64,000 nucleotides of DNA from Bordetella parapertussis (GTDB taxonomy: Bacteria > Pseudomonadota > Gammaproteobacteria > Burkholderiales > Thiobacillaceae): positions 62,001 to 126,000 of the forward strand of contig CAMDCO010000001.1 in NCBI GenBank assembly GCA_945890495.1, written 5' to 3'. Position 1 is the stretch's first letter, and the number at the start of each line of letters is the position of its first letter. This document shows positions 1-64,000 of this stretch, in pieces. The notes beneath the pieces are model-generated. The model made no database searches and was not told the origin of the DNA. It saw nothing but the letters and a program-made list of their open reading frames with translations. A program made the position numbers and the translations under genes.

Positions 1-41
1 GGCACAGGGGCCTGCCCCTACATGGTTGCCCGTGGTTATCC
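1..41. repeat. Copy of interspersed GGGCAGGC..GCCTGCCCCTAC / GGTTGCCC repeat family, cut by window edge
   Basis: ggcacaggggcctgcccctacatggttgcccgtggtt; related copies near 28.0, 35.5, 45.6 and 48.9-49.1 kb. Confidence 0.7.
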
Positions 42-58
42 GACGGGTTTCTGGCACT

Positions 59-445
59 TCAGATCAGGATCAATCCCCAAACCACAATGACATTGAGGAT
101 GGCGATCAGAACCGCCGCGCTGCCAATGTCCTTGGCACGCTTGGCGAGGCGGTGGTTTTCCAGCGAGATTCGGTCAACCGTCGCCTCAACGGCCGAATTG
201 AGTAATTCCATCAGCACCACACCGAACAAGCTGCCGATCAACACGGCCCGTTCCAGCCCCGTCTCGCCAAACCATAGGGCCGCGGGGATCAGCAGTACGG
301 CCAGGATCAGTTCCTGGCGGAAGGCGTCTTCATGTTTCCAGGCCGAACGCAACCCGGCTAGTGAATAGAAAAAGGCATTCAGAACGCGTCTGATGCCGGT
401 CTTACCCTTGTGTGGGCTCTCGCTCTCAACGCTTGGCCCGCTCAT
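59..445 (-). CDS. dgkA: Diacylglycerol kinase
   Basis: 128 aa small membrane protein with DgkA-like ELLNSAVEATVDRIS and KDIGSAAVLIA. Confidence 0.9.
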   Translation of the reverse strand: MSGPSVESESPHKGKTGIRRVLNAFFYSLAGLRSAWKHEDAFRQELILAVLLIPAALWFGETGLERAVLIGSLFGVVLMELLNSAVEATVDRISLENHRLAKRAKDIGSAAVLIAILNVIVVWGLILI

Positions 446-446
446 C

Positions 447-1886
447 TCAACCCTTCCAAGCCAGGTCCAGTTCCCGCGCCGCTTTTACATCGTCCAGACG
501 CCTGACCGGTTGCGTGTAGGGTGCACCTTTAACGAGGTCGGGCTGAGTCTCGGCCTCGGTCTTAATGGCGACCATGGCGGCAATAAAGGCATCCAGCGTC
601 TCGCGGCTCTCGGTTTCGGTCGGTTCGATCAGCAGGCATTCCGGCACTAGCAAGGGGAAATAAGTCGTCGGCGCGTGGAAGCCGTAATCGAGCAGGCGCT
701 TGGCAAAATCCATCGCCGACACGCCGGTCGCATCCTTGAGCTTTTTCAGCGTGACGATGAACTCGTGGCTGGCGCGCCGCTCGGGATAGGCCAGTTCAAA
801 GCCGGCCTTTTTCAGCTCGACGGCCAGATAGTTGGCGTTGAGCGTAGCGTAATCGGCCACCCGACGCATGCCGTCGCGGCCCAGCAGGCGGGCGTAGGCC
901 CAAGCGCGCAGCAAGATGCCCTGATTGCCGCCGAAGGCACTCATGCGACCGATGCTTTGCGGACAGTCAGCCTCTTCCAGATAGCGATATTGCCCGCCGT
1001 CCAGGGCCACCAACGGGATCGGCAGAAAGGGTAAGAGCCGCTCGGCCACACCGACGGGACCTGCGCCCGGGCCGCCACCGCCGTGCGGCGTGGAGAAGGT
1101 CTTGTGCAGATTCATGTGAATGACATCGAAGCCCATGTCGCCGGGGCGCACGCGACCCAAGATGGCGTTGAGGTTGGCGCCGTCGTAATAAGTCAGGCCA
1201 CCGGCTGCGTGGACGATCTTCTGGATCTCCAGGATGCCGGTCTCGAACGCGCCGATAGTGGACGGATTGGTCAGCATCAGACCGGCGGTTTGCGGGCCGA
1301 CCGCGGCGCGCAGGGCGTCGAGATTGACATTGCCCTCGCGGGTGCTGGGGATCTCCTTGACCGTGTAGCCGCACATGGCGGCCGTCGCCGGATTGGTGCC
1401 GTGCGCCGCATCGGGGACCAGAATCTCGCGCCGGGCCGTGTCACCGCGCGCATCGTGATAGGCGCGAATCATGGCGATGCCGGCAAACTCGCCCTGCGCG
1501 CCGGCCATCGGTGCCAGCGACACACCAGCCATACCGGTGACTTCCTTCAAGATTTCTTGCAACTCGAACATGCAGGCCAGAAAACCCTGACCCGAGCTCG
1601 CATCCGCCAAGGGGTGGCGGTTCAGGAAACCATCCAGCATCGCCGCCGCGTTGGAGCCACGCGGGTTGTATTTCATCGTGCAGGAACCCAGCGGGTAGAA
1701 CTGCGTGTCGATCGAGAAGTTCTTTTGCGACAGCCCGGTGTAATGTCGCACCACATCCAGTTCGGACACCTCAGGCAGGGCGGGCGGCGTCGCGCGCAGG
1801 GTTTCGGCGGGGAGATCCACCGACAGGGCCGCCGGCATCTGAGCGGTCGCGGTGCGGCCCGCTTGGGCGCGTTCAAATATCAGCAT
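447..1886 (-). CDS. gcvPB: Glycine dehydrogenase (decarboxylating) subunit 2
   Basis: PLP Lys region [16 protein letters not shown]; start placed at MLIFERAQ rather than the longer ORF start. Confidence 0.95.
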
Positions 1887-1887
1887 G

Positions 1888-3285
1888 TCAGCTATTCCAT
1901 TTCGGCTTGATCGGGCAGGGGCGCGGCGCATCACGGCGCGACAGGATGCGCTCCAGTTGCTCGGCGTAAAGATCCAGATCGGCGGCGGTCTTGGTCTCGG
2001 TGGCGCACACCAAAATACAGTCGGACAACTCCGCGTAATCCGCGCCCAAGGCGGTGCCACCGTGGATGCCACGCGCATCGAGCGCACGCAAGATCTCCGC
2101 CGCATCGCCCGGCAGACGGATCACGGCCTCGTGAAAGGCCGGACGCTTGAACACCTCGCTCACGCCCGGCAAGGCGGTCAGACGATCGACCAGAGCGCGG
2201 GTGTTGGCATGGCTGGCGGCAGCCACCCGGGCCAGGCCCTGCGGCCCCATCAGGCTCATATAGAGGGTCGCGGCGACCACCATCAGGCCCTGATTGGAAC
2301 AGATGTTGGAGGTGGCCTTGGCGCGGCGGATGTGTTGCTCGCGCGCCTGTAGCGTCAGGGTGTAGCCGGTCTTGCCGTCGAGATCGACCGTGCGCCCGAC
2401 GATGCGCCCCGGCATCTGGCGCACCAGCGCCTGTTTGGCGGTCATGAAACCCAGATACGGCCCGCCAGAGGACAAGGGAATGCCGAGCGGCTGAGCATCG
2501 CCGACGCAGATATCCGCGCCAGTCTGGCCCCATTGACCCGGCGGCTTCAGCAGCGCCAGCGCCATCGGGTTAACCACCGCAATCGCCAATAGGCCGTGCG
2601 CGTGCGCCCAGTCGGTCAGGGCATCGACCGGCTCCAGCACGCCAAAGAAATTGGGCTGCGGGATCACCAGCGCGGCCGCATCGGCGTCCGTTGGCAAGGC
2701 CTCGACCAGGCCATGGCCGCAATCGGTGCAATACGGCAACAGCACCAGTTCGATGCCCTGTTGCGCAACCAAGGCCTGCGCCACCGCACGATAGCGCGGA
2801 TTGACCGTAGCCGGAACCCACACGCGGCGGCGGTTCTTTTTGTCTGCCCGCACCGCCATCAGCACCGCTTCGGCCAGCGCCGAGGCGCCATCGTAGAGCG
2901 AGGCGTTGGACACCTCCAACCCGGTCAGGCGGGTCATCAGGGTCTGGTATTCGTAGATGACCTGTAGCGTGCCCTGGCTGGCCTCGGCCTGATAGGGCGT
3001 GTAGGCCGAATAAAACTCGCCCCGGGTGACGATGGGCCAGATCGCGGCGGGGATGTGGTGTTCATACGCCCCCGCGCCGATGAAATTGAGCCAATCGCCA
3101 TCCTGCTGCGCCCGCTGGCGAGAAAGTCGCATCAGGGCCATCTCGGACAGCCCTTCCGGCACGCCGGGCAGCCCGGCACAATCCAGGCCCTGCGGGATTT
3201 CGTCGAACAAGGTGTCGATCGCCGGCACGCCGATGGCGCCCAGCATGGCCGCGACATCGGCCTCGGTATGCGGGATGAAAGGCAT
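1888..3285 (-). CDS. gcvPA: Glycine dehydrogenase (decarboxylating) subunit 1
   Basis: [19 protein letters not shown]..., [13 protein letters not shown]. Confidence 0.95.
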
Positions 3286-3296
3286 GGTGCGTAGAA

Positions 3297-3686
3297 TTAG
3301 TGCGCTTCGGCGTCCACAGCGGCCTGATAGGCGGCGGCGTCCATCAGACTGTCGAGATCAGCGGCGTTGGCAGGCTTGACCCGGAACATCCAGTTCGCAA
3401 AGGCATCTTCATTGAGCTTCTGCGGCTCGGCCTCGACCGCCTCGTTCACCGCGATCACCTCACCGGCGATGGGCGCGTAGACATCGGAGGCCGCCTTGAC
3501 CGACTCCACCACAGCGCATTCTTCACCCGCCGCCAGGGTGCGACCGATGGTGGGATTTTCGATAAACACCATGTCGCCCAGCAATTCCTGGGCGTGATCG
3601 GTGATGCCGATGGTGACGCTACCGTCAGCCTCCAGGCGGGCCCATTCGTGGCTGGCGGTGTATTTCAGATCGGTGGGAATAGACAT
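3297..3686 (-). CDS. gcvH: Glycine cleavage system H protein
   Basis: Lipoyl motif [22 protein letters not shown]; start at MSIPTDLK. Confidence 0.95.
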
Positions 3687-3700
3687 GGTTCTCTCCAAGA

Positions 3701-4786
<1,086 letters not shown>

Positions 4787-4844
4787 ATCGAAGGGTTCCG
4801 AGCAGTGCCCGATTGGGCCCTGCATTGTCGCATTGGACGCCCCC

Positions 4845-5639
4845 TTATGGATAGTAGACCGCCAAGGTATAGCCCACCGGACGCGCATCGCCCAGCCCCA
4901 ACAAGACACGCCACTCAACCTCCGCCCTGGCCATGAGCAACGGAGCCGCTTCGGGGGGCAGATAGTCGATGGGGGCCAGTGCACGCACGGCCAGCCGTTC
5001 GCCCTGCGCGTCCTGCAGGGTGAGGACAAGATGTGGCCAGGCCAGATCCAGCGGACCGCGATTAGCCAAGGTCACCGACAAACGAACGCGTTCGCCGGCC
5101 AAGGCATCAAGGGCGCTGCCCTTAATTTCCACGGCATCGGCGAGGCGGGCCGGCTGGGTCAGACAGCCCAGCGGGGCGCAAACGCGCACCAGTGCCGCAT
5201 AAAGCCCGGGCAGATGCCGTTGCAGTGTGCTGCGTTCGATCAAGGCAACCTGTGCCGCCAGTAACAACAGCAACGCGACAAAGGCCAGCCATGAACCCAC
5301 CGACCTTGCAGGAGGCCCGCCCTCTGGGCGATCTTCAGACATATCTATAGGCGGATCTGTAGACAGATCTTTAGACAGAGTATCCTCTGTGGCCAACAAA
5401 GAATCACGCAGAGGCGGCGCACCTACACGCGCCGGCGAGGGCCCTGCCCAAGGATCGATCTGCGGCGGAAAGTCTTCCGGTTCGGGCAAGGCGGCGTCTT
5501 CGGCCCCCTCGCGCAACATATCGTGGGCGTTAAACACCAACGCGCAGTGCCGACAGCGTACCAGCCCCTGGCGCATCCCCAACTGCGCCTCGCTCACGCG
5601 GTGCGTCGTCAGGCAGGCCGGGCAGGTGGTGGTCAGCAT
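4845..5639 (-). CDS. Zinc-ribbon and DUF3426 domain protein
   Basis: N-terminal CPACLTTHRV..RCRHCALVFNA zinc ribbon, central TM, C-terminal DUF3426-like region; next to prmA. Confidence 0.8.
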   Translation of the reverse strand: MLTTTCPACLTTHRVSEAQLGMRQGLVRCRHCALVFNAHDMLREGAEDAALPEPEDFPPQIDPWAGPSPARVGAPPLRDSLLATEDTLSKDLSTDPPIDMSEDRPEGGPPARSVGSWLAFVALLLLLAAQVALIERSTLQRHLPGLYAALVRVCAPLGCLTQPARLADAVEIKGSALDALAGERVRLSVTLANRGPLDLAWPHLVLTLQDAQGERLAVRALAPIDYLPPEAAPLLMARAEVEWRVLLGLGDARPVGYTLAVYYP

Positions 5640-5642
5640 CGT

Positions 5643-6521
5643 CTAGTGTCGTACCCCGGCCAGACAGACCCAGCCCTCGTCATCCCCCCAGCGTTGCATA
5701 ACGAAGCGCTCGCTGTAGATCGCCAACACCGCATCGGCCTGCTCGGACAAGATACCGGACAGGGCAATGCGCCCACCGGGCAGCACGCGACCGGCCAGAA
5801 GCGGCATCAGCGCCTTTAACGGATTGGTCAGGATATTGGCGACCAGCACATCGGCCACCGTTGCCGGCGCGTCATCCGGCAAGAAAAATGCCGCCTCAAC
5901 CGCGTTGGCCGCCGCATTGTCACGCGCCGATTGCACGGCCTGCGCGTCCAGATCCACGCCCCAGACGCGACCCGCGCCCAACTTGGCCGCCGCAATAGCC
6001 AGGATGCCGGAACCGCAGCCGTAATCGAGCACTGTCTCGCCCCCCTGAAGGTTAGCCTCCAGCCAGCGCAGGCAAAGCCGTGTGGTCGGATGACTGCCAG
6101 TGCCGAAGGCAAGCCCCGGGTCGAGCACGATGTTGATGGCGTCAGCGTTCGGGGCCTCGTGCCAGGTCGGCACAATCCAGAGCCGTTCGGAAATGTGGAT
6201 CGGATCAAACTGGGATTGCGTCAGGCGCACCCAATCTTGGTCTGGAACCGGTTCAATCTGATAGCCCGTTTGGGCATCCACGCCCGCTGCCGCCAGCAAG
6301 GCCGGCACATCGGTGTCCTCATCAAGCAAGGCCACCAACCAGTTATGTGCCCAGGCCTTGGGGTCAGCCAGACCGGGCTCGCCAAACTGTGGCAATTCGC
6401 GATCCGTCCCGGCGTCCTGATCCTCAATCGAGACCGTCAGCGCGCCAGCCTCCATCAAACGGTCAGACAATGCCTCGGCATCCATCTGCCGTGCGGCGAT
6501 CTTCAAGGATAACCAAGCCAC
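5643..6521 (-). CDS. prmA: Ribosomal protein L11 methyltransferase
   Basis: DPGLAFGTGSHPTTRLCL, VLDYGCGSGILAIAAAKLGA. Confidence 0.95.
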   Translation of the reverse strand: MAWLSLKIAARQMDAEALSDRLMEAGALTVSIEDQDAGTDRELPQFGEPGLADPKAWAHNWLVALLDEDTDVPALLAAAGVDAQTGYQIEPVPDQDWVRLTQSQFDPIHISERLWIVPTWHEAPNADAINIVLDPGLAFGTGSHPTTRLCLRWLEANLQGGETVLDYGCGSGILAIAAAKLGAGRVWGVDLDAQAVQSARDNAAANAVEAAFFLPDDAPATVADVLVANILTNPLKALMPLLAGRVLPGGRIALSGILSEQADAVLAIYSERFVMQRWGDDEGWVCLAGVRH

Positions 6522-6526
6522 AGGTG

Positions 6527-6787
6527 TCAGGCTGACTTTGGCATGAGCATGGGGCGATGCACAACCCCCAGCAAACCATCGACAGAGATATCCTCATCCA
6601 GCAGCGGCCAATGCAGGCCATAGCCGGACGGCGAAACTTCACACAAAGACAACTCGGAAAGGGATGCACCGGCCAAGCGGGGCGACAATGCACGCAAGTC
6701 CACGCGCAACGGTGTGCCATCCACAGCCATGGACAGTATTCCGGCCTCTTCAATCAAAACCCGCTCTATCCGGTGATAGCTAACCAT
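6527..6787 (-). CDS. DUF2442-like small protein
   Basis: 86 aa; YGLHWPLLDEDISVDGLLG ending; overlaps the DUF4160-like ORF by 8 nt. Confidence 0.6.
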   Translation of the reverse strand: MVSYHRIERVLIEEAGILSMAVDGTPLRVDLRALSPRLAGASLSELSLCEVSPSGYGLHWPLLDEDISVDGLLGVVHRPMLMPKSA

Positions 6788-7040
6788 GTCCTTGCTCCTG
6801 TTGCATCCGCTGCCATTGTTCGACGATCAACTCGAAATGGTCAAACACAATCTTTCGAATCTGCCGCCGGTCCCTTGGCGACAGGTTAAAGGCGTAGTCT
6901 TCCCGAATATCGTAGGTTTCGGTATCCAACCAGAACTTGCATTCCATGTCGCCTTTCCGACAATGCACATGGATGGGCTCGCTACCTTCATTCGCATAAA
7001 AAAATACGCGCCATCCAAGCAACAAGAGCACCGTCGGCAT
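6780..7040 (-). CDS. DUF4160-like small protein
   Basis: 86 aa; FFYANEGSEPIHVHCRKGDMECKFWLD. Confidence 0.7.
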   Translation of the reverse strand: MPTVLLLLGWRVFFYANEGSEPIHVHCRKGDMECKFWLDTETYDIREDYAFNLSPRDRRQIRKIVFDHFELIVEQWQRMQQEQGHG

Positions 7041-7045
7041 GAGCC

Positions 7046-8395
7046 CTACTTCTTATGCAACCCGAGCTTTTGCTCCAGATAATGGATGCTGAAGCCGCCC
7101 TTGAGGATGGTGGCATCGGTAAGCAGCTCTTGGTGTAACGGGATATTGGTCTTGATCCCCTCCACCACCATCTCGGACAAGGCCACGCGCATCCGAGCAA
7201 TGGCCTGATCGCGGGTCGCGCCATACGCGATCACCTTGCCGATCATCGAGTCGTAATGCGGCGGTACATAGTAGTTCTGGTACACATGCGAATCGACCCG
7301 AATGCCAGGGCCGCCCGGGGTGTGATACGAGGTGATACGCCCCGGCGAGGGCACAAAGGTCTTGGGATCCTCAGCGTTGATCCGGCATTCGATGGCATGA
7401 CCCCGGAAATGCACCTCCTTTTGCGCTACCGACAAGGGTTCACCGGCCGCGATGCGCAAGGATTCCTGGACGATGTCGACCCCGGTGATGAACTCGGTTA
7501 CCGGATGCTCGACCTGAACGCGGGTATTCATCTCGATAAAAAAGAACTCGCCGTCTTCGTAGAGGAACTCGAAGGTACCCGCGCCGCGATAACCCATCTG
7601 GCGACAGGCCTCGGCACAACGCTCGCCCACTTGATTGCGTAACTTGGCCGACAGACCAGGCGCGGGCGCCTCTTCGATCACCTTCTGGTGACGACGCTGG
7701 GTCGAGCAATCGCGCTCGCCCAGATGCACGGCGTTGCCGTGGGTATCGGACAACACCTGAATCTCGATATGGCGCGGGTTGCCGAGGAACTTTTCCATGT
7801 ACACGGTCGGGTTGTTGAACGCCGCACCCGCCTCACCCTGCGTCATCTGCACCGACTGGATCAGATTGGATTCGGTATGCACCACACGCATGCCGCGCCC
7901 ACCGCCACCGCCCGCCGCCTTGATGATCACCGGATAACCAATGTCGCGGGCCTGCCGAATCCACTCGTCCTGATCCTCGCCCAGCGCGCCCTCCGAACCG
8001 GGTACCACCGGCACGCCACTGGCGATCATCGCCGCCTTGGCCGCCACCTTGTCACCCATCATGCGGATGGTCTCGGCACGCGGGCCGCAAAACACAAAGC
8101 CGGACTGTTCGACCCGCTCGGCAAAATCCGCGTTTTCGGACAAGAAACCGTAGCCCGGATGGATCGCCTCAGCATCAGTGACCTCGGCCGCCGCGATGAT
8201 CGACGGCACATGGAGATAACTCTTGATCGAGGGTGCTGGGCCAATACACACCGACTCATCGGCCAGCTTCACATATTTGGCATCGGCGTCCGCCTCGGAA
8301 TGCACGCAGACGGTCTTGATACCCATCTCGCGACAGGCGCGCTGGATACGGAGGGCAATCTCCCCCCGGTTAGCAATAAGGACTTTTTCAAACAT
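7046..8395 (-). CDS. accC: Acetyl-CoA carboxylase, biotin carboxylase subunit
   Basis: [40 protein letters not shown]. Confidence 0.97.
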
Positions 8396-8405
8396 GGCGG
8401 CAGCC

Positions 8406-8861
<456 letters not shown>

Positions 8862-8863
8862 AG

Positions 8864-9373
8864 TTATGACTCCTCCAGCGCATTCAGGGCATAGCCCAGC
8901 GCAAATAAATAACCCATCGCACCCAACCCAGAGATGACACCCACCGCCTTGTCCGAGAAATAGGACTGCTGGCGGAAGGCCTCACGGGCGTGCACATTGG
9001 ACAGATGTACCTCAATAAACGGGATCTCGACCGCCGCCAGGGCATCGCGCAGGGCAACGCTGGTGTGGGTAAAGGCCGCCGGATTGATCAGGATAAAACC
9101 CACGCCCTCGGTCTTGGCCGCGTGGACGCGATCAATGAGGGCGAACTCGGCATTGCTCTGAAAACAGATCACCTCCACCCCGGCGACCGCACCTTGTTCG
9201 ATCAAGGCCGCGTCGATATCGGCCAAGGTCTGATTGCCATAGTGTTCCGGTTCGCGCGTCCCCAGCAGATTGAGATTAGGGCCATGCAAGACCAGAATGC
9301 CCTTGCGGGACGCAGCAGAAGCCGTTCCGGTGTCTGGTTCAACGGTGGATTTGGTAGAACGCCGACGCGCCAT
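8864..9373 (-). CDS. aroQ: 3-dehydroquinate dehydratase, type II
   Basis: [20 protein letters not shown]. Confidence 0.95.
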
Positions 9374-9455
9374 GGTGATCGCCCAAAGCTAAATTGCCGC
9401 CAGTTTGCCGCAAATTGGCCGTCGTTGTCCAGATTTTAAGCGCCGGCGATTTGTG

Positions 9456-10421
9456 CTAGGGCGCACCATCCCCGAGACTCTTGAACAAGTGGACTGCCAC
9501 GCGCTGCGGATCGAGGTCGATACTACTCGACAAATTGACCAAGGCCGGAGCACCCACCTCAGCCACCGCCCCAAATCGGGCCGGATCGGTCGCCGGATAC
9601 AACCCCACTCCGGGCCGACCCAACGCCGCCGCCAGATGCATCAGTCCCGTATCGACGCCGACCACAGCGCCTGTCCCAGCAATCAAAGGAATCAGGTCCG
9701 CCAACGGCATCGCCGGCAAGGCCCGCGATCCGGGACAGGCCACCACGATTCGCCCCGCCCGTGCCGCCTCCCGCGCATTACCGGCTGGAAACACCGGCGT
9801 CAGCCCGGCCGCGACCAGTTGCTGCGCCAGCGCCACCCAGTCGCCTTCCGGATACTCCTTTTCCACCCGCGCCGTACCGTGAAAACACAGCACCTCCGTG
9901 GCCCTCTCTGCACGGGCGCTCAGCGACACCCCATAACGCACCGGCGCATCGGCCTCCAACGCATAACCCAAAGCCTGCGCGGTCAACGCCCGGTTGCGCA
10001 AAATGGCATGCAGTTCACGCTGCGCAGGGTAACGATACTGATAAAAACGGCTGGCCAACGGCTCCCGTGCGCTGGCCGCATCCAATCCGGCCCGTGGCCC
10101 ATGCGCCTGAAACGCCAGCAACGCACTTTTCAGTAAACATTGGCTATCGAGCACCCGATCGTAGGTCTCAGCACGCAACGCTCGCCGAAACGCCGCCATC
10201 TCCCGCCAAGTCGACGCCTGCCCCAAGGCACGGCGCCAGCGCCGAATCGCCACCGGGATCACCCGATCCACCGCCGGATGTAAGCGAGGAATGGCCGCAA
10301 AGCCCTCCTCCACCACCCAGTCCGCGCGCAAGCCCGGAATGGCCGCCACCGCATCGGTCAGCGCCGGTAGCATATGGACGACATCGCCCAAGGAAGAGGT
10401 TTTGATGATCAGCAGCTTCAT
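9456..10421 (-). CDS. waaC: Lipopolysaccharide heptosyltransferase I (GT9)
   Basis: MKLLIIKTSSLGDVVHMLPALTDA, GVDTGLMHLAAALG; start trimmed to 10421. Confidence 0.9.
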   Translation of the reverse strand: MKLLIIKTSSLGDVVHMLPALTDAVAAIPGLRADWVVEEGFAAIPRLHPAVDRVIPVAIRRWRRALGQASTWREMAAFRRALRAETYDRVLDSQCLLKSALLAFQAHGPRAGLDAASAREPLASRFYQYRYPAQRELHAILRNRALTAQALGYALEADAPVRYGVSLSARAERATEVLCFHGTARVEKEYPEGDWVALAQQLVAAGLTPVFPAGNAREAARAGRIVVACPGSRALPAMPLADLIPLIAGTGAVVGVDTGLMHLAAALGRPGVGLYPATDPARFGAVAEVGAPALVNLSSSIDLDPQRVAVHLFKSLGDGAP

Positions 10422-10466
10422 GACGACGATTATCGGCCAGATCACAGCGGTGATACACTTTAATCC

Positions 10467-10718
10467 ATGCCAAACACCCTATTGGACATCACCCCCGCCA
10501 CGCATCCGCTGGATGATGCCATCGTTGCCGCCTTGCGGAAAAATCTGCCCGGACTGCAGGCGGTATATCGCTATGGCAGCGCCGGAGGCCCTTATGAGCG
10601 GGCCGACAGCGACATCGACATTGCCTTCCTTGCCGATCAACCCTTGCGCCTTGATCAACAAACTCAGCTCACCACTCAACTGACCCGCATCACCGAGCGC
10701 GGAAGCATTTATGGATGA
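10467..10718 (+). CDS. MNT-type nucleotidyltransferase (MntA-like), copy A, internally deleted
   Basis: GSAGGPYERADSDIDIAF (GSX10DXD); 83 aa against 148 aa in copy B (12534-12980), with an internal gap before ERGSIYG. Confidence 0.75.
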   Translation: MPNTLLDITPATHPLDDAIVAALRKNLPGLQAVYRYGSAGGPYERADSDIDIAFLADQPLRLDQQTQLTTQLTRITERGSIYG

Positions 10719-10893
10719 AGTCCTGCTCGGCAAGGCCGCCATGGTCGGCTTTCGCAATGTGGCCGTGCACAACGACCAGGAGCTCGACCTAGATGCCGTG
10801 CGCAGCATTCTTGAAACCCAATTGGACGACCTGAAAGCCTTCGCAGCACAAGCCTTCGCAGCACAGCTCATCAAAGTGGACACAAACGGCTAA
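10711..10893 (+). CDS. HepT-like HEPN protein, copy A, shortened; HXY tyrosine replaced
   Basis: MDEVLLGKAAMVGFRNVAVHNDQELDLD: R-X4-H present but HND instead of HXY; 60 aa; start overlaps mntA-like stop. Confidence 0.65.
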   Translation: MDEVLLGKAAMVGFRNVAVHNDQELDLDAVRSILETQLDDLKAFAAQAFAAQLIKVDTNG

Positions 10894-10904
10894 ACTCCCA
10901 CCCC

Positions 10905-11207
10905 ATGCGCCTAACCACCGAACAAGCCCGACTGATTTGTCAAACCGTACACCAACACATCGGTGGGAAGTCCCGCACATGGCTATTTGGCTCACGCACA
11001 GACGACCAGCGTCGTGGCGGTGACATCGACCTGCTCATCGAAAGCGATATTGCGCTGCCCATCCTGCAACAGGCCCGCATCAAAATCGCACTGGAACAAA
11101 GCCTGTCCATCCCCATTGACCTTGTCTGCCTGCGCCGTGGCCAAGCACCCACGGCATTCCAGCGTATTGCCTTGAGCACCGCCATCCCGTTGGAAGCCCC
11201 GCAGTGA
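10905..11207 (+). CDS. MNT-type nucleotidyltransferase
   Basis: FGSRTDDQRRGGDIDLLIE (GSX9DXD). Confidence 0.85.
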   Translation: MRLTTEQARLICQTVHQHIGGKSRTWLFGSRTDDQRRGGDIDLLIESDIALPILQQARIKIALEQSLSIPIDLVCLRRGQAPTAFQRIALSTAIPLEAPQ

Positions 11208-11734
11208 CCGACTTTGCCGAACCCGCAAAACAACATCTAGCGGACCTGCTGGATGCCATTCATCGCTGTGTCTATTTTCTGGAAGCGGCTGACATCAGCG
11301 TCATGTGGCCCCTTGAGGCTAACCACCTCGCTGCACATAAAAAAGACACCGCCTTGTTTGGAAGCCTAGCAGCCCTCAACGAACGCTTCGCAAAACTACA
11401 AGACACCTTGGGTGCTGCCATGCGCCATGCCATGCCCCTGCTCGGAGAAGACTCCGACACCTTCATCCGCGTGCTCGCCTACTATGAAAAAGTCAGCGTC
11501 ATCGATTCCACCAGCGAATGGCAAACCGGCCGAACGGCCCGTAATCTGGCTGCGCACGCCTATGAACTGGATTACGCCATGATTGCCGACCACTTCAACA
11601 CACTACACAGCCTTCGTCCCTATCTATACCGCGCAGCAAGCCGTTTTCAAGAGCATTGCAAAAGCCACCTTGAATTGACCCCAACCAGCGGCGACTTCTC
11701 AGCGGAATTCGACACAATCACAAAAGCCTCCTAA
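11204..11734 (+). CDS. HEPN-domain partner of MNT nucleotidyltransferase
   Basis: RNLAAHAY matches RX4HXY; GTG start overlaps the preceding TGA. Confidence 0.75.
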   Translation: MTDFAEPAKQHLADLLDAIHRCVYFLEAADISVMWPLEANHLAAHKKDTALFGSLAALNERFAKLQDTLGAAMRHAMPLLGEDSDTFIRVLAYYEKVSVIDSTSEWQTGRTARNLAAHAYELDYAMIADHFNTLHSLRPYLYRAASRFQEHCKSHLELTPTSGDFSAEFDTITKAS

Positions 11735-11761
11735 CATGGCGCACGCCCAATAGCCCAACCC

Positions 11762-12061
11762 ATGCGACTCTCCACGACCCAACGCAACGCAATCCTTGAC
11801 GCCATTCATGGCGAAGCCGGCCTCGCCGTGCGCGTCTTGCTTTTTGGCTCCCGCTTGGATGACAGCCTGCGCGGCGGCGATGTCGATCTCATGGTCGAAT
11901 TCTCACAACCTGTAGAACACCCGGCGCTGATGTCTGCCCGCCTGGCCACCCGCGCATTGCGCGCATTAGGCGGACGCAAAGTGGATGTCGTCATCTCCGC
12001 ACCGAATCTACTCCGCACCAGCATTCACGAAATCGCCTACGCGGAAGGAGAACCGCTGTGA
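11762..12061 (+). CDS. MNT-type nucleotidyltransferase
   Basis: FGSRLDDSLRGGDVDLMVE (GSX9DXD). Confidence 0.85.
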   Translation: MRLSTTQRNAILDAIHGEAGLAVRVLLFGSRLDDSLRGGDVDLMVEFSQPVEHPALMSARLATRALRALGGRKVDVVISAPNLLRTSIHEIAYAEGEPL

Positions 12062-12537
12062 ACGCCACCCGGAACACCGATGTCCGGCTCGCCGCACTCG
12101 CACGCATCGTGGAGCGCGAGGCCAAACACCTAGCCACCACAGACACGCGCCTTTTCCAGCCTCTCCTGTCCACGGACGATATCGCCGCATTGGAAACCAA
12201 CGAGGATCTCGCCGAGCGAGTTGAGGCCTTCATCGGGCGATTTGGGCGCCTTCAAGACACCTTGGGCGACAAACTGCTGCCGGCGTTACTCGCCCGCTTG
12301 GGCGACCGACCAGCCGGCCTGCTCGACAACCTCGATCGCGCCGAACGCCTTGGATGGATCGAAGACGCGAACCAATGGATCAACATCCGCGACCTGCGCA
12401 ATAAAATGGTTCACGAATACATGGAAGACCCCACCCTTCTGGCCGATGCCCTCAACAGCGGCCATCACTTCGCCGCTGACCTGATCGGTACTGCGGGCCG
12501 GATGACCGCCGAAGTCAAGGCACGCATCGCGTCATGA
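12058..12537 (+). CDS. HEPN-domain partner of MNT nucleotidyltransferase
   Basis: RNKMVHEY matches RX4HXY; shares RFxxLQDTLG with the 11204-11734 protein; overlaps upstream MNT gene by 4 nt. Confidence 0.75.
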   Translation: MNATRNTDVRLAALARIVEREAKHLATTDTRLFQPLLSTDDIAALETNEDLAERVEAFIGRFGRLQDTLGDKLLPALLARLGDRPAGLLDNLDRAERLGWIEDANQWINIRDLRNKMVHEYMEDPTLLADALNSGHHFAADLIGTAGRMTAEVKARIAS

Positions 12538-12980
12538 ATACGAAGCAACCAAACGCCGCATTAAACATCACCCCCGCCACGCATCCGCTGGATGCCGCCA
12601 TTGTCGCCGCCCTACGCGAAGACCTGCCCGGCTTGCAATCGGTGTATCGCTACGGTAGCGCCGGCGGCCCCTATGAACGGCCCGACAGCGACATTGACAT
12701 TGCCTTCCTTACTGATCAGCCCTTGGCCCTTAAAAAAGGGCTGGAACTTGCCGGCCAGCTGATGCAGGTCACTCGGCACGATGTTGATCTGAACGATCTG
12801 CGCACGCTTCCGCTGGGACTTCGGGTTCAAATTGCCCTCACCGGCATACGCCTCTACGCCGCGAATCCAGCCGCCGCTGAGGAATACGACTCACGCACCC
12901 TGTCAGACTATGTGCGTCTGAACGAAGAACGCGGCGCAATCCTGACCGACATCGCCCAGCGCGGAAGCATTTATGGATGA
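12534..12980 (+). CDS. mntA: MNT-type nucleotidyltransferase (MntA-like), copy B, longer form
   Basis: GSAGGPYERPDSDIDIAF (GSX10DXD), 148 aa. Confidence 0.8.
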   Translation: MNTKQPNAALNITPATHPLDAAIVAALREDLPGLQSVYRYGSAGGPYERPDSDIDIAFLTDQPLALKKGLELAGQLMQVTRHDVDLNDLRTLPLGLRVQIALTGIRLYAANPAAAEEYDSRTLSDYVRLNEERGAILTDIAQRGSIYG

Positions 12981-13152
12981 AGCCCTGCTCGGCAAGGCCG
13001 CCAACCTTGCCACCATGGTTGGCTTTCGCAATGTTGCCGTGCACAACTATCGAGAACTCGACCTAGATGTCGTGCGCAGCATTCTGGAAACCCGCCTAGA
13101 TGACCTGAAAGCCTTTGCAACACAGCTCATCAAAGTGGGCACAAACGGCTAA
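12973..13152 (+). CDS. HepT-like HEPN protein, copy B, shortened (59 aa; below ORF-track cut-off)
   Basis: Manual translation MDEALLGKAANLATMVGFRNVAVHNYRELDLDVVRSILETRLDDLKAFATQLIKVGTNG*; RX4HXY (RNVAVHNY) intact. Confidence 0.65.
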   Translation: MDEALLGKAANLATMVGFRNVAVHNYRELDLDVVRSILETRLDDLKAFATQLIKVGTNG

Positions 13153-13163
13153 ACTCTCGCCCC

Positions 13164-13292
13164 ATGCGCCTAAGCCCACACGAACTACATACCCGCCGCG
13201 CCACACCGCACGCCGACGATCCAACCGGCCGCATCCGACTATTTGGCTCACGCGCGATCAAGACCCCTGACAGAAAAGAGACCAAACGATGA
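13164..13292 (+). pseudogene. Relic of a further MNT nucleotidyltransferase
   Basis: Manual translation MRLSPHELHTRRATPHADDPTGRIRLFGSRAIKTPDRKETKR*; start context matches the MNT gene at 10905 and LFGSR is kept, but the DXD region is lost. Confidence 0.6.
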
Positions 13293-14380
13293 ACATCGTC
13301 CACACTGAGGCCTCGTGCGGCTGGGGCGGACAAGAAATCCGCATCTTGGAAGAATCGCGCGGGTTCATCGAACGCGGCCACAATGTCTGCGTTCTGTGCC
13401 CCGCCGAATCGCGCATTTATGAGGAAGGCCCTAAGCGCGGCGTGCCAACTATCGCCCTACCCATCGGCCGCAAAAACCTAAAAGGCCTATTCGCCCTGCG
13501 CCGCTGGCTAAAGCAAAACCCCGTGGATGTCATCAACACCCACAGCTCCACCGACTCGTGGCTCGCCGCGCTGGCCTGCCAAACCCTCAAAAATGCCCCG
13601 CCCATCGTGCGCACCCGGCACATCTCCTCACCCATCCCCAACAACTGGGCCAGCCGCTGGTTGTACGCCAAAGCCGTCAGCCATGTCATCACCACCGGCG
13701 AGGCCCTGCGCCAACAAGTGATCGAACAAACTGGCGCCGATCCCGCACGGGTAACTTCAGTGCCCACCGGTATCGACCCCGAACGCTTCAAACCCGGCGA
13801 CAAGCGCGATGCGCGCATCAAGCTCGGCCTAGATCCGGATGCAAATTACATCGGCATCGTCGCCACGCTACGAAGCTGGAAGGGACATTTGTATTTGTTG
13901 GAAGCGTTCGCGCAGTTGAATGCGCTAGGATGGAAGTTACTGATTGTGGGAAATGGTCCCTATCGCAGCGTTCTAGAACAGAAATCAGCAGAACTCGGGT
14001 TAAGCGAAAAAGCCCTATTCGCTGGTCAGCAACAAAACCCAGAGGACTGGCTACGGGCGATGGACATCTTCTGCTTGCCTTCATATGCGAACGAAGGAGT
14101 GCCGCAAGCCCTATTACAAGCCATGTTGACCGGCCTGCCCATCGTTACGACGCCCGTGGGCGCGATCCTCGATGCCGTCGGCGACCAAGATACAGCATTG
14201 ATCGTACCACCCCAGAATTCCAAGATTCTGGCCTCAGCACTTCACTGCCTGATCGACGACACCAAACTCGGAACACAATTCGGCATCCAAGCCCGTTCCA
14301 AAGCTATGGCGCACCATACAAAAGCAGCCATGCTAGACGCCATGGAAATGCATTTCGAACGCGTATTGCACACATCGTAA
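13289..14380 (+). CDS. Glycosyltransferase family 4
   Basis: MNIVHTEASCGWGGQEIRILEE..., DIFCLPSYANEGVPQALLQAM. Confidence 0.9.
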   Translation: MNIVHTEASCGWGGQEIRILEESRGFIERGHNVCVLCPAESRIYEEGPKRGVPTIALPIGRKNLKGLFALRRWLKQNPVDVINTHSSTDSWLAALACQTLKNAPPIVRTRHISSPIPNNWASRWLYAKAVSHVITTGEALRQQVIEQTGADPARVTSVPTGIDPERFKPGDKRDARIKLGLDPDANYIGIVATLRSWKGHLYLLEAFAQLNALGWKLLIVGNGPYRSVLEQKSAELGLSEKALFAGQQQNPEDWLRAMDIFCLPSYANEGVPQALLQAMLTGLPIVTTPVGAILDAVGDQDTALIVPPQNSKILASALHCLIDDTKLGTQFGIQARSKAMAHHTKAAMLDAMEMHFERVLHTS

Positions 14381-14385
14381 CCGGC

Positions 14386-15426
14386 ATGCCCAAAATCCTC
14401 GTAACTTTCCCGGAAATCTTGGAGACACCGCAGTCCGTCCTGTTCATCGCCGTATCTCGTATTGGCGACACCCTATTCGCCACGCCTGCCATGCGCGCTG
14501 TGGCCGAAACTTGGCCCCACGCGAGGATTACTGCGCTGGCCCATCCCAACCGAGCCGAAGTGTTGTTTAACAATCCCTTTCTTGACAAAACCGGGAGCAT
14601 TGAAAAGCGCCGCGCAATATTGATGGGCCGTCTTGGTGGCAAGCGTTACGATCTAGCCGTGGTCTACGGCCACGACAAACCCCTGCTCCGCTACGCCCTG
14701 AGAATAGCAAAACGTGTGGTCGCTTTCCGACAAGACGACCCTGCCATCAATAGCCGACTGTACAGAGCGGTGACAGAAGCGCCACCTCACCACGAACATG
14801 CGGTCGTAGCTGCACTACGCCTGACCAATGCTCTGGGCATCCAACCCAGCAACCGACGCATCGCCTATACAGTAACCGAGCAGGAGCGTGCGGCCGCCCA
14901 AGCATTTCTGCACGCATCCGGCCTCGGTGCAGCAAAACCACTGATCGGATTGCAATCGGCTAGTTTTCCGACCAAAGCATTTCGGAACTGGCCGCTGGCG
15001 TCATTCGCAAAACTGGCCCAGCAAGTTCAATCAGCATGGCCAGAAGCCGGATTCGCACTGCTCGGCGGTCCGGGCGACAAGGAAAACACTACCCACCTAA
15101 AAAACATACTTGGCAATCGGGCAGTCGATCTTGCCGGTCAGCCTATACGCCTCAACAGCGCGATCATGTCACAACTTGACGCCTATGTCGGCGTTGATAC
15201 CGGACCTACTCATATAATGAGTAGCTTCGACATTCCCCTCGTAGGCCTGTATCACTGCCTATTCCCACATGCCATCTACGGCCCACTCGATCACCCTTTC
15301 GACTTCTCACTCGACCACCCAAGCCTGGGTCAAGCCGACTGCGGCAAGGATACCTCCATGAAGGAAATCAGCGTCGAGACTGTGTTTAATAGAATCAAGA
15401 AAGCCATCGCGGCTCGTACCGCATGA
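14386..15426 (+). CDS. Heptosyltransferase-type glycosyltransferase (GT9)
   Basis: SVLFIAVSRIGDTLFATPAMRAVAETWP, VGVDTGPTHIMSSFDIP; start at MPKILVTF, not the 622-aa ORF start. Confidence 0.85.
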   Translation: MPKILVTFPEILETPQSVLFIAVSRIGDTLFATPAMRAVAETWPHARITALAHPNRAEVLFNNPFLDKTGSIEKRRAILMGRLGGKRYDLAVVYGHDKPLLRYALRIAKRVVAFRQDDPAINSRLYRAVTEAPPHHEHAVVAALRLTNALGIQPSNRRIAYTVTEQERAAAQAFLHASGLGAAKPLIGLQSASFPTKAFRNWPLASFAKLAQQVQSAWPEAGFALLGGPGDKENTTHLKNILGNRAVDLAGQPIRLNSAIMSQLDAYVGVDTGPTHIMSSFDIPLVGLYHCLFPHAIYGPLDHPFDFSLDHPSLGQADCGKDTSMKEISVETVFNRIKKAIAARTA

Positions 15427-16376
15427 CCACCCGTGGAGCACTTCTCACCACCCACTCAGACGGCAATCCGCTTGTCGTGGCGTTGCGTGAGATCGGTCAG
15501 GAAGTCATCCAATGCGACTATCGCAATGCAGTAACACACCTACCTGACTGCATCGGCTACTACGGCAATCTGTTCAGTGAAATAAAAAGCCCCCTTGCCT
15601 TCATGTCGATGCGGCTGGCTTTGACCAAGAAAAACATCCCCTATGTTTTCTGGAACCGAGACGCTCCATGGCATGTCGGCATCAAGCCGATATACAGGTA
15701 TCTCCTCCATGCGATGAAACCGGTTGATATCTACCTTGCCCACTCCATGCAGAACTCCGTATGGTTCACCCGGGGAACACCGTATTACTTTCCCAATGCA
15801 GCCAGACGAAACTACTGCCAGGCGACACTTTCGCCAGCCTTTTCTGACCCAGAGGAATGGCAGTACGACGTCTCATTCTTCGGCGCGATTGGTAATGAAA
15901 GACGTGCCAACTGCCTGCACCGAAAAACATTCCTAGATGCCGTTCGTACCCGCCTCGAACAGATCGGCGTCACGGCTCGATGGCGTATCGTCGACACCGT
16001 CCACGAGCCGCTAACCTTGGAACAACAGATCGAACTGATCCGATCGACCAGAATCAACCTCAATTTTGGCGCCATGTGTGACCTGCCGGGCAATCCATCA
16101 TGGGGCATGCCAGAAAGGGTTTTCGGGATTCCGGCCGCAGGTGGCTTCCTACTGACTGATTGGCGCAAATCCATCCCGGAAACATTTCCAAACGACAGTT
16201 GCGACCACTTCGAAACTCCAAATGAATGCGCAGACAAGATTGCCTATTACCTAAACAAACCCGATGAATTACGAACTCGTGCCAAACAATTGCAGGAGGA
16301 CATACTCACGCACCACACCTACGCCGCTCGCGCACGGCAACTAGTTGATCTACTCACCGAGTTCCGGAGGTTATGA
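15423..16376 (+). CDS. CgeB-like glycosyltransferase
   Basis: INLNFGAMCDLPGNPSWGMPERVFGIPAAGGFLLTDW; paralogous to next gene. Confidence 0.75.
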   Translation: MTTRGALLTTHSDGNPLVVALREIGQEVIQCDYRNAVTHLPDCIGYYGNLFSEIKSPLAFMSMRLALTKKNIPYVFWNRDAPWHVGIKPIYRYLLHAMKPVDIYLAHSMQNSVWFTRGTPYYFPNAARRNYCQATLSPAFSDPEEWQYDVSFFGAIGNERRANCLHRKTFLDAVRTRLEQIGVTARWRIVDTVHEPLTLEQQIELIRSTRINLNFGAMCDLPGNPSWGMPERVFGIPAAGGFLLTDWRKSIPETFPNDSCDHFETPNECADKIAYYLNKPDELRTRAKQLQEDILTHHTYAARARQLVDLLTEFRRL

Positions 16377-16425
16377 CTTACACATCAAATAACCCGATGC
16401 GTATTCAATACTCGGAAATCCACAT

Positions 16426-17412
16426 ATGACCCAAGATACCCTACTTGTTTCTCACGCTAGCCTTCATCCGGCTCTACGCCGCGAACTTACCGCGCGTGGC
16501 CTAGTTCTTCGCGAAAGTCAGCGCTGGCAAGACACCAACCGCTCCCAACCAGAACGCGTCCTCGGCGCCTACACCTGGTTCTATGAGGGACTACGGCATC
16601 CTCTACAGGTCTGGCGCATGCACCACTGGCTACAACAGCATGGCATTCCGCTGTTCGCCTGGAATCAAGATGCTCCACACTATCTTAATTACACAAAACC
16701 ATCTCGTAGCTGGCGGCTATACATTGCACAAATGTTGCGCTTATTCGATATCTATGCGACACACACCTTAATTGATAAAAATCGAAGATTCGCCGAGACA
16801 ACACTTTACTTACCAAACGCTGCAGATACTGCACACTATCACCTGCACGGGCGAACCTTATCCGAATTACGCAATCAGGCCGCATACGAATGGGATGTCA
16901 GCTTCTTCGGAGCAATGGATGGAACGCGGTACAAAGAGATGCGGCCCCGACAAGCGTTTTTCCATGCTCTGTCAAAGCGTCTTACGGCGCTTGGAATCCG
17001 TCATCTCTTTCGTGAAGCAAAAGGTCTGAGCACAGAAGCGCAAGTGCAACTCATCCAGACCTCTCATATCAACCTCAACTTCGGTGCCTCTTGTGAATAC
17101 GGATCTCCCGTCGCATCCGGCCTTCCAGAGCGCTGCTACGGCATTCCCGCCTGTGGCGGATTTCTGCTTTCGGATCGGCGTACCCATGCGCAGGACGATT
17201 TTACACCGGGCGAAAACTGGGCTGAATTTGACAGCCTAGATGACTGCGTGGATAAAATTCAGTATTGGCTGTCTCACTTTGATAAGGCCCGCGACCTAGC
17301 AGAGCGTTGCCATGCGCATGTGCTCAATCACCACACCTATGCTCACCGAGCGGAAAAACTGCTCAATGCCATAGCGGCATGGCATGAGGGCCGACGAGGT
17401 TTAATAAAATGA
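16426..17412 (+). CDS. CgeB-like glycosyltransferase, paralog of previous gene
   Basis: INLNFGASCEYGSPVASGLPERCYGIPACGGFLLSDRR. Confidence 0.75.
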   Translation: MTQDTLLVSHASLHPALRRELTARGLVLRESQRWQDTNRSQPERVLGAYTWFYEGLRHPLQVWRMHHWLQQHGIPLFAWNQDAPHYLNYTKPSRSWRLYIAQMLRLFDIYATHTLIDKNRRFAETTLYLPNAADTAHYHLHGRTLSELRNQAAYEWDVSFFGAMDGTRYKEMRPRQAFFHALSKRLTALGIRHLFREAKGLSTEAQVQLIQTSHINLNFGASCEYGSPVASGLPERCYGIPACGGFLLSDRRTHAQDDFTPGENWAEFDSLDDCVDKIQYWLSHFDKARDLAERCHAHVLNHHTYAHRAEKLLNAIAAWHEGRRGLIK

Positions 17413-18380
17413 ATTCGCCGAGTGTTTCAGTTGTCCTACCCATCTACAATGTTGCAACGTACCTGCCAAAGTGCCTAGACAGGCTTGCTGAACAAACATT
17501 ACCAGTCGATGAAATCATCGCTGTAGATGATGGGTCAACCGATGAATCTGCATCCATTCTCGCCGCATATGCAACACGATTGCCTAATCTTCGGATTATC
17601 CGTCAGGAGAACGGGAGACACTCCGTAGCTCGCAACACCGGCATGAAACAGGCAACCGGGAAATGGCTTTTGTTTGTGGATGCGGATGATTTTATTGAAC
17701 CCGATACACTACTCCAACTCGTAAGCGCAGCAGAAAAGGACAGCCTGGATGTTACCGTATGCAATGCGCGCTACCACTATGAAGACAAAAAGCCGGACAG
17801 CCCGATCTACATCGGGCCTCAAGTAACCACAGTAACCTCCGGCAAGGAGTGGCTACGCAACCGTCTTCGCGAAAAATTCTTGCCCCACATGGTCTGGATG
17901 CACCTCTATCGAAGGGAATTTTTAACAGCCCATGATTTTCGTTTCATACCGGGACAGGTTCATGAGGATGTTATATGGACGAACCAAGTGATGTTGGCTG
18001 CACACCGTGTTCGCTATATTGATGCAGTACTTTACAATTACCGCATACGACAAGCTCGCTCTGGCGCAGATTTGGTTCGGAGATCCCGCGAATATGTCAT
18101 CCCGTGTAGCGTGATAAACACCGAGGCCATCAGCAAAATGGCGGATGACTTACGCGATGACCCAGATCTAGAAAAGCTGATGCGATGGCAGGCTTTTCAT
18201 AGCGGAAACGCCATCTTCCACCTAATTGGCAAACTTCCGGCAAAACAAGACAGGGCCATTCAAATGCAACGACTCAAGAAAGAAGGCTTCTTTTCCTTAA
18301 TGCGCCACAACGCAACATCCTTCTCCCAGTACAGAAAACTGTTAAAGATTATCCTCAAAGAAGCGATTGGAATCGCTTGA
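17409..18380 (+). CDS. Glycosyltransferase family 2
   Basis: SVSVVLPIYNVATYLPKCLDRLAEQTLPVDEIIAVDDGSTD. Confidence 0.93.
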   Translation: MNSPSVSVVLPIYNVATYLPKCLDRLAEQTLPVDEIIAVDDGSTDESASILAAYATRLPNLRIIRQENGRHSVARNTGMKQATGKWLLFVDADDFIEPDTLLQLVSAAEKDSLDVTVCNARYHYEDKKPDSPIYIGPQVTTVTSGKEWLRNRLREKFLPHMVWMHLYRREFLTAHDFRFIPGQVHEDVIWTNQVMLAAHRVRYIDAVLYNYRIRQARSGADLVRRSREYVIPCSVINTEAISKMADDLRDDPDLEKLMRWQAFHSGNAIFHLIGKLPAKQDRAIQMQRLKKEGFFSLMRHNATSFSQYRKLLKIILKEAIGIA

Positions 18381-18383
18381 ATC

Positions 18384-19667
18384 ATGCTTGCATATCTAAA
18401 AAATAACAGGGGAATAATTTGGCTAGCCCCATTAATTGCACTACATGGCATCCCGGGAACAGGGTTTATTCGTTCAATATTATTATTAATAGGTTTCATC
18501 CACCTATTCTGGACGATTAAGAATAATGAACCCATATTTTCGCTCCTGCACAAACGCCCCGAAACATGGTTGCTTGGCGCGCTTACCCTTTGGTTAGTTA
18601 TCCAATCATCAGTATTTTCAGTTTCACCTCTACATAGCCTTAAGGAACTCTCCGACCATTTCGGAAAAATCCTACTGCTAATATGGGTGGCCATTACACT
18701 TGTGCGGCGGCGGAGTGAAATAAACGCATCTTGGATGCTGCATGGTGTTTTTGCCGGATTTTTCATCCATGTGATCTCGACCCTATCGTTTCAGGGATGG
18801 CAATATTTCAACACCGGAAACCTTGCCATAGGAGATAGTTTTCTTGGTAATTACGGATATGTTTCGCCGTATGTGACCGGAAGCATGGCTTTTCTTATGG
18901 CAGACCTAGCGTCCAGATATCTCGGCTCAGGAAGGTTACTAAATGTCCCTACCTGGACGATTATTACTGGTTTGTTTTTGGCCATCGCCGCACAAAGCAT
19001 GCTTGCCGCAAAAGCCAGCCTGGTCATGATGATCATCATGTTTTTCATAGCTTCAGCGGCGGTGATGATTCGTAGCCGCAGCAGCCTCTCCCACCTGTTT
19101 GTTCTTGCAGCACTCGGTGTAACGATTGGTGCAGGAATCACATTTACCAACTTCTTTTCTAACCGATGGGATGGCGCCCTAGAAAATATAGATTTTGCAA
19201 TAAAACAGGAGCCTGATCTGAAATCGACTTTCCAAGGATCCTCCCACGGGGATGGTTCTTTTTCCCTTCGCTATGCCTGGGGAAAGGCAGGGCTTGATGG
19301 AATTTCCCATCGCCCACTAGGCTATGGGTACGGTAGTGAGGGTTACGGTAAATACATTTTCGATCATTACAATGTCACCGGCGCCGTGAGCAGCCACAGC
19401 GGCTGGATAGATTACACTTTGGACAATGGAATTCCCGGGTTAATGCTCTTACTAGCCCTGTCCGCTATCCTTGTTTACCGAGGATGGCGATCCTTTCTGC
19501 AAGGCAATCCATTGGGATTGGCCCTATGCCTGTTTGTGATCAATTACATTGGACGGTGCGCGATCGACGGACACCTCGTCGGATCCAGAATATCAGGGTT
19601 TGCATTTGCTGTTGCGATTCTATGGGCACTGAATATGACAACGAAAAATGCCAATCCATCAAATTAA
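18384..19667 (+). CDS. O-antigen ligase family protein
   Basis: Polytopic protein with SSHSGWIDYTLDNGIPGLMLLLALSAIL, typical of Wzy_C/O-antigen ligases. Confidence 0.8.
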   Translation: MLAYLKNNRGIIWLAPLIALHGIPGTGFIRSILLLIGFIHLFWTIKNNEPIFSLLHKRPETWLLGALTLWLVIQSSVFSVSPLHSLKELSDHFGKILLLIWVAITLVRRRSEINASWMLHGVFAGFFIHVISTLSFQGWQYFNTGNLAIGDSFLGNYGYVSPYVTGSMAFLMADLASRYLGSGRLLNVPTWTIITGLFLAIAAQSMLAAKASLVMMIIMFFIASAAVMIRSRSSLSHLFVLAALGVTIGAGITFTNFFSNRWDGALENIDFAIKQEPDLKSTFQGSSHGDGSFSLRYAWGKAGLDGISHRPLGYGYGSEGYGKYIFDHYNVTGAVSSHSGWIDYTLDNGIPGLMLLLALSAILVYRGWRSFLQGNPLGLALCLFVINYIGRCAIDGHLVGSRISGFAFAVAILWALNMTTKNANPSN

Positions 19668-20778
19668 TCTGCAACGCCACTTTGGTGGTGGTGAGGTATA
19701 TACCGCATTTCTATGTAGGGCTTTAGATAAATTAGGCGTTGCCACTCATCTTTATATCCACCCACAGGCAGCGTTTTGGACAGATCTCCAGCTCCCGGCA
19801 TCAACTCAATTACTGCCCACAAACTCATGGCAGAATCTAAACGCCGAAAGATGCCCTTATTCGTCATGGTTTTTGGGGCACGGCGCTCTGCCACAAGAAC
19901 TCTGCCAGAAAATTCACGCCGCTGGGGGAATCGCCACGGCTATTGCCCATATGCCCGTTCAAGGTCGAAATCCGGATGTGTTCAAAAACCATGACCAGGT
20001 TTTTGGTGTCTCCCGTTGGGTCGTCGATGGTCTGATAACTGCTGATCTTCCTGTCTGGCCGACACCGCTTTATGGCGTGGCTAATTTAAATCGTGACCAC
20101 CCGGTCTCACAAATTCTTCGTCGAAGCCGTTACGATTGGGACTTACGCAAGGGCCGTGATCGAGTCCTTTCCTGGATCGAACCCTTGATTGATCCACTAC
20201 TCCAACATCCAGCCTATGCGCGAAACACAGGATTAACACTTGGAATCGTCTCCAGAATCACTCCTATAAAACAATTTCCTCTTCTTTTTTCGATTCTCGC
20301 CCCTGTGCTGTCCCGCTTTCCTACCGTCAATATTGAAATCTTTGGTAGTGGCGGCTATGGTTCTGTGCGTGACCTGACAAAGGCTCTCGAGCCCATTGCA
20401 GACCGTACACGATTCTGGGGGCATCAATCTGATGTGGCATCTGTATACAAGGGAATTGACTTCCTGCTTACCGGCCTCCCTGAAAAGGAGGCTCTCGGCC
20501 TCAATATCATCGAAGCACAGGCCTGCGGCACACCAGTCATTGCGCCCAATGCACCACCCTTTACCGAGACTATATTGCACGACAAAACGGGGTATCTGTA
20601 CACCGATCCTCGCCTTGATGACGGTGCGGATTTTTCTCGATTACTGCAACATCTGCTTAATAGCACCGAGAAGATCCACCCAGAATACGCCACGGAGCAT
20701 ATTCAAACATTTTCATTCGATGTTTTTGTAGAACGGATGGCCCCCATTGTCGAATGGGCCAAGGGAAGGCTAGCGTGA
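19648..20778 (+). CDS. Glycosyltransferase family 4
   Basis: HFGGGEVYTAFLCRALDKLGV, GLNIIEAQACGTPVIAPNAPPFTE. Confidence 0.85.
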   Translation: MPIHQINLQRHFGGGEVYTAFLCRALDKLGVATHLYIHPQAAFWTDLQLPASTQLLPTNSWQNLNAERCPYSSWFLGHGALPQELCQKIHAAGGIATAIAHMPVQGRNPDVFKNHDQVFGVSRWVVDGLITADLPVWPTPLYGVANLNRDHPVSQILRRSRYDWDLRKGRDRVLSWIEPLIDPLLQHPAYARNTGLTLGIVSRITPIKQFPLLFSILAPVLSRFPTVNIEIFGSGGYGSVRDLTKALEPIADRTRFWGHQSDVASVYKGIDFLLTGLPEKEALGLNIIEAQACGTPVIAPNAPPFTETILHDKTGYLYTDPRLDDGADFSRLLQHLLNSTEKIHPEYATEHIQTFSFDVFVERMAPIVEWAKGRLA

Positions 20779-21785
20779 AAATTCTGATCATTCGTCGAGA
20801 CAATATTGGAGATCTTGTCTGCACTACTCCCCTTATTCGTTCACTACGCCGACAACTACCCGATGCCAAGATCGAAGTCTTGGCAACCCGCTATAACCGC
20901 GCCGTACTTGAAAACAACCCGGATATTGATGCATTGCATGCCTACACCAAGGCCAAGCATCGCATGCCAGACGAATCCTTGCTTTCAATCTACTGGCAGC
21001 GCATCACCACCATTTGGAAATTGCGCAGAGCACGCTTTGATGTTGCGCTCATCCCAGGAGATGTCAGTACCAGCGCCCTGCGTTTTGCGCATTGGATCGC
21101 GCCTCGGCGCATAGTCACCCAAATGATCTCCGCACAAAACGGGAACCATGAGGTTGAACGCTGTTGCCACCTGCTGGATCAATTGGGTTTGGCCTATGAA
21201 GCCCCCGCTCCCTTGGTCGTTGCAAAGCCAACCCTAACCACAGAACTCCGCTCAAAGCACTGCCTACCCGAAGACACACCGATCATCGGCTTTCACATTA
21301 GCGCCAGAAAACCCTCCCAACGCTGGCCCGCAGAGCACTTCGCAAATCTAATCCAGCGAATTCACAATATCGCCCCAGACACGGCTTTCATGCTGCTTTG
21401 GGCGCCTGGTAGCACTAACAACCCTCAACACCCCGGCGACGATGAAAAAGCCGAGGCTATTCTCTCGAAAGTAAAAAGTTTCCCGGTTTTCCCCGTGCCA
21501 ACCCATCAACTGGAAGAACTCATTGCAGCGCTCTCCCTGTGTAATACAGTGATTTGTGCGGATGGTGGTGCAATGCATCTTGCTGCCGGCCTTGGAAAGC
21601 CAATAGTTGCCCTCTTTGGTCAATCCGATACTGCCCGCTGGCATCCTTGGGGTGTTCCCCACGCGGTTTTGCAGACACCGTGCCAAGATGTCGCCGATAT
21701 CGACATCGACAAAGTTATCTATGCGCTGGCAGAAACGCAGCAGCTAAAACCAAACCGGACGCAGGGGTCAGTCGCCGCGACCTAA
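20775..21785 (+). CDS. Heptosyltransferase-type glycosyltransferase (GT9)
   Basis: VKILIIRRDNIGDLVCTTPLIRSLRRQLP, CADGGAMHLAAGLGKPIVALFG; probable GTG start overlapping upstream stop. Confidence 0.88.
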   Translation: MKILIIRRDNIGDLVCTTPLIRSLRRQLPDAKIEVLATRYNRAVLENNPDIDALHAYTKAKHRMPDESLLSIYWQRITTIWKLRRARFDVALIPGDVSTSALRFAHWIAPRRIVTQMISAQNGNHEVERCCHLLDQLGLAYEAPAPLVVAKPTLTTELRSKHCLPEDTPIIGFHISARKPSQRWPAEHFANLIQRIHNIAPDTAFMLLWAPGSTNNPQHPGDDEKAEAILSKVKSFPVFPVPTHQLEELIAALSLCNTVICADGGAMHLAAGLGKPIVALFGQSDTARWHPWGVPHAVLQTPCQDVADIDIDKVIYALAETQQLKPNRTQGSVAAT

Positions 21786-22925
21786 TAAACTGCGATACAA
21801 CGTTTCCATTTCCATCGCCATGCGATCCAGCGTCATGGTTTCTGCTCTCTGTCGTGCTTGACGACCGAGGGTACCGTCGCGATTCCCAGTTAGGACTGCA
21901 TCAATCGCCTCGCACCAGGCGGGTATATCCAGCGCATCAAGCACGAAGCGGCGATCGTCAATTAGGTCGGCCCCGCCGCAGGTTTCGCTAACCACAGCCG
22001 GTAGTCCGCTGGCCATCGCTTCGAGCACAACATTGCCGAAGGGTTCGTACAGACTCGGAAAGACGAAGGCATCGGCCATACCGTAGAACGGTTCAATGTT
22101 CTGTTGAGGGCCGGCGAACACCACGCGTTGCCCAACGCCCAACTGCTCCGCCAGACGCTCGTACCGGCGGCGACCGTCCTTACCGGCCACGATCAGGCGT
22201 ATCTCGTCGGGAAGTCCAGATAGAGCATGAATAACCGTAGCCAATCCCTTGCGCTCAAATCCGCTGCCTACGAACAGTAGCAACGGGGAGGAATCGCCGA
22301 TTCCATAGCGAGCGCGCATTGCCTGCCGATGCAAATCGCGCAGGTTGGGATGAAATCGCTTGAGATCGACACCGTTGTAAATCACCTCAATGCGGGCTCG
22401 AGTGTTCGGGTAGTGGCGCAGGATGTCGTCCCGGACCAGCCTAGAGATCGCAATTACGGTTCTGAGCCGTGGCGATGCAAACATTCGCCGTTCTTGGGCC
22501 AAGAGCAGATGATGGAACGGCGACAGCCAGGTCAGCCAGCGCCGCCAGGCCGGCAGAATGCGATCGCGCTGACGCAACCATTCGCGGTGTATGCCATCGC
22601 CGGCGCGGAACACATCGCAGCAGGCCAACCGTTCATGCGACTGTACTAAGTCGTATCTGCCCTCTACTATCGCTTTGCATGCCGCCCTAGAAAAGGCCCA
22701 CTGACGCCAAACACGACCGATGTGGAAGGACCGACATAGCACAACGGTCGGCCGTGTGTCCCCGTCCGACAGCGCATCCGACGCGCCACGCCATTCCCGC
22801 GCTATCAGCGAGACCTCCAGCCCATCCTGACCACCCAGCGCCTGCAGCGCATTGTCGATGAAGCGTTCCGCTCCGCCGAATGGAGTGTAGCGCTGACGCA
22901 CGATGGCGAGCCGCAGCGGCTTCAT
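21768..22925 (-). CDS. Glycosyltransferase family 4
   Basis: VRQRYTPFGGAERFIDNALQAL, FVFPSLYEPFGNVVLEAMASGLPAVVSETCGGADLI. Confidence 0.9.
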   Translation of the reverse strand: MKPLRLAIVRQRYTPFGGAERFIDNALQALGGQDGLEVSLIAREWRGASDALSDGDTRPTVVLCRSFHIGRVWRQWAFSRAACKAIVEGRYDLVQSHERLACCDVFRAGDGIHREWLRQRDRILPAWRRWLTWLSPFHHLLLAQERRMFASPRLRTVIAISRLVRDDILRHYPNTRARIEVIYNGVDLKRFHPNLRDLHRQAMRARYGIGDSSPLLLFVGSGFERKGLATVIHALSGLPDEIRLIVAGKDGRRRYERLAEQLGVGQRVVFAGPQQNIEPFYGMADAFVFPSLYEPFGNVVLEAMASGLPAVVSETCGGADLIDDRRFVLDALDIPAWCEAIDAVLTGNRDGTLGRQARQRAETMTLDRMAMEMETLYRSLLGRGD

Positions 22926-24049
22926 CCGACCGTCATCCTGCCCAATTCGGCGATCACCGTGCCGGTTTCCAGTTCCTCTAGGCAGGCACTGCGTTTGCCA
23001 CCTTCACAGCCGTCTCGCCCACATGGTGCGCATTCCCGTCCGTCCTGCACAACGACATGTGACGCCATGTGCTTGATCCCATTCAAACACGGATAAGGCG
23101 TACCGTTTCCACGCCACCCGTTCGGCCACGGCCCCCAGTCAAAAGTACCGGACGGCCCAAAAATCCCCAATGTTGGCGTGTTCATCGCCGCCGCCATATG
23201 CATTGGAGCAGAATCCACGCCCCAGAACAGTCGACTCATTTGCGATAACGCGGCTGTTTGCTTCAGCGTGAATTTTCCGCCCAAGTCGATAGGTTGAGTT
23301 TTGCAGCCTGATACGATGGCGTCCAAAAATGCGCGTTCTGTTTTATCCGGCGCGCAGGTCAGGGCTACGCGATAGCCTTGCTCCTGTAGCCAATCTATGG
23401 TTTGTGCGACCTTGTCGGCGGGCCAGCACTTGAACATCCAGCGCGAGGTGGGGTGACAGTGGATCAGTTTGTTCATCTCTGAAAACACAAAGCCTTGTTC
23501 CGCTAAGCGTTCGCGTACACGGGCCTTATCTACTTCGGACACGAACAGTTTGACCTCGCGGCACTCTGACAGTCCAAGCGGCGTTGCAAAAACCAGATTG
23601 CGGATGACCGTGTGGACATGACCCTGCAATGGTCGAAACTGCCGCGTCAATAATCGGGCCTGCCATGTGTTCTCTCTGCCTTCCTTAACAATCCCCCAGC
23701 GCTCTTTGGCCGCGATCAACCAAGCCAGCAGGATCCCGCGATCCCCTTCAGTGGTGTTGATGACTAGATCAAACCGTTCGCGGCGCAATTGACGGAGAAA
23801 CTGAAACGTGCGCTTAAAGAACATAATGACCGATTCATTTTTTTGCCGCGTAGGCAATACATACAACTGATCCAGTTCTGGATGCCCTTCCAGCATGGCC
23901 TCGGTGCCGGGTTTGACTACGGCACACACGCGTGCCCCCTGAATGCCAAGTTTGAGCGTTGAGATCAACGGCGCGGTCAACAGCACATCACCGATGTGGC
24001 GGAACTTTATAACGAGGATGCTACGCGGTCTCTTCACGGCTTCCCCCAT
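22922..24049 (-). CDS. Heptosyltransferase-type glycosyltransferase (GT9, WaaQ-like)
   Basis: SILVIKFRHIGDVLLTAPLISTLK, FWGVDSAPMHMAAAMNTPTLGIFGPSG. Confidence 0.85.
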   Translation of the reverse strand: MGEAVKRPRSILVIKFRHIGDVLLTAPLISTLKLGIQGARVCAVVKPGTEAMLEGHPELDQLYVLPTRQKNESVIMFFKRTFQFLRQLRRERFDLVINTTEGDRGILLAWLIAAKERWGIVKEGRENTWQARLLTRQFRPLQGHVHTVIRNLVFATPLGLSECREVKLFVSEVDKARVRERLAEQGFVFSEMNKLIHCHPTSRWMFKCWPADKVAQTIDWLQEQGYRVALTCAPDKTERAFLDAIVSGCKTQPIDLGGKFTLKQTAALSQMSRLFWGVDSAPMHMAAAMNTPTLGIFGPSGTFDWGPWPNGWRGNGTPYPCLNGIKHMASHVVVQDGRECAPCGRDGCEGGKRSACLEELETGTVIAELGRMTVG

Positions 24050-24801
24050 TCACGCAAGTACATCAGTTTTAAATAGCGGTAATAGGTCGTCTCGGCATTC
24101 GCCACCGCGAGCAAAAAGCCCTCGCGCCCGTCCAGAAAACCCGCCCGAATCACATAGGTACGCACAAACGCCCACAGTCCACGACCGATGGCCTTACCCA
24201 ATCCACCGCGTTTGTCGCGATTGAGGTGGTTTTGCGCGCCGTCTGTCGAATAGCGGTTCAGCTTGACCAGCATCTCGTCTAGGTTGCGGTAGGTTTCATG
24301 ACGCAAAGGATTTTTTAGCTCCACGGCCGTGCCCTTAAACACCAACCGCTCATGCACCAAATCATCCGAAAACCGAGCCGCGCCGCGTTTGAACAGACGC
24401 GCCACATGATCCGGCCACCAGCCCGAATGACGCATGGGACGGCCACAGAAGCTGGATAAGCGGGGGATTTCGTACACCTCGGCCACGGGGGCTTGCAGCG
24501 CGGTCTGTATCTCGGTGGCCAGTTCGGGGGTTAGCCATTCGTCCGCGTCCAGCGAGAGCACCCAGTCGCCGCTGGCCATATCCAATGCGCGGTTCTTTTG
24601 CGGGCCGAAGCCGGGCCAGTCGGGGCGGCTGTACACCTTGTCGGTGTAGCGACGGGCGATTTCCAGCGTGGCATCGGTGCTGCCCGAATCGAGCACGACG
24701 ATTTCGTCGGCGATAGCACGCACGGACTCGAGGCAGCGCGGCAGCCGCTCGGCCTCGTTTTTCGTAATAAGGATGACGGAAAGTCGTATCGCGGTCGTCA
24801 T
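24034..24801 (-). CDS. Glycosyltransferase family 2, WaaE-like
   Basis: LSVILITKNEAERLPRCLESVRAIADEIVVLDSGSTD, WVLSLDADEWL. Confidence 0.85.
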   Translation of the reverse strand: MTTAIRLSVILITKNEAERLPRCLESVRAIADEIVVLDSGSTDATLEIARRYTDKVYSRPDWPGFGPQKNRALDMASGDWVLSLDADEWLTPELATEIQTALQAPVAEVYEIPRLSSFCGRPMRHSGWWPDHVARLFKRGAARFSDDLVHERLVFKGTAVELKNPLRHETYRNLDEMLVKLNRYSTDGAQNHLNRDKRGGLGKAIGRGLWAFVRTYVIRAGFLDGREGFLLAVANAETTYYRYLKLMYLREWGKP

Positions 24802-24811
24802 GCGGCTCCCC

Positions 24812-25213
24812 TCACCAAATGGCCAGGGAGTAATGCCCCAGAATATGACGATCTGCGGTCAGCAAGCGCGCTTGGCCATATGCCGCTTGCGCCACAATCA
24901 GGCGATCAAAGGGGTCTCGCGTCCAGGTTTGGCTTACCGCAGCCCCCACGACACCGGTAAATGGCAATGTACAGATTTGCAAGTCAACATCCCGACGCAT
25001 GACATCCAGAATGGTGGCGGCTGAACACTGGATACGGGAAATTTCATGCAGGTAAGTGAGTTCCAACTCAACAATAGGCGAAATCAGCAGCGGCGTAGCC
25101 GCCTCAATCAGGCGCGCACCTTGTTCGGTCAAGCGGGCTGCGCCTTCCTGATATAACCAAACCAACACATGTGTATCAAGATACAGCGGCGCGGTCACAG
25201 ATTGGGTTGCCAT
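24812..25213 (-). CDS. PIN-domain toxin (VapC-like)
   Basis: YLDTHVLVWLY, RDPFDRLIVAQA, LLTADRHIL. Confidence 0.85.
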   Translation of the reverse strand: MATQSVTAPLYLDTHVLVWLYQEGAARLTEQGARLIEAATPLLISPIVELELTYLHEISRIQCSAATILDVMRRDVDLQICTLPFTGVVGAAVSQTWTRDPFDRLIVAQAAYGQARLLTADRHILGHYSLAIW

Positions 25214-25440
25214 GCATCTGCCCAGTTCAATTCTGCCAACGCATCAACACTGCCCTTGATTGTGCCAGGATGGGGCGTCAGTCGCGTCAGTCGCTTCCCT
25301 GAGCCGGCCGCAACGATACGCACTGTGCCACCCGGACGCACAATCTCAACCGGCTCGCCAGTGGCGATCACTTGATCCAGCGTTTTAAACAAATCCGCAC
25401 GCAAATGTGTGGCCGTCAATTGGGTAGGCATACGCATCAC
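25195..25440 (-). CDS. Type II antitoxin (Phd/YefM-like) paired with PIN toxin
   Basis: 81 aa; ADLFKTLDQVIATGEPVEIVRPGGTVRIVA; overlaps toxin start. Confidence 0.75.
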   Translation of the reverse strand: MMRMPTQLTATHLRADLFKTLDQVIATGEPVEIVRPGGTVRIVAAGSGKRLTRLTPHPGTIKGSVDALAELNWADAWQPNL

Positions 25441-25654
25441 CTCTCACAACAAGATTCCGTACATACTAGCTGACATAATGTACAACTTCAACTATTCCAC
25501 CCCGTACTATTCCACCTTGCAATCCACCCTGCAAGCAACGCCACGATTTGGCGGTATGAGACCCAAACCCGTTCCCACGAATACGGCCAGTATTGGAGTG
25601 ATTCATGAAATTCCGGGGCTCAACTCCGTATTTTCACGAAAAACAGGGGTGCCA

Positions 25655-26323
25655 TCACTCCCGCCGCAACACCACATCGTTGATAAAGCTCGCCAGTCCG
25701 CCCGGCTTGAACTCGGCCGCAATCTTCTCGCGGTCGGCGATGTGCTCGGCCCAGTGGAGAAACTCGGCCTCGGGGTGTTCGCGTTGGTAGGCCAGAAACT
25801 GTTCCAGATAAAAATCAATCTTGCCGGCGTTGGAGTGCTTGATGTGTCCGAACGGCCAGAGCTGTAACTGGTTGGTCTGCCCAATCGGGATGTGCTGGCG
25901 GAAATATTGGTACAAGGTGGAATAAATCCCGGCCCGGTCCGCACCCGCCTTGCAGTGAATCCAGATCGGGTATTCGACCGAATCGAACACGGTCTTGGCG
26001 CGACGAATCCGCGAACCTTCGGGAATGCCGCGCGAATAGATGTCGATATCCACCAGCCGGATGCCCAGCCGGGCGCATTGTTCTTTTTCAAAGGCGTAAT
26101 AGGCCGAACCGAGGTTGGCACCCTTAAGGTTGATGATGGTCTTGATACCGCGCTTCTTCACCTCGCGGCGCAACTGCCACATGGTCGGCTGCGAGGAGCG
26201 GTAGGCCTCTTCCGAGATTTGATGAAAGTTAAAACGGATAACATTGGTGAAGTTGTGCTCCACCAGCATGGCGTACAGCCACGCCTTGATACGGCCCAAC
26301 GGGGTTTTGAGGTTAAATTTCAT
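25655..26323 (-). CDS. Dual-specificity/tyrosine phosphatase-like protein
   Basis: IHCKAGADRAG = HCX5R signature. Confidence 0.8.
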   Translation of the reverse strand: MKFNLKTPLGRIKAWLYAMLVEHNFTNVIRFNFHQISEEAYRSSQPTMWQLRREVKKRGIKTIINLKGANLGSAYYAFEKEQCARLGIRLVDIDIYSRGIPEGSRIRRAKTVFDSVEYPIWIHCKAGADRAGIYSTLYQYFRQHIPIGQTNQLQLWPFGHIKHSNAGKIDFYLEQFLAYQREHPEAEFLHWAEHIADREKIAAEFKPGGLASFINDVVLRRE

Positions 26324-27504
26324 GCATTGCTCCGTAATCTGGCCATCAAGCCCGACAGGGGAATCATCGTGGTATCCTTTTCGATCGGGAACTCATCCTG
26401 GCCACCGTACACCACAAACTTGCGCGTTGCACCGACATCCGCCGCAGCCAAATGAAACCCTGGGGATATCTTGGGCGCAAGTCCGTATTTCACCTCAATC
26501 GCCCACAACGCCGTACTGGACAGCCGCAATACAAGATCAATCTCGGCACCTGCCGCAGAGCGATAAAACCATGACTCGGCACCCATCGGTGCACAACTCA
26601 ACAGATTTTCGATAGCGAACCCTTCCCAGCTTTTGCCCAATACAGGGTTGCTGTTCAAGTCCTCCATATCCCGAATCCCCAACAGACGGTGCACGATGCC
26701 GCTGTCCCGAATGTAATAACGCGGCGACTTGACCAGACGCTTGCCCGCATTGACATGCCAAGGCTGCAAGCGCCGCACCAGCAACAATTCCACGAGAATA
26801 TCCAGATAATGGCTGACCGTTTTGCTGTCCACTTCCAGATTGCCACCCAGCTTTGAATAATTTAGAACCTCTCCTTGCAGGTGCGCCAACATGGACCATA
26901 GCCGCCGCAAGCGGCTGGCGGGAACCCGAAAACCAAATTGCGGTACATCCCGTTCAAGATAGGTACGCACCAGCATCTCCAGCCACTCCATAGCCGCCGC
27001 ATCGCTGGCCGCCAACAGGCTTTCCGGAAATCCGCCGCGCAACCAGAGCCTCATGAGTGACGGGGTATCGGAGGCGGCATACTCCAACGCATTGATGCCT
27101 GACAGCGACTGGAAGCAGATGCGCCCAGCCAGGCTCTCGGAGGATTGCCGCATCAAGTCCATGGATGCCGAACCGAGCAACAAAAACAGGCCTGTTTTTC
27201 TGCCCGATTGACGCTGATGATCAATAACCCCGCGCAACACCGGAAACAAATCCGGCAGGCGTTGCATCTCGTCAATCACCATCAGGCGATCCTGGTGATA
27301 TCTGAAAAAGGCCAGCGGGTCGCGGAGCTTCAGCAGATCCTCGGGCGATTCAAGGTCGAGATAAAGCGAGGAGCATGACGCGGCAATCGTGTGTGCCAGC
27401 GTGGTTTTCCCCACCTGACGCGGCCCAAGCAAGGCCACAGCGGGAAACCAGCCCAAGGATTGTCCTACATCGAAAATGGCTTGACGCGCTATCATGCCTT
27501 GCAT
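26320..27504 (-). CDS. AAA ATPase with DUF4143-type C-terminus
   Basis: LLGPRQVGKTTLAHTIAAS, MVIDEMQRLPDLFPVLRGVID, WEGFAIENLL. Confidence 0.9.
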   Translation of the reverse strand: MQGMIARQAIFDVGQSLGWFPAVALLGPRQVGKTTLAHTIAASCSSLYLDLESPEDLLKLRDPLAFFRYHQDRLMVIDEMQRLPDLFPVLRGVIDHQRQSGRKTGLFLLLGSASMDLMRQSSESLAGRICFQSLSGINALEYAASDTPSLMRLWLRGGFPESLLAASDAAAMEWLEMLVRTYLERDVPQFGFRVPASRLRRLWSMLAHLQGEVLNYSKLGGNLEVDSKTVSHYLDILVELLLVRRLQPWHVNAGKRLVKSPRYYIRDSGIVHRLLGIRDMEDLNSNPVLGKSWEGFAIENLLSCAPMGAESWFYRSAAGAEIDLVLRLSSTALWAIEVKYGLAPKISPGFHLAAADVGATRKFVVYGGQDEFPIEKDTTMIPLSGLMARLRSNA

Positions 27505-27556
27505 ATTAGGAGTCTATCTCCGTAAATGCAATATGAAAGGCCTGTTGAGTTGAGCT

Positions 27557-27646
27557 TCATGCGGCCACCCAGTTTTCGCACTGCAAACCGGGGACGCGCT
27601 CAAATTCACGCAGATTGTTGGTTACCAGCAGATAGCGCAGCACTAC
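27557..27646 (-). pseudogene. vapC remnant (C-terminal fragment only)
   Basis: Manual reverse translation ...VLRYLLVTNNLREFERVPGLQCENWVAA*, a typical VapC C-terminus; no N-terminal PIN region upstream. Confidence 0.75.
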
Positions 27647-27876
27647 AGGCCTTCGCGCTCGGCTTGAATTTGCGATGCGCGCTCGGCTAGGAAGTCATCA
27701 CTGACGGCAGGTGTATGCCCAAAAAAGCTATCCCATGACTGATCCACCGGCGCAATGATGCGTTCATTCCCCACTGCGCGCACATGAACACGCTTAACCT
27801 GATCGGGTAAGCGCAAATCGGCCGGAAGTCTGACGGCTTGGGTACGATTGTTGGTAAATACGCTGGAAATAGTCAT
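27643..27876 (-). CDS. vapB: VapB-type antitoxin
   Basis: MTISSVFTNNRTQAVRLPADLRLPDQVKRVHVRAVGNERIIAP; start trimmed to 27876. Confidence 0.8.
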   Translation of the reverse strand: MTISSVFTNNRTQAVRLPADLRLPDQVKRVHVRAVGNERIIAPVDQSWDSFFGHTPAVSDDFLAERASQIQAEREGL

Positions 27877-27991
27877 GGCGAACTCCGATACGGTATATGT
27901 TAGAGGTATATAGCAATGAATAGGCTCTTGGTGATTGGTAGTGGATCTGGCCACATGACACATTTTGGCAACCACGACGGCCATGACCCAT

Positions 27992-28054
27992 GTAGGGGCA
28001 GGCCCCCGTGCCTGCCCTAACGGTGAATGGGCAACCACAGGGGGTTGCCCCTAC
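27992..28054. repeat. Two copies of interspersed palindromic repeat
   Basis: gtaggggcaggcccccgtgcctgcccta (27992) and gggcaaccacagggggttgcccctac (28029-28054). Confidence 0.75.
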
Positions 28055-28161
28055 GAAAATCAGGCAAGCACAAGGTTTCTCCCCTCCGCAATTCCTCCTC
28101 GCGGGTCCGTACGATGAATTGCACTACCCACTCGATTTCATATAGAGCCAATGAATACGCA

Positions 28162-29856
28162 CTACGCATACAGCAACCGGAAAGACTCACACTCGCGCAT
28201 CAGCTCGGCCTTGCTGCCCGAACAGATAACTTGCCCGTTTTGAATCAGATAAATCCGGTCGGCCATCTCCACGCTCTTCAGACGGTGGGCGATGATGATC
28301 GTGATGATGTCCGGCGCCAGCGCCCGCACCGTCTCCAGAATGGCGGCCTCGCTGGCGTTGTCGAGCGCGCTGGTCGCCTCGTCAAGAATCAGCACCGCCG
28401 GGTTGCGATACAAGGCGCGGGCAATGGCGATGCGCTGGCGCTGGCCACCAGACAAGTTGGTACCCGATTCGTTAAGCCGCGTCTCCATGCCGTTCGGTAG
28501 GGCGGCGACATGCGTCCAGATGTTCGCCTTCTCCAGCGCCGTTTGCACCCGGGCGAGATCGATCTCGGCACCGTAGGCCACATTGGCGGCGATGCTGTCG
28601 TTGAAGATATGCACGCGCTGGGTGACGATGGCGCAACGCTGCCGCACCGATTGCAGCGAATAGCGACGAATGTCGACGCCGTTGACCAGAACCTCGCCTG
28701 CCGTAGCATCAAAAAAGCGCAGCAACAGGCTGGCAATCGAGCTCTTTCCGCCGCCGCTGCCGCCCACCAGGGCGATCACCTCACCCTTGTTCACCGTCAG
28801 GCTGACCTCCACTAGGGCTGACTTCTCGCCATAACTCAGCCCGGCGTGATCCAGCGCAATCGCGTTGACCACCGCAAGCGTCGCGTCCCCGCTTTTTACC
28901 TCAGGCTGTAGCGCCAGCATCGACTGGATGCGTTCGTGCGCCGCCACCGCGTCCTGAAATTGCGCGATGGTCTGTGACAGGCGACGGATCGGGTCCACCG
29001 CCATGAACATCGCCGTCAGGAACGAAAAAAACGCGCCCACCGTCAGACTGCCGTCGATCACCTGCTGACCGCCGACATAAATCACCGCCGCGGCCGAGAA
29101 CGCCGCGAACAACTCCATCACCGGGATCACCAGCCCGCCGGTGCGCACCGATTTCATGTTGATATCAAAGCACGACTGATTGGCGCGGGCAAAGCGGTCC
29201 GCCTCGAAATCTTCGGTGTGATAGGCCTTGATCGCCTCGACATTGCTGAACATCTCGGACAGGTTAGCGGTCAGATCGGCGTTGCGCCCTTGCGCCGTGT
29301 GCGAGATCTTTTTCAGCCGTTGTGAGATCAGGCGTACCGGCAGGTACGACGCCGGAATCACCACCAGGATAAAAAATGACAACAACGGGCTTTGATAAAT
29401 CACCACGCCAATCAGCGCCGCCGCCGTCAGACTTTCGCGGATCAGGGTGGCGATATTGCCCGACACCGCGCCCTGAATACGGCCAATGTCGCCCGTAATA
29501 CGGCTAATCAACTCGCCCGAATGATGCCGGTGAAAGAACGCCAAATCAGAATGCAACAGATGCGAAAGCAGCCGGTCGCGCACCTTGCGCACGATGTCCT
29601 GGCCGACGAAGCTGATGGTGTATTCCTGCACAAACGCGCCACCGCCCTTGAGCACATAGGCCGCGATAATAAACAAGGGCACCGCCGCCAACATCTGCAT
29701 GTTCTTGTTGATAAAAATCTCGTCCAACAAGGGCTTCATCATCCACGCAATCGACGCGGAGGCCCCCGCCACCAGGAACATGGCGATAAACGCGATGATC
29801 AGCTTGCCACGATAGTGGCGATATTCCGGCAGATAGGCGCGAATCAGTTCAAACAT
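28162..29856 (-). CDS. msbA: Lipid A export ABC transporter
   Basis: ABC exporter: GGSGGGKSSIASLLLRFFDATAG, LSGGQRQRIAIARALYRNPAVLILDEATSALD, within LPS locus. Confidence 0.9.
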   Translation of the reverse strand: MFELIRAYLPEYRHYRGKLIIAFIAMFLVAGASASIAWMMKPLLDEIFINKNMQMLAAVPLFIIAAYVLKGGGAFVQEYTISFVGQDIVRKVRDRLLSHLLHSDLAFFHRHHSGELISRITGDIGRIQGAVSGNIATLIRESLTAAALIGVVIYQSPLLSFFILVVIPASYLPVRLISQRLKKISHTAQGRNADLTANLSEMFSNVEAIKAYHTEDFEADRFARANQSCFDINMKSVRTGGLVIPVMELFAAFSAAAVIYVGGQQVIDGSLTVGAFFSFLTAMFMAVDPIRRLSQTIAQFQDAVAAHERIQSMLALQPEVKSGDATLAVVNAIALDHAGLSYGEKSALVEVSLTVNKGEVIALVGGSGGGKSSIASLLLRFFDATAGEVLVNGVDIRRYSLQSVRQRCAIVTQRVHIFNDSIAANVAYGAEIDLARVQTALEKANIWTHVAALPNGMETRLNESGTNLSGGQRQRIAIARALYRNPAVLILDEATSALDNASEAAILETVRALAPDIITIIIAHRLKSVEMADRIYLIQNGQVICSGSKAELMRECESFRLLYA

Positions 29857-30892
29857 AGGGGGTGAGTGTATCCATCTCAGCCGACACCCGCTCGGGCATC
29901 AAATGATTAAGACAATCAAAATGACCGAGCGGGCATTCGCGCTTGAAGCACGGGCTGCACGACAGGTTCAGCGACAGCACCCGCGCCTGATCGGACAGCG
30001 GCGGGGTGTAAACCGGATCGGACGAGCCATACAGCGCAATCAAGGGAACGCCCACGGCGGCGGCCACATGCATCAAACCGGAATCGTTGCTAACTACGCA
30101 ACGCGCAGCCGCCAACAGATCGACCACCTCGACCAGTGAGGTTTTCCCCGCTAGATCAACGCATTGCCCATCACTGAGCGCGTTGATCTCCGCCGTCACC
30201 GCCGCGTCCTTCTCCGAGCCAAACAACCACACCTGCCAGCCCACCTCGCGCTTGGCCCGCGCCAATGCCGCGTAATGCGCCGCCGGCCAACGCTTGGCTG
30301 GGCCATATTCCGCACCCGGACACAGGGCCAGCACGGGTGTGTCGAGATTCAGATTCAGGCGTGCAAGGCTGGCGGCTTGCGCTGCAGCATCCACCCGCAG
30401 ACAAGGATTAATGCCCCCCTCCCCCCGCGCGGGGGAGTGGTTGGGGGAGAGTGGATTCACGGCCAACAACCGATAGCGATCCACCAATCGCGGGACAGCG
30501 GCCTTGTCCAATCGCTGTGCTTCGTTGAGTAAGCCATAGCGAAACTCGCCGACAAAACCCGTCCGTACAGGGATGTTTGCAAACCAAGGCAGCAGCGCCG
30601 ACTTCCACGAATTGGGCAATACGATGGCGCGCTGATATTGACCGTTCAGCGACCGACCCAATGCCCGCCGCGCACCCCAGCCAAAACGCCCATGCCCCAC
30701 CGGCATATCGATGACACGACGAATCTCCGGCATCCGGCTCAAGATCCCCGCCGACCAGGCCGGTGCCAGCACATCAATCTCGCACGCGGGATCTTGCGCC
30801 TTCAAGGCCCGATACAGACCCTGCGCCATAATCATGTCGCCCACCCAGGACGGGCCGATGATGAGGATATTTTCGGAAATTTCAGCCGCCAC
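29849..30892 (-). CDS. waaF: Lipopolysaccharide heptosyltransferase II (GT9)
   Basis: [36 protein letters not shown]; probable GTG start at 30892 overlapping hldD stop. Confidence 0.9.
30413..30455. repeat. Palindromic GC-rich repeat element inside waaF, in frame
   Basis: gccccccTCCCCCCGCGCGGGGGAgtggttgggggagag; encodes [13 protein letters not shown]. Confidence 0.7.
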
Positions 30893-31865
30893 GCCGCGTT
30901 GGATCGCCGGCGTTAAGCCAGTCCAAATACTTGGCAACGCCCTCCTCCACGCTGTGGAAGCGACCGTCATAACCTGCGGCCCGCAACGCCGAGATATCCG
31001 CCTGGGTATAGCTCTGATACGCGCCCTTGAGATGTTCGGGGAACGGCATGTATTCGATGCGGGCCTCGATCTGCCGGTGCGCGGCATGCCAGGCCACCAC
31101 CGCCCGCGCCACATCGTTGAAGGGCTGCGCGCGGCCCGTGCCTAGATTGAAGATGCCCGATTGGCCCGGGTGATCAAGGAACCACAGGTTCACCGCCGCC
31201 GCATCCTCGACAAACACAAAGTCGCGCTGCTGCTCACCATCGCCATAACCCTCGGTGCCGGCAAACAGCTTGGCGACACCGTTGGCCAAGATCTGGTTGT
31301 TGAAATGGAAGGGCGTCGAGGACATCGATCCCTTGTGCGCCTCGCGTGGGCCATAGACATTGAAATAGCGGAAACCGACCACCTGATGCTTGAGTTGCCC
31401 AGCCAGGCTGCGCACATACTGATCGAACTGAAACTTGGAGTAGGCGTACATGTTGATCGGCTTTTCAGCGCTGCGTTCCTCGCGGAAGCCGTTCTCGGCC
31501 AAGCCGTAAACGGAGGCGGACGAGGCGTACAGATATTGCGCGCCGATGGCCTGGCACCAATGCAGCAAGGCCTTGGAGTATTCAAAGTTGTTGCGCATGA
31601 TGAACTGGCCGTCCCACTCGGTGGTCGCCGAGCAGGCCCCCAAGTGAAACACGGCCTCAACCCGGCCAAAGTCATGCCCGGACAACACCCGCGCCATGAA
31701 ATCCTCACGATCGAGGTAATCACGGATGTTGAGATCGGCCAGATTGCGCATCTTGCGACCGTTCTTCATGTGGTCCACGACCAGGATGTCGGTGATACCA
31801 CGCGCATTGAGCATGGCGATGATGTTGCTGCCAATCAGTCCGGCTCCGCCGGTGACGATGATCAT
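30882..31865 (-). CDS. hldD: ADP-L-glycero-D-manno-heptose 6-epimerase
   Basis: [45 protein letters not shown]. Confidence 0.95.
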
Positions 31866-31866
31866 T

Positions 31867-33291
31867 TCAGTTTCCTTCCTTAATTTTTGCAATCACAGCG
31901 CTGGTCGAATGTCCCGCCAGAAAATCGAGGATCTGCACCCGGCCGCCCGCCGCCTTGACACAGTCAGCCCCGGCGACCTGATCCTCGGTGTAGTCACCGC
32001 CCTTGACCAGAACATCCGGAAGCACCTTGCAATACAGGCGTTCGGGGGTGTCCTCACTAAACGGCACGACCCAATCGACACAGGCCAGCGCGGACAGCAT
32101 ACGCATCCGCGTGGTCAGGTTGTTAATCGGACGCGTGTCGCCCTTCAAGCGCCGCACCGAGGCGTCGTCGTTCACCGCCACCACCAACCGGTCGCCCAGG
32201 GCGCGGGCCTTTTCCAGATAGTCGATGTGACCGGGATGGAGGATGTCGAAACAGCCATTGGTCATCACGATGCGCTCACCGCTGGCACGCGCCGCGTGCA
32301 TCTGCGCCAGCAATTCATCCTCGCCACAGACGCCGCGACAGCACGACTCCGTACCACCACGCACCGCCCGCGCCAGTTCGGCCGGGCTGACCGTGGCCGT
32401 ACCCAGCTTGGCCACCACAATGCCGGCGGCGATGTTGGACAGCGCCACGGCCTCGTCCAGCGCCATACCCGCCGCAATCGCCGCGCCCAAGGTCGCCACC
32501 ACGGTATCGCCCGCGCCGGTGACATCAAACACCTCTTGCGCCCGCGTCGGCAGGTGCAAGGGCGCGTGGCCGCGTGCCAGCAGGGTCATGCCCTTTTCGC
32601 TGCGCGTCACCAGGATCGCGTCCATATCCAGCGCATCGCGCAAGGCGATACCACGCTGCTCAATCTCGGTCTCGGTCTCGCAATGGCCGACCACGGCCTC
32701 GAACTCAGACAGGTTGGGCGTCATCAGGGTCGCGCCGCGATAGCGTTCGAAGTCCGTGCCCTTGGGGTCCACGATCACCGGTTTTCCGGCGGCCCGCGCC
32801 GCCTTGACCAAATCGGCCGAGCGACGCAGCACACCCTTGGCATAATCGGACAGGATCACCGCATCGACATCCGCCAAGCGCGCCGCAAAATCGGCCTGCA
32901 GCGCCTCCGCATCCCAGTTGGGAAAGTGATCTTCAAAATCGAGCCGAATCAATTGCTGATGGCGCGACAGGATGCGCAGCTTGGTAATCGTCTTGCTGCC
33001 CGGCACGCGCTGCAACCGGCAGTCCACACCGCGCTCCCGTAACAACGCCTCGACCTGATCGGCAGTCGCGTCCTGCCCAGCCAAGCCCAGCAGTTTGATT
33101 TCCGCCCCCAGCACAGCAGCATTCAAGGCCACATTGCCCGCGCCACCCAGCCGCGCATCGATCTGATCGACCCGCACCACCGGCACCGGCGCCTCGGGCG
33201 AGATGCGCGAGGTAGACCCGTGCCAATAACTATCGAGCATCACATCGCCGACAATCAGCAGGCGGGCTTGAGTGAAATCGGGCAGGTTCAT
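31867..33291 (-). CDS. hldE: Bifunctional heptose-7-phosphate kinase / heptose-1-phosphate adenylyltransferase
   Basis: [58 protein letters not shown]. Confidence 0.96.
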
Positions 33292-33352
33292 GAAAAGTTA
33301 GGCACAATGCCCCTTGTCTTTAATGAGCGGATTCTAGCCGCAAGCCGAAACC

Positions 33353-33913
33353 ATGTCTCAAATTCTGAACATTCTTGAAGCCCATCGCCACGCGGTGGCG
33401 CAACTGACCCCACTGGCGGCCCTGATCGAGTCGCACGGCCAGTTTCTCATCGACACCCTGAAGGGCGGCCACAAGATCCTGCTCTGCGGGAACGGCGGTA
33501 GCGCCTCCGATGCGCAACACATCGCCACCGAACTAACCTGTCGTTTTGAGACTAACCGTCGCGGCTTGCCGGCCATTGCCCTGACCACCGACACCTCGGC
33601 CCTCACCGCCATTGGCAACGATTTTGGTTTCGAGCGCGTCTTCGCCCGTCAGGTGGAGGCCTTGGCGCAACCCGGCGATTGCCTGATCGGCATCACCACC
33701 AGCGGCAGCAGCCCCAATGTCGTTGCGGCCATCACCGCCGCCAAGGCGCTCGGGGTTTCGACACTGGGCTTGGTGGGACGCGATGGCGGGATGTTGCGCG
33801 ATCAATGCGACCGTGTGCTGATCGTCCCTGCACAGGACACCGCGCGGGTCCAAGAATGTCACATCCTCATCGGCCACATCTGGTGCGCGATGGTGGATGC
33901 CGCCTTCAGTTGA
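33353..33913 (+). CDS. gmhA: Phosphoheptose isomerase (SIS domain)
   Basis: ILLCGNGGSASDAQHIATELTCRFETNRRGLPAIALTTDTSALTAIGND. Confidence 0.9.
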   Translation: MSQILNILEAHRHAVAQLTPLAALIESHGQFLIDTLKGGHKILLCGNGGSASDAQHIATELTCRFETNRRGLPAIALTTDTSALTAIGNDFGFERVFARQVEALAQPGDCLIGITTSGSSPNVVAAITAAKALGVSTLGLVGRDGGMLRDQCDRVLIVPAQDTARVQECHILIGHIWCAMVDAAFS

Positions 33914-33937
33914 CCGTTCAGTTGACCCTTCAGCAGG

Positions 33938-35380
33938 TCAAAGCAAAAACACCGTCGCCAAGCCGAGGAAGATAAAAAATCCCATCGAATCGGTGATGAA
34001 GGTGAGCAGGACATGGGCCCCAAAGGCGGGGTCGTGGCCAAAGCGGACGATCAGGTTGGGCGCCCAATAACCCGCGATCGACGACACCATCAGGTTAAGT
34101 AGCATGGCGGTCGTCATGACCACCGCAAGCGGCAGGTTGTCATACAACAGGTAGGTGACAACCCCCATGATGCTGCCCCAGACGATGCCGTTGAGTAGCG
34201 CAATACCCATTTCCTTGAGCATGAGACGCTTGGCGTTGTCCTTGGAGATGATGTTGAGTGCCATGCCGCGCACCACCAAGGTCAGGGTCTGACTGCCGGC
34301 GTTGCCGCCCATGCCGGCGACAATGGGCATCAGCGCCGCCAACGCCGCGAGCTGGATAATCGATTCTTCAAAGGCCCCGATCACGCGCGAGGCAAACAGG
34401 GCCGTACACAGGTTGATGCCCAGCCATAGCCAACGGTTCTTGGCCGCCTTCCACACGGTGGAGAACAGGTCTTCCTCTTCACGCAGACCCGCCGCCTGTA
34501 GCATATCGGCCTCGGCCTCGGCACGGATGTGGTCCATCATCACATCGACGGTAAGACGGCCGACCAAGATGCCGCGTGGATCGACCACCGGGGCTGTCAC
34601 CAAGTCATAGCGTTCGAAGGCCTGGGCCGCATCGCTCGCCGGATCAGAGGGGTGAAAGAGCACCGGGTCATCGCTCATCACGGCCGCGACATGGACCTCC
34701 GGGTCGTGCACCAGCATGCGTTTCAGCGGCAAGGTGCCAATCAGTCGACCATTGCGTTCGACCACAAACAACTTGTCAGAGTGCGGCGGCAATTCACCGA
34801 GGAAGCGCAGATAGCGCAGGGCGACCTCAAGCGTGATATCGGCGCGGATGGTGACAAAGTCGTAATCCATCATCCCGCCGACCGAATGCTCGTCGTAAGA
34901 GAGCGAACTTTCCACCTGAGCGCGCTTGGCCGCGTCCAGGGATTTCATCAACTCCTGAACAACATCCTTCGGTAGATCGGGGGCCAGATCAGCGATCTCA
35001 TCGGTATCCAGGCCGGCAGCGGCGGCCACCAGTTCGCGGTTGTCCATCGCATCGATGAGCGATTCGCGCACCGCGTCAGAGACCTCAAGGAGGATGTCGC
35101 CGTCGCGATCGGCCTTGACCCGTTCCCAAACAAGGAGACGATCCTCCAGCGGCAAGGCCTCAAGGATGTAGGCCACATCGGCCGGGTGCAACTGATCGAG
35201 CTTCTTTTGCAACTCGGCCAGATTCTGCTTGTGCACCAAACCCTCGATCAAGTCGTGGCGCGGCATGGCCTGCTTGTGAACGAGCGATTCCACCAGCTTC
35301 TGCCGCGCGATGATGTCCGTCACCTGCCGCAGGCTGTCTTCGACATGATTCTTGCTGTGGTCTTCGTGGTTCTCGCTCAT
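33938..35380 (-). CDS. mgtE: Magnesium transporter
   Basis: N-domain and CBS repeats plus GMGGNAGSQTLTLVVRGMAL. Confidence 0.93.
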   Translation of the reverse strand: MSENHEDHSKNHVEDSLRQVTDIIARQKLVESLVHKQAMPRHDLIEGLVHKQNLAELQKKLDQLHPADVAYILEALPLEDRLLVWERVKADRDGDILLEVSDAVRESLIDAMDNRELVAAAAGLDTDEIADLAPDLPKDVVQELMKSLDAAKRAQVESSLSYDEHSVGGMMDYDFVTIRADITLEVALRYLRFLGELPPHSDKLFVVERNGRLIGTLPLKRMLVHDPEVHVAAVMSDDPVLFHPSDPASDAAQAFERYDLVTAPVVDPRGILVGRLTVDVMMDHIRAEAEADMLQAAGLREEEDLFSTVWKAAKNRWLWLGINLCTALFASRVIGAFEESIIQLAALAALMPIVAGMGGNAGSQTLTLVVRGMALNIISKDNAKRLMLKEMGIALLNGIVWGSIMGVVTYLLYDNLPLAVVMTTAMLLNLMVSSIAGYWAPNLIVRFGHDPAFGAHVLLTFITDSMGFFIFLGLATVFLL

Positions 35381-35474
35381 CGCTGGGGCTCTTTGCCTAT
35401 CCTCGTACGCTGTGGGCTACAGCGGGCTCATGACGCGGTTCCGTATCCATTGGGCGGCGATAGTAGCACCGCCA

Positions 35475-35499
35475 GGGCAGGCACAGGGCCTGCCCCTAC
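35475..35499. repeat. Copy of interspersed palindromic repeat
   Basis: gggcaggcacagggcctgcccctac. Confidence 0.75.
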
Positions 35500-35507
35500 A
35501 GGTGAAA

Positions 35508-36188
35508 TTATCGCGGCACGCTGACCTTCCACATCCGCTCGGCGATGATGCCCTGCCGCTTGAGCAGACCCGGCGCCCCACGATGGGTTTCGTAATAGCG
35601 CGGACGCGGGATCATGGCGGCCAGATGCGCCGCCTCACCAGGGCCAATGCTCGCCGCCGTGCCCCCAAAATAGCGTTGCGATGCCGCCTCAGCGCCATAC
35701 ACCCCATTGCCCCATTCGATGACATTGAGATAGACCTCGAGGATGCGGCGTTTGCTCCAGATCGTCTCAATCATCACCGTAATTACTGCCTCCTCGGCCT
35801 TGCGCAAGGGGTTTTTCGAGGCCGAAAGGAACAGGTTCTTGGCCAGTTGCTGGCTGATGGTCGAACCGCCAGCGGCAAAACGGCGCTTTTTGATGTTCTT
35901 CTCCACCGCCTTTTCGATGCCCTCCCAGTCAAAGCCTTCATGCGCGATGAAGCTACTGTCCTCCGCCGCGACGACGGCCCGCTTGAGATGAATGGAGATG
36001 CGCCCGTACTCTACCCAGCGATGTTTGAGCTGCGCCTGTGGTCGTTTTTCCTGCAAGCGCTCAAGCCCCGCCTCCATGAAGGCCGTCTCGCCCGGGTTGA
36101 AGTGCATCCACCACAGGACATGGCCCAGATACCAGCCTTGCAACAACAGCAGCGCCAGCAGGCCGTAATAGAAGAGGCGCTTGATCAT
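35508..36188 (-). CDS. mtgA: Monofunctional biosynthetic peptidoglycan transglycosylase
   Basis: [44 protein letters not shown]; start trimmed to MIKRLFYYG. Confidence 0.95.
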
Positions 36189-36994
36189 GACCCCGCCCGT
36201 TCCGCGAGCAGGGTCGCCAGCACGGGGGCCGTCTCTGGCCGCACGCCACGCCACAACCAGAAGGCCTCAGCCGCTTGCTCCACCAACATGCCCAACCCGT
36301 CAGCGATACGCGCCCCGTGCGCCAACGCAAAGCGCAGAAAGGGCGTTTCGCGACCGTACATCATGTCGTACGCCAAGGCATCAGGTGCAAAGACCGTCTC
36401 GGGCAAGGGCGGCATCTCGCCGGCCAGGCTGGCGGCGGTGGCATTGATCACGACATCAAAGGGTTGATCCGGGATCGCATCGAACCCACCGCCGGCACAG
36501 CCGAACATCCGGGCCAGTTCGACCGCCTTGGTCGCTGTACGATTGGCTATAAAAAGGCTTTCTGGTTGCATCGCCCAGAGTGGCCCGAGGACGCCGCGCG
36601 TCGCGCCCCCAGCGCCCAGCACTAGAATGCGCTTGCCGGCCAGGCTGTACTGCAGATTCAGCGTCAGATCCCGCACCAAACCCACGCCATCGGTGTTGTC
36701 GCCGACGATCTCCGAGCCTTCCAGCGTCAGCGTGTTGACGGCCCCCGCCTGCCGCGCCCGGTCGCTCAGACGCGTCGCCAGACGATAGGCCTCCTCCTTG
36801 AACGGGACGGTCACATTGGCACCCCGCCCGCCCGCCGCACCGAAGGCACTCAACGCCGCCTCAAAACCGTTCAAAGGGACCAAGCTCGCCGTGTAGATCA
36901 GATCCTGCGCGGTTTGGACAGCAAACGCGGCGTGGATACGCGGCGACTTGGAGTGTTCGATGGGGTGGCCAAAAACCGTATAGCGATCCGTCAT
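36185..36994 (-). CDS. aroE: Shikimate dehydrogenase
   Basis: [32 protein letters not shown]. Confidence 0.95.
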
Positions 36995-37067
36995 GGCATC
37001 ATTCGCAGATAAAGTCGTACAGGGTCAGCAGTGCCCGGATTCTAATCGAAATACCGTATCACCAAAC

Positions 37068-37104
37068 GCACCATTATGGTGCATATAACGCACAATAATG
37101 GTGC
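37068..37104 (+). promoter_or_regulatory. Two NtrC-type dyads upstream of glnA
   Basis: GCACCATTATGGTGC (37068-37082) and GCACAATAATGGTGC (37090-37104), 22 bp centre to centre. Confidence 0.75.
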
Positions 37105-37165
37105 CAAAAAAACACCGAACCCGCCTATCTCCTTGTGGCACAATGGCGTTTGAACTCGGGAGGTG

Positions 37166-37181
37166 TGGCATGGATCCTGCT
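37166..37181 (+). promoter_or_regulatory. Sigma-54 promoter (-24/-12) of glnA
   Basis: TGGCATGGATCCTGCT against TGGCAYRNNNNTTGCW, one mismatch. Confidence 0.75.
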
Positions 37182-37240
37182 TTTAAAACCCCGGTTTCCG
37201 TTTTTTTACCCATACCCTGAATATTGCAAGGAGCTTTAAG

Positions 37241-38650
37241 ATGGCTGTCGCTGATGTAATGCAAATGATCGCGGACAACGATATCAAGTTCGTCGATTTC
37301 CGTTTCACCGATACACTGGGCAAGGAACAGCATGTCACCGTGCCTGTATCCGCCTTTGACGAAGACAAGTTCACCGACGGTCACGCCTTTGACGGCTCCT
37401 CGATCGCCGGCTGGAAGGGCATCCAGGCCTCCGACATGCTGCTGATGCCGGATCCGGACACGGCCAACCTCGACCCGTTCATGGACGAGCCAACCCTGAT
37501 CCTGTCCTGTGATGTCATCGAGCCGGACACCGGCAAGGGCTACGACCGTTGCCCGCGCTCCATCGCCAAGCGCGCCGAGGCCTATCTGCAGGCCTCCGGC
37601 ATTGGCGACACCGCCTACTTCGGCCCGGAACCCGAGTTCTTCATTTTTGATTCCGTGACCTGGCACACCGACATGTCCGGCACCCATGTCCAGATCGAGT
37701 CCGAAGAGGCCGCCTGGTCCTCCGGCAAGAAATATGAAGGCGGCAACATGGGCCACCGTCCGGGCGTCAAGGGCGGCTACTTCCCCGTCCCGCCGGTCGA
37801 TTCCCTGCATGACATCCGCGGCGCCATGGTCATGGCCCTCGAAGAGATGGGCGTACCGGTCGAGGTGCATCACCACGAGGTCGCCACCGCCGGTCAGTGC
37901 GAGATCGGTACCGTGTTCTCCACCCTGGTGAAGCGCGCCGACTGGACCCAAGTCCTGAAATATGTGGTGCACAATGTGGCCCACAGCTACGGCAAGACCG
38001 CCACCTTCATGCCCAAGCCCATCGTTGGTGACAACGGCTCCGGCATGCATGTGCACCAGTCGATCTGGAAAGATGGCAAGAACCTGTTCGCTGGCAACGG
38101 CTACGCCGGCCTGTCCGAGATGGCCCTGTTCTACATCGGCGGCATCATCAAGCACGCCAAGGCCCTGAACGCCATCACCAACCCGGGTACCAACTCCTAC
38201 AAGCGTCTGGTCCCCGGCTACGAGGCCCCGGTCATGCTGGCCTACTCGGCTCGCAACCGTTCCGCGTCGATCCGCATCCCGCATGTTTCCAGCGACAAGG
38301 CCCGCCGCATCGAGACCCGTTTCCCGGACCCGTCCGCCAACCCGTATCTGTGCTTCGCCGCCCTGATGATGGCCGGCCTCGACGGCATCCAGAACAAGAT
38401 CCACCCCGGCGATGCCGCCAGCAAGAACCTGTACGACCTGCCGCCGGAAGAAGAGGCCAACATCCCCAAGGTCTGTTCCAGCCTAGAGATGGCCCTCGAC
38501 AACCTGGCCGCAGACCACGAGTTCCTCACCCGTGGCGGCGTGTTCTCGAAGGAATGGATCGAGTCCTACATCGAGCTCAAGATGGCCGAAGTCACGCGTT
38601 TCCGCATGACCACCCATCCGGTCGAGTTCGAGATGTACTACTCGCTGTAA
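37241..38650 (+). CDS. glnA: Glutamine synthetase, type I
   Basis: [42 protein letters not shown]. Confidence 0.98.
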
Positions 38651-38682
38651 GCACTTCCGTTAGCCCTTCGGGGCTTACGCAA

Positions 38683-38709
38683 AAAGGCGGCCGCAAGGTC
38701 GCCTTTTTT
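38683..38709 (+). terminator. Rho-independent terminator after glnA
   Basis: aaaggcggccgcaaggtcgcctttttt: stem plus T run. Confidence 0.75.
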
Positions 38710-38761
38710 ATCGGCCAGGGGGCGAGCCTCCCACAATTAAAAAACCCATTGCACCCCTGTT

Positions 38762-38776
38762 GCACCATAATGGTGC
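38762..38776 (+). promoter_or_regulatory. NtrC-type dyad upstream of ntrB
   Basis: GCACCATAATGGTGC, matching the glnA upstream sites. Confidence 0.65.
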
Positions 38777-38864
38777 GTGTGGCATCCTGCCCCCGTCGAA
38801 ACACCCCTTTCTGCCCCATTTATCGGGCTCAGACGATTGGCAAGCTTCTTGCATTAGTCCATTC

Positions 38865-39932
38865 ATGTCACCTACAACCGATTCCCCTGACGATCTCATC
38901 GGACTGGACCCGCTCACTACGGCCGTCCTTGTCATTGATGAAAAAGATCGGGTCTGCCTGATCAACCCTGCCTGCGAAAACCTGCTCGGTCTCTCGGCCC
39001 GGCAGGCACGCCAACGCCTATTGGCGCAACTCGCGACCGGCTCTGCACTGGAACGCATCGTGCATCAGGTGCAGGAAACCCGTACGGGGGTCACCGAATA
39101 CAACCTCGCCTTCACGGTCGGCCTGCAGAGACAGGAGGTCAGCCTCACCGTGACCCCCCTGGAGACCCATCCGGGGCGCATCCTGATCGAGTTCCACCCT
39201 CTGACTGGGGGGAGCCGCATCGCCCACGAAGAACACACCCTGATCCAGGCCCAGGCCAGCCAGATGCTGCTGCGTCAACTGGCACACGAGATCCGCAACC
39301 CCTTGGGTGGCATCCACGGCGCGGCGCAACTATTGGAGGCCGAGCTGGGCGATGCCACCGACCTGATCGAATACACACGGGTCATCATCAAGGAAACCGC
39401 ACGCCTGCAAAACCTTCTGGATCGCATGCTGGCCCCGGCGCGGCGACCCGACATCCGCCCCCTCAATGTGCACGAGGTCCTGGAACGGGTGCGCACGCTC
39501 CTCTTGGCAGAGTATCCACAGATCAGCATCGCGCGCGATTACGACACCAGTCTGCCGGAGATCCACGGCGATCTGGAACAACTCATTCAGGCCCTGCTCA
39601 ACATCGCTCGCAACGGGGCCCAAGCCACGGAAGGGCAAGGGAAACTGCGGCTCTCGACCCGTATTGCACGACAAGTGACCCTGGCCATGAAACGCTGGCC
39701 GTTGGCCTTGCGCATCGACATCATCGACAACGGCCCAGGCATTCCAGAGACCATGCGCGACACCCTATTCTTCCCTCTCATCTCCGGTCGCAACAACGGC
39801 TCTGGACTCGGGCTGACCCTGGCACAGACCTATGTGCAACGACATCAGGGCGCCATTCATGTGGACAGCCATCCTGGACGCACCTGTTTTTCGATCTACC
39901 TCCCCATCACTTTGCCTGAGGTCCCGTCATGA
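38865..39932 (+). CDS. ntrB: Nitrogen regulation sensor histidine kinase
   Basis: LAHEIRNPLGGIHGAAQLLE, NGPGIPETMRDTLFFPLISGRNNGSGLGLTLAQ; start trimmed to MSPTTDSPDD. Confidence 0.95.
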   Translation: MSPTTDSPDDLIGLDPLTTAVLVIDEKDRVCLINPACENLLGLSARQARQRLLAQLATGSALERIVHQVQETRTGVTEYNLAFTVGLQRQEVSLTVTPLETHPGRILIEFHPLTGGSRIAHEEHTLIQAQASQMLLRQLAHEIRNPLGGIHGAAQLLEAELGDATDLIEYTRVIIKETARLQNLLDRMLAPARRPDIRPLNVHEVLERVRTLLLAEYPQISIARDYDTSLPEIHGDLEQLIQALLNIARNGAQATEGQGKLRLSTRIARQVTLAMKRWPLALRIDIIDNGPGIPETMRDTLFFPLISGRNNGSGLGLTLAQTYVQRHQGAIHVDSHPGRTCFSIYLPITLPEVPS

Positions 39933-41338
39933 ACGAAGCCAGAACCACTCAAGCCATCTGGATCATCGACGACGATCAGTCCATCCGCTGGGTCTTCCAA
40001 AAGGCCCTGCAACGCGAAGGGCTGGCGCATCGCCTGTTCGACGACGCCCAAGAGGCATTGACCGCGCTGGGGAGTGAAATCCCCGGCGCCATCCTGACCG
40101 ACATCCGTATGCCCGGCATGGATGGGCTTGCCTTCATGGAGGCCGTCAAGACGCATCACCCGCGCCTGCCGGTCATCGTCATGACCGCCTATTCCGATCT
40201 CGATTCGGCCGTCTCCGCGTATCAGGGCGGTGCGTTCGAATACCTGCCCAAACCCTTCGACATCAGCCACGCGCTCGGGCTCATTCACCGCGCCCTGGAT
40301 GAGACCCATAGTCTCAGCAACGACAGCAACGCCCCGCTTGAGGCCAACGGCCAGGCCCTGCTCGGCCAAGCGCCCGCCATGCAAGAGGTCTTCCGCATCA
40401 TTGGCCGCCTCGCCAATAGCCAAGCCACCGTGCTGATCACCGGCGAAACCGGTACCGGCAAGGAACTCGTAGCTCACGCCCTGCACCAGCATAGCCCGCG
40501 TCGTCACAAACCCTTCATCGCCCTCAATACCGCCGCCATTCCGCGCGACTTACTGGAGTCAGAGCTATTCGGCCATGAACGCGGCGCCTTCACCGGGGCC
40601 AGCGCCTCGCGCCGGGGCCGCTTTGAACAGGCCGACGGCGGCACCCTGTTTCTAGACGAGATTGGCGACATGCCAGCCGACCTGCAAACGCGCCTCCTGC
40701 GCGTCCTGGCCGAGGGCGAGTTCTACCGCGTCGGTGGACACACCCCGGTGCGCGTCGATGTCCGCGTCATCGCCGCTACGCACCAAGACCTAGAGTTGCT
40801 GGTACGCCAAAACAACTTCCGCGAGGACCTGTTTCACCGCCTCAATGTCATCCGCATCCGCCTACCCGCCCTGCGCGAACGGCGCGAAGACATTGCCCCG
40901 CTAACCCGCCACTTTCTGAACAAGAGCGCCAAGTCCCTCGGGGTCGAGGTCAAGCAGATCGCTGACGCGACCTTGCAACACCTCTCCCGAATGCCCTTTC
41001 CGGGCAATGTGCGCGAACTGGAAAACCTCTGTCACCGCCTGACCGTCATGGCCCCCGGACAGACCATCGAGGCCAAAGACCTACAAGGGGACGCGACAAC
41101 GACAGCCGCGCAGGGAACTCACGCCTACGACTGGTCTTCCGCCATGGCCGAGGTGGCCCGCCAACGCCTTGAGCAGGGAGACAGCGGTATCCTGGCTGAA
41201 CTGTTGGCCGAGTTCGAACGCAGCCTCATCCGCACCGCCCTCGCCCACACCGGCGGAAGGCGCATTGAGGCGGCCCTCGCCCTCGGTTGCGGACGCAACA
41301 CCCTGACCCGCAAGATCCAAGAACTTGGGCTGGAATAA
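39929..41338 (+). CDS. ntrC: Nitrogen regulation response regulator
   Basis: [39 protein letters not shown]-terminal HTH. Confidence 0.96.
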
Positions 41339-41448
41339 ACCACGCATAAACCCCAACGCCGAACCCACCCCAGTCGCCGCGTCGCACTCACCAAGGCGCC
41401 CAGAAAAGCCTGCGGCGACCCGCTCTGTTTCAAGGATAATCGTCCCCC

Positions 41449-42396
41449 ATGACGGGTGCATTCCTCATTCAACTCCTACTGCAAGTCTGGCTGCCCATCG
41501 CCTTGCTGGTGGCCGCCGGCGGCTTGTGGACGCGTTACCGCCCTCAGATCCCCGCCGACCGATTGCGTCAGGACCTCAACCGACTGGTCGTCGATGTGCT
41601 GGCCCCGCCCTTGTTATTTGCGCTCTCGGCGCAGGCGCCCATCACCCCGGAGCTCCTGTCGGTACCGCTCATCACCGCCATTGGCATCGGTGTCGGTTTC
41701 GCGGTGTTGTACCCGGTGCTCTATCTATCTCCCATTGGCCGCAATCTCGCCCGCGAGACCCGCGCCGCCATCCTGCTGGCCGGCATCTTTGCCAATGTCA
41801 TGTTCATGGGCCTGCCCACGCTGGGCTTCCTGTTTGGTGAGGCCGGTGAAAGCTATGCCGCCTTTGCCGATGTATTGGCCTCAACGCCCCTCTTGTGGAT
41901 ATTCGGCGTCTGGATCGCCACCCGATTGGGACACGAGCACGGCCACGGTGAATCGCTGTTTGCCACCGTACTGAAACTGCCACCGATATGGGGTTTCGTA
42001 CTCGGTTTCGCCGTCAATTTTTCAGGCATTGATGTCGATCCCTTGGTCAAGGCCGCCCGTTTCATCGGCATGGCCACGGTGCCGATCATGTTGTTCACGC
42101 TGGGCCTGTCGATCCCGTGGGGCCATCTTCGCCCCACCCTGCCGGTCAGCATCGCCGTCGGGGTCAAACTCATTATCGCGCCGCTCGGCGCCTGGCTTGT
42201 TACACGCAACTTTGCCGGCGCGCTCGGTGAGGCTCAACAGGCCGGTGTGCTGGAAGTCGCCATGCCCACCATGATCATGGCGGCCTCCTTCGCCGACCGC
42301 TTTCACCTCGATGTCCGCGCCGCCGCCCTCACCGCCGGCCTGTCCAGCTTGGGATTCCTGCTGACGCTACCGCTGTGGATTACGCTGTTGCGCTAG
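41449..42396 (+). CDS. AEC family (auxin efflux carrier-like) transporter
   Basis: 315 aa, about 10 TM segments; CgeB-unrelated, PIN-like permease pattern. Confidence 0.8.
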   Translation: MTGAFLIQLLLQVWLPIALLVAAGGLWTRYRPQIPADRLRQDLNRLVVDVLAPPLLFALSAQAPITPELLSVPLITAIGIGVGFAVLYPVLYLSPIGRNLARETRAAILLAGIFANVMFMGLPTLGFLFGEAGESYAAFADVLASTPLLWIFGVWIATRLGHEHGHGESLFATVLKLPPIWGFVLGFAVNFSGIDVDPLVKAARFIGMATVPIMLFTLGLSIPWGHLRPTLPVSIAVGVKLIIAPLGAWLVTRNFAGALGEAQQAGVLEVAMPTMIMAASFADRFHLDVRAAALTAGLSSLGFLLTLPLWITLLR

Positions 42397-42591
42397 TTAC
42401 TCCACCTCATCGATCCACGCCATCTGAATGGCCTCAAGGATCTTTTCACCCGAACGGTTGGGGTCGTCATCAAAACCGGGCAAGGCCAGCACCCACGCAT
42501 GCAGATCGGTGAAGCGAATGGCCTTGGGATCCACATCCGGCTGATGTTCGGCCAGGGCAATGGCGATGTCGAGGGTGTCAGTCCACTTCAT
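42397..42591 (-). CDS. iscX: Fe-S cluster assembly protein IscX
   Basis: MKWTDTLDIAIALAEHQPDVDPKAIRFTDLHAWVLALPGFDDDPNRSGEKILEAIQMAWIDE. Confidence 0.93.
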   Translation of the reverse strand: MKWTDTLDIAIALAEHQPDVDPKAIRFTDLHAWVLALPGFDDDPNRSGEKILEAIQMAWIDEVE

Positions 42592-42604
42592 TTGCGACGC
42601 CTCA

Positions 42605-42946
42605 TCAGTGTGACTCCTTCACCATGTTGATCGAATAGCGCGGGATCTCGACCACCAAATCGGCCGTACCGACACGGGCCTGACACGACAAGCGCGAGTT
42701 AGGCTCTAGGCCCCAAGCCTTGTCGAGCAGGTCTTCCTCGTCTTCCGTGGCCTCAGCCAGGGTGTTAAAGCCCTCGCGGACGATGACATGACAGGTCGTG
42801 CAAGCGCAGGACTTTTCGCAGGCGTGTTCAATATCGATGCCGTTGGCGAGCAGGACATCGCAAATCGTCTCACCACTGGCGACATGCTCCAACACAGCGC
42901 CGTCCGGGCAGGCTTCAACATGGGGCAATATCACAATTTGAGGCAT
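42605..42946 (-). CDS. fdx: ISC-type [2Fe-2S] ferredoxin
   Basis: HACEKSCACTTCHVIV..., LSCQARV. Confidence 0.95.
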   Translation of the reverse strand: MPQIVILPHVEACPDGAVLEHVASGETICDVLLANGIDIEHACEKSCACTTCHVIVREGFNTLAEATEDEEDLLDKAWGLEPNSRLSCQARVGTADLVVEIPRYSINMVKESH

Positions 42947-42969
42947 GTGTTCTCTCCAGAATCCGGGAA

Positions 42970-43734
42970 TTAGTTTAACGCCACTCGCACACCATCCCAG
43001 AATCGCTCGCGAGCCAAAATGGCCGCTTCGGCCGCTACACTAGCCTCAGCGAGGCGCTGCGCATCGCCGCCGCACAAGCTTTCCAACAAGCGCAAGCTGA
43101 GCGGGGCATGAAAATCCTCATCCAGATGAATGTGGCGGTTGAGATAAAAATGGAAGATCGGCGCCTGCGTCTCAGAAATATCCATGCGCGCCAGCAGTAT
43201 TCGGAACATGGCAGGAATGATGTGTTCGCGACCGATGGCCAGGGCCGCTGCCACCTCGTGCGCCTTGCCACCATCGATAAAGCCAAAGGTGGTGGCGGTA
43301 AAAACGCGGGAGGGCTCAGGTGCCAAGCCGCTTCGTAGCGCGACATCAAGACCTTGGGTGCAGGCCAACTCAACAAAGTCCTCGATCGGCGCGGTATCGG
43401 CACCGATCTCGCGCATTGCTCCGAGATAGAGATTGAAGTGGCTTGAAAATTCGCGGCCCAACTGCAGCGGCGCCTGGTCCGTTTCTTCTTCCAGCACCAG
43501 CTCATTGATAAAACGCTGCACATCGGCATCCGCACCCGGTCGCCAAGGCCAACGGGCCGGTGCCACCGCGTGCTGCAAATATTTGATCAAAGACATGAAA
43601 TCCCACACCGACCAGACATGGTGCTGCATGAACACACGCAAGGTTGCCAAATCACGGACATGGCCATAGACCTCGTGTTGCTCAAGGCGCGTGCGCCAGT
43701 CGCTGATGCGTTGCGGATCCATCACGGCCATCAA
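42970..43734 (-). CDS. DUF3050-like protein (possible heme-oxygenase-like fold)
   Basis: [57 protein letters not shown]; start overlaps hscA stop. Confidence 0.7.
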
Positions 43735-45593
43735 AACTCTTCCAGTTTGTGTCCGGTCAGCGCCCGCCGGACGCTGGCGTCCATGCGCCGAGCGGCGAAT
43801 TCGCCCGTGCCACGATTGAGGGCATCGTAGGCGCGTTTGATCGCTGCGCCCTCATTGCCTTGCAAGGCGGCCTCCAAACCACTGGCCAGACCGGCCACCC
43901 AGGCCTGTTCAGACGGATTGAGCAGGGCAGCATCTTCGGCCAGCGCGGTGCGCGTGGCATCGGCCAGCCGGCCCGCATCGACCTTGATCTCGGCCAGTTG
44001 CCGCGCCGCAATATCGTCTTTGGCGTGGGCATTGGAGTCTTGCAACATGCGCGTGATCTCGCCATCCGCGAGGCCGTAGGAGGGCTTCACTTCGATGTGT
44101 GCCGTCACCCCGCTGCGGGTTTCATGCGCCATCACCGACAACAGGCCATCGGCATCCACCTGGAAAGTAACGCGAATGCGCGCCGCGCCCGCCACCATGG
44201 GCGGAATGCCGCGCAGGTCAAAGTGGGCCAGGCTGCGACAGTCGGCCACCAGTTCGCGCTCGCCCTGCACCACATGGAGGCTCATCGCCGTCTGACCGTC
44301 CTTGTAGGTGGTGAACTCCTGGGCACGCGCCGTGGGCAGCGTGGCATTGCGCGGAACGATCTTTTCGACCAAGCCCCCCATGGTCTCCAAGCCCAGCGAC
44401 AACGGCACGACATCAAGCAACAACCAGTCGTCACCCAGACGGTTGCCGGCCAACACATTGGCCTGAATGGCCGCGCCCAGCGCCACCACCTTGTCCGGAT
44501 CGAGGTTGGTCAGCGGGGTCTGGCCGAAAAATTCGCCCACGGCCGCCTGGATGCGCGGCATCCGCGTCGAGCCGCCGACCATGACTACACCCTGGATGTC
44601 GGTCGGTTTCAAGCCGGCGTCGCGCAGGGCCTTGCGCGTCGGCGTCAGGGTCTTGCCGACCAGGCTTTCAGTCAGTTGATTGAAGTGCGCCTCCGTCAGG
44701 GTCAGGTCGATGAACTGGCCCGTGGTCAACAGGGCAGTCACCTGCGCCTCGGGATGATCGGTCAGTCGTTCCTTGGCCTCGCGGGCGCGGGCGATGAGCA
44801 GCGATTTGTCGTGATCGTTGATCACCGACAGGCCCGCCTGCTCCAGCATCCAACAATAGATGCGGCGGTCGAAATCGTCGCCGCCCAGGGCCGAGTCGCC
44901 GTTCGTGGCCAGCACCTCGAACACGCCACGCGAGAGGCGCAAAATGGAGATATCGAAGGTGCCACCGCCCAAGTCATATACGGCGTACACGCCTTCCGAA
45001 CCGTTATCCAGACCATAGGCAATGGCGGCGGCGGTGGGCTCGTTCAAGAGGCGCAATACATTGAGTCCGGCCAGTCGCGCCGCATCTTTGGTGGCCTGAC
45101 GCTGGGCATCGTCAAAATAGGCCGGCACGGTAATCACCGCGCCCACCAGATCGCCACCCAAGGCGGCCTCGGCGCGGGCGCGCAACACCTTGAGGATCTC
45201 GGCCGAGATCTCCACCGGCGACTTGGTGCCCGCCACGGTACGCACCTGCACCATGCCCGGAGCATCGACAAAGTGGTAGGGCAACAAAGCCAGATCCGGC
45301 AGGTCTTTCAGACCTCGGCCCATGAATCGTTTGGCCGAAATGACCGTGTTGTGCGGGTCTTCGCTGGTCTTGGCAAGCGCCGTTTGGCCGACCTCGGTGT
45401 GGCCTTCGGCATCAAGATAGCGCACCACGGAGGGCAAAATGGCGTGGCCGTGGGCATCGTTAAGCACCACAGACAGGCCATTGCGCACGGTCGCCACCAG
45501 TGAATTGGTGGTGCCAAGGTCAATGCCCACCGCCAGCCGATGTTCGTGCGGCGCGGTGGACAAACCGGGTTCGGATATTTGTAGCAGGGCCAT
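43731..45593 (-). CDS. hscA: Fe-S assembly chaperone HscA
   Basis: [31 protein letters not shown] in isc operon. Confidence 0.95.
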
Positions 45594-45602
45594 ATTAGCG
45601 TC

Positions 45603-45628
45603 GTAGGGGCAACCCTTAGGGTCGCCAC
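45603..45628. repeat. Diverged copy of interspersed repeat between hscB and hscA
   Basis: gtaggggcaacccttagggtcgccac. Confidence 0.55.
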
Positions 45629-45636
45629 AAAAAAGG

Positions 45637-46152
45637 TTATACGGTATCGAATGCGGCGTGAATTTCTTCGCCCAGCTTTTCGATAAAGCGTAATTCTCGC
45701 AGGGTTTCGGTGGCGCTGACTAGATCAGCGTCCCGATCGATCAGCGTGGCCAGCCGTTGTTCATAGGCATGAGCCGCCTCGGCGAGGCTATTTTCCAGCA
45801 CCTCCAGCGCGCCCACATCCGTCGCCGTCGCCAGTTGTTCACGCCAATCGATCTGCTGCATCAGAAAGGCCGGCGACATCCGCGTATTGGCCGGGTCAAA
45901 CGGCTCAATGCCCGCTTGGCGCAGTAGGTAGACGCCCCGCGCCACCGGCCGCTTCAGGGTCTGGTAGGCCTCATTGACCTCAGTAGCGCGTTCTACGGCC
46001 TGACGCTGGGTGGCGGCATCGGCATGGGCAAACTTGTCCGGATGCACCTCGGACTGCACGGCGCGAAAGGCCGCGTCCAGCGCCGCGCGGTCAATCGCAA
46101 AACGCGGGGTCAGGCCAAAAAGCGCAAAGGCGTCAGACATTGAAGGACTCAC
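45637..46152 (-). CDS. hscB: Fe-S assembly co-chaperone HscB
   Basis: J domain [42 protein letters not shown]. Confidence 0.95.
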
Positions 46153-46534
46153 CGCAACCGCAGGAGTTCTTCACATTGGGGTTATTGAACTGGAAGCCCT
46201 CGTTGAGGCCCTCGCGTGCGTAATCCAGCTCGGTGCCGTCCAGAAAGGCCAGGCTCTTCGGGTCGATATACAGGGTCACACCCAGACTTTCGAACTTGAT
46301 GTCATTGGCATCCTCGACATCGGCAAACTCCAGCTTGTACGCCATCCCGGAACAACCGGAGGTGCGCACGCCGAGACGAATGCCAAGCCCTTTGCCGCGC
46401 TTGGCGATGAAGTTCTTGATGTGATTGGCAGCGCGTTCGGTCAGGGTCACAGAGGCGCCGGCCATGGCCGCATCGCTCAAACTGCGTTCAGGGATGACCG
46501 TGCCTTCCGGCACGGCACAGGTTGCCGCGCCCAT
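46133..46534 (-). CDS. iscA: Fe-S assembly A-type protein
   Basis: [30 protein letters not shown]; likely start MGAAT right after iscU stop. Confidence 0.92.
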
Positions 46535-46535
46535 T

Positions 46536-46961
46536 TCAGTGCCCCTTATTGGCGTTGCAGGCAGAATATTCACCCGCCGCGCCGCCATGCTTCTGCTTGT
46601 AATCCGCGACCGCCGCCTTGATGGCGTCCTCGGCCAGGATGGAACAGTGAATCTTCACCGGCGGCAGGGACAACTCCTCGGCGATCTGGGTGTTCTTCAT
46701 CGCCATCGCCTCGTCCAGGGTCTTGCCCTTGACCCATTCGGTGACCAGCGAGCTTGACGCGATCGCCGAGCCGCAGCCGTAGGTCTTGAACTTGGCGTCC
46801 TCGATGATGCCCTGATCGTTGACGCGAATCTGCAACTTCATCACATCGCCGCAGGCCGGCGCACCGACCATACCGGTACCGATGCCGGACTCGGCCTTGT
46901 CAAAGGCCCCGACATTGCGGGGATTTTCGTAATGGTCGATGACCTGTTCGCTGTATGCCAT
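46536..46961 (-). CDS. iscU: Fe-S cluster scaffold protein
   Basis: [46 protein letters not shown]. Confidence 0.97.
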
Positions 46962-46976
46962 GTTATTTCTCCAATC

Positions 46977-48203
46977 TCAGTGTGCAGCCCATTGCACGGT
47001 TTTTAGGTCAATTCCATCCTTGAACATCTCCCACAGCGGCGACATGTCGCGCAGTTTTCCGATCTTGTCGTGCAGGAGCTTGACGGCGTAATCCACCTCT
47101 GCCTCGGTCGTGAATCGACCAAGGGTAAAACGAATGGAACTGTGCGCCAGCTCGTCGTCGCGGCCCAACGCCTTGAGCACATAAGACGGCTCCAGCGAGG
47201 CTGAGGTACACGCCGAGCCGCTGGATACCGCCAAATCCTTGATCGCCATGATCAGCGATTCACCTTCAACAAAGTTGAAGCTGACATTGAGGTTACCCGC
47301 AACGCGCTGCTCCATGTCGCCGTTCAGGTGAACCTCTTCCATGTCCATAAAGCCCCGCAGCATGCGGTCGCGCAGGGCGCGCAGGCGCTCGTTCTCGGCA
47401 CCCATCTCCAGCTTGGCGAGGCGGAAGGCTTCGCCCATGCCGACGATCTGATGCGTGGCCAAGGTGCCTGAACGCATGCCACGCTCGTGACCACCGCCAT
47501 GCATCTGGGCTTCCAGCCGCACCCGCGGTTTGCGTCGCACATACAGCGCGCCGATACCTTTCGGGCCATAGGTCTTGTGCGCCGAGAACGACATCAGATC
47601 GACCTTCAGCTTGGCGAGATCGATTTCCACTTTGCCAGTGGCCTGTGCCGCATCCACATGGAACAGAATGCCCTTTGAACGGCACAGTTCGCCGATCGCC
47701 GGGATGTCCTGGATGACCCCAATCTCGTTGTTCACATACATCACGGACACCAGAATGGTGTCTGGTCGGATGGCCGCCTTGAGTGCTTCCAGATCCAACA
47801 GGCCATTCGGCTGCACGCCGAGATAGGTCACTTCGTAACCCTCCCGCTCCAGTTCGCGACAGGTATCCAGCACGGCCTTATGCTCCGTTTTCACCGTAAT
47901 CAGGTGCTTGCCCTTGCCGTGATAGAAGTGCGCCACGCCCTTGATGGCGAGGTTATTCGACTCGGTTGCACCCGAAGTCCAAACAATCTCCTTCGGGTCC
48001 GCATTGACCAACGCCGCAACCTGCGCCCTCGCCTCTTCCACCGCCTCATCCGCCGCCCAGCCAAAGGCGTGCGAACGCGAGGCCGGGTTGCCAAACATCT
48101 CAGTCAAATACGGAATCATCTTCGCGGCGACGCGCGGGTCTACCGGCGTGGTCGCGGAATAATCAAAATAAATCGGGAGTTTCACGGGATTCCATTTCTT
48201 CAA
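46977..48203 (-). CDS. iscS: Cysteine desulfurase
   Basis: [65 protein letters not shown]. Confidence 0.97.
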
Positions 48204-48219
48204 AACATCTTAGACCGGT

Positions 48220-48690
48220 CTAGGCCACCTGCAACTGCGCCCGTCCCACACTGCGTATGGAATCGGCCGGCTTATTCATCTTGGCCTGATGGGTCACAAC
48301 CAGCTGGTCCAACGAGACCGACTCAAGATAGGCGTAAATATGCTTGTTCAGACCTGTCCACAAGTCATGGGTAATACATTCATGGTCGTCATGGCAGTTA
48401 CCCAGCCCACCACACTGCGTCGCGTCCACTTCCTCATCCACGGCACGAATGATATCCGCCACCGAGATGGCTGATAGCGGCTTGGCCAAACAATAACCGC
48501 CGCCCGGCCCGCGCACACTCTCGACAATCTCGTGCCGGCGCAAACGACCGAACAACTGTTCCAGATAAGACAACGAAATACCCTGACGATCACTGATCCC
48601 AGCCAGCGTCACCGGGCCACGCAAATGGCGCAGACCGAGATCCACCATCGCCGTCACCGCAAATCTTCCCTTGGTTGTCAATCGCATCAC
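48220..48690 (-). CDS. iscR: Rrf2 family regulator IscR
   Basis: MRLTTKGRFAVTAMVDLGL; CGGLGNCHDDHEC cluster-ligand Cys spacing CX5CX5C. Confidence 0.95.
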   Translation of the reverse strand: MMRLTTKGRFAVTAMVDLGLRHLRGPVTLAGISDRQGISLSYLEQLFGRLRRHEIVESVRGPGGGYCLAKPLSAISVADIIRAVDEEVDATQCGGLGNCHDDHECITHDLWTGLNKHIYAYLESVSLDQLVVTHQAKMNKPADSIRSVGRAQLQVA

Positions 48691-48728
48691 GACACTCCTT
48701 GTGTCTGGAACTGTAGCGTCACTCTACA

Positions 48729-48753
48729 ATACCCGATTATTTTTATCAACTAT
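48729..48753 (-). promoter_or_regulatory. IscR type 1-like binding site upstream of iscR
   Basis: Reverse strand ATAGTTGATAAAAATAATCGGGTAT; 22/25 positions fit ATASYYGACTRWWWYAGTCRRSTAT. Confidence 0.75.
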
Positions 48754-48865
48754 TATTCTCGCTCGCTTTTATAGCGATCCTTGGGGCCTCTTAAAACCCG
48801 CCGCCCCAAGTCTTTTTCCTCTTGCGGGGAGATCCCTCCGCAAAAAGGTGCCGCCGAAGGAGACG

Positions 48866-49111
48866 GTAGGGGCACCCCCCCCCCGTGGTTGCCCTGCAAC
48901 CGTGGTTGTCCAATCCACGCCAGGGCAGGCACGGTGGCCTGCCCCTACGATCAGGCCATGGGCCAACGGCGCCCCCCCCCTACGATCAGGCCATGGGCCA
49001 ACGGCGCCCCCCCTAACGCCGTAGGGGCAACCCCCTGTGGTTGCCCTGCAACCCCCTGTGGTTGCCCTGCAACTCCCCGTGGTTGCCCTACAACTCCCTG
49101 TGGTTGCCCTA
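48866..49111. repeat. Tandem repeat cluster in iscR-cysE intergenic region
   Basis: Two 35-bp units starting 48946 and 48981; four 21-bp units gcaacYccctgtggttgccct at 49027, 49048, 49069, 49090. Confidence 0.85.
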
Positions 49112-49142
49112 CAAAAGCGCGGCAAGAGTTTTTGAGAAGCGA

Positions 49143-49946
49143 TCAGTCTACGATACGGTTAAGGTGCTCTGGGTCAAAGCGGTCCGCCACGCCCTTCTGC
49201 TCCTCCGCCGATCCACCCAAGCGCTTCAGTTCGGCCACAATCCAGTCGATCCGTGCATCGGCGTTCACGCTGTGATTGATCAAACCATGCACCGCCTTGA
49301 CCATGGGATCGTTCATGTCGGCACTCACCCCATAAGCCGAGAAGCCCCTATCGGTTACCGTCTCTGGGGCATTCGGAGCCGCTTTGGCCTCATCGAGAAT
49401 CCGCGCCGGAATCCCCACGGCCGTTGCTCCGGCCGGAACATCCTTCACGACCACGGCGTTGGAGCCCACCTTGGCACCTTCGCCCAAGGTGATCGGCCCG
49501 AGCACCTTGGCGCCCGCACCAATGATGACACCGCGTGCCAAGGTCGGATGGCGTTTGCCCTTCTGCCACGAAGTGCCGCCCAGCGTCACACCATGATAAA
49601 GCGTACAGTCGTCACCGATCTCCGCCGTCTCGCCGATCACCACGCCCATGCCGTGGTCGATGAACACCCGCCGCCCGATCGTCGCCCCGGGATGAATCTC
49701 AACACCGGTCAACCAGCGTGTCAGATAGGCCAACATCCGCGCCAGCCACTTCAAGCCCCACCCCCACAGCGCATGCGCTACGCGATGCGCCATAATCGCA
49801 TGCAGGCCGGGGTAGGTGGTCAACACCTCAAAGATGGTGCGGGCCGCCGGGTCGCGGTCAAAAACGACACCGACATCCTCGCGCAGACGCTGGAACATGA
49901 TGAGATTCGATCGATTCAGGATGGCAAAGTATGCAATACCTGACAA
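49143..49946 (-). CDS. cysE: Serine O-acetyltransferase
   Basis: Hexapeptide repeats; [47 protein letters not shown]. Confidence 0.95.
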
Positions 49947-49952
49947 AGACAG

Positions 49953-50693
49953 TCAATCTTTACGCAGGCGAGCGAAGACTCCTCGCCAGATAGCGATCTC
50001 ATCCTTCTCCATGCCGGTGCGCGCAAAGAAGCGGCGCAGGCGCGGGATCAGGCGCTTGGGGTTATCCGGGTTATAGAAACCGCGTTCGGTCAGCAAGACC
50101 GTGAGCGCGGTCAGCACGCCCTCAATCTCGGCATGGGTTGCTGATTCGAAGACGGGCAGATCCATCGGGCCGTCTTCTAGGCTCGTACGCAATTCATAGG
50201 CCAGCACTTGCACCGCCGCGCCGAGATTGAGTGAGGCATAGTCCGGGTTGGCCGGGATATTCAGCAACCAGCGACAAAGGGCGAGTTGCTCGTTCGACAG
50301 GCCAAAGGTCTCCGAACCGAAGACCACGGCCACGGGTCCCTGCGCCGTCCTGGCCAGCAACTCGGGCGCGGCTTGGCGTGGGGTATACGCCGGGTGTGGC
50401 AGATCACGGCGGCGCGAGGTGCAGGCCACCGATAACACCGTGTCAGCCAGCGCCTCCGCCAGCGTTGAGACAATCCGCGCCCGTTCCAGCACATCAACCG
50501 CCCCCGAGGCCCGCGCCTTCGCCTCGCCATCCACCGCACAATGCGGGTTGACCAGGACCAAGTCCGACAGGCCCATGGTCTTCATCGCCCGCGCCACCGC
50601 CCCCAGATTGCCGGGATGGCGCGTCTCAATCAGTACAATGCGTACCCGTGCGAGGCGATCTAGCCCTCCAGTTTCAAGCTCAGTGTTCGTCAT
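49953..50693 (-). CDS. trmJ: tRNA (cytidine/uridine-2'-O-)-methyltransferase TrmJ
   Basis: IVLIETRHPGNLGAVARAMKTMGLSDLVLVNP, VVFGSETFGLSNEQL. Confidence 0.93.
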   Translation of the reverse strand: MTNTELETGGLDRLARVRIVLIETRHPGNLGAVARAMKTMGLSDLVLVNPHCAVDGEAKARASGAVDVLERARIVSTLAEALADTVLSVACTSRRRDLPHPAYTPRQAAPELLARTAQGPVAVVFGSETFGLSNEQLALCRWLLNIPANPDYASLNLGAAVQVLAYELRTSLEDGPMDLPVFESATHAEIEGVLTALTVLLTERGFYNPDNPKRLIPRLRRFFARTGMEKDEIAIWRGVFARLRKD

Positions 50694-50737
50694 ACGCGGT
50701 AGAATAGCGGTAATTTCCCATCTGCTCTTTATTCGAC

Positions 50738-51547
50738 ATGCATCCGATGCTCAACACGGCGGTCAAGGCCGCCCGACGCGCCAGCGCCATTATCACTCGC
50801 GGTTCACTCGACCTCGATCGCTTGATCGTGCGCAACAAACGCGACAACGACTATGTCAGCGAGATCGACCAGAAGGCCGAAGAGGCCATCATCGACACCT
50901 TGCTCACGGCCTACCCGCGCCACAGCATTCTGGCCGAAGAGTCTGGTGTAACCGAGAACGCCGGCGAGGCATCGGAATACCAATGGATCATCGATCCGCT
51001 CGACGGCACCACCAATTTCCTGCATGGCTTCCCCCAATATGCCATCTCCATCGCCCTGCGTCACCAAGGGGTACTGCAGCACGCCGTCGTCTATGACCCG
51101 GTACGCAACGAATTATTTACCGCCTCACGCGGCGCTGGAGCCTTCCTCAACGAGCGGCGCATCCGCGTCGCCAGCCGCGACAAGCTGCTCGGTGCCCTGA
51201 TCGGTACCGGCTTCCCTTATCACGACTTCCAGCATCTGGATGCCTATACCGCCATCTTCCGCGACCTGGTGCAAAAGACCTCTGGTCTGCGCCGCCCTGG
51301 CTCCGCCGCGTTGGACCTCGCCTGGCTCGCCTGTGGCCGCACCGATGGCTTCTTCGAGATCGGTCTTAATCCTTGGGATATCGCCGGCGGTTGCCTGCTG
51401 GTACTAGAAGCCGGCGGACTGATCAGCGACTTCGGTGGCAAGGAAGGCTATCTCGACTCCGGCCATATCGTGGCCGGCAGCCCGAAGGTCTTTGCCCAGC
51501 TCCTGCAGGTCATCAGCGCGCATGTCACCCCGGAACTGAGGGGCTGA
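50738..51547 (+). CDS. suhB: Inositol monophosphatase family protein
   Basis: EESG, WIIDPLDGTTNFLHGFPQYAISIAL. Confidence 0.95.
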   Translation: MHPMLNTAVKAARRASAIITRGSLDLDRLIVRNKRDNDYVSEIDQKAEEAIIDTLLTAYPRHSILAEESGVTENAGEASEYQWIIDPLDGTTNFLHGFPQYAISIALRHQGVLQHAVVYDPVRNELFTASRGAGAFLNERRIRVASRDKLLGALIGTGFPYHDFQHLDAYTAIFRDLVQKTSGLRRPGSAALDLAWLACGRTDGFFEIGLNPWDIAGGCLLVLEAGGLISDFGGKEGYLDSGHIVAGSPKVFAQLLQVISAHVTPELRG

Positions 51548-51574
51548 ACCAGAACAACCGTCCCGCGCCTGAAG

Positions 51575-53185
51575 TCAGGCCGCGTGGATGATCGGGATGC
51601 TTTTCCGCCGACGCCCGGCCGCCGCGCAATGCGCCACCACCTCAGGCCGATCAAGCTCGATCTTGAGAAGATCCATGGTCACGCGGCCGATGTAATCGCT
51701 GTCCTTGCCCTGCGACTCGACGGCCTGCAGATAGGCGCGGCCGATGACGCTGCCTAGCGGCTCCGGGTTGTACAACAGCTTCTTGACAATGAACGGGTTG
51801 AAGGTCAGTGGATCGTAATCGGCCGGCAGATAACCCTCAGCAATCAAGCGTTTTTCGATTGGCGTCCCCGGCTGTACGCCAATAAAGAAGATGAATGGCA
51901 GCACCTGATCGCGGCCAAATAAATCGTACAGATCCTCGATCCGGGCAATGGTGTGCTTCAGCGTCTCGATCGTCTCGCCCGGTGCGTTGAACGGGATATA
52001 CAGCTTGACCTTCTGTTTGACAAAGCCCACCGTCTTGAACAGGCGGAAGGCGTCCATCTGCTGTTCCAGCTTATAGCCCAAGGTCAGGCTGTCGATGACC
52101 TCCTGCGTACCGGTAAACGACAGGTCAATGCTGGAGATGCCCGAATCGATCATCTTTTTGGCCATCTCCGGGGTCAAATGGTTGAGACGCAAATAGCCTG
52201 ACCAGGAAATCTTCAGTTCTCGGCGCAGGATCTCGTCGAGGATTTCCTCGACATGATGCATGCTCTGCTTCGTCGAACAAAACTGCGCGTCCGTAAACCA
52301 GAAGTTTTGCACCCCATAACGGCGATGCAACAACTCCAGCTCATCGACGATCTCAATCGAATCTCGGTAACGCTGATGCGCGCCCTCGATCTTGTTGTAC
52401 AGGCAAAAATTACATTGCAGCGGACAGCCGCGCTTGGTGTTGACACCAAAGCTAGCCTCAGCCGAACGAATGTCCGGGTTCGGCGACATATCGAGATACT
52501 CACCAAACTGCGGGAAGATCGTCTCGATGTAAGGAAAGTCCACCGCCGTGCGATCGATCAGCGGAAACTCGGTCTCGCGCACATGGTGCGTCACCGTGCC
52601 ATCAGCCGCCTTGCGGTAATACTCGCCCAGCGGCTCGGCATCGCCATCGACGATGGACAGCATCGCGTCCTCGCCCTCACCCACCACCACCAAGGTATCG
52701 GGCGGACATTGCTGCGCGACCTGACGGCCAAAAATGGATACCGCCGTGCCACCCACCACCACCTGAGATTCAGGCCGAACCTGCCGCACCAAGCGAAAAT
52801 AGGCCAGATTGGCCAGACGATCCGCCTGATAGCGCCAAAGAATACCCACCGCCTGAAAAGCCGCCTTGAGGCGCTTCCACAGCGTACGGCCATAATCAAA
52901 ATTCATCACCACCGACAGCGCATCGTCCTCTGGATGCGGCCCGAACGACTGCATGTTGCGCCAAGAAAATGCGACCATGTCAGGTTGCATACGACGGATA
53001 TGCTCAGCCAACACGGCGCGACGCTGCTGGCGCGGGATCAGCGCCAGATCGAGCAGATGCTGATTAACCTCGGGCCGATGCTTGTGGATCCAGTCTGCGA
53101 CATAGACCACCCCACCCGGCCAAATCTTCCAGCAAGGCAGGCGGACATATAGGACAGAACGGGCAGGTGTCGGCATCAAATCCAT
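51575..53185 (-). CDS. Radical SAM protein with B12-binding-like N-terminal region
   Basis: NTKRGCPLQCNFCLYNK (CX3CX2C); VVVGGTAVSIFG..VVVGEGEDAM upstream. Confidence 0.85.
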   Translation of the reverse strand: MDLMPTPARSVLYVRLPCWKIWPGGVVYVADWIHKHRPEVNQHLLDLALIPRQQRRAVLAEHIRRMQPDMVAFSWRNMQSFGPHPEDDALSVVMNFDYGRTLWKRLKAAFQAVGILWRYQADRLANLAYFRLVRQVRPESQVVVGGTAVSIFGRQVAQQCPPDTLVVVGEGEDAMLSIVDGDAEPLGEYYRKAADGTVTHHVRETEFPLIDRTAVDFPYIETIFPQFGEYLDMSPNPDIRSAEASFGVNTKRGCPLQCNFCLYNKIEGAHQRYRDSIEIVDELELLHRRYGVQNFWFTDAQFCSTKQSMHHVEEILDEILRRELKISWSGYLRLNHLTPEMAKKMIDSGISSIDLSFTGTQEVIDSLTLGYKLEQQMDAFRLFKTVGFVKQKVKLYIPFNAPGETIETLKHTIARIEDLYDLFGRDQVLPFIFFIGVQPGTPIEKRLIAEGYLPADYDPLTFNPFIVKKLLYNPEPLGSVIGRAYLQAVESQGKDSDYIGRVTMDLLKIELDRPEVVAHCAAAGRRRKSIPIIHAA

Positions 53186-53318
53186 CGATATAAATATCTT
53201 CGTACCTTATATATTAGCAAACTATTATTAACAATGGGTGACATAACGGAAAAACCAACGGCCAACATGTAAAAACCTCGCAAAAATGGCCACACACGGT
53301 GGCGCTACAATACGCGCC

Positions 53319-55898
53319 ATGAATCCGTCGTCGAATCCGCCCCCCATCCCCGCCGATCTCAAGGACCACACGCCGATGATGCAGCAATACCTGCGCATCA
53401 AGGCGGAACACCCGGATCGGCTGCTGTTCTACCGCATGGGCGATTTCTACGAGCTTTTTCATGACGATGCGGAACAGGCCGCCGCCCTCCTCGACATCAC
53501 CCTGACCACGCGCGGCCAGTCCGCCGGGGTGCCCATCCGCATGGCCGGTGTCCCTTTTCACGCCGCCGAGCAATACCTTGCCAAGCTGGTCAAGCGGGGC
53601 ATTTCAGTCGCCATCTGCGAGCAGGTTGGCGACCCCAAGACCAGCAAGGGCCCGGTTGAACGCCGGGTCATGCGAATCGTGACACCCGGCACCCTGACCG
53701 ATGCGGCGCTGCTCGACGACCGGCGCGACACCCGCCTGATGGCCCTCCTGCCCGGCAAGGGGTCCGTGGCCATGGCCTGGCTGACCCTGTCTTCCGGGGA
53801 GTTCCGCGCCAGCGAGGTCGATGCCTCGCGGCTGGCCGCAGAACTGGCTCGTCTGGCCCCAGCCGAGCTGTTGCTCCCAGAGGACTCTCTGCTGCCCGTA
53901 CCGGAAGGCACGGCCTTGGTCCGCCGCCCCTCTTGGCAATTCGATGCCGGTCGCGGCTACCGCCTCCTGTGCGAACACTTCGGCCTGCACAACCTGGACG
54001 CCTTCGGCATCGGCGACCGGCCGGCCATTCAAGCCGTCGCGGGCCTGCTGATCGAATACGCCCAGCACACGCAACAGGCTGCCCTGCCCCATCTGACCGG
54101 CCTCAGCCTCGAGCACCCGGACAGCTTCGTGCAACTCGACGCGGCCGCGCGCCGTACCCTGGAAATCACCGTGACCCTGCGCGGCGCCCCGGCCCCAACG
54201 CTGTTTTCGGAACTAGACCGCTGCGTTACCGGCATGGGCAGCCGCCTCCTGGCACGCTGGCTACACCATCCGCTCACCGACCGGCAGGTCCTCAGCCAGC
54301 GTCTTGATGCCCTGGAGGCCCTCCACGACGCCGATACGGCCCGCGCCCGGATTCGCTCCCAACTTAAGGGCAGCGCCGATGTCGAACGCATCTGCGCCCG
54401 CATCGGCCTCGGTAGCGCACGGCCGCGCGACCTCTCCGGCCTGCGCGACACCCTGCAAAAACTACCCGACCTGCGCGACAGCCTTGCCACCGTCCTGCCC
54501 GCCCTGGCCAATCGTCTGGCCTGCCCACCGGATCTCGCTGAACACCTGCAGTGCGCCCTGCGCCCCGAACCGGCCCCGACCCTGCGCGAGGGCGGCGTCA
54601 TGGCCGATGGCTTCGACCCCCTGCTCGACGAATTGCGCGCCCTACAATCGGACAGCGGCACCTTCCTACTCGAGATCGAACAGCGCGAACGCGAACGCAC
54701 TGGCATCGCCAACCTACGGGTTGAATACAACCGGGTGAGCGGCTTTTATATCGAGGTCAGCCGCGGCCAGACTGACAAGGTCCCAGCCGATTACCACCGC
54801 CGGCAAACGCTGAAAAACTGTGAACGCTACCTGACGCCCGAACTGAAGGCCTTTGAGGCGCGCTACCTGTCCGCCGCCGATCAGTCTCTGGCCCGCGAAC
54901 GCGAACTCTATGCCGAGTTGCTGACCCACCTCGCCGGTCACCTCCCCGAGTTGCAAGCCCTCGCCCAGGCCCTGGCCGAGGTCGACCTCCTGGCCGGCCA
55001 GGCCGAACTCGCCCGCGAACGCGACTACTGTCGCCCTCGTTACCAGACCGAATGGGGCCTCGACATCGTCGCCGGCCGCCACCCGATCGTCGAGACACGC
55101 AGCGAAGGCTTCGTCGCCAACGATCTCCACCTCGACCCGGGCCGGCGCATGCTGCTCATCACCGGCCCCAACATGGGCGGCAAATCGACCTACATGCGCC
55201 AGGCCGCGCTCATCACCCTGATGGCCTGCTGCGGCCTGTTTGTCCCCGCCCGTGCGGTCAACCTCGGCCCCATCGACCAGATCTTCACCCGCGTCGGCAG
55301 CTCGGATGACCTCGCTGGCGGGCGTTCGACCTTCATGGTCGAGATGACCGAGACCGCCGGCATCCTGCTTGGCGCGACCGAGCAGAGCCTGATCCTGATG
55401 GACGAGATCGGCCGGGGCACCTCGACCTTCGACGGCATCTCGATCGCCTGGGCCGTGGCCCGTCACCTCGCCACCCAAACCCGCGCCGCAACCCTGTTCG
55501 CCACCCATTATTTCGAGCTGACCCAACTGGTGCAGCACTATCCGATGCTGGCCAATGCGCACCTCGACGCCATCGAGAACAACGGAAAGCTGACCTTCCT
55601 GCACAGCGTTGAAGACGGCCCGGCCTCGCAAAGCTACGGCCTGCAGGTCGCGCGACTGGCTGGAGTACCGAGCCGCATCATCCAGCAGGCACGGCGCAAG
55701 CTCACCGAACTGGAAGAACAGCAGATCCGCAGCGAGGGCCAGGGCGATCTGTTCCTCGACACGCCCGCCAGCGAGACCATGCCCTCCCCGCTCAGCACCG
55801 CACTGGCTGGCATCGACCCCGACCAACTCACCCCCAAACAGGCGCTCGACGCGCTCTACACCCTAAAGGCCCTGGCCGATGAAAACCCTGCACCTTGA
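53319..55898 (+). CDS. mutS: DNA mismatch repair protein MutS
   Basis: [52 protein letters not shown]; start at MNPSSNPPP. Confidence 0.97.
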
Positions 55899-56157
55899 AA
55901 CCGGCGACTGGGCCGCTGACTTCACCCAATGCCACCACCTCGCCGGCCGTCTTGCCGACGGTCTGCTCGACACCCCTATGCGGCTCTCCTTCTACGACCG
56001 CGAACGCAATCTGGAATCGCCCAACGGCGTCTCCGAATGTCACCAAGGCTGCACCACGCCGGGCTGGGTCGATTACGCCATGAATCGGGGCGGTAGCCTG
56101 ATGATTGATTTCGACCACGGCCGCTTCGTCTTCTGCTTCATGGGCACCCCGCTATGA
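55879..56157 (+). CDS. Small conserved-looking protein, possibly AF1514/DUF5619-like
   Basis: 92 aa; [51 protein letters not shown]; overlaps mutS 3' end. Confidence 0.5.
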
Positions 56158-56600
56158 CCACGACGATGACGGCGCCAATGACCACGCCATCGCAACGCGA
56201 GTGGGACGAGCTGGCCCAGCAACTACTCACCCTACCGGGAGGCGGGCCCGCCGGCATCCTGAACGATTTCTTTGCTGCCACCGCCCGCCCCGTGGAACGG
56301 CACTACAGCGAACGGGAACATTGGGAACTTTCCGAAGGTGGCCGGCTCAAGCTGGAGACCGGCGGCGCGCTGATGCACTATGACGCGACGCATACCGCCA
56401 CGCTCATTGCCCGCCACGAAGATCTGAAAATCCCACCCGGCGCCCCCCCCCTCGCCCTGATGCTCGCCGCGCTGGCCGGTGGCCTGCTTGATGGCCATCC
56501 CCACCCGACCCCCTTCAAGACGCTGAAAACGCTCAGCCCCAAGCTCGCCCGAGCCGCCCAAGAACTGCTGTTGGTGGCCAGTTGTCGCCTGTGTGGCTGA
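56154..56600 (+). CDS. Hypothetical protein
   Basis: 148 aa ORF overlapping upstream stop by 4 nt. Confidence 0.6.
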   Translation: MTTTMTAPMTTPSQREWDELAQQLLTLPGGGPAGILNDFFAATARPVERHYSEREHWELSEGGRLKLETGGALMHYDATHTATLIARHEDLKIPPGAPPLALMLAALAGGLLDGHPHPTPFKTLKTLSPKLARAAQELLLVASCRLCG

Positions 56601-56605
56601 TCACA

Positions 56606-56806
56606 TCAATCCTTCTCGCAGTGCCCGCTGGAGGCACAACCACTACCGCTGCCGCCACTGCAGCTGCCGCAGCCCCGCGCATCCGGGTCGCGGAACGGGC
56701 CTAACTGAGGGTTGTGCCGGGCGAAGTTCTGGTACAGACGATTGACCGCCAGGCCCGCCAGTAGAAGGCCTAGGATCAGGCCCACTGCAACAAGATAGGT
56801 CATCAT
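56606..56806 (-). CDS. Small one-TM protein with Cys-rich C-terminus, coupled to rnfA
   Basis: MMTYLVAVGLILGLLLAGLAVNRLYQNFARHNPQLGPFRDPDARGCGSCSGGSGSGCASSGHCEKD; start overlaps rnfA stop (TGATGA). Confidence 0.75.
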   Translation of the reverse strand: MMTYLVAVGLILGLLLAGLAVNRLYQNFARHNPQLGPFRDPDARGCGSCSGGSGSGCASSGHCEKD

Positions 56807-57393
56807 CCCGCGCTCGCCCCGAGCCCAGCAAAGCCCATAAACACCAAAGACAACAAGCCCGCGAGCATAAGGGCCAGTCCCGTGCCTTGCACCATTTGCG
56901 GAACCGTTGACAGATTCAGGCGTTCACGCAGGCCGGCCATCAAGAGCAGCGCCAGCGTAAAACCGCCGCCACCGGCCAATGCAAACACCATGGATTGGAG
57001 AAAACTGTATTCGCGCGTCGTCTGGAACAGGGCCACGCCGAGCACGGCACAGTTGGTGGTGATGAGTGGCAGGTAGATACCGAGGGCGCGGAACAACATT
57101 GGACTGGTCTTTTTCAGGAACATCTCCACCAATTGCACGGCGGAGGCGATCACCACGATATAGGCGATGAGGCGCAAGAACTGCAGATCCAATGCGGTGA
57201 GCAGCACATTCAGGCCGTAGGCACACAGCGAGGCGACCATCATCACGAAGGTCGTCGCGGCCCCCATCGGCAGGGCGGTATTGAGCCGCCCGGAGACGCC
57301 CAGGAAGGGACACAGACCGAGGAACATCGCCAGCACAAAGTTGTTGGTCAGGAGCGTTCCGATGAAGATCTGGAACAGCGATTCATGTTCCAT
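56803..57393 (-). CDS. rnfA: Rnf electron transport complex subunit A
   Basis: LLTNNFVLAMFLGLCPFLGVSG; start trimmed to MEHESLFQ. Confidence 0.93.
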   Translation of the reverse strand: MEHESLFQIFIGTLLTNNFVLAMFLGLCPFLGVSGRLNTALPMGAATTFVMMVASLCAYGLNVLLTALDLQFLRLIAYIVVIASAVQLVEMFLKKTSPMLFRALGIYLPLITTNCAVLGVALFQTTREYSFLQSMVFALAGGGGFTLALLLMAGLRERLNLSTVPQMVQGTGLALMLAGLLSLVFMGFAGLGASAG

Positions 57394-58012
57394 GACGAAC
57401 CTCCTTGCGTTGCTTCCATCCCGCAAACAGGAGCAACCAACCACCGAGGACGAAGAACCCACCCGGCGGCAGGAGCATGACGATCCAGGGTTGGAAACTC
57501 GGTCCGAACAACGACACGCCGAACAGGCTGCCGGCACCCAAGATCTCGCGCACGCTACCCAGGGCGAAAAGACCTATCGTAAAACCGATACCCATACCGA
57601 ATGCGTTAACCACAGCGATCAGGGGCGGGTGTTTGGAGGCATGCGCCTCCGCGCGACCGAGAATGATGCAATTCACCACAATCAACTGAATAAATGCGCC
57701 GAGCGCCTCATACAAGGCCAGGCTCAGGGCCTGGATCGCATAATCGACCACGGTCACAAAGCTGGCGATGATGACGATGTAGGTGGCGATACGCACCTCC
57801 TTCGGCACCCAATTCCGGATTGTTGACACCAACAGACAGGAAGACACCAACACAAAGGTCGTCGCCAACCCCATGCCCAGAGCATTACTCGCCGACACGG
57901 TCACGGCCAGCGTCGGGCACATACCCAACACCATGACAAAGACGGGGTTCTGTTTCCAGATCCCTTCCATGAAGTTTTCGAAGGCGGTCAGGGTGTGTTC
58001 GCCGGGTTTCAT
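57383..58012 (-). CDS. rnfE: Rnf electron transport complex subunit E
   Basis: WKQNPVFVMVLGMCPTLAVTVSASNALGMGLATTFVL. Confidence 0.95.
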   Translation of the reverse strand: MKPGEHTLTAFENFMEGIWKQNPVFVMVLGMCPTLAVTVSASNALGMGLATTFVLVSSCLLVSTIRNWVPKEVRIATYIVIIASFVTVVDYAIQALSLALYEALGAFIQLIVVNCIILGRAEAHASKHPPLIAVVNAFGMGIGFTIGLFALGSVREILGAGSLFGVSLFGPSFQPWIVMLLPPGGFFVLGGWLLLFAGWKQRKEVRHGT

Positions 58013-58701
58013 GGCGGGGATTCCAGGTTATTTAGATGCGGACGCAGGCGCGGCAACAAGACACGGGCGCTATCATTGATGCCGCGTCCCACTGCGCGCG
58101 AGGTAATGGTCGCGCCAGAGATCGCGTCGATCTCCCAGGGATTGCGTTTGCTGCCATGTTTCACCGTCCGGATCGGATGAGCAAGGCCCTGACCGGAGGC
58201 ATCCAACCGTGCATCAAGGGCAACAAAGTTTTTCTGGAAGGCCGCGTCCGTGCGGATCTTGTCACCAATGCCCGGCGTCTCGCGATGCGCCCCGACGGCA
58301 AAACCGATGATCGCCTGCCGCTGCGGGTCATAGGCGTACAGCACCCGCACCACATCGGCATAACCGACCGCACCCGCCTCGGCCACCAAACCACGCAGAT
58401 GACGATGGGCATCGTAGACCGCATAAACGCGCTGGGCCCCCTTGGGCATCGCTTGGCCCAACCGCAACGGGATCGTTCCTTGCGCACTCACAGCATGAAT
58501 ATGCAAGGCCACCCCTTCAGGGATGAGGGAGAAGATTGACCGCTCCAAGGCAATACGCCGATTCTTGGCGATCGGGTCCAGCGTGCTTTGAAAGGCCGCA
58601 ACGATTAGCACCCCGCACAACAGAGCGACTCCGCCGAGCGTGGCGACCAAGCGCCAACCGGCCGTCACTTCTGCCACAGGATTCGGCAACGGCTCGCTCA
58701 T
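58009..58701 (-). CDS. rnfG: Rnf electron transport complex subunit G
   Basis: FMN attachment motif DAISGATITSRAVGRGIN. Confidence 0.93.
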   Translation of the reverse strand: MSEPLPNPVAEVTAGWRLVATLGGVALLCGVLIVAAFQSTLDPIAKNRRIALERSIFSLIPEGVALHIHAVSAQGTIPLRLGQAMPKGAQRVYAVYDAHRHLRGLVAEAGAVGYADVVRVLYAYDPQRQAIIGFAVGAHRETPGIGDKIRTDAAFQKNFVALDARLDASGQGLAHPIRTVKHGSKRNPWEIDAISGATITSRAVGRGINDSARVLLPRLRPHLNNLESPP

Positions 58702-59738
58702 GACGCCCCCCTCCGTGGCTTGCGCCGCCCGAAGACGCGCGTCGGCAAGCTGCGATCAAGCAAGGGCGCTAGCGCATTACCGAACAGGATGGCATACATC
58801 ACCCCCTCGGACAGGCCGCCAAAATAGCGGATCAGGACCGTCACCGTGCCGATGAGGATCGCGTAGGCCCAGACGGCCAGCGGCGTCACCGGCGAGGTCG
58901 CCATGTCGGTCGCCATGAACATGGCTCCCAACATGAGGCCACCCGACAGCAGGACGAAGACGGGCGGCGGGAAAAAATCAGGGTTGTAGAGATGAAAAGC
59001 GTAGGCCAAGGCTACGGCAGACCCCATCATGCCCACCGGGATACGCCAGTCGAGCATGCCGCGCAAGGCCAGATAAAGCCCACAAACCAAGACCAACATC
59101 GCCGATGTCTCGCCCACGGAGGCGGTGGCAATACCCAGAAGCAGGTCCTCCGGTGCCGTCAGTTGATGCTGAAACTTCCACATAGCCAACGGCGTTGCGC
59201 CGGTGAACGCATCCGCCGAAGCCGCCTTGGCCCAAACCGTAATATCGGGCGGGATCATCAGGGGTGGTGTCAGGGTCGTGGGGATGAATTCATGGAATCG
59301 GTTCGGGGCATAACTCGGGGCCCAGGTCGCAATCGCCGACGGGAAAGCGGCCTGCACAAAGGCCCTCCCAACGAGGGCCGGGTTGAATACATTCATACCT
59401 AGGCCACCGAACAGGATCTTGCCCAACCCCATCGCCACCACTGCGGCCACGGCCGTCATCCAGAGCGGAAACGAGGGCGGCAGGACCAAGGCCAGCAGGA
59501 TGCCGGTGATCATCGCGCTCCAATCCGACAGGGTCGAGGATTGTCCGGAAAGACGGTTAAACAGACGCTCGGTAGCCAGGCACACAATGACCGAGGTTAG
59601 CAGCAGCGCCAATGCGGACAAACCATATAACCAGATTGAAAACAGCGCGATCGGAAGCAAGGCCAGCACTACGTTGAGCATGATGCTCTCAACGCTGAGT
59701 CCCAGGCGTTCATGTGGGGCGCTACGCAGTTCCGTCAT
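58698..59738 (-). CDS. rnfD: Rnf electron transport complex subunit D
   Basis: NVFNPALVGRAFVQAAFP, FTGATPLAMWK, polytopic. Confidence 0.93.
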   Translation of the reverse strand: MTELRSAPHERLGLSVESIMLNVVLALLPIALFSIWLYGLSALALLLTSVIVCLATERLFNRLSGQSSTLSDWSAMITGILLALVLPPSFPLWMTAVAAVVAMGLGKILFGGLGMNVFNPALVGRAFVQAAFPSAIATWAPSYAPNRFHEFIPTTLTPPLMIPPDITVWAKAASADAFTGATPLAMWKFQHQLTAPEDLLLGIATASVGETSAMLVLVCGLYLALRGMLDWRIPVGMMGSAVALAYAFHLYNPDFFPPPVFVLLSGGLMLGAMFMATDMATSPVTPLAVWAYAILIGTVTVLIRYFGGLSEGVMYAILFGNALAPLLDRSLPTRVFGRRKPRRGAS

Positions 59739-59744
59739 CGGGTA

Positions 59745-61181
59745 TCAGGCGGCACGCGCACGCAACAAGCCCTTGGCGACGCGAAATTGCTGCACGAGAG
59801 GGATGCCGGACGGGCAAACCCAAGTACAACAACCGCACTCAAAGCAATCCGCAAGATGGTAGTCGGCGCTCATACTGTCATAGTCCCGTTTCGCGGCCAG
59901 CATCCCAAGCAGGGCGGGATTGAGCCCCATGGGACAGGCCTGAACACATTCGCCACACTTGATGCAAGGGTACACCTTTGCAACCGTTTCCCGCCTAACC
60001 CATTCACGGTCATACACCAAAATCCCAGTCACGCCCTTGGTGACGGGGGCGTCCAGCGAAGTAATGGCCTGGCCCATCATGGATCCGCCGAGGACAACCT
60101 CCAACTCGGCGGGAGCCTCACCCTCCAGCGCGCCCAAACATTGCAACACATGACGGATCGGTGTGCCCAACGGCACCCAGAAATTACCCGGTCGCTTGAC
60201 GGCCGGGCCGGTCACCGTCACCACCCGCTCGGTCAAGCCCTCGCCCGCCGGTAGCAAACGACCCAGCAAGGTCAGAGTACCCACATTATTGACGACCACA
60301 CCGATCTCCGAGGGCAGGCCGCCCGCGGGCACCTCCAGGCCCAGAAGCGACTTGATCAGCATCTTTTCGGCGCCCTGCGGATACTTGGTCTGCACCATCT
60401 CAATCGTTACCCGCCCATCCGCCGGCAGAAACGGGGTCAGTACCGCCACAGCATCGGGCTTGTTATCCTCAATGCCGATGATGGCGCGCCGGGCCCCCAC
60501 CGCGCGCATCGCGTAGCCGATGCCACGCATCAAATCGGCTGGATGTTCGATCATGGTACGGTGATCGCAAGTCAAATACGGCTCGCATTCGCAACCATTA
60601 ACCACCAAGGTATGGATGCGGCGCTCAGGGGGGATGCTCAGCTTGACATGACTAGGGAAGGCCGCGCCGCCCAATCCCACCATCCCGCAGTCTTTGACCG
60701 CCGCAATGATCTCTTCGGGCGCGAGCGCATCCATATCGCGTAGCTCACGCCAGAGCACCTCTTGGGTGGAAGACTCGTAGGCACGGATGATGATGCTTTC
60801 CACCCACGCTCCTGAGGCTGACGGGTGCAACCGGATCGCCTCAACTCGCCCGGTGACAGGGGAATGCAAGGGAACGGACATGAAACCATCGGCCCGTGCA
60901 ATAGGTTGACCGCGAACCACTTCCTCCCCGGGTCGGACAAGGGGTACTGCCGGCTTGCCGATGTGCTGCGCGAGGGGGAGGGAGATGCGCGGCGCATACG
61001 GCAACCGACGAATCGGCTTGCCGGCAGTACTCTTGTGCGTGTCGGGATGAACCCCGCGCGCGAAACTTTTGCGCCTGAACAGCGAAACAAGATACGAAGA
61101 AACGAAGAAGGCTCTAGAAGGCCTCTCGTCTTGCGGAGAGGGCAGAGAACAATCTGCCTCAAGCCCCCCACTTCGTTCCAT
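59745..61181 (-). CDS. rnfC: Rnf electron transport complex subunit C
   Basis: CIKCGECVQACPMGLNP, CFECGCCTWVCPSGIP; exact start uncertain (61181, 61199 or 61244). Confidence 0.9.
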   Translation of the reverse strand: MERSGGLEADCSLPSPQDERPSRAFFVSSYLVSLFRRKSFARGVHPDTHKSTAGKPIRRLPYAPRISLPLAQHIGKPAVPLVRPGEEVVRGQPIARADGFMSVPLHSPVTGRVEAIRLHPSASGAWVESIIIRAYESSTQEVLWRELRDMDALAPEEIIAAVKDCGMVGLGGAAFPSHVKLSIPPERRIHTLVVNGCECEPYLTCDHRTMIEHPADLMRGIGYAMRAVGARRAIIGIEDNKPDAVAVLTPFLPADGRVTIEMVQTKYPQGAEKMLIKSLLGLEVPAGGLPSEIGVVVNNVGTLTLLGRLLPAGEGLTERVVTVTGPAVKRPGNFWVPLGTPIRHVLQCLGALEGEAPAELEVVLGGSMMGQAITSLDAPVTKGVTGILVYDREWVRRETVAKVYPCIKCGECVQACPMGLNPALLGMLAAKRDYDSMSADYHLADCFECGCCTWVCPSGIPLVQQFRVAKGLLRARAA

Positions 61182-61213
61182 GATCGGTCCAGTATCCATG
61201 ACGATGGTATGGC

Positions 61214-64000
61214 TCAGTTGTATTTTGCCGCCCGAGCCATCCATTTCTCGATGCCCGGTTCATTCATGTTCCACGGGGTCCCCGGATGCAGGCAGCCCGA
61301 AGTACATTTCTCTGCGGCCTTGACGATGTCGGGAAACTTCGCACCCTGTGGGTTCACCACAATGGCCAGTTTCTGGTCGTTATAGGCAAACACCTTGGGC
61401 GCGATCGTGGTGCACTCGTCACAGGCCGCGCAATCGGGCGTATCGATATAGACCGGCTCATAACCCTCGGCGACTGCCAAGGGATTGGCCTGCGAAGGCC
61501 CGGTAGATGCGGATGGCGCAGCCCCCATGCCCAACCCAGTCAGGCTGGCCGTCAGATGCGCGAGGATCTCCGCCCGCGCTTTTTCAACGATCGCCGCCTC
61601 ATCGCCCAGCGCCACAGCGGATTTGGCCACATCTTTAAGTTGATGCCAGAACGCCAAGCGCTCCTCACACGCGTTGACCAAGGCCTGCGAAACCATAACC
61701 CGCATCAGCCGGTTCTTTTTGTCCACCGCCCAGATGAACGGGAAACGGCCCTCGCGCTCGGCCGCAGGCAAGCGGAGAAAGTCTGCCATCAGCACCATGT
61801 CATCGTTCCAGGTCTCCGGCGGAGCCTTCTTGAACTGCTTGGCAAAGCGGCCTTCCGTCAGGGCGAAGTCGGCAAAGGTCATCGGCAAGGCCATCTTCTG
61901 CTTCTGTCCCGCTTCATCGACATAAGCCAGCGTATATTCAGGCCAATCGGTCTCCGGTGAAGGATTGCCATCAAGGCTGACGCACTCGCTAAAGGTCGTC
62001 CCCTGATCGGGGTCGTAACGGAACAGCGAGTAAGCGCGTGACTCGACCGCCAACCGCGACTGCTCGACGGAACGGTCATCGCCCACGCCATGTTCGGGCG
62101 GACACACAGCGTAGATGTTGAACAGGGCCGGGCGGCGCGAATTGAGGCCATCGATATAGCTCTCGATGAGGTGCGTCGGGTGGGCGATGGTGCTCTGCGC
62201 CACATAGGCCGAGCGGTGCGCCATACCAATGAGCGCGATCTCCTTGCGGATCTCTTTTTTGCCCGCTGCGTGTTTTCCAAAGGGTGTCATATCCGCCACC
62301 TGGGCCACAAAGGTAGAGCTTGCCGCCTGACCGCCGGTATTTGAATACACCTGGGTATCGACGACCAGAATCTTGATCGGCTTGCCCGTCATCAAGGCAC
62401 GCGACAGGTTCTGGAAACCGATGTCGTACATCGCCCCATCGCCGCCAATCGCCACAACCGGCGGACACAGTTTCCACTCTTCGTCCGTAAAGGTTTCCCA
62501 GTTGTAATAGGTGAGTTCGGCATCCTCTGTGTGCGGATCGTAACCACGCTCGAGTTCAATCTCAGCCATGCGGATGGCCTTGAACCCGTCCGCCATGCGC
62601 GTCATATGCCCTTCGAACAGCCCGAGAGCGACCGAGGGCGAATCCTGGAACAGGTGTGAGGTCCATGGGAACGGATAGGGATTAAAGGGGAAAGTCGACC
62701 CCCACACCGAGGTGCACCCCGTCGAATTGACGATACCCATGGCGGCGCGCCCCCGTCCCGTCGGACCCTCCAGATAGCGCCACTTGAGGTCTCTGAGGCG
62801 TTCCAAGATCTGGGTCACCCAGCGTAACCACGGCTGATCGATCGGCGGCGCGGCATGGTGGGCGTCCAAGTCTTCGGACAGGTTCGCCAGGGTCAGGTCA
62901 TCGCCCTGATGCGCCGCAAGGGACTGCAGGACCGCCTGCGTATCGGTCAGGTTTACCGCCTCGGTCAAGCGCATGCGGATATGTTTTTCCAGCCCGACGA
63001 TCAGGGTGTCAATTTTTTCCAGATGGGCCTCTACGCGCGGCTGCATCAGGGCTGTCACCGTGCTGGTAAAAAGGTGGATGGCGGTCTTCTCGCCACAGCC
63101 CAGACAGGCCCCATCGCCGCAAGCCATAGCGTTGTAGTTCTGCTTGGTCAGCAGCAGGGTTTCCAGTGCACCAATCTTCTCGTCGAGGTCGTCGATGCGG
63201 CTATAGGATTTAGGGGTCGTGGGCAGGTCAAGCCAGAACTGCCAGTCGCGGCGCAATGCATCGATGCTGTCCTGGGTCTGGGTCACCATTTTCAGGGCAT
63301 CGTCATCGCAGACATCCACGCAAAGGGCGCAGCCCTTGCAGGTATAGGGATTAACGGTAATAGAGAACAACCCACCAGCCCCCTTCGCCTTCTTCTCAGG
63401 ATTGACCCAGTAGGGCTTGGTGGTCGCGAGCTGGAACTCGCCCAGGGCATCGGTTAGCAAACGGTACTCATCCCGCAAGGGCTCCGCATCGGCACCTGCC
63501 GTGGCCAGAGCCTCCTCTACCGTCGCCTCGAGGGCGACCTTCAGGCGAGCACGCACATCCACTCCATCACGATCAAGCACACCGCGCAGGCGTTTCTCGA
63601 TCGCCCGGGCGCCCTTGCGCAGGAAGCGGGTCGGGCGGCCGCCCATCTCAATACGGCCGATCGCACTATTCAGGACATCACCAACCGTCGAGACCAGACC
63701 CGGAATTGCCGAGTCCGGGCACTGGGTGTAACAGTTCCCACAGGCCGTGCAGTTCTCGGCGATCCACACCGGGTGCTCGAAACGGATCTGCGTCATATCG
63801 CGGAACACGCCCGTCACGGCCGGGATCAGGGCCATCCCCATAAAGGGATCGGCTAGGCTGTCCGAGCCGCGCCCCGTCATGTAGAAACTACCGGTCTGTT
63901 CCCAAAACCGGTGTATATCGGCCTGCTTCGAACCGGCCTCTGCCGAGGTTTCAGGCTGCTGGGTCAGCATAATGGGCAAGGCGGCCCGGGCCCGAAGCGG
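61214..64000 (-). CDS. nifJ: Pyruvate/2-oxoacid:ferredoxin (flavodoxin) oxidoreductase, C-terminal portion; runs off window edge
   Basis: CTACGNCYTQCPDSA, CKGCALCVDVCDDDA, TPP-domain GDGAMYDIGFQNLSRAL and VVDTQVYSNTGGQASSSTF-like region; frame stays open to 64000. Confidence 0.85.
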   Translation of the reverse strand, partial: PLRARAALPIMLTQQPETSAEAGSKQADIHRFWEQTGSFYMTGRGSDSLADPFMGMALIPAVTGVFRDMTQIRFEHPVWIAENCTACGNCYTQCPDSAIPGLVSTVGDVLNSAIGRIEMGGRPTRFLRKGARAIEKRLRGVLDRDGVDVRARLKVALEATVEEALATAGADAEPLRDEYRLLTDALGEFQLATTKPYWVNPEKKAKGAGGLFSITVNPYTCKGCALCVDVCDDDALKMVTQTQDSIDALRRDWQFWLDLPTTPKSYSRIDDLDEKIGALETLLLTKQNYNAMACGDGACLGCGEKTAIHLFTSTVTALMQPRVEAHLEKIDTLIVGLEKHIRMRLTEAVNLTDTQAVLQSLAAHQGDDLTLANLSEDLDAHHAAPPIDQPWLRWVTQILERLRDLKWRYLEGPTGRGRAAMGIVNSTGCTSVWGSTFPFNPYPFPWTSHLFQDSPSVALGLFEGHMTRMADGFKAIRMAEIELERGYDPHTEDAELTYYNWETFTDEEWKLCPPVVAIGGDGAMYDIGFQNLSRALMTGKPIKILVVDTQVYSNTGGQAASSTFVAQVADMTPFGKHAAGKKEIRKEIALIGMAHRSAYVAQSTIAHPTHLIESYIDGLNSRRPALFNIYAVCPPEHGVGDDRSVEQSRLAVESRAYSLFRYDPDQGTTFSECVSLDGNPSPETDWPEYTLAYVDEAGQKQKMALPMTFADFALTEGRFAKQFKKAPPETWNDDMVLMADFLRLPAAEREGRFPFIWAVDKKNRLMRVMVSQALVNACEERLAFWHQLKDVAKSAVALGDEAAIVEKARAEILAHLTASLTGLGMGAAPSASTGPSQANPLAVAEGYEPVYIDTPDCAACDECTTIAPKVFAYNDQKLAIVVNPQGAKFPDIVKAAEKCTSGCLHPGTPWNMNEPGIEKWMARAAKYN

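Follow-up and report, generated by a model that had tools for sequence, protein, structure and literature searches.

Type VII toxin-antitoxin systems pair a HEPN protein with an MNT nucleotidyltransferase. In these systems, the HEPN protein is an RNase and the MNT protein puts AMP on the tyrosine of the HEPN HXY motif (PMC7641770, PMC11586414). The published Class I and Class II HEPN/MNT modules are defined with a GSX10DXD motif in the MNT (PMC7641770), and Class I is represented by MntA-HepT of Shewanella (SO_3165/SO_3166; PF01934/PF01909). Other relatives are the HI0073/HI0074-like pairs (TIGR01987, PF08780) and the HEPN-MNT system of Legionella (8xeh, 8xdj, 8xeo; PMC11586414), a single module with a short MNT of ~100 aa. 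Modules also occur side by side, as in the crenarchaeal MNT/HEPN clusters (PMC3710099) and in toxin-antitoxin islands, for which tandem duplication does not account (PMC2701414). Together with an insertion into a lysine operon (PMC2701414), these clusters and islands are the nearest precedents for the locus described here. Unlike them, it involves a single family in Beta/Gammaproteobacteria, and LPS or polysaccharide loci are absent from the main texts of those papers.

The locus lies in a stretch of 64,000 nucleotides, hereafter the window. Nine ORFs on the + strand, alternately MNT and HEPN, are found between waaC and a glycosyltransferase gene, and their coordinates were confirmed. We read them as a heterogeneous type VII-like MNT/HEPN array that has accreted on the LPS operon, probably as addiction modules (a probability of roughly 0.6). 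The features are listed below, with the evidence for each in brackets.

9456..10445, - strand: waaC (heptosyltransferase I), left border, divergent from the array (named in the first-pass annotation)
10467..10718, + strand: M1, truncated MntA of 83 aa, GSX10DXD kept (MntA profile, alignment)
10711..10893, + strand: H1, internally deleted HepT of 60 aa, RX4HXD (HepT profile, alignment)
10905..11207, + strand: M2, complete GSX9DXD MNT of 100 aa (Pfam Polbeta above cut-off, family alignment)
11204..11734, + strand: H2, complete HEPN of an unnamed family, 176 aa, RNLAAHAY (family alignments)
11762..12061, + strand: M3, complete GSX9DXD MNT of 99 aa (AlphaFold2/Foldseek, Ka/Ks against the orthologue in congener G004)
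12058..12537, + strand: H3, complete HEPN of 159 aa, RNKMVHEY (AlphaFold2/Foldseek)
12534..12980, + strand: M4, full-length MntA of 148 aa, GSX10DXD (NCBIfam MntA above cut-off)
12973..13152, + strand: H4, HepT of 59 aa with ~80 codons deleted internally, RX4HXY intact (HepT profile, homologue alignment)
13164..13292, + strand: R9, vestige of a GSX9 MNT, MRL... LFGSR (alignment, HMM 16.6 bits)
13289..14380, + strand: glycosyltransferase family 4, first gene of the LPS operon, co-directional with the array (Pfam)
14386..21785, + strand: remaining LPS operon, namely GT9, GT1-like, GT2, O-antigen ligase domain, GT4 and GT9 (Pfam)

The ORFs overlap by 4-8 nt within pairs. Overlaps of 4 nt are also present at H3/M4 and between the relic and the glycosyltransferase gene, where the stop of R9 lies over the next start; R9 is the beginning of a GSX9-type MNT fused to the leader of that gene. 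Coordinates and motifs agree with the first-pass annotation, which had described eight alternating + strand ORFs, mostly overlapping within pairs, and a ninth relic. Its location of the array between waaC and LPS glycosyltransferases and its two interleaved module types (GSX10DXD in the outer M1 and M4, GSX9DXD in the inner M2 and M3) hold as well. What has to be given up is the picture of four working modules, because two toxins (H1, H4) and the antitoxin M1 are truncated. Only M2-H2 and M3-H3 are complete modules; beside them stand an antitoxin whose toxin is truncated, a pair with both members truncated and the vestige of an MNT.

Chance similarity can be dismissed, as profile E-values are as low as 4e-23. 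The array is single copy in the genome. On its waaC side, waaC is 80-83% identical to its congeners and the synteny waaC-aroQ-accB-accC is conserved; GC content falls across the array, being 61% on the side of waaC and 52% in the operon with the glycosyltransferase gene. A promoter scan, itself at chance level, found no promoter-like site upstream of M1. The modules are probably co-transcribed with the LPS genes, since no terminator-like site was found on the array's own strand (those found are on the opposite strand only and no more than expected by chance) and a 4-nt overlap leads into the glycosyltransferase operon. The same LPS region of the window encodes a PIN-domain protein (24812-25213, - strand; PF01850, 3.2e-10), a candidate VapC-like toxin. 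An AAA_14/DUF4143 ATPase (26320-27504, - strand) is located between the LPS genes and an msbA-like ABC transporter gene, and its homologues lie near MNT modules in three other loci (L065, L108, L111).

The outer pairs resemble Class I MntA-HepT in gene order, overlap, the GSX10DXD of the MNT and the RX4HXY of H4 (PMC7641770). They differ from it in that both HepTs and M1 are truncated, the pair is duplicated and it sits in an LPS locus. M4 scores 81 bits against the NCBIfam MntA model (NF047752, cut-off 60) and is 66% identical to a homologue in genome G056; M1, M2 and M3 miss the same cut-off (37, 28 and 18 bits). Only the N-terminal half of MntA is matched by M1 (profile positions 28-78), which retains ~75 N-terminal residues and a few C-terminal ones, with the middle and the region of the third Asp gone. 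Coverage of the HepT profile is limited to positions 85-120 in H1 and 81-120 in H4, and both pass PF01934 solely as C-terminal fragments. Compared with full-length homologues of ~141 aa, each has an in-frame deletion of ~80 codons after MDExLLGKAA, resuming at MVGFRNVAVH. The RX4HXY motif expected of most HEPN ORFs is present in H2, H3 and H4; H1 departs from it, with RX4HXD (RNVAVHND) and the tyrosine lost.

At the nucleotide level, the outer pairs are 79-83% identical (blastn). M1 and M4 share 73% of their amino acids over 75 codons (Ks 0.77, Ka/Ks 0.24), and for H1 and H4 Ks is 0.33 and Ka/Ks 0.19. By these sequence measures, the outer pairs arose by genuine duplication on the spot. Given that the start of the deletion is common to H1 and H4, the deletion probably preceded the duplication. 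If it did come first, the low Ka/Ks would mean that the short product was under constraint for a time. Alternatively, the shared deletion may reflect independent deletions, or conversion. M4, although left without an intact toxin partner, could still work as an antitoxin.

The inner pairs stand further from described systems. Their MNTs carry GSX9DXD, not the GSX10DXD of Class I, and their HEPNs satisfy neither the PF01934 nor the PF08780 cut-off. The HMM searches proposed at the outset gave a divided answer: M4 was recovered as MntA and M2 as Polbeta, but H2 as a single query matched nothing in Pfam or NCBIfam, H3 stayed under the Pfam cut-off at 16 bits, and H1 and H4 appeared as fragments. 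The nearest named relatives of the inner HEPN are HI0073/HI0074-like (H3 scores 27 bits against TIGR01987 and matches PDB 1jog at E 1.3e-5), and 1no5 is nearest to the inner MNT. All of these matches are below family cut-offs, however, and the inner pairs are set apart by GSX9DXD with GGDxD in the MNT and RFxRLQDxxG in the HEPN.

Predicted structures point in the same direction. AlphaFold2 models of H3 and M3 (mean pLDDT 95 and 90) match the folds that HEPN and MNT adopt in the type VII complex. For H3, the top 11 Foldseek matches are all HEPN proteins of HEPN-MNT systems, with TM-scores up to 0.78 by target, E about 0.01 and probability 1.00; its best PDB matches are the HEPN toxins of solved HEPN-MNT systems and HI0074. 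For M3, the top matches are Shewanella MntA (6m6w, 7bxo) and the Legionella MNT (8xeo). The Legionella HEPN-MNT structures are the best Foldseek matches of H3 and have a similarly short MNT, but sequence identity is only ~15%. Taking motifs, profiles and AlphaFold2/Foldseek together, we infer on good grounds that the inner pair type belongs with the type VII HEPN/MNT systems, and both the MNT/HEPN identity and the relation to MntA-HepT proposed in the first-pass annotation are borne out. M3 and its G004 orthologue give a Ka/Ks of 0.07; judged by this ratio, M3 is under purifying selection and strong constraint.

Relatives of H2/H3 occur in 37 of the 299 genomes sampled from the order. In GTDB genomes there are 186 candidate stretches, and the 80 listed are, by title, nearly all from Beta-/Gammaproteobacteria. 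Many neighbour loci derive from metagenome assemblies. Four residues are invariant in 35 HEPN sequences (R111, R114, H119 and Y121, H3 numbering), and nine are invariant in 26 MNTs (G29 S30 R31 D34 G38 G39 D40 D42 D75, M3 numbering). FGSR..D...GGDxD and the third Asp are invariant in the MNT family alignment. Every intact inner-type MNT examined in which the motif was found has GSX9DXD and none has GSX10DXD. Across the 35 HEPN members, there was no informative Pfam or NCBIfam assignment: at E<=0.01, HepT-like was touched by 16 and NTase_sub_bind by 13, and none matched PF05168 (Class II HEPN), with RX4HXY present instead. Because current motif and family cut-offs miss them, GSX9DXD modules are probably under-annotated. 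Carriage by plasmids or phages was considered and set aside, as H3 had no match in either collection.

Comparison of the waaC-glycosyltransferase junction in relatives was limited by the contigs of two congeners (G003 and G004), which end near waaC; the G004 match is an array remnant. In it, an M3 orthologue (89% amino acid identity) with a broken H3 immediately precedes the orthologue of the same glycosyltransferase gene. This related remnant at the same site, and the single copy inside a 172-kb contig, make misassembly unlikely. Another genome, of the same family as the window's (G028), has M3-H3-MntA-HepT, with a full-length HepT, between mgtE and hldE. In the window, hldE and mgtE are adjacent as in G028 (31867-35380), with no recognised module between them. 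Two genomes of genus g4 carry inner-type pairs between accB and accC, in the acetyl-CoA carboxylase operon near waaC (L059 7574-8346, L060 8599-9410). G050 has a tandem row of an MntA-HepT, an inner pair and a HI0073/HI0074 pair that separates rfbC from rfbD, close to waaC and waaA. A RelE/Phd-like pair adjoins this array (L068 2437-2966), so that this LPS locus collects more than one toxin-antitoxin type.

How did such arrays arise? Repeated duplication had been proposed at first pass, which fits the outer pairs (Ks 0.77 and 0.33) but not the inner ones. M2 and M3 are 37% identical and H2 and H3 only 28%; H2 and H3 fall in different clades of a 46-sequence tree and have closer relatives elsewhere. 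The nearest relative of H2 is an Aromatoleum evansii protein (L199, 57-60%), followed by a second pair in the same genome as H2, and that of H3 is a Gallionella protein (L158, 61%). Tree and identities rule out tandem duplication of the inner pairs. The second pair in the window's genome is another complete GSX9 MNT/HEPN pair (C7, L128 9336-10096), the closest relative of M2-H2 there.

Arrays of this kind recur across Beta/Gammaproteobacteria, and 24 of 80 named relatives have more than one module. Across 23 comparisons, identity between the first and second intact HEPNs of a locus never exceeded 43%, and most of the second ones were closer to a protein elsewhere (up to 85%). When modules were reassigned to loci at random, modules of the same array were no more alike than random draws (P(mean) 0.59). 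Arrays thus resemble random draws from the family rather than tandem copies. An apparent deficit of similar HEPNs within arrays disappeared under the proper null (anchor vs non-anchor genes), so our claim is limited to random-like assembly and does not extend to selection for difference. Near-identical MNT copies within one locus do exist (98% in L119, 94% in L178), and the HEPN partner of one L178 copy is broken, as in the window. The L119 stretch (G025:C60, 8202-12359) packs five MNTs and four HEPNs, including the two 98% identical MNTs, into ~4 kb, with no LPS marker found nearby. Clustering within 5 kb was seen for 19/63 inner HEPNs vs 8/150 ParE toxins among the matches listed, a comparison that includes a few split genes and is indicative only.

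Decay within the family is uneven. By inspection of loci, ~11 MNTs lack an intact HEPN vs ~2 cases of the reverse, although some apparent MNT orphans are not real (as in L114, where a PIN-toxin pair splits the locus). The 11:2 asymmetry fits the HEPN as toxin but is marginal after allowing for longer HEPN genes. In L114 (8641-10177), the PIN-toxin pair is nested between an inner MNT and the next HEPN.

The first-pass annotation had also suggested a hotspot, and here the family-wide data agree. In 37 genomes, we compared the positions of inner-type HEPNs with those of rfbA and waaA, two genes found mostly as single copies; the ParE toxins of the same genomes served as the control. Among the matches listed, 7/51 collapsed HEPN loci vs 3/145 ParE loci are no more than 10 kb from rfbA or waaA (p=0.0035); at up to 20 kb and uncollapsed, the figures are 12/63 vs 4/150 (p=1.3e-4). 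The control is if anything generous, since three of the four near ParE matches (G050, G205, G082) share contigs with MNT arrays. A window-based test of LPS markers agrees with the position test, but its ParE windows were hand-picked and places near rfbA/waaA omitted, and it is not our main evidence. One or more LPS markers occur at 25 of the 80 named loci, two or more at 15, and by our own count the module strand is that of the nearest LPS gene in 24/28 loci. Insertions into the rfb operon use different slots in different genomes (rfbA|rfbC in L065, L103 and L193; rfbD|rfbA in L198 and L206; rfbC|rfbD in L068), which argues for repeated entry. With about two thirds of the relatives away from the LPS markers used, this niche is a preference and no rule. 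Our searches of the openly accessible literature turned up no description of HEPN/MNT modules within LPS operons.

We propose that successive capture of distinct modules, together with one local duplication, built the array at the head of the LPS operon. H2 and H3 would be HEPN RNases, and M2 and M3, each first in its pair, would AMPylate the RX4HXY tyrosine and keep the RNase off. Transcribed with the LPS genes, the modules would free a toxin whenever the LPS operon was lost or replaced, and would in this way persist with the LPS cassette and stabilise it. Duplicate or obsolete modules would shed the toxin first (H4, H1, then M1). Gene content, motifs, predicted folds, decay, recurrence, enrichment in LPS operons and co-orientation are what the data show; RNase activity of H2/H3, AMPylation, co-transcription and addiction are what we infer for the array, and addiction tied to an often-exchanged operon seems to us the most economical role.

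The main rival is passive hitchhiking: often-exchanged LPS/O-antigen loci would collect any mobile small module, and the array, without an LPS-linked function, would be on its way out. The shift in GC across the array and the decay of several of its parts are what it would predict, and MNT/HEPN modules are known to enter unrelated operons, for example that for lysine biosynthesis (PMC2701414). We nevertheless consider it unlikely, because the enrichment near LPS genes is not matched by the ParE modules of these genomes, operon direction was kept in 24/28 counted cases and M3 is strongly constrained.

The modules might instead be abortive-infection units placed beside phage receptor genes, with different HEPNs for different triggers. 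LPS is a common phage receptor and HEPN RNases are common in defence. MNT members do match the PADLOC candidate families PDC-S09 and PDC-M05A, but weakly and to candidate models, their HEPN partners have no notable match, and the scanned neighbour genes are mostly LPS and housekeeping genes; we regard phage defence as improbable. Least plausible, and by a wide distance from addiction, is that these are domesticated regulators or modifiers of LPS synthesis, with MNTs nucleotidylating a sugar, lipid or protein of the pathway and HEPNs as substrate-binding subunits. This echoes the older view of HI0073/HI0074 as a nucleotidyltransferase with a substrate-binding partner (1no5, 1jog), and the Ka/Ks of 0.19 in truncated H1/H4 looks as if they had been retained. 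On the other hand, neither the RNase residues of the HEPNs nor the target tyrosine vary, many family members are away from LPS genes, and HEPN decay precedes MNT decay.

Beyond the addiction reading of this array, we offer a bolder and rather doubtful idea: GSX9DXD MNTs and RFxRLQD HEPNs might form a third HEPN/MNT class, specialised in surface-polysaccharide operons, transcribed from the host operon, and killing or arresting cells that lose, replace or silence it. If so, arrays of non-cross-neutralising modules would lock in LPS cassettes, an operon-level form of addiction. The preference for LPS and dTDP-rhamnose operons, with several slots and unrelated modules, offers a concrete case for separating experimentally between addiction, the guarding of an exchanged locus and receptor-side defence.
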